Source of the DNA: a virus
DNA: 20,990 nt
Direction: 5' to 3' (one strand)
IMG/VR virus record: IMGVR_UViG_3300021511_000030
Coordinates: 1 to 20,990 of that record
Shown here piece by piece: positions 1-20,990 of the stretch. Under the pieces are notes generated by a model, which ran no database searches, was not told the origin of the DNA, and was given only the letters and a program-made list of their open reading frames with translations. Made by a program: the position numbers and the translations under genes. Each line of letters begins with the position of its first letter. Position 1 is the stretch's first letter.

Positions 1-240
1 CAACGGGAAGGGTTGTCCCTTCGGCGCAAGCGTGTCGATCGATACGTTGCGGTTTTCGGCGCGACCACGAAGCGCGATCGTAATGCCGTCGCTCTTCACG
101 CCGAATCGAATCGATGTAACGCCGGCGTTGTGGGCCATGGCCAGCCAAGCGGCAAGCGTGATCTCGGCGGTGTCGGCTTTGGCTTTGGCGAGGCTTGCTG
201 CTTCGGCGGGTGTGCAAGGGGCGGGTTTTTGGTCGGGCAT
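1..240 (-). CDS. Small hypothetical protein, 3' end beyond window
   Basis: The ATG lies at 240-238 on the minus strand, and the reading frame stays open to the left edge (80 codons seen). An AAAGGA Shine-Dalgarno sequence sits just upstream in the 10-base gap after the primase-helicase stop, so this is the third gene of the leftward early operon. The protein starts MPDQKPAPCTPAEAASLAKA, has an Ala-rich helical N-terminal half, then a segment GVTSIRFGVKSDGITIALRG that looks like a beta hairpin. I recognise no family. Position after a replication gene suggests an early accessory role, but this is inference only. The C terminus is not in the window. Confidence 0.75.
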   Translation of the reverse strand, partial: MPDQKPAPCTPAEAASLAKAKADTAEITLAAWLAMAHNAGVTSIRFGVKSDGITIALRGRAENRNVSIDTLAPKGQPFPL

Positions 241-250
241 GGTTATCCTT

Positions 251-2665
251 TCAATTGGGTGCGAGGTGCTTTGCACGCTCTTCGGTATCGTTAGCAAGCG
301 CGGCTTCGATCTGCTCTCGATTCGCGTAACCGTTTTGCTCAGCCCATGCGATCAAGTGATCAAGGGCTATCACCCGATAGTTCGGGCGACCGTAACCGGG
401 AATCGATAGACGTATACGCTCGTCGGTAGCAAGCGCGGCGATTGCGCTGCTAATGCGGCCCGTGCTCGGGCAATGCTCGTTGCCCACGTAAACCGACCAG
501 CAACGCACAAGCGCTTGTGTGTTCACGCACAAGCGTTTTTGGTGCACACGGATCCAATACTGCCCGCTGGCGTTCGTATCGATTCGATCGGGCTCGATGA
601 GATAGCCGACGCAGAATTGCAGCACAGCCGATCGAATGCCACTCGACGAGATAAGCCGACTGTGCAACTCGGCGTCGTCACCGTGCACGATAAACCGGCC
701 GTTGGGTTTCCAAACGAAGTTATCTCGGAGCCACAAGGCATGCTCGGCAATCTTGTTTCCGTCGACCCAATCGCTTGCGTCGATCTCTTCGAGCATTTCG
801 AACGCTTCGACTTGGCAAGGGACGTGAAGGTAACGATCGACGATCGCGCCTATGTCGTGGTTTGAAAGGTTTTCGGTCGTGGCAAGGATCTCTTCGTTGT
901 TTGCGCTGATCACGAGACGCACGGCACCAAGCATGTCGGCGTTATTCAGAAACTTGCGGCGAAGCGGTCGGCGTCGGGCTTGGATGTAGTGACGCAACTC
1001 GGCGTTTAGCACTCGGCCGCGATAGTCGGTCGGCAACCGCTCGTCGGCGAACACGAGCGGGCAACGGAGTTGCGCATCGTTCCACGTCGTACCAAGCACG
1101 TCTTCGAGCGGCGTCGGGTAACCGAGCGGCGTCCAGAGGCGGCTTAGGCCTTCGGGTAAAAGTGTCTTGCCCGTGTGCCGATGGCCCGTGAGAAAAAGCG
1201 CCGTGCACGGTATGTCGAGGCGCGTCACGTTTGCAATCCACGCTAGGAGCAGATCGATTCGCTCGGGTCCTGCAAGCGCTTCGAGCCACGCCGCGATCTC
1301 GGCATGGTATCTCGGCTTGATCGGTCGCAAGGGGCACGGCGCTTCGACGAGTGTCCGGCTTTCTTCGTCGAAGTAGGCTCGTTGTGCGGATAAGGAAACG
1401 GCAACGTCGTTAGCTACGAAGCCATACTCTTGCACGAGCCGCGCGAGATCCTTTGGCTTGCGCACGCCGCTTGCTGTAATCGTGAATAGCTCGACGTTGG
1501 CGGTTGCCGCGGGCGCGAGATCTCGAAGCGTCGCGCTTAACGCTTCGTCTTGCACATAGGGGCCGTGGTATTCGTCGCCGACCAACGTGTAATAAGATTT
1601 GCCCTTTTGCACGAGCCAACGCGGTTTATCCGGCAAGGCTTCAATCTCTTCATCCGTATACGGATAATCTCGATTACTCCTGAAAGCGTCGCGGATCCGT
1701 TGGGCCATCGCGTCACGGTGCGCTTTCTCGCGCTTGTCTTGCTCGGCACGGATCGCGATCTGTGCTCGGGCGATCTTATACGCGACGTCTTCGACGGTTG
1801 GGCAGTCTTCGCCCATGGCTTCGAGGCTCGTTGCGAAGTGCGCCGCGATGCTCTCGGCGTCGCCGTCGAGAAAGCGCTCGGCCAAGGCTAGGGACAAGCG
1901 ATAGATCGTCACGTCGCGCACGCCGGGATCGGCGAAGGGCTCGCCTGCAACGACACGTTTTAGGATCTCGCCGCGCTCTTGCGCTTGCTCGTCGCGCTTC
2001 CGACACAGCGCCTTTGAGAAACGGTCTAGCGCGGCCCGTGAAACGCTTTCGGGGGGCGTGGTAGTTGTCAGGTCGTCCGGCGGTGTCGACGCCTTAGGTG
2101 GCGTTCTAGGCGGGTTGCCGAGCAAGGCGTCGACGTCGACGGGTTCGCCTTCGATTACGTCGCTTGCGGCGGCGTCGCGGTCGGCGGGCGTGTCGGGAGC
2201 GAAAGCCCCGAAGTAAAGCCGAGCGGGATCCTTGCATTGCGGATCGCTGTGCCCGCCAAGCGCGTCGTTTACCGCTTGCCATACTTCGGGCCAGTCTTCG
2301 GGCGCGACTTCGCGATCAAGCGGTACGACGAGCCGCACGCTTGCGGGCTTGATCGCGTGGCTCCAGGTCGTGTGCAAGAGCATCGCCCAACCGCGCCGGG
2401 TGACTTCGGCGACGACGGCTTCGATCACGTCTTCGAGCACACCGTCGAAATCTCCTACCCAAAGGCTTAGCGCTTCGACGGCGGCGTTACCTCGTGTCGC
2501 GTCTTTGGGATAGGCGGCAGGTGAGAAAGCGTCGCAATCGAGTTTGCTGTCGAGCGGGCGGAATTCGTGCGGCAAGAGCGCGTCGACGAATTCTTGCCAG
2601 GTGTAGGCTACGGGTTTGGGTGCGTTGTCGCGGGCGCCAGCAAAGACGGAGATCCGATGTTTCAC
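251..2665 (-). CDS. Primase-helicase: AEP-like primase domain plus SF3/DUF5906-like helicase
   Basis: This 804-residue protein very likely primes and unwinds phage DNA. The N-terminal 1-165 resembles archaeo-eukaryotic-type primases: GDFDG (D72, D74) fits the first metal-binding motif, WSH at 101-103 and RLVVPLDR at 111-118 the later motifs, followed by DPQCKDPARLYF. A Pro/Thr-rich linker (about 181-208) joins it to a helical region. The C-terminal half carries a P-loop GHRHTGKT (494-501), a Walker B-like PLVFADE (536-542) and a sensor-like VISANNEE (585-592), as in virulence-associated E/DUF5906-type primase-helicases. The start codon is GTG and its GTGA overlaps the stop of the XRE gene by four bases, which fixes the start and implies translational coupling. 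The family assignment is from motifs only; no alignment was run. Confidence 0.85.
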   Translation of the reverse strand: MKHRISVFAGARDNAPKPVAYTWQEFVDALLPHEFRPLDSKLDCDAFSPAAYPKDATRGNAAVEALSLWVGDFDGVLEDVIEAVVAEVTRRGWAMLLHTTWSHAIKPASVRLVVPLDREVAPEDWPEVWQAVNDALGGHSDPQCKDPARLYFGAFAPDTPADRDAAASDVIEGEPVDVDALLGNPPRTPPKASTPPDDLTTTTPPESVSRAALDRFSKALCRKRDEQAQERGEILKRVVAGEPFADPGVRDVTIYRLSLALAERFLDGDAESIAAHFATSLEAMGEDCPTVEDVAYKIARAQIAIRAEQDKREKAHRDAMAQRIRDAFRSNRDYPYTDEEIEALPDKPRWLVQKGKSYYTLVGDEYHGPYVQDEALSATLRDLAPAATANVELFTITASGVRKPKDLARLVQEYGFVANDVAVSLSAQRAYFDEESRTLVEAPCPLRPIKPRYHAEIAAWLEALAGPERIDLLLAWIANVTRLDIPCTALFLTGHRHTGKTLLPEGLSRLWTPLGYPTPLEDVLGTTWNDAQLRCPLVFADERLPTDYRGRVLNAELRHYIQARRRPLRRKFLNNADMLGAVRLVISANNEEILATTENLSNHDIGAIVDRYLHVPCQVEAFEMLEEIDASDWVDGNKIAEHALWLRDNFVWKPNGRFIVHGDDAELHSRLISSSGIRSAVLQFCVGYLIEPDRIDTNASGQYWIRVHQKRLCVNTQALVRCWSVYVGNEHCPSTGRISSAIAALATDERIRLSIPGYGRPNYRVIALDHLIAWAEQNGYANREQIEAALANDTEERAKHLAPN

Positions 2666-2976
2666 TTCGCGATCCCTTCGGGGTACTCACAAGCGATACA
2701 CCGATCCGTAATCGGTACGTCGTGCGGGCACGTTGCGCCGTCCCTACGCTCGAAGCGGTGTGGCAAACGGGCTTGGCCGGTGAGAAGCCAATCGGCCGAT
2801 ACCCGGTAAAGTGTCGCAAGACGAGCGAGATCCGTTGCGCACGGTTCGGTGCGCGCACGGTCCCAATTACCAATGGTGGTCGCTTGATAGCCTAACGCGC
2901 TTGCGACTTGCTCTTGCGTAAGAGAAGCCGCCGCACGGGCCGCTCGAAGCCTTTCGGCGAAACCCTGTAGAGCCAT
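2662..2976 (-). CDS. XRE-family HTH regulator with C-terminal Cys/His cluster
   Basis: The protein has 104 residues when started at the ATG 2976-2974, preceded by AAGGGA at 6-nt spacing. A longer in-frame ATG at 3045 would run through the operator repeats and is rejected. Residues 1-70 form a Cro/C1-type domain: SLTQEQVASALGYQATTIGNW (19-39) is the helix-turn-helix, followed by LARLATLYRVSADWLLTG typical of phage repressors. The tail carries C83-x-H85 and C93-x2-C96, a possible zinc-binding knuckle instead of a peptidase domain, so RecA-stimulated self-cleavage is not expected. It is the first gene of the leftward operon and lies beside an array of GTGAGACACC elements that it probably binds, repressing both divergent transcripts including its own. 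Binding is inferred from position only. Confidence 0.88.
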   Translation of the reverse strand: MALQGFAERLRAARAAASLTQEQVASALGYQATTIGNWDRARTEPCATDLARLATLYRVSADWLLTGQARLPHRFERRDGATCPHDVPITDRCIACEYPEGIAK

Positions 2977-3014
2977 GAGAGATCCCTTATACACGAATAG
3001 GGTAACTAACGGTA

Positions 3015-3057
3015 GGCGTCTCACCGTTTTAGTGAAGTGAGACACCTCTGAGACACC
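3015..3057. promoter_or_regulatory. Left operator cluster: convergent pair plus 11-bp tandem
   Basis: Three elements sit upstream of the XRE gene: GGCGTCTCAC (3015-3024), GTGAGACACC (3037-3046) and CTGAGACACC (3048-3057). The first two form a convergent pair with starts 22 bp apart, and the last two are direct repeats 11 bp apart, about one helical turn. This phasing places bound proteins on one face of the DNA. The leftward promoter should lie here, but I see no convincing -35/-10 pair on the minus strand. Confidence 0.7.
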
Positions 3058-3198
3058 TAAAACCTTTTAATCTCCCATACTTCCTTTATTGTCTCACTTG
3101 CTCAGTAGAAATAAGAGTAAAGGAATAGAATGTAGAAGTGTAGGTAAGTATCCTACTAGTTACAACACTTTCCCTTATAGTAAATACGCGCGGGAGCG
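3058..3198. other. AT-rich noncoding core, possible unwinding region
   Basis: This stretch has no credible gene. At 3121-3180 only 21 of 60 bases are G or C by my count, against about 60% in coding DNA. It is bracketed by operator-like elements, contains one degenerate copy (3088-3097), a 5-bp inverted repeat GTAGG/CCTAC (3140-3144 and 3152-3156), and a minus-strand TATAAGGG (3172-3179). Composition and flanking repeats fit a DNA unwinding element of a replication origin or simply a double promoter region. I see no canonical DnaA boxes. Confidence 0.5.
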
Positions 3199-3251
3199 GT
3201 GAGACACCGGCGGTTTTATATCTTAGGTTTCCAGGGGTTTGGCGTGCTCAG

Positions 3252-3285
3252 AGGTGTCTCACTTGCAAAAAGCAGTGAGACACCT
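3252..3285. promoter_or_regulatory. 12-bp inverted repeat, right operator pair
   Basis: AGGTGTCTCACT (3252-3263) and AGTGAGACACCT (3274-3285) are perfect inverse complements separated by 10 bases. The element starts are 22 bp apart, the same offset as the left pair at 3015/3037. No T-run follows, and the arms coincide with the repeated element, so a protein-binding site is favoured over a terminator. Confidence 0.75.
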
Positions 3286-3326
3286 GGCTGTAAGTGCTTG
3301 AGATCGAAGGGTTTTCGGTGTCTCAC

Positions 3327-3355
3327 TTGTCTAAGTACCCGTAAGGTCGTAAACT
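3327..3355 (+). promoter_or_regulatory. Candidate sigma70-type promoter for the gene at 3362
   Basis: TTGTCT (3327-3332, 4 of 6 to TTGACA) and TAAACT (3350-3355, 4 of 6 to TATAAT) are separated by exactly 17 bp. Transcription would begin about 6-7 bases on, at or next to the ATG at 3362, giving a leaderless message; no good Shine-Dalgarno is present. The operator element 3317-3326 directly abuts the -35 box, so a bound regulator would cover it. Confidence 0.5.
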
Positions 3356-3361
3356 GCCCTT

Positions 3362-3922
3362 ATGCCACGCCCTACCGAGTACGATATCGATCGACCTTGG
3401 ACGCGTCAGCCTTGCGATACCGAAGCCCGCTGGCGGTGCTTTCAAGCGTACCGCGACCAACCGCCGCCGCGAACCATGCAAGGGGCGTCGAATGCTCTCG
3501 ACGGGTACGACCTTCGAACCTTGCAGCGTTATGGGGCGGCCTGCGGTTGGTCCGATCGGTGCGCTGCTCTCGACAGGTATCTCGACGAGCAACGGGTAAG
3601 TGTGATCGTCGACGTGCTTGCCGAAGACGCTCGGGTTGTGGCGAACCGGCATGCGGCTATCGCACGAGACGCTATCACTTGCGCGCACAGTGTCGTTCAA
3701 GGTTGGCTCGTGCGGATTGCTTCGGGCGAGCACCTCGAAGGTTGGTCGCCCGGTGAGGTGCGCGGCATGTTGCGGGATATGATCGTTTTGGAGCGGTTGG
3801 TTAGGGGGGAAGCAACCGAAAGGGTTGATCACGGCTTGGCGGGTGTAGACTTGTCGAAGTTGTCGCTCGACGAGATCGAAACCATGAGGCTTTTGGAGGC
3901 GAAGGCGGGCGTGGTAGACTAG
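3362..3922 (+). CDS. HTH DNA-binding protein, candidate terminase small subunit
   Basis: This 186-residue protein is the first rightward gene. Its N-terminal third (EARWRCFQAYRDQPPPRT, then LRTLQRYGAACGWSDRCAALD) has the pattern of the HTH domain found in many phage small terminases and related DNA-binding proteins: an aromatic-rich helix, a recognition helix, and a GW-x2-R-x2-A-x-D signature. The rest is helical with no enzymatic motif and ends in LSKLSLDEIETMRLLEAKAG, also common in small terminase tails. If it is the small terminase it is unusually far (over 4 kb) from the large subunit. It could instead be an early regulator, as its position at the control region and its own terminator suggest. 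The ATG at 3362 has no clear ribosome-binding site and may be read from a leaderless mRNA. Confidence 0.75.
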   Translation: MPRPTEYDIDRPWTRQPCDTEARWRCFQAYRDQPPPRTMQGASNALDGYDLRTLQRYGAACGWSDRCAALDRYLDEQRVSVIVDVLAEDARVVANRHAAIARDAITCAHSVVQGWLVRIASGEHLEGWSPGEVRGMLRDMIVLERLVRGEATERVDHGLAGVDLSKLSLDEIETMRLLEAKAGVVD

Positions 3923-3951
3923 CGGTCTCTGGTGCCGGTTTCCTTTCGTGT

Positions 3952-3987
3952 GCCCCGTCGGCCCTTGCCAGCCGACGGGGCTTTTTT
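3952..3987 (+). terminator. Strong intrinsic terminator
   Basis: GCCCCGTCGGC (3952-3962) pairs perfectly with GCCGACGGGGC (3971-3981) around an 8-base loop, followed at once by six T residues. It closes the single-gene unit 3362-3922 and isolates it from the small-gene cluster downstream. Confidence 0.93.
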
Positions 3988-4254
3988 ATGCAAGGGACGA
4001 GCCATAAGGAAAGCCTTATTAGGGTTCTTTATCGAAGATCCTTTGAAGGGTAAGGATTCCCTTATACTGAACATAGGGGAGGTAAAACCCGCCTAACGGG
4101 CTTTCGGCTCGAAAACGGGTACGGGGTAGGGTAGGGCCGTCGACGGCTCCTAGGGCCCTTTACGGGCCAGCAATGGGCATAAGGAAAGGTAAGAAAGGTA
4201 GTTATAAGGGTAGTCTTATATAAGGAAGTGTAAGTCTACTGAACAGAAGAGTAA
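3988..4254. promoter_or_regulatory. Noncoding stretch with recurring TATAAGG elements and small hairpins
   Basis: No gene is visible in this stretch. ATAAGG(A/G)-type elements occur at 4004-4010, 4179-4185, 4203-4210 and 4219-4226 on the plus strand, and 4014-4019 and 4059-4066 on the minus strand. Similar ones lie at 2984, 3172, 3357 (minus) and 4949 (plus), nearly all in noncoding DNA. They resemble -10 boxes or Shine-Dalgarno sequences, but I find no -35 partner at 16-18 bp, and most have no start codon at proper spacing. Short dyads also occur: GCCGTCGACGGC (4136-4147) and GGCCC/GGGCC (4154-4168). Promoters for the following gene cluster are expected here since the terminator ends at 3987. 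Confidence 0.5.
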
Positions 4255-4356
4255 AGCAAGACGGGTGCCAGGTTAGGTGGCGGTGTCGGGCATTCGGTTG
4301 TCGAGCGCTTCAAGCAAGCGAGCAATACGCAACTGCAGCGCGACAAGGCAATCGAG

Positions 4357-4764
4357 TTGTTTAACGCGCTTTTCCCCGAAGCGCCCGAAGACGCTTCCCA
4401 ACGTGCGAAGACGCGTGCCGAAAACCTACGCAACGAAGCACGACTTGCCGCGGCACTTCCCATTAACCGCGTTGGCAAGAAGCCCGGTAACGTAGGTACC
4501 ATCTGGAACGCCGCAACGTACTTGGTTGATCGACGGGCCGACGGAAGTCGACGCGAAACGCGCGGCGGCGCTGAGAACATGGTTTCGAGCATGCTCTTTG
4601 GTTCGCGAGCCAAGCGCCTCGAAGAGATCTCGAAAGTGATCGCGGTTGTCTTGACCGACGGCACGGTCGAAAACATGACCGTAACCGAAGCACAGGCACA
4701 TGGGCTCGATGACAAGTCGATCGGCGGTGCTCTCGTCGACGCAATGCTCGACGACGAAAACTAA
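4357..4764 (+). CDS. Hypothetical protein with uncertain start
   Basis: At 135 residues from a TTG codon at 4357, this reads as a real gene: ordinary codon use, amphipathic helices, and a segment RADGSRRETRGGAENMVSS. I recognise no family. The start is the problem. AAGG at 4345-4348 gives a weak ribosome-binding site for the TTG, yet the frame stays open back to a stop at 4252-4254, and the upstream residues (for example HSVVERFKQASNTQLQRDKA) look equally protein-like. That extension contains no ATG, GTG or TTG, only a CTG at 4333. Either the TTG is used, a rare codon is used, or the gene has lost its 5' end. The opposite-strand reading frame over the same DNA is taken as a shadow. Confidence 0.65.
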   Translation: MFNALFPEAPEDASQRAKTRAENLRNEARLAAALPINRVGKKPGNVGTIWNAATYLVDRRADGSRRETRGGAENMVSSMLFGSRAKRLEEISKVIAVVLTDGTVENMTVTEAQAHGLDDKSIGGALVDAMLDDEN

Positions 4765-4784
4765 GGCTTTCCTGACCCCTAGCA

Positions 4785-4816
4785 CGGCCCGAGAGCGCTT
4801 TACGCGTCTCGGGCCG
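4785..4816. terminator. GCCCGAGAGCGC-family hairpin, copy 1
   Basis: CGGCCCGAGA (4785-4794) pairs with TCTCGGGCCG (4807-4816), continued by an inner GC stem around a TTTA loop. It follows the stop of the gene at 4357-4764. No T-run follows, so it may be a weak or factor-assisted terminator, or an mRNA 3'-end protecting structure. It shares its left arm with copies at 4912 and 15131. Confidence 0.65.
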
Positions 4817-4911
4817 TAGGCAGTAAGGGGACCCGGCAAGATGCCTTAGAAGCCCCGTAACGCGGCAGGAAAGGGCAACCCCAGCAAGTAACCAAGAAGG
4901 CCCCTAGCTTC
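4817..4911 (+). ncRNA. Possible structured small RNA between two hairpins
   Basis: This 95-base stretch has no reading frame of note (the only ATG gives ATG-CCT-TAG) and lies between two copies of the same terminator-like hairpin. It can fold internally: GGCA (4835-4838) with TGCC (4842-4845), nested inside GGGG (4827-4830) with CCCC (4853-4856). It has no T-loop sequence expected of a tRNA. An untranslated leader or spacer is the simpler alternative. Confidence 0.25.
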
Positions 4912-4943
4912 GCCCGAGAGCGCCCTACGGCGTCTCGGGCTTT
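4912..4943 (+). terminator. GCCCGAGAGCGC-family hairpin, copy 2
   Basis: GCCCGAGA (4912-4919) pairs with TCTCGGGC (4933-4940), and an inner CGCC/GGCG stem closes a CTAC loop. TTT follows directly. A TATAAGGA element lies eight bases beyond the stem (4949-4956), as if one unit ends and the next begins here. Confidence 0.7.
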
Positions 4944-4995
4944 CGTGGTATAAGGAAACGTGGCAAGGCTCTTAGGAGCGAAAGGAAGCGGCATC

Positions 4996-5283
4996 ATGGC
5001 GAAGGTACTTTGCGATTGCGAGCACTGCGAAGCGGTTACGGCGAAGGCACTGTCGAGCGACTTCGAACGGGTAAAGCGCGAAGTCGAAGCGCGTTACGGA
5101 GCGGGTTTCTTTCTCTGTATCCATGGCAACCCCTGTCCTAGTGTGTCGCCCGACGGGCGCGCTTTCGTTGCCGGTTGGCAGGCAGGAAAGGAAGCGCTCA
5201 TGTCTTGCAAGAGCAAGGCTCACGCTTACGCGCTCGGTGTTGTGTCGGCTATGCCTACTCTTCGCAAGGGGCCCCACAAGTGA
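4996..5283 (+). CDS. Small Cys-rich hypothetical protein
   Basis: This is a 95-residue protein. The ATG at 4996 is chosen because AAAGGAAG lies 7-8 bases upstream; a GTG at 4960 in frame has a ribosome-binding site only three bases away. The N terminus MAKVLCDCEHCEAV holds C-x-C-x2-C, and more Cys occur at FFLCIHGNPCPS and MSCKSK, so metal binding is possible but no complete known zinc motif is evident. The middle (SDFERVKREVEARYGAGF) is helical. The stop overlaps the GTG of the next gene by four bases (GTGA), so the two are probably translationally coupled. No family is recognised. Confidence 0.7.
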   Translation: MAKVLCDCEHCEAVTAKALSSDFERVKREVEARYGAGFFLCIHGNPCPSVSPDGRAFVAGWQAGKEALMSCKSKAHAYALGVVSAMPTLRKGPHK

Positions 5284-5756
5284 TCGTCGAGGGGGGCCGC
5301 GTAATCCGTACGCCTTGGGTGTACGACGACGGCGGGCGCAAGGCGGCGGGCTTCAAAGGGCACACGGGCGATTGCGTTACTCGCTCGATCGCTATCGCAA
5401 CGCAGATTCCTTACCTCGAAGTGTACGCCGGGCTAAACGAAACGGCGAAGCGCGAGCGCCCGCGAGGCAGCCGCAAGCGCTCTTCGAGCCGTACGGGTAT
5501 CGCAAGGCCCACGATCAAGCGTTACCTCGAAGGCGTGCTCGGTTGGCTTTGGTGGCCTACCATGGGGATCGGTACGGGTTGCAAGATACACCTACGGCCC
5601 GACGAGTTGCCAAGCGGGCGGCTTGTCGTGTCGTGTTCTCGTCACTTGGTCGCTATGATCGACGGCGTGATCCACGACACACACGATCCGAGCCGTGGCG
5701 GTACTCGTTGCGTGTATGGTTACTGGCAATCCCCTGAGGTGTGGCGTGCTCGGTAG
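5280..5756 (+). CDS. Putative cysteine-protease-like phage protein (Cys-His-Asp)
   Basis: This 158-residue protein starts at GTG 5280, inside the preceding stop (GTGA overlap) with AAGGGG eight bases upstream. An in-frame ATG-less extension to 5175 is rejected. The motif GHTGDCVTRSIAIATQIPYLEVY (from residue 27) resembles the G-DC-x2-R-A/S-I helix of papain-like folds seen in uncharacterised phage proteins, with C32 as candidate nucleophile. Near the end SRHLVAMIDGVIHDTHDP supplies H122 and several Asp residues, and RCVYGYW closes the domain. A Cys-His-Asp hydrolase or an inactive relative is therefore plausible. The basic insert PRGSRKRSSSRTG (61-73) is unusual. Function in the phage is unknown; modification of a host protein early in infection is speculation. 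Confidence 0.65.
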   Translation: MIVEGGRVIRTPWVYDDGGRKAAGFKGHTGDCVTRSIAIATQIPYLEVYAGLNETAKRERPRGSRKRSSSRTGIARPTIKRYLEGVLGWLWWPTMGIGTGCKIHLRPDELPSGRLVVSCSRHLVAMIDGVIHDTHDPSRGGTRCVYGYWQSPEVWRAR

Positions 5757-5943
5757 CTATTGGATCACTTCGGCTGTCTTGCTTATCAACGGCGAGTCGC
5801 GACCCTGCGTCGCGCTCGTCTTCGACGCCGACGACGGTGCTCGTCGGGCGTGGTTCTTTGACACGCCCGACGAAGCCGAAGTCGCCCGCGGGATCTTTAC
5901 CGCTGTCGGGCATCCGCCTCTCGAAGCCTACGGGGCGCACTAG
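5746..5943 (+). CDS. Small hypothetical protein
   Basis: The protein has 65 residues from a GTG at 5746, preceded by TGAGG at about 6 bases. The frame is open further upstream but that part overlaps the preceding gene and has no better start. It overlaps that gene by 11 bases, and its TAG shares a base with the next GTG. The sequence SAVLLINGESRPCVALVFDA suggests two beta strands followed by an acidic turn (DADDGARR) and a helix (DEAEVARGIF). No family is recognised. It belongs to the coupled cluster 4996-6200. Confidence 0.6.
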   Translation: MLGSYWITSAVLLINGESRPCVALVFDADDGARRAWFFDTPDEAEVARGIFTAVGHPPLEAYGAH

Positions 5944-6200
5944 TGACGGTGCCACCTTGGTGCACCGTGATTGAAGCGCTCGAAGCACGCGGCTTGCTCG
6001 AAACGGTGCGAGCAAGGGCCCTAGCGCGGCACGTAACGCTCGAAGAGGTGTGCGGGCGGGTTAGGACCCGTCAGGTAGTCCGAGCCCGCCATGATGCCTG
6101 GAAGGCCCTTTACGAGCTCGGCTTCTCGTACCCTGAGATCGGGAGGCTCTTCGACGTGGGCCATATGTCCGTCTTGCGTGGCGTGCGCGGTAGGCGCTAG
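5943..6200 (+). CDS. Stand-alone DnaA domain IV-like HTH protein
   Basis: This 85-residue protein starts at GTG 5943, one base into the preceding TAG. From about residue 31 it follows the layout of the C-terminal DNA-binding domain of the initiator DnaA: RTRQVVRARHDAWKALYEL matches the helix with the basic VxRARH stretch, and SYPEIGRLFDVGHMSVLRGV matches the S-x-x-EIG-x-x-F-(x)-H-x-x-V recognition helix pair. No AAA+ ATPase domain is present, so it cannot load helicase alone. It may bind DnaA-box-like sites in host or phage DNA, act as a competitor of DnaA, or regulate transcription. It ends head-to-tail against the lytic enzyme gene, both stops lying in one CTAG. Confidence 0.75.
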   Translation: MTVPPWCTVIEALEARGLLETVRARALARHVTLEEVCGRVRTRQVVRARHDAWKALYELGFSYPEIGRLFDVGHMSVLRGVRGRR

Positions 6201-6796
6201 CCTTGTCGGCGTCGGCGTGGCCCTATCCCGCCGGCGTGGGCCCTAGCGCTTCCCGTGCGTCTTAGCGTTAGGGTCCTTTTTCGTTGCCTGTCGAAGTCGA
6301 TGGTAGTGAGTGCCCTTACCTCGATTCGGTCGATAGCGGTTGCGCCCGCTGTCTTCGACACACCGCCGTAATTCATAAACACGCAACGGGCGTTTCCCTT
6401 GCACGTTGCGAGGTGCCTTCGCAAGTGCACGGCAGCGGCGTGCACGGCTCGGTAGGTCGACAACTCGTCGACGCCGACGAGCTCTTCGGCGCGGTACTCG
6501 GTGCCAGGTACACCCGCCTTCGAGCGTTTGCCACACATGATCTGGAAAAGGCCCCATGATCGACCCTGGTCGCCTTTGACTTTGCCAACGTGCACGCTTC
6601 GAGCGAATGTCGATTCATAGCGAGCGACGACGAGCAGCAAGAGCGCGAGCCGTGGATCGTCTTCGGCTTCCCTTGCGATAGCGTCGGCAATCACGGCGTA
6701 GCGAGCCTTTGCGTCGGCTTCGCTTTCGCCGTTGTGTTTTTGGTTGGCTGGCGAGACCAGAGAGATCATGAGAGCCAAAAGGATCGCACTTTTCAT
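6197..6796 (-). CDS. Secreted lytic transglycosylase-like lysis protein
   Basis: This 199-residue protein begins with MKSAILLALMISLVSPA, a short Sec-type signal peptide with likely cleavage near residue 17. The mature part has ARYESTF (58-64, candidate catalytic Glu E61), GDQGRSWGLFQIMCG (75-89) and MNYGG (141-145), the three landmarks of the SLT/goose-lysozyme fold, so it should cleave peptidoglycan in the cell envelope. The last 20 residues are Arg-rich. It is the only leftward gene in the rightward half and would need its own promoter in the 49-bp gap before 6846. The start codon lies in the loop of a small dyad GCACT/AGTGC (6786-6790 and 6797-6801), which may restrain translation. No good Shine-Dalgarno is seen. 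No holin or spanin is recognisable beside it. Confidence 0.82.
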   Translation of the reverse strand: MKSAILLALMISLVSPANQKHNGESEADAKARYAVIADAIAREAEDDPRLALLLLVVARYESTFARSVHVGKVKGDQGRSWGLFQIMCGKRSKAGVPGTEYRAEELVGVDELSTYRAVHAAAVHLRRHLATCKGNARCVFMNYGGVSKTAGATAIDRIEVRALTTIDFDRQRKRTLTLRRTGSARAHAGGIGPRRRRQG

Positions 6797-6845
6797 AGTG
6801 CGCCCGATCTATCACAACCCGTCGTCTTCGTGCTAATAGGGATCT

Positions 6846-7088
6846 ATGGCAAAGCGTAAAACGATCGTTGGGCCGTGCCGCGACGTGCCCTTCGGCACAA
6901 TCATTCGCGAAGCGTGGGAAGCGTCAGGCATGACGCAACGCGAATTCGCGAAACGGCTCGGCGTACAGCAACCGCGGATCGTCGAGATCTTCGCAAGTCA
7001 ATCGATAACCGAGCACCTACTCGATAGGTGCGTCGCCGCACTAGGACACGCACTCGAAGTGCGAATCGTAAGAAAGGGCAACCGATGA
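6846..7088 (+). CDS. Small HTH (XRE-like) regulator
   Basis: This 80-residue protein has an ATG preceded by AGGG at short spacing. FGTIIREAWEASGMTQREFAKRLGVQQPRIVEIFASQ (16-52) is a Cro/C1-type helix-turn-helix with the recognition helix near residues 39-48; the remainder EHLLDRCVAALGHALEVRIV resembles HigA-like antitoxin or small phage regulator tails. No toxin gene stands beside it, so a phage regulator is preferred. It faces the divergent lytic enzyme gene across 49 bp and heads a run of ATGA-coupled genes leading into the terminase, so it may govern the switch to late expression. It is a second candidate binder of the operator array at 3015-3326. Confidence 0.8.
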   Translation: MAKRKTIVGPCRDVPFGTIIREAWEASGMTQREFAKRLGVQQPRIVEIFASQSITEHLLDRCVAALGHALEVRIVRKGNR

Positions 7089-7405
7089 GCAAACCACCAC
7101 AAGGGAAACCGGCCTGGAGAAACGTCGAAGTAACGGACAGTAGCGGGCGCCGCTATTCGAAACCGTCGGGCGAGGTAGTCGGCAAGGCAGAACCGACGAC
7201 GCCGCTCGACGAGTTGATCCGCGCCTTCGACGACGGCGACGGGGCAACGATACAGCAACGGCGAAACGAGATACGCGAAAGGCTCGTCGAGTTGCGCCGT
7301 TATCGTGAAACGCTCCGTTGCGAGATCTGTAAACGTACCGTGCTCGGGCGCGAGCCCGTTTGCTATGAATGCCACGGGAAAGCAGTTTCGGAGTTTATCG
7401 CATGA
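7085..7405 (+). CDS. Small zinc-ribbon protein
   Basis: The protein has 106 residues; the ATG at 7085 overlaps the preceding stop (ATGA) and has AAAGGG at good spacing, so upstream in-frame codons are ignored. The first 45 residues are polar and probably disordered, followed by a charged helix (DELIRAFDDG to RRYRETLR), and a C-terminal C79-x2-C82-x10-C93-x2-C96 zinc knuckle (CEICKRT and CYECHGKA). The zinc part resembles small DNA- or protein-binding phage proteins; no enzyme motif is present. Tight coupling to the methyltransferase downstream suggests joint expression. Specific role unknown. Confidence 0.78.
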   Translation: MSKPPQGKPAWRNVEVTDSSGRRYSKPSGEVVGKAEPTTPLDELIRAFDDGDGATIQQRRNEIRERLVELRRYRETLRCEICKRTVLGREPVCYECHGKAVSEFIA

Positions 7406-8145
7406 TCTCGTCTGCTATCGAGCGAAGACGTATCGCGAAACAACCAGGTGCCGTCGAGTGTGTTGCTTGTGGCGGCACAGGTGAGGCCTCTAAAGGTGGC
7501 GAGTGCGTACCGTGTAAAGGTACGGGTTCGATCCAAACGGACCTTAGAGGTAAAGGGGCGGGTCCTATCGTGCAACATTCGAGCGAATCGGCCGAGCACT
7601 ACACGCCTAGTCCGATCGTCGAAGCCGCTCGAAGCGTGCTCGGTGCGATCGATCTCGATCCTGCGTCTTGCTCGTTAGCTAATGAAGTCGTACGGGCCGC
7701 GGCGTTTTATGGTCCGGGCGGGCTCGCGCCCGACGGGCTTGCCGAGCCGTGGATCGGTCGAGTGTTTCTAAACCCGCCCGGTGGCAACGTGCCCGACGAG
7801 TACAAGGGTTGTGGCACGAAGAGTAACGCCGCGCTTTGGTGGGCGACACTTGCCGAAGCGTGGCGCACGGGCGAAGTTGAATCGGCAATCTTCGTGGGCT
7901 TTATGTTGGAGGTGTTGCGCTCAGCGCAAGGGCTCGACGTGCCGCAACCGATCGACTTCCCGTTGTGCGTGCCTTCGAACCGTATCGCTTTCGACAAGCC
8001 CGTCGACGGCGTGCGGGTTGGTTCGAAGCAACCGAGCCACGTAAACGTGATCGTATTCTTGCCGCCGAAGATCGAGCTATACCGCACCAAAACAGTTGCG
8101 CAATTCGGCAGAACATTCGGCGCCTTCGGTCGATGCCGCGTATGA
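7402..8145 (+). CDS. Dam-like DNA N6-adenine methyltransferase with DnaJ-like zinc module
   Basis: This 247-residue protein starts at ATG 7402, overlapping the previous stop (ATGA). Residues 20-43 carry CVACGGTG and CVPCKGTG, two C-x2-C-x-G-x-G repeats like the cysteine-rich zinc region of DnaJ. From 66 on it follows the phage Dam family (DNA_N_6_adenine): HYTPSPIVEAARSVLG, DLDPAS (84-89, AdoMet side), DGLAEPWIGRVFLNPPGG (111-128, motif IV) and IFVGF. It should transfer a methyl group to adenine, probably in GATC, protecting phage DNA or marking it. Motif IV reads NPPGG where NPP(Y/F/W) is usual, so activity is not assured. It lies directly before the large terminase, ATGA-coupled. Confidence 0.85.
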   Translation: MISSAIERRRIAKQPGAVECVACGGTGEASKGGECVPCKGTGSIQTDLRGKGAGPIVQHSSESAEHYTPSPIVEAARSVLGAIDLDPASCSLANEVVRAAAFYGPGGLAPDGLAEPWIGRVFLNPPGGNVPDEYKGCGTKSNAALWWATLAEAWRTGEVESAIFVGFMLEVLRSAQGLDVPQPIDFPLCVPSNRIAFDKPVDGVRVGSKQPSHVNVIVFLPPKIELYRTKTVAQFGRTFGAFGRCRV

Positions 8146-9692
8146 CCGACGACACCGCACCTCGGATCCCTATCGAGGCGCTCGATCGCGAAAGCGTCAT
8201 GCGCGACGAAGCGGGCTCGCTACACCGCTTCGTACGCATGGCCTTTCGTCAAGTCGAGCCGACACCGTTTATCGACAACTGGCACATAGGCGTTATGTGT
8301 GACTACCTCGAAGCAGTGTCGCGCAATGAGATCCCGCGCCTAGTGATTAACGTGCCGCCGGGCACTATGAAGTCGCTAACGGTGTCGGTGTTCTGGCCCC
8401 TGTGGGAATGGATCAAACGGCCGACGACTAAGTTTATGTTTGCGTCGTACGACGCAACACTTAGCGCACGCGATGGCCGTCGCATGCTCCGGGTCCTGCA
8501 AAGCGGTTGGTTCCAAAAACGTTTTGACCCAAGGCTTACCGAGTTGCGACCGGCGGCGACCGACTTCGATAACACCGAAGGCGGTTTCCGTTTCGCGACG
8601 AGCGTCGCCGGCAAGGCGACCGGGCGACACGCAGACATCCAAGTTGTCGACGATCCCATTAAGCCGCACGACATGCGAGGTAGCTTGGCTGTTACTAAGA
8701 AAGCGATCCAATCGGTTAGCACTTGGTGGAAAGAAACCATGAGTAGCCGACGCGCCGACGCGGCAACTTTTCGACGTGTGATCGTAATGCAACGTTTGCA
8801 CGAAGACGATCTGGCAGGCGAGATGTTAGCCGAAGGCGGTTGGTCGCATTTATGCCTTCCCATGCGCGCCGAGCCGACCAAGGTGTGTGCTTGTAACAAC
8901 GTCGATTGCACACCCGAAGATCCACGACGCCTCGAAGGCGAATTGCTTTGGCCCGAGCGTTTTCCAGAAAGTGTCGTTGCCGAAGACGAAACCACGGGCA
9001 TGGGTGTTAGCGTTGCGGCGGCGCAGAATCAGCAACGGCCGACGCCGACGTCGGGCGGTATCTTTCAAAAGCACTGGTTCCGTTACTGGCACACGGCGCC
9101 GGGCAAGCCCGTACCCAAAGACGAGAAGTTTCCCTGCCGCGACGAAGTTTGCGAGGTGTTGCCCGATGGCGGCACTTGGATCCAATCGTGGGATATGACT
9201 TTTAAGGGCACCGATGGTACCGACTTCGTTGCCGGCGGTGTTTGGCTCTACTCGCCGCCTAATGCTTTTCTCGTGCACCAGATCTGCGCGCGTATGTCCT
9301 TCGTCGAAACGTGCCGTGCCGTGATCGCAATGGGCAAGAGGTACCCGCTTGCGTTCACCCGGATCGTCGAAGATAAGGCGAACGGGCCCGCCGTCGTCGA
9401 CATACTCGCGAAAAAGGTTTCGGGGCTCGTGCTCGTAAACCCGCAAGGCGGAAAGGAAGCAAGGGCACATGCTTGCTCTGGTTTATTCGAAGCGGGTAAC
9501 GTATACATTCCGCACGACGAGATCGCGCCTTGGGCGCCAGCCTACCGAACGCAGATCGCTACATTCCCGCGAAGCGTTAACGACGATATGGTCGACCAAA
9601 CGACGCAAGCGCTAATCCGATTACAGCAAAGGCACGTCCCTTTCGTCGAAGCCATGAAAGCCGTGCAAGGGCAACTAGATGAGCAAGCCTAA
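8142..9692 (+). CDS. terL: Terminase large subunit
   Basis: At 516 residues from the ATG at 8142, this is the DNA-packaging motor and nuclease. The ATG overlaps the methyltransferase stop (ATGA); an ATG at 8133 is possible. The ATPase half has a Walker A-like VPPGTMKS (71-78), Walker B DIQVVDD (165-171) and a coupling-like segment VIVMQRLHEDD (213-223). The nuclease half begins at IQSWDMTFKGT with acidic D351, continues with VEDKANGPAVVD, and ends with NDDMVDQTTQAL, the pattern of RNase H-like terminase nucleases. A small Cys cluster (KVCACNNVDC, about 248-256) interrupts the linker between them. It overlaps the portal gene by 14 bases. Length and motifs are normal for the family. Confidence 0.95.
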   Translation: MTDDTAPRIPIEALDRESVMRDEAGSLHRFVRMAFRQVEPTPFIDNWHIGVMCDYLEAVSRNEIPRLVINVPPGTMKSLTVSVFWPLWEWIKRPTTKFMFASYDATLSARDGRRMLRVLQSGWFQKRFDPRLTELRPAATDFDNTEGGFRFATSVAGKATGRHADIQVVDDPIKPHDMRGSLAVTKKAIQSVSTWWKETMSSRRADAATFRRVIVMQRLHEDDLAGEMLAEGGWSHLCLPMRAEPTKVCACNNVDCTPEDPRRLEGELLWPERFPESVVAEDETTGMGVSVAAAQNQQRPTPTSGGIFQKHWFRYWHTAPGKPVPKDEKFPCRDEVCEVLPDGGTWIQSWDMTFKGTDGTDFVAGGVWLYSPPNAFLVHQICARMSFVETCRAVIAMGKRYPLAFTRIVEDKANGPAVVDILAKKVSGLVLVNPQGGKEARAHACSGLFEAGNVYIPHDEIAPWAPAYRTQIATFPRSVNDDMVDQTTQALIRLQQRHVPFVEAMKAVQGQLDEQA

Positions 9693-11469
9693 TTACCTGT
9701 CAAAGACGATCGCGAAAGGCGAAGCCGTTTGGAGCGCTTTGAAGTTAGTTCAGGACAATTGGCAAAACGTATTCACTGGACTAGGCACGGCCCGCGATAA
9801 GACGGTTTTCGGATCCTTCGTGCGCTTGCAGGAGATTACCGAAAACGAGTTGACGGCGCTCTATCATCAGAACGATACAGCGCGAAAAGTCGTTGCGTTG
9901 AAACCACAAGAGATGATGCGCCAAGGTTTCGCCGTCAATATCGAAGACGATACAGACGACAAGGCGAGCGACCTAGGGCAAAGCCTTCGCGATCTCGAAG
10001 CAGGCGTTAAGGTACGCGACGCAATGATTTGGGGGCGCCTGTACGGCGGCGCCGCCGTGATCATTGGAGCGGATGACAGCGGCGAAGCGGCCGAACCTTT
10101 GAACATGGATCGGATTGCAACGGTTAGGTTTCTGCATGTCGTGGACAAGCGGTATCTCATGCCCGAGAGCTACTTCGACGATCCACTAAACGATAAGCAT
10201 TATGGCGAGCCAGCTACCTATCGCGTCGTTACCCGACGCGGTGCGAGTAACTTTGTCGTGCACCGATCGCGCTTGCTGCTATTCGGCGGCGCACACACGA
10301 GCGACGAAGAGCGCGACAAGTTAGGAAGTTGGGATCATTCTGTGATCGTTCCTATGTACGACGTGCTTCGAATGTTCGATTCGGTTTGGAAGTCGGCGGA
10401 GCATCTAATGTCCGATGCTTCGCAAGCCGTGTTTAAGATTCAAGGTCTAATGAGCATGATCGCGGGCGGGCAAAAGGAAGCGCTGCAGACGCGAATGCAA
10501 CTCGTTGATATGTCCCGATCGGTTGCACGCGCTCTCTTGCTCGATGCCGATGGCGGTGAAGACTTTTCGCGACAGCCGTCGAGTTTCACTGATGCGCAAA
10601 GCATGCTCGATAAGTTTATGATGCGGCTTTCTTCGGCCGTCGATATCCCTGTCACGATTCTTATGGGCCGATCGCCTGCTGGACAGAACGCCACGGGAGA
10701 AAGCGACTTCCGTTGGTTCTATGACACGGTGCGCACGAGCCAAGAAAACGAGTTGAAGCCTCAACTCGAAACGCTCGTACGGATCATGCTTCGGGCAAAG
10801 GACAGTCCGACAGGCGGCAAAGAGCCCGACGTGTGGTCGATCCAATTCGCGCCGCTATGGCAGAACACACCGAGCGAGCAAGCCAATCTCGAAAAGACAA
10901 CAGCCGAGAAAGATAAGATCTATATCGACGCCGGTGTCGTGTTGCCCGAAGAGATCGCGACGTCGCGTTTCAAGCCCGACGGTTGGAGCGCAGAAACTTC
11001 GATCGATGCCGACGCGCGAAAAGGCATGCTCGAAGCCGAAGCAACCCTGCCGACCGATCCGAAGGATCCCGACGCCGACGTCGAAGACGAGCCCGTCGAA
11101 GACGAGCCCGAAACGACAGGCGGTAACGTCGTACTAGCGCCGACTGATATCGCCGTTGTCGTAACGGTTAATGAAGCGCGTGCGTCGCAGGGCTTGCCCG
11201 ATTGGCCCGACGCTGCCGAAGGCAAACTTACCGTTGCCGAATTCAAAGCGCGAAAGGAAGCCGAAGGGGCCGAAGTCGGTACGGCCGAAGGGGAAGCCGA
11301 AGCCGAAGAGATCAACCCCGAGAGCGACGACGAAGAGCCAGCTACATCGCCGCCCTTCGGTGGGTCGCCTTTCGGCGGGCCGCCTGAGATCGACGAGCCC
11401 GAAGACGATACAGACGGGCCCATGCCGCCCGCTGGCGAGCCACCTAACGAGCCCGACGACGAAGAGTAA
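9679..11469 (+). CDS. Portal protein (DUF1073-like)
   Basis: This 596-residue protein forms the ring at the capsid vertex through which DNA enters and leaves. NWQNVFTGLGTARDKTVFG near residue 27, YHQNDTARKVVALKPQEMMRQGF and GRLYGGAAVIIG follow the DUF1073 portal family, as does the later IPVTILMGRSPAGQNATGESDFRWFYD. The C-terminal third departs from the compact core: NEARASQGLPDWPDAAEGKL is a usual portal tail, then comes a strongly acidic Glu/Ala/Asp stretch and a Gly/Pro segment PPFGGSPFGGPPEIDEP. The ATG at 9679 has AAGGG at 8-nt spacing within the end of terL. Confidence 0.93.
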   Translation: MSKPNYLSKTIAKGEAVWSALKLVQDNWQNVFTGLGTARDKTVFGSFVRLQEITENELTALYHQNDTARKVVALKPQEMMRQGFAVNIEDDTDDKASDLGQSLRDLEAGVKVRDAMIWGRLYGGAAVIIGADDSGEAAEPLNMDRIATVRFLHVVDKRYLMPESYFDDPLNDKHYGEPATYRVVTRRGASNFVVHRSRLLLFGGAHTSDEERDKLGSWDHSVIVPMYDVLRMFDSVWKSAEHLMSDASQAVFKIQGLMSMIAGGQKEALQTRMQLVDMSRSVARALLLDADGGEDFSRQPSSFTDAQSMLDKFMMRLSSAVDIPVTILMGRSPAGQNATGESDFRWFYDTVRTSQENELKPQLETLVRIMLRAKDSPTGGKEPDVWSIQFAPLWQNTPSEQANLEKTTAEKDKIYIDAGVVLPEEIATSRFKPDGWSAETSIDADARKGMLEAEATLPTDPKDPDADVEDEPVEDEPETTGGNVVLAPTDIAVVVTVNEARASQGLPDWPDAAEGKLTVAEFKARKEAEGAEVGTAEGEAEAEEINPESDDEEPATSPPFGGSPFGGPPEIDEPEDDTDGPMPPAGEPPNEPDDEE

Positions 11470-11472
11470 GCC

Positions 11473-12315
11473 GTGCCCCGTATTCCGAATCGAGCCGCTA
11501 GACGGGCCGCTAGCGCCCGCCCGCCGCGTGCCGCCGCGCTCGCCTTCGCGAAGCTAGTAACCGAACGGCTCGATCGTTTCGAGCACGAGATCCGTCGACG
11601 GCTTTTTCCCGTGCTCGATAGGTTTGCCGCGGGCGGTGAGCAAGAGAGCGAGCCCGACGCGCCCGACGCAAAGACGCGCGTCGACGCCGTGCCTAGTTAC
11701 GTGCAAACACAACTCGACGTGCTCGCGCTGAATATCGAAGAGATCTTCGCCGAAGATGCGTTGCTTAACGGGCTCGACGTAATCGGCAAGCGCGTCGACG
11801 TTGCCGGCGGCAAGGCCGTTCGCCGCGTCGTCGGGATCTCGCTTGCCGATGCCGCGCCCGAGATCGCGGCGAATCTCGACAATTGGCGAGCGCTTAACGT
11901 GTCGCGAATCAAGTCGTTAGCCGGGCAAGAGTTAGTCGAGATTACGCAATTGCTCGAAGGCTCGACGAGCGCGGGTTTGCGTGTCGAGGTGTTGCAAAAG
12001 CAGATCGAAAAACGCTTTGGTGTCACGAAGTCGAAAGCCAATCTGCTAGCGCGCGATCAAACTCTGACGCTTAATGCGCAAGTCGCAAAAGTACGACAGC
12101 AAGCCGCCGGTGTCGAAGAGTATATCTGGACGACAAGCGGCGACGAGCGCGTGCGCGGCTTGGATCCAAACGATACTACAGATCACGCTATATTGGACGG
12201 CACACGACACCGTTGGGACACACCTCCCGACGTCGGCGACGGGCGTCGATTGCACCCCGGTGAGGATTACCAATGTCGGTGTACGGCGGCACCGGTATTG
12301 CCCGAATTAGGATAA
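11473..12315 (+). CDS. MuF/SPP1 gp7-like minor head protein
   Basis: The protein has 280 residues from GTG 11473, three bases after the portal stop. The N-terminal 60 residues are Arg/Ala-rich. The C-terminal domain has SRIKSLAGQELVEITQLLEG, then KANLLARDQTLTLNAQV, EEYIWTTSGDERVR and HPGEDYQCRCTAAPVLP, the hallmark end of phage MuF-like head morphogenesis proteins with its Cys pair. These proteins bind the portal and enter the capsid. The usual H-x2-L-D/N-G element appears here as DHAILDGTRHRW. No toxin domain is fused at the C terminus, unlike many MuF proteins of lysogenic phages. Confidence 0.88.
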   Translation: MPRIPNRAARRAASARPPRAAALAFAKLVTERLDRFEHEIRRRLFPVLDRFAAGGEQESEPDAPDAKTRVDAVPSYVQTQLDVLALNIEEIFAEDALLNGLDVIGKRVDVAGGKAVRRVVGISLADAAPEIAANLDNWRALNVSRIKSLAGQELVEITQLLEGSTSAGLRVEVLQKQIEKRFGVTKSKANLLARDQTLTLNAQVAKVRQQAAGVEEYIWTTSGDERVRGLDPNDTTDHAILDGTRHRWDTPPDVGDGRRLHPGEDYQCRCTAAPVLPELG

Positions 12316-12333
12316 CTATGCTAATTCGTCGAT

Positions 12334-13524
12334 ATGCGGACAGTTGAGCGGGCCGACTTCGGCCGATTCTCAAAAGTCGAGCGCACGCCACAAGGTGGCA
12401 TGCGAGTGCCCGCCAATCTAACCCGTACGGGTGTTTTCGTTTACACCCGCGCCGACGGCTCGAAGGTTCGCGAGTTGCGCCACCCTGACGAGGTGTTTGC
12501 AACTGATTCGCTTGCGACGCTTTCGGGTGCCCCTGTTACGGACCTACACCCGGCGGCGCCTGTACGGCCGAACAATTGGCGCAAGGTATCGATCGGCCAT
12601 GTTGGCGACACTGTAAAAGCCGATGGGCGTTTCGTCTCGGCGCGGCTCATGATTCAAGATGCCGACGCGATTGCAGCGATCGAGCGCGACGAGCGTCGCG
12701 AGTTGTCTTGCGGGTACTCTTGCCAACTTGACGAAGAGCCGGGCGAATACAACGGCGAACGTTTCGACGCCGTACAGCGCACGATTAGATATAACCACGT
12801 CGCGATCGGTCCCAAAGGCTGGGGCCGTGCTGGCAACGAAGTTGCTTTGCGGCTAGACAGCAACGGCAACCAAGTACCGACGGGCGATCCGTCAACATCT
12901 CATGAGGCTAAAGCAATGAAGTATACGATCGACGGCGTAACGTACGACACCGCGTCGCCTGAATTTGCGCAAGCGCTCGCCAACCGTGACAAGCGGCAGG
13001 ACGAAGAGCGAGCAACGCTAACGAGTGAGCGCGACACAGCAACCGCCGAGCGCGACGCGGCGATCAAAGAGCGCGACGACGCAAAGATCGCGCTCGACGA
13101 AGCCAACGATCCGAAGCGACTCGACGGGCTCGTTACCGAGCGCGTTGCGCTCGTAACCGCCGCGCGCCGTGTGCTCGGTGCCGACGTGAAACTCGACGGC
13201 AAGAGCGACCGCGAGATCATGATCGAAACGATCCGCAAAGACGCCGACGACTTCGACGCCGAAGGCAAGAGCGACGATTACGTGCGCGCTTACTTCGAGG
13301 CGAGTACGAAGAGCGCGAAGCGGCACGACGAAGGCGGTACCGGGATCGGTGCCGCTCGAAGTGCCGCGGCCGACGCCGTGAAAAAGGACGGGCGCAAAGA
13401 CGCCGCCGACAACGACGACGACGACGAGCAAGATCGGCACGATGCCGAAGCCGCTCGACAGCGAATGATCGATCACAACCGCGACGCGGCGGCACAGCCG
13501 CTTCGTTTCTCGCGAACCGACTAA
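12334..13524 (+). CDS. Prohead protease fused to scaffold (DUF2213-like)
   Basis: This is a 396-residue protein. Residues 1-175 follow the DUF2213 head maturation protease pattern: RVPANLTRTGVFVYTRADGS, a HPDEVF element, VTDLHP (H72), RRELSCGYSC (S125) and RYNHVAIGP (H155), suggesting a His-Ser-His catalytic set. Residues 195-300 form a charged coiled coil (SERDTATAERDAAIKERDDA) typical of scaffolding domains, and the end is rich in Asp and Lys. It should guide capsid assembly and then degrade the scaffold. No strong ribosome-binding site precedes the ATG at 12334, so coupling to the upstream gene is likely. An internal start at 12916 may give scaffold alone. Confidence 0.87.
   Translation: MRTVERADFGRFSKVERTPQGGMRVPANLTRTGVFVYTRADGSKVRELRHPDEVFATDSLATLSGAPVTDLHPAAPVRPNNWRKVSIGHVGDTVKADGRFVSARLMIQDADAIAAIERDERRELSCGYSCQLDEEPGEYNGERFDAVQRTIRYNHVAIGPKGWGRAGNEVALRLDSNGNQVPTGDPSTSHEAKAMKYTIDGVTYDTASPEFAQALANRDKRQDEERATLTSERDTATAERDAAIKERDDAKIALDEANDPKRLDGLVTERVALVTAARRVLGADVKLDGKSDREIMIETIRKDADDFDAEGKSDDYVRAYFEASTKSAKRHDEGGTGIGAARSAAADAVKKDGRKDAADNDDDDEQDRHDAEAARQRMIDHNRDAAAQPLRFSRTD
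12916..13524 (+). CDS. Possible nested scaffold protein from internal start
   Basis: An in-frame ATG at codon 195 of the protease-scaffold gene is preceded by TGAGG (12903-12907) at 8-nt spacing, a better ribosome-binding site than that of the full gene. The product would have 202 residues, MKYTIDGVTYDTASPEF followed by the entire coiled coil, starting exactly at the domain boundary. Lambda makes its scaffold Nu3 from inside the protease gene C in this manner. The sequence shows the site; its use is inferred. Confidence 0.5.
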   Translation: MKYTIDGVTYDTASPEFAQALANRDKRQDEERATLTSERDTATAERDAAIKERDDAKIALDEANDPKRLDGLVTERVALVTAARRVLGADVKLDGKSDREIMIETIRKDADDFDAEGKSDDYVRAYFEASTKSAKRHDEGGTGIGAARSAAADAVKKDGRKDAADNDDDDEQDRHDAEAARQRMIDHNRDAAAQPLRFSRTD

Positions 13525-13551
13525 GGCGCTCGCAATCGGGAGATCCAAGCA

Positions 13552-14100
13552 ATGCAGACTGTACACGCAATCGACATGCCCGGCGCCTATCCTGGAATGG
13601 TTGCCGATTCGGGGCTCGTGCAAGACACGATCTCACGCCTTGCCGAAGACGCCGCCGGCGCTCGTGCGGGGACATTCGTAGTGCCCGGTACTGATGCCGA
13701 GCAGCAAGCCGTCGCACCGACAACCGCCGCCGAGATTACCGACGGTGACGGGCTCGGCGTGGTTATCTATGACGCGAGCAAAGAGCCCGCGCGTACCGCC
13801 GTCGCCGCCGCGGCGGGTAACGAGTACGACGTCGAAGATATGTTGCCGGTTTACGGCAAGGGGCGCATTTGGGTCCTTTGCGATGCCGCTGCAACGATCG
13901 TTGCAAACACGCCGTGTTTCGTGCGCTTCGCGCAGATCTCGACACCCGCCGGGATTCTCGGCGCGTTTCGCGAAGACGTCGACACTGCCGACGCCGCGGC
14001 GTTGCCCGGTGCTTTTTTCCGCTCGGCGCATAGGGACGTCGTGTTCCAAGGCGATACCTATCGGATCGCTCTCGTCGAGATCTCTGTGCCGACGGCGTAA
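13552..14100 (+). CDS. Capsid decoration/structural cement protein
   Basis: This 182-residue protein has GGGAG nine bases before its ATG. The Ala-rich beta-type sequence contains the segment NEYDVEDMLPVYGKGRIWVLCDAA, shared by phage head decoration proteins (DUF2190-like group) encoded between protease/scaffold and major capsid genes. It has a hydrophobic, Gly/Thr-rich core and no enzyme motif. It probably binds the outside of the capsid lattice and stabilises it after expansion. The position, size and motif agree; the exact family is less sure. Confidence 0.78.
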   Translation: MQTVHAIDMPGAYPGMVADSGLVQDTISRLAEDAAGARAGTFVVPGTDAEQQAVAPTTAAEITDGDGLGVVIYDASKEPARTAVAAAAGNEYDVEDMLPVYGKGRIWVLCDAAATIVANTPCFVRFAQISTPAGILGAFREDVDTADAAALPGAFFRSAHRDVVFQGDTYRIALVEISVPTA

Positions 14101-14135
14101 ACCCCGGCCCAACCGAACGAAGGATAAGCAAACCA

Positions 14136-15107
14136 ATGCGTTTCTCAGAAGCCTTTCTCGCTCGGCTGCAAGCCGACGTTTACCAGCATTGCAATATCCG
14201 GCTTGACGCCGGCGAAACCGCGGCGCTCGCGAAGCAACTCGAATATGTCTACGCCAAAACGTACGACGTAAAATATGCCGAGTTGAAGTCACGTCGTTTC
14301 ATTCCGATCGACACGAGCGTCGACAACGCTGCCGAGTATTTCACTTATCGGCAGTGGAACCAATTCGGTATGGCGAAGTTGATCGCAAACTATGCCGACG
14401 ATCTGCCGCGTGTCGACGCGCTCGCAAAGGAATTCCCAGCGCCTATCAAGTCGCTCGGGGCTTCTTACGGGTTCAGTGTTCAGGACATGCGACGCGCCGC
14501 GAAGGCGGGATCGCAACTCGAAACGCGTCGAGCCGCCGCGGCCCGTCGTGCACACGAGCAAGCCTTTGACGATATCATGGCTTTTGGCAATGACGATGCC
14601 GGTATCCTCGGCTTCCTGAACAATCCTAACGTGCCCGTTGTCGGTGCGGTAACCGGTGCATGGGTAACCACGCCGGCAACCCCGTTGCAGATCGTCGAGG
14701 ATCTCAATACGCTGGCGAATTCGATCGTGCTCGCGACGCTCGAAACCTTCGTGCCCGACACACTGTTGCTCGACTCGACTTCGTTCCAGTTGATCAACTC
14801 GATGCCCATGAGTCTTACCGGCGACGCCGATAAAACCGTGCTTCGTTTCTTCCTGGACAACACGCCGTACATTCGCAACGTCGATCAATGGACGAAGTTG
14901 AACACGGCCGGTGCTCTCGGCGTGTCCCGTGCCGTGTGCTACGCGCGAAGCGAAGAAGTGCTAGCTGGCGTCGAGCCGCAAACCTTCGAGCAATTCCCGC
15001 CGCAATGGCGAAACCTCGAAGCCGTGATCCCGACGCACAGTCGGATCGGCGGCGTGCGAGTGCAGTACCCGTTAGCCGTCGCATACATGGACGACCTTTC
15101 CGGCTAG
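14136..15107 (+). CDS. Major capsid protein (DUF2184-like)
   Basis: This 323-residue protein, in the right position after the decoration gene, matches the DUF2184 type of HK97-fold capsid proteins: KSRRFIPIDTSVDNAAEYFTYRQW near residue 50, SLGASYGFSVQDMRRAAKAG, HEQAFDDIMAFGNDDAGILGFLNNP, and a C-terminal GVRVQYPLAVAYMDDLSG. These features mark the N-arm, E-loop region and the closing strand. AAGGA precedes the ATG at long spacing (about 11-12). A hairpin terminator follows the stop, as expected for the most strongly made virion protein. Confidence 0.93.
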   Translation: MRFSEAFLARLQADVYQHCNIRLDAGETAALAKQLEYVYAKTYDVKYAELKSRRFIPIDTSVDNAAEYFTYRQWNQFGMAKLIANYADDLPRVDALAKEFPAPIKSLGASYGFSVQDMRRAAKAGSQLETRRAAAARRAHEQAFDDIMAFGNDDAGILGFLNNPNVPVVGAVTGAWVTTPATPLQIVEDLNTLANSIVLATLETFVPDTLLLDSTSFQLINSMPMSLTGDADKTVLRFFLDNTPYIRNVDQWTKLNTAGALGVSRAVCYARSEEVLAGVEPQTFEQFPPQWRNLEAVIPTHSRIGGVRVQYPLAVAYMDDLSG

Positions 15108-15130
15108 TTCCGCCCGCGCGATCCGCACGA

Positions 15131-15160
15131 GCCCGAGAGCGCGTAAGCGCCTCGGGCTTT
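15131..15160 (+). terminator. GCCCGAGAGCGC-family hairpin, copy 3
   Basis: GCCCGAG (15131-15137) pairs with CTCGGGC (15151-15157), with an inner GCGC/GCGC stem and a GTAA loop, then TTT. It shares its left arm (12 of 12 bases) with copy 2 at 4912 and copy 1 at 4785. It stands after the major capsid gene and probably reduces read-through into the connector and tail genes. Confidence 0.75.
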
Positions 15161-15193
15161 CGCGGTATCAGACCACGCACAGGAAGTATCGAA

Positions 15194-15733
15194 ATGGCGA
15201 CTCTGCGAAATACCGAAGCGCGACTATTGACGGCACCGAAGATCGAAGGCTTTGCTGTGCAGCAATGGTTGCCGGGAAAGAATCGACTCGATATCAATTT
15301 TTGGGAAGCCGCGCGAAGCAATCGCACAATCAAACGTTGGCTCGAAATGGGTTGGATCAAGATTGACTTCGACGAAGACATGCCCGATCCAACGGTGCCG
15401 CCGAGCGAAAAAGAGCTAGCCGAGTTTAAGGCAATCGAACTAGCCGACGCGCTCAAAAATCCGACGGTACCGGTGCAATGGCACCCTGCACTCGAAGGCG
15501 AGATCGCGAAACGCAAAACTGCAGCGCTTGCGAAACGCATGCCCTCGAAGACGCCGACGGTACCCAAAGAGCGCAAGAGTCTAACAGGCTTGCGTGTCGA
15601 AGACGCGTTGCCTTTGATAGCAGCCGAGAGCGATATCGAAATGCTCGAAGCGTGGGCCGACGCAGACAAGCGCAAGACGATTAGCGAAGCCGTCGACGAG
15701 CGGTTAGCCGATCTCGCTCTCGACGAAGGATAA
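15194..15733 (+). CDS. Hypothetical virion-region protein
   Basis: This 179-residue protein starts at ATG 15194, with AGGAAG at 7-nt spacing just after the terminator; a long upstream extension in frame overlaps the capsid gene and is dismissed. The N-terminal half is MATLRNTEARLLTAPKIEGF, then WWL-poor, charged sequence with an acidic Pro segment (DEDMPDPTVPPSEKE). The C-terminal 50 residues, VEDALPLIAAESDIEMLEAW then RKTISEAVDERLADLAL, form a helical repeat also found in many proteins encoded between capsid and connector genes. Its virion role is unknown. Coupled to the next gene with a 3-base gap. Confidence 0.72.
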   Translation: MATLRNTEARLLTAPKIEGFAVQQWLPGKNRLDINFWEAARSNRTIKRWLEMGWIKIDFDEDMPDPTVPPSEKELAEFKAIELADALKNPTVPVQWHPALEGEIAKRKTAALAKRMPSKTPTVPKERKSLTGLRVEDALPLIAAESDIEMLEAWADADKRKTISEAVDERLADLALDEG

Positions 15734-15736
15734 GGC

Positions 15737-16018
15737 ATGGCCGTTAAGCGCGCCGACTTTCTCGCTCGGTTTCCCGAATTTGAATCTGCTTCGAAAGCCA
15801 TGATCGAAGCGGCACTCGACGAAGCCGAGCGAAACGTCGACGTGTCGATCTTCGGATCGAAAACGGACGACGCTATTCGCTGGAAGGCGGCGCACCTCTT
15901 AGCGCTCTCACCGTTCGGGCAGCAAGCGCGGCTCGTTTCGAAGGACGGCTCGACGACTTACGAAAAACGTTTTTGGGTACTCGCTAAGAGTATGACGCCA
16001 GGGTTTAGGGTAGCGTGA
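15737..16018 (+). CDS. Head-tail connector protein (DUF4054-like)
   Basis: This is a 93-residue protein. KRADFLARFPEFESASKAMIEAALDEAERNVD, then RWKAAHLLALSPFGQQ matches the DUF4054 family of small helical adaptors that sit below the portal, related in fold to HK97 gp6. GGATAAGG precedes the ATG. Its position right after the capsid module and ahead of the neck proteins agrees. The length is a little short for the family but no element seems missing. Confidence 0.85.
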   Translation: MAVKRADFLARFPEFESASKAMIEAALDEAERNVDVSIFGSKTDDAIRWKAAHLLALSPFGQQARLVSKDGSTTYEKRFWVLAKSMTPGFRVA

Positions 16019-16022
16019 GATC

Positions 16023-16490
16023 ATGCCGCGCGGCGTACGCATAACCGATAGGGATCGCGGTTGGAAGGCGTTGTTAAAACGCACTTCTCACATGGCCCGA
16101 CAACGCGGCGTTACTGTTGGCGTTCATTCGGGAGAAGGCGCGGCACCGTCGGGTGATAGTGAGTTGACCGTGCTCGACGTCGCAACGATCCACGAATTCG
16201 GGTTAGGCCATAATCCCGAAAGATCTTTCGTGCGTGACTTCGCCGACGAGAAGCGCGACGAAGTGAAAGCCGCCGAAAAGAAAATCGCGCGGGCCGTGAC
16301 CAAGGGATCACAGAACCTCGAAGACGGGCTCGAAAGGTTCGGTCTTTGGATCGTTAGCGAAATGCAAGCGCGTATCCGCGCGGGTATCGCACCGCCTAAC
16401 GATCCTGTAACGATTGCACGCAAGGGCTCGTCGACGCCTCTTATCAACTTCGGGCAACTCGTCGGTAGCATTACCCACAAGGTCGAGTGA
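16023..16490 (+). CDS. Tail-completion/neck protein (gp10-like)
   Basis: This 155-residue protein has VTVGVHSGEG, then VLDVATIHEFGLGHNPERSFVRDF, and a C-terminal PPNDPVTIARKGSSTPLINFGQLVGSITHKV. This A-x-x-HEFG, P-x-RSF-x-R and P-L-x-x-x-GQL-x-x-S series is the pattern of phage neck or tail-completion proteins that join head and tail. It starts four bases after the connector stop and is followed one base later by the next gene. The helical middle is charged. Role is from family and order, not from any unique residue. Confidence 0.83.
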   Translation: MPRGVRITDRDRGWKALLKRTSHMARQRGVTVGVHSGEGAAPSGDSELTVLDVATIHEFGLGHNPERSFVRDFADEKRDEVKAAEKKIARAVTKGSQNLEDGLERFGLWIVSEMQARIRAGIAPPNDPVTIARKGSSTPLINFGQLVGSITHKVE

Positions 16491-16491
16491 T

Positions 16492-17043
16492 ATGTCGATC
16501 CCATGGGAAACAATCCGGCCGGCGTTGCTTTCGCTCTTCGGGGATCTGAGCGGTCTGCAGACGGTGTGGATCGACAAGAAGCGACCTTACGTCGATCCGA
16601 AGTTGCAAGCGATCGTGCTCTTACGCGTGCGCGACGAGGGTAGCATCGGCGTCGACGATCGTCGGTACCTAGATCTAGCCTTACCCGCGCCAGCGGCAAC
16701 ACTCAAAGAGCAAGCCGCCGGGCACCGTCGCGTCGGGCTCGACATTCGTGTCGAGTCTTTTCGGCACGACGACGATCGCTTTGCTTTCAACGCTGCCGGT
16801 GACATTCGAACGGGGCTAGGCTTCCGCTCTTCGAAGGCGCGATTGCTTGCAGTAAACGTTGCGATTGTGCGAGCTAGCCAAGTCGTCGACTTGTCGGGTA
16901 TCCTGCAAGACGATCGCGTTACTTCGATCGCAACACTGGACCTAACCATAAACGTGGGCGTTTGCGTGGGCGACGAAAGCAATCCCGTTTACAATATCGA
17001 AACCGTCGAAGCACCCGTCGGCACGATCCTTCCCGATCCGTAG
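16492..17043 (+). CDS. Neck/tail terminator protein (LIC_12616-like)
   Basis: The protein has 183 residues from ATG 16492, one base after the previous stop, with AAGG upstream; the in-frame extension to 16414 is within the previous gene. It starts MSIPWETIRPALLSLFGDLS, a helix common to proteins that cap the tail tube at the neck, followed by beta-rich sequence with DVGI-like strands (RVGLDIRVESF) and the tail ATLDLTINVGVCVGDE. In myovirus gene order this place belongs to the tail terminator just ahead of the sheath gene. The assignment to that family is moderately sure. Confidence 0.75.
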   Translation: MSIPWETIRPALLSLFGDLSGLQTVWIDKKRPYVDPKLQAIVLLRVRDEGSIGVDDRRYLDLALPAPAATLKEQAAGHRRVGLDIRVESFRHDDDRFAFNAAGDIRTGLGFRSSKARLLAVNVAIVRASQVVDLSGILQDDRVTSIATLDLTINVGVCVGDESNPVYNIETVEAPVGTILPDP

Positions 17044-17056
17044 GAGTAACGAAACA

Positions 17057-18385
17057 ATGAGCCTCGAAGATATCATTTCAGTTTCGATCACGGCGCAAAC
17101 CACGACGGTAAGTCGACTTGGTTTCGGTACGCCGTTGATTGCTCGGGCGCATAACGTGATCCCTAGCGTCGTACGAGAGTATCGATCGCTAACGGCTATG
17201 TCTGACGATGGCTGGCCCGCAACCGATCCCGCCGTGCTCATGGCCACGAAGATCGCTTCGCAGAATCCGAAGCCGAATGCTTGGAAAGTCGGCAAACGAT
17301 CAAGTGCGTTTACGCAACAGGTCGTGATCGAATGTCTCAATTCGACAGAGGATTACGTTTACGAATTCGACGTGATCGTTGGCACGACGACGACTTCGAT
17401 TTCGTACACCGTGCTCGCAGCGGCAACGCCGACGACGGTAGCGACCGCGATCTCGGCGCTTGTCGGTGCGATTGCAGGAGTAACCGCCACCGACAATCTC
17501 GACGGTACCTTCGACGTCGATACAGATACCGCCGGTGATCTCGTTGATTATGTCGGCTTTGACGAGCCCGACAACTTCACGATCAAAGACACGACGGCGG
17601 ATCCCGGCATCGCCGCCGACTTGACGGCAATCGAAACTGTCGATCCCGACGGTTGGTATTGTTTGCTGCTCGACAGCAATAGCGAAGCCGAGATCCTTGC
17701 TGCCGCGGCTTGGATCGAAGCGCGTAAAAAGATCTTCATCTGCAACACGACCGATACGGAAGTTGTCGACAACACTGTCACGACCGACGTTATGTCGGAT
17801 CTCCAAGCCGCGGCTTACGCGCGCACGTCGATCATTTACTCGCAATACCGTTTGCTGAATTGGAGCGGTTGCGGTTGGGCAGGTAATCGCTTGCCTTCGG
17901 ATCCCGGCTCTTCGACGTGGGCTTTCAAGACGCTTGCGGGTGTCTTCGTCGACGGCAACCTTACCGGCGGGCAAGTCGGCGTGATCGAATCGAAAGGCGG
18001 CAACGTCTATCGCACGATCGCGGGTGTCAACGTTACGACGTTCGGTATTACGTCGAGCGGCGAGTATATCGACGTTACCCGCTTTATCGATTGGCTAGAC
18101 TCCAGGATCAAAGAGCGGATCTTTGGGGTGCTGATCAATAACCCAAAGGTGCCCTACACCGATTCGGGTGTCGATCTCATGCGCGGTCAAGTGCTCGCAC
18201 AACTGCAGCAAGGGATCACGGTCGGCGGGCTCGCCGCAGATCCCGCGCCTGTAGTGACGGCGCCAAAGGTTGCCGATATCGATCCCGCTGACAAGGCGGC
18301 TCGTATTCTTCCTGATATCTTTTTCCAGGCAACGCTAGCGGGTGCGATTCATCAGCTAGTCATTTCGGGCGTGCTATCGGTCTAG
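17057..18385 (+). CDS. Tail sheath protein (DUF3383-like)
   Basis: This 442-residue protein is AGGAG-preceded. The N terminus MSLEDIISVSITAQTTTVSR followed by GFGTPLIARAH and the C-terminal half (WYCLLLDSNSEAEILAAAAWIEARKKIFIC, GRLP-like AGNRLPSDPGSSTWAFKTLAGV, IDWLDSRIKERIFGVL) match DUF3383 contractile sheath subunits. A Thr/Asp-rich beta module occupies about 95-180 (for example EFDVIVGTTTTSISYTVLAA), an inserted surface domain often found in this family. It polymerises around the tube and contracts on infection. The tube gene follows after 27 bases, so sheath and tube are made together. Confidence 0.9.
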   Translation: MSLEDIISVSITAQTTTVSRLGFGTPLIARAHNVIPSVVREYRSLTAMSDDGWPATDPAVLMATKIASQNPKPNAWKVGKRSSAFTQQVVIECLNSTEDYVYEFDVIVGTTTTSISYTVLAAATPTTVATAISALVGAIAGVTATDNLDGTFDVDTDTAGDLVDYVGFDEPDNFTIKDTTADPGIAADLTAIETVDPDGWYCLLLDSNSEAEILAAAAWIEARKKIFICNTTDTEVVDNTVTTDVMSDLQAAAYARTSIIYSQYRLLNWSGCGWAGNRLPSDPGSSTWAFKTLAGVFVDGNLTGGQVGVIESKGGNVYRTIAGVNVTTFGITSSGEYIDVTRFIDWLDSRIKERIFGVLINNPKVPYTDSGVDLMRGQVLAQLQQGITVGGLAADPAPVVTAPKVADIDPADKAARILPDIFFQATLAGAIHQLVISGVLSV

Positions 18386-18412
18386 TCGCCGCCGCACTAC
18401 TAGGAGCAAACA

Positions 18413-18844
18413 ATGGGTCTCAAAGTTTACGACGCCGACGAAGTGACAGTTTCGATCGCGGGCTTGCCGATCGAAAGCGGATACGACGACGGCGAGTTTT
18501 GCCGTATTGAGCAAGAAGCCGACGATTTCATCGACAAGGCGGGAACCGACGGCGAGGTAACTCGCTCGAAGACTAACGACCGTCGTGCGACTATCACGAT
18601 CTTGCTAATGCAATCGAGCGACGGTAACGCGTTGCTCTCGGGCCTGAACAATATCGATCGGCTTGCCGGCAACGGCGCGGGCGTCGGCCCGCTCCTAGTG
18701 CGCGACCGACAGGGTACGGCACTTTACGCCGCGGCCGAAGCATGGATCTCGAAACCGCCCGACGTGAGTTTCGATCGCGAGCCTACGGCGCGTGAATGGA
18801 CTTTGCGTTGTGCGAACCTCGAAAGGTTCGATGGCGGCAACTGA
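18413..18844 (+). CDS. Tail tube protein (DUF3277-like)
   Basis: This 143-residue protein is AGGAG-preceded. VYDADEVTVSIAGLPIESGY, DDFIDKAGTDGEVTRSKTND, TITILLMQSSDGNALLSGLN and VSFDREPTAREWTLRC follow the DUF3277 pattern of KPP10-like tail tube subunits. It forms hexameric rings inside the sheath. The length and the sheath-tube order are standard. Its end lies 29 bases before the chaperone start. Confidence 0.9.
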   Translation: MGLKVYDADEVTVSIAGLPIESGYDDGEFCRIEQEADDFIDKAGTDGEVTRSKTNDRRATITILLMQSSDGNALLSGLNNIDRLAGNGAGVGPLLVRDRQGTALYAAAEAWISKPPDVSFDREPTAREWTLRCANLERFDGGN

Positions 18845-18873
18845 CAACCCAAGCACGGGATAGGATAGGGCGC

Positions 18874-19353
18874 ATGAGAAAGACGAAGCAAAAGCGGATC
18901 GGCGGGCGCGGGTACGTTTACCACGTTACCCAATTTGGTGCGCGGGAAGGCGGGCACGTGCTCGTGCGATTGCTGAAGATCCTTGGAGGCTCTGTCGGCG
19001 AAGCGCTGCAAGGTGCGACTGACTTTGATATGGGCGTTGTCGGCAAAGTGATCGCGAACCTTGCGACGACGGTCGACGAAAAGGATCTCGATTATCTCGT
19101 TGACACGTTCGCTAAAACGACGAGCGTCGAGATCGAAGGCAAGCCTGTACCGCTTACTGCCGAAGGCGTGCTCGACGTGCACTTCGCTGGCGAGTACACC
19201 GAACTAAGCCAATGGCTCGCCTTTGCTGTCGAGGCAAACTTCGGGGATTTTTTCGGCGCCGCCGGGATACTAAAAGCAAAGGCAAGCGATCTCCCGGTTT
19301 CGGCAGTGTCGAGCGCGGACGGGTCGTCACCGTCGATATCCCCGAACACTTGA
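18874..19353 (+). CDS. Tail assembly chaperone, short (zero-frame) form
   Basis: The protein has 159 residues from ATG 18874, with GGATAGGG just upstream; the in-frame extension to 18796 lies inside the tube gene. It starts with a basic MRKTKQKRIGGRGYVYHVTQFGAREGGHVLVRLLKILG, then a helical body, EIEGKPVPLTAEGV and HFAGEYTELSQWLAFAVEANFGDFF. Length and place between tube and tape measure genes are those of tail assembly chaperones, which hold the tape measure protein during tail building. A -1 shift at 19248-19254 would make a longer form. The last 33 zero-frame codons are shared with the shifted frame. Confidence 0.8.
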   Translation: MRKTKQKRIGGRGYVYHVTQFGAREGGHVLVRLLKILGGSVGEALQGATDFDMGVVGKVIANLATTVDEKDLDYLVDTFAKTTSVEIEGKPVPLTAEGVLDVHFAGEYTELSQWLAFAVEANFGDFFGAAGILKAKASDLPVSAVSSADGSSPSISPNT

Positions 19354-19514
19354 AACCGGATTGGCCGGTTTGGCGTGTAGCAACTTCGCCACACTTTCGA
19401 GATACCCTAGCCGATATCGAAACGCTTTGGAGTATCGACGATCTCTATGATGCGCACGACGTGATCGATACTCTCGAAGAGTTAGATCGGCGACGCTCAG
19501 CGCCGAGAAAGTAA
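18874..19514 (+). CDS. Tail assembly chaperone, -1 frameshifted long form
   Basis: If ribosomes slip back one base on T TTT TTC (19248-19254), the first 127 codons are joined to 86 codons of the -1 frame, giving about 213 residues. The added part is Arg/Lys-rich, then VVTVDIPEHLKPDWPVWRVA, HFRDTLADIETLWSIDDLYD and AHDVIDTLEELDRRRSAPRK. This frame has no ATG, GTG or TTG between the slip and 19350, so it can hardly be a separate gene. Two-form chaperones made in this way (lambda G/GT is the model) are the rule just before tape measure genes. It ends five bases before the next ATG. Confidence 0.78.
19248..19297 (+). promoter_or_regulatory. Programmed -1 frameshift site with downstream stem
   Basis: The heptamer TTTTTTC (19248-19254) is in exact X XXY YYZ register with the zero frame (GAT TTT TTC). 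Seven bases on, CCGGGA (19262-19267) can pair with TCCCGG (19292-19297), and GCCG (19258-19261) with CGGC (19301-19304) could extend it. Heptamer, register, spacer and the start-less second frame all fit. Confidence 0.78.
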
Positions 19515-19519
19515 ACGCA

Positions 19520-20990
19520 ATGGCTCTTCGTGAGATTATCGCCCGCTTCGGTTTCCAGGTCGATCCGAAGGGCCTTCGGAAAGCGCAGACAGGGATCGCG
19601 GGCGTCGTCGGTTCTTTGCAAACGCTCGGCGTTACCATCGGCGCTGGGATCGTTGCTCGTGGTATCAAAGACTTCGTAACCGGAATGGTCGATGCCGGCG
19701 ACGCGCTCGGTAAGACAGCCACGCAACTAGGGCTCTCTGGCAAAGAGTTGCAAGCGTGGCAAACGGCGGCAAACTTCGCCGGCGTGCAAACGGAAAGTCT
19801 GAACCAAGGCTTTCGTATTCTCGGCAAAAACGCCTTGCTTGCGCAGCAAGGATCGAAGCAAGCGGCCGACGCTTTCAAAACACTAGGCGTCGAGATCGAA
19901 GGGGCGAACGGTAGCCTAAAGCCCGCGAATCAACTCGCACGCGAAGCGGGTATCGCTCTCGGGCAAATGGAAGATCGCACCAAGGCGGTAGGCTTGGCAC
20001 AGCAAGTCTTCGGCCGTGCTGGCGCGGCAATGTTACCGCTCTTCGCGAAGGGGGCCGAAGGGCTCGACGAAGCGCTAGCCAAGCTAGAAGAATTCGGTGG
20101 TGGGTTGTCGGACGAATTGATTCCGCTTGCCGAAGCCGCACAGGATCGCTTTACCGAATTCGAGATCGCGACGACTTCGTTGAAGTCGAAGTTTGCTGTC
20201 GCGCTTTTGCCGATTCTTAGTCAAGTAACGCTTGGTTTGTCGAAGTTGATTTCGTGGTTGTCGAAGTCAGGCATGGGGGCCGAGGCCTTTCGATCGATCC
20301 TTGTCGCGCTCGGGCTCGTACTCGGCAAAATGGCAATAGCGAAATTCGGTGCGTCTCTATTGAAACTAGGACGGGCGGCCCTTCTGCCGTTGCTGAAGTT
20401 TGCTTTACTCTTCCTGATAGTCGACGACTTGATCGCGCTCTTTGAAGGGCGCGGATCTGTAATCGGCGATCTCATCGATAAGATCTTCGGGAAGGGTACA
20501 GCGAAAGCCGTCGTCGACGGGATCAAAGGAATCGGCAAAGCCGTTGCCGACTTGATAGCGACGGGCGACTTCGCCGCCTTCGACAAGGCGCTCGAAGATA
20601 TCTTCGGCCCACCCGGTGAAGATCTCGTCAAGTTTATCGTCGAAGACGTGCCCGAAGCCTTCGGGTTTTTGCTCGAAGATATTACGCAAGTCGCCGAAGA
20701 GATCGTGCAAGCGATCGAAGATTGGATCTCTGATTCGATTGACGCGATCTCCGAAGGCGTCGAAGGCTTCGCCGACGGGGCTTCGGATCTTGCTTCGGCT
20801 TTTATCGACGGGCTCGTTGACGGGATCAAGGCAGGAGCCAAGGCGCTGGTCGGTACAGTAACTTCGACGGTGCAAGGTGCGCTCGATGCCGCGAAGGCTC
20901 TCATTAAACCGGGCTCGCCTTCGAAGGTTGCGCGGGCCGAGGTAGGCAAGCCCTTCGCGCAAGGGCTCTTCGATATAGATGCCGCGCAAG
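19520..20990 (+). CDS. Tail tape measure protein, N-terminal part (runs off window)
   Basis: The reading frame starts at ATG 19520, five bases after the chaperone long frame, and stays open to the right edge (490 codons seen). MALREIIARFGFQVDPKGLRKAQ starts the protein; a helical repetitive region follows (ELQAWQTAANFAGVQTESLN, DEALAKLEEFGGGLSDEL). Hydrophobic stretches lie around 258-310 (SILVALGLVLGKMAIAKFG, ALLPLLKFALLFLIVDDL), and later an acidic helix-rich part. IKPGSPSKVARAEVGKPFAQGL near the end is the SPSK-type motif common in tape measure proteins. It sets tail length and helps DNA enter the host cell. A cleavage site or enzymatic domain may lie beyond the window. Confidence 0.92.
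   Translation, partial: MALREIIARFGFQVDPKGLRKAQTGIAGVVGSLQTLGVTIGAGIVARGIKDFVTGMVDAGDALGKTATQLGLSGKELQAWQTAANFAGVQTESLNQGFRILGKNALLAQQGSKQAADAFKTLGVEIEGANGSLKPANQLAREAGIALGQMEDRTKAVGLAQQVFGRAGAAMLPLFAKGAEGLDEALAKLEEFGGGLSDELIPLAEAAQDRFTEFEIATTSLKSKFAVALLPILSQVTLGLSKLISWLSKSGMGAEAFRSILVALGLVLGKMAIAKFGASLLKLGRAALLPLLKFALLFLIVDDLIALFEGRGSVIGDLIDKIFGKGTAKAVVDGIKGIGKAVADLIATGDFAAFDKALEDIFGPPGEDLVKFIVEDVPEAFGFLLEDITQVAEEIVQAIEDWISDSIDAISEGVEGFADGASDLASAFIDGLVDGIKAGAKALVGTVTSTVQGALDAAKALIKPGSPSKVARAEVGKPFAQGLFDIDAAQ

Follow-up and report, generated by a model that had tools for sequence, protein, structure and literature searches.

What reads the short words repeated between the divergent genes of this phage, and what purpose would they serve? 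The window, that is, the whole 20,990-bp virus record analysed, encodes a terminase, a portal, a major head protein and a tail sheath and thus belongs to a contractile-tailed phage, which is probably temperate. No close DNA relatives of the window were found in the annotated phage collection, a tblastn search there with the primase was likewise empty, and neither Rfam families nor tRNA genes were found. The repeats occupy positions 3015-3326, within a 385-bp gap between the leftward XRE gene and the rightward small-terminase-like gene, in the following setting.

251..2665, minus strand: primase-helicase of 804 aa, the proposed initiator (phrog_9765 DNA primase, 5.4e-15)
326..673, minus strand: C-terminal part of the primase-helicase, residues about 665-780 (AlphaFold2 pLDDT 80, pTM 0.79)
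2662..2976, minus strand: XRE-family HTH protein of 104 aa (PF13560, 1.2e-10; PF01381, 5.9e-8; phrog_2328 repressor, 1.2e-14)
3362..3922, plus strand: small-terminase-like gene, the first rightward gene (phrog_6299, E=4e-4)

The XRE gene is the first of the leftward operon and starts 39 bp from the first word of the array, and the primase-helicase gene lies in the same operon, 353 bp from the array. DUF5906 matches were obtained with relatives of the primase (4.5e-8, 2.0e-7 and 1.7e-5), and the TGK of a Walker A-like motif is kept in all four primase rows compared; a PDB sequence search with the primase profile gave no match. Three further genes on the plus strand touch on DNA binding or modification. 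An 85-aa protein at 5943-6200 contains a DnaA domain-IV-like HTH (PF08299, 1.5e-6, just below the cut-off) and is possibly a phage DnaA-like accessory protein, a second HTH_3 protein of 80 aa at 6846-7088 is another candidate DNA-binding regulator, and the product of 7369-8145 matches a DNA methyltransferase (phrog_111, 1.6e-12), with a weak DnaJ-like CxxCxGxG zinc motif (PF00684, 0.031) ahead of the match.

The original prediction described an eight-copy array at this locus, and the array is indeed there: GTGAGACACC is present at 3015-3326 in five exact copies, two with one mismatch and one with two. The words are asymmetric and occur in both orientations, with TGAG as the core and AAGTGAGACACC as the full form, and when only the core is considered, the array amounts to 11 words in 2985-3361.

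3015..3024, minus strand: putative iteron GTGAGACGCC, one mismatch
3037..3046, plus strand: putative iteron, exact GTGAGACACC
3048..3057, plus strand: putative iteron CTGAGACACC, one mismatch, 11 bp after the copy at 3037
3088..3097, minus strand: putative iteron GTGAGACAAT, two mismatches, first of a doublet before the AT-rich gap
3101..3104, minus strand: extra TGAG word, 8 bp from the TGAG in 3088-3097, missed in the original prediction
3105..3194, no strand: AT-rich stretch separating the two clusters, with an A+T content of 63% against about 41% in the window
3199..3208, plus strand: putative iteron, exact GTGAGACACC
3247..3250, minus strand: extra TGAG word, 11 bp from the TGAG in 3253-3262
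3253..3262, minus strand: putative iteron, exact GTGAGACACC
3275..3284, plus strand: putative iteron, exact GTGAGACACC
3299..3302, plus strand: extra TGAG word
3317..3326, minus strand: putative iteron, exact GTGAGACACC

The cluster is clearly beyond chance. First-order Markov resamples of the 385-bp gap contain on average 0.0005 exact copies, compared to the five seen, and 0.027 copies with at most one mismatch, compared to seven, and no exact or one-mismatch copy is found elsewhere in the 20,990-bp window. Two-mismatch matches number 18 over the whole window, which was equalled in 10 of 100 shuffles and is not unusual, so the weight of the array rests on the local cluster. The AT-rich core noted earlier is equally real, as just 0.4% of the 90-bp windows equal or exceed it in A+T content, and the 3105..3194 stretch is a candidate duplex-unwinding region. 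Other signals are missing from the gap: no sigma-70-like promoter was detected, the only DnaA-box look-alikes have two mismatches, and the GC skew, suggested earlier as a check for origin activity, does not change sign at the array.

The array is conserved. Relatives of the phage were found through the head protein, and in four of them (G001, G002, G004 and G005), where the locus was placed by the XRE protein, the array lies in the same gap between the XRE and TerS-like genes in every case. What is conserved is the core TGAG(ACA), mostly at a spacing of 8 or 10 bp; each phage has 11 to 14 TGAG words, grouped in two clusters on either side of a gap of some 100 bp. Between neighbours on one strand the distance is 8 bp in 16 cases, 10 bp in six, 12 bp in three, and 7, 11 and 23 bp in two cases each, and facing pairs in the relatives are 13 to 24 bp apart. 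The 22-bp offsets (3015/3037 and 3253/3275) and the 11-bp tandem pair (3037/3048) from which helical phasing had been proposed do exist in the window, but they vary among the relatives and the phasing does not hold. Constant features are instead a doublet 8 bp apart on the XRE-gene side of the AT-rich gap, found in all five phages, and the AT-richness of the gap, which ranks in the top 0.25-0.9% of 90-bp windows in five of five phages although its sequence is poorly conserved; TA-purine triplets are enriched in it in just three of six phages. As in the window, where a motif scan confines exact and one-mismatch copies to the array, TGAGACAC occurs exclusively within the array in G004 and G005 (45 kb each), and four of its five copies do so in G002. 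In the distant relative G007, which has kept the primase (E 1.5e-234), the densest TGAG cluster is in the equivalent gap, with 10 words per 400 bp against a mean of 2.4; the full words there are different, TGAGAGG and CTGAGC, and TGAGAC is absent despite the homologous primase.

The core word is not peculiar to the present phage. A search across viral contigs for tandem plus inverted TGAGACA gave 55 array stretches, some of them near-copies of one another so that the counts are not all independent, compared to seven and 19 for the only two control words, reversed and shuffled, respectively, and 32 of the 55 have at least five sites within 400 bp, as opposed to none of the seven and six of the 19. 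The exact 32-bp inverted pair was not found in the viral contigs. Many of the large arrays adjoin the 3′ end of replicative helicase genes. In the viral contigs the neighbours are AAA_25 (L010, L040, L042, L051, L065 and L080) or VapE/DUF5906 proteins (L060, L078 and L084), and in bacterial assemblies AAA_25 (L110), DUF5906 (L121) or DUF927 with a Cch HTH (L101 and L209). Outside the window clade, which was left out of this test, the array lies at most 900 bp from AAA_25 or DUF5906 in nine of the 12 contigs with such a domain, where 0.9 would be expected (P = 5e-9, an optimistic value since the limit was chosen after the distances had been seen). The helicase gene of L084 itself terminates in a run of TGAGAC repeats, and at L008:916-1024 TGAGAC repeats lie in a coding frame and give a putative replication protein its repeated Val-Ser-Glu-Thr. 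In contigs assigned to Saccharibacter (L073, L072/L068, L186 and L200; 38.9 and 41.2 kb), a primase-like gene (phrog_35358) has a TGAGACA array at its 3′ end; these would offer a cultivated system for testing the arrays.

Uniqueness of TGAGAC as a replication-linked word was also considered and in part rejected, as the second control word likewise gave arrays beside replication genes. The control word TGACAG forms genuine arrays adjoining genes for AAA_25+PriCT_2, DUF5906/D5 and Prim-Pol, and short-word arrays next to replication genes are thus a general class, with TGAGACA as one frequent member. CTGTCA/TGACAG arrays were seen at L217, L218, L220, L228 and L231, with AAA_25, DUF5906 or Prim-Pol neighbours at the first three, and L220 shows the same order of primase, array and terminase as the window with no predicted XRE gene in between. 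Word clusters alone are, however, insufficient proof of an origin, since a genome scan also revealed many chromosomal TGAGAC clusters whose neighbours are unrelated, secretion, UbiA and PfkB genes among them. Five bacterial or archaeal loci (L117, L099, L157, L114 and L174) have 7-13 TGAGAC words, and most of those examined adjoin non-replication genes. In the literature the word was not found beside "iteron", and a broader search gave unrelated matches only.

Taken together, we consider it reasonably likely that the array at 3015-3326 is a replication origin or the initiator-binding half of one. Multiple copies of a short word lie in non-coding DNA beyond chance, an AT-rich region adjoins them, and the operon next to the array encodes a putative replication initiator. 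By analogy with known systems, the D5-type primase-helicase of the leftward operon probably binds the array. In the proposed mechanism, the asymmetric words would act as iterons in two clusters around the AT-rich stretch of about 100 bp, and the primase-helicase, made from the operon that starts beside the array, would bind the words on both sides, probably through a C-terminal winged helix; oligomers of the enzyme would subsequently melt that stretch and load. The XRE protein would probably control the promoter of the leftward operon, expected in the same gap, and some of the words may also be read by it. The C-terminal part of the primase-helicase was modelled alone because the AlphaFold model of the whole primase is poor (pLDDT 49), and in the AlphaFold2 model the C-terminal ~150 residues adopt a winged-helix topology, which makes this part a candidate iteron-binding domain. 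The fold matches of the model are weak and none is significant, with wHTH regulators like PadR among the best (E ~0.8, probability 0.69). Several observations weigh against an origin. The array is located upstream of the XRE-primase operon while most other arrays adjoin a helicase gene at its 3′ end, the GC skew lacks a sign change, and the homologous primase of G007 is not accompanied by TGAGAC. The helicases beside TGAGAC arrays, moreover, are of unrelated families whose C-termini share no homology, so a single common binding domain is hypothetical.

The original prediction left the binder as either the XRE protein or a replication initiator, of which the initiator is the better supported and the operator role the weaker. 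That the words are operators of a cI-like XRE repressor or autoregulator, with the array as a switch that closes the leftward replication operon and the rightward genes, appears somewhat unlikely. The layout would suit it: a repressor gene adjoins the array as in lambda-type arrangements and begins within 39 bp of the first word, the array separates divergent genes, the XRE gene lies between the array and the primase throughout the window clade, and the XRE gene and array co-occur in G002, G004 and G005 and, to judge from the truncated N-terminus, in G001 too. A dimeric repressor would, however, be expected to bind palindromes of fixed spacing rather than words of mixed orientation and variable spacing, the start of the recognition helix differs (YQAT, YTPQ, YHVA and YSSA) while the DNA word is constant, and no sigma-70-like promoter was detected beside the words. 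Elsewhere, TGAGAC arrays have no HTH_3 match over the cut-off within 900 bp (0/8, distances worked out by hand), no HTH_3/HTH_31 protein is present among 81 small ORFs near such arrays, and G007 has a TGAG array yet an internal stop in its XRE-like frame, where a sequencing error is possible. An origin is favoured over an XRE operator because the recognition helix varies, the words are asymmetric and uneven, and arrays elsewhere lack an XRE neighbour. The two roles can nevertheless hold at once in one array, and the XRE protein is a possible autoregulator of the leftward operon.

Some other factor serving many phages, such as the DnaA-domain-IV-like protein of 5943-6200, another phage protein or a host protein, would explain how TGAGACA comes to stand beside unrelated AAA_25, DUF5906/VapE and DUF927 helicases with dissimilar C-termini. 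Such a binder is nonetheless improbable: the 81 ORFs near arrays contain no common small protein, the G+C content of the array-bearing contigs ranges from 27 to 69%, which makes a single host factor unlikely, and the DnaA-box look-alikes in the gap are poor. Still less probable is a role in packaging, with the array as a pac site for the small terminase encoded from 3362 onwards. The array does immediately precede the TerS-like gene both in the window and in its relatives, that of L220 is likewise upstream of terminase genes, and terminases are found 1-1.7 kb from arrays in some short contigs. Terminase_6C, however, is within 900 bp of the array in none of seven contigs (distances again measured by hand), whereas helicases are that close, and near some arrays no terminase was recognised. 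Chance or low-complexity repeats, for which only the unremarkable window-wide number of two-mismatch matches could speak, are ruled out by the local excess and the conservation in four relatives.

If the array is an origin, it would place a likely origin in a phage lineage without similar DNA in the searched annotated phage collection, and helicase-adjacent arrays of TGAGACA, or of TGA-S-A-S words like it, would provide a handle for finding origins of uncultivated phages, the records compared here being metagenomic fragments. Between the helicase groups that stand beside the same word, blastp found no shared C-terminal homology. A bolder reading, which we hold to be unlikely, is that TGAGACA is a common origin code, an iteron word shared by the unrelated AAA_25, D5/DUF5906, VapE and DUF927-Cch helicases. 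Behind it could be a transferable module for reading DNA whose sequence has diverged beyond recognition, or else a factor common to these phages. The initiator of one phage might then work on the origin of another, and with one word shared by unrelated initiators, site choice and cross-use of origins would become testable.

Among known systems, the alpha protein of phage P4 is a primase-helicase whose binding sites are short repeats, present in both orientations next to AT-rich DNA. The P4 ori/crr word is of the GGTGAACA type, unlike that of the window, where a second crr-like array was not seen. Cluster A mycobacteriophages have stoperators, many asymmetric copies of one short word spread over the genome, whereas in the window clade practically all copies are gathered in one gap. 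A lambda-type operator array has palindromic half-sites at fixed spacing, in contrast to the facing spacing of 13-24 bp here. The SaPI and SCCmec origins have short iterons beside a helicase gene that are bound by the C-terminus of the helicase (PMC7581432). The SaPI origin with its Rep initiator helicase (described in PMC7581432, citing Ubeda 2007) resembles the array in having several short iterons beside an initiator helicase gene; the C-terminal domain of Rep reads the iterons, while in the window phage such a domain is a candidate only. The SaPI origin is located directly downstream of rep, whereas the window array is upstream of the XRE-primase operon; TGAGAC arrays elsewhere do follow their helicase gene, the layout expected of a SaPI/Cch2-type origin. 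In SCCmec, the element helicase Cch2 binds short AAGTG iterons beside its operon via its C-terminal domain (PMC7581432), and the placement of these iterons relative to the operon is again unlike that of the window array. Three of the window copies contain AAGTG as well (AAGTGAGACACC), probably by chance. SCCmec has only three iterons, compared to the 8-14 words of the window clade in two clusters around an AT-rich gap. The array is most likely a further case of this known kind, an iteron-type origin, and what makes it interesting is that one word recurs next to helicases of unrelated families.
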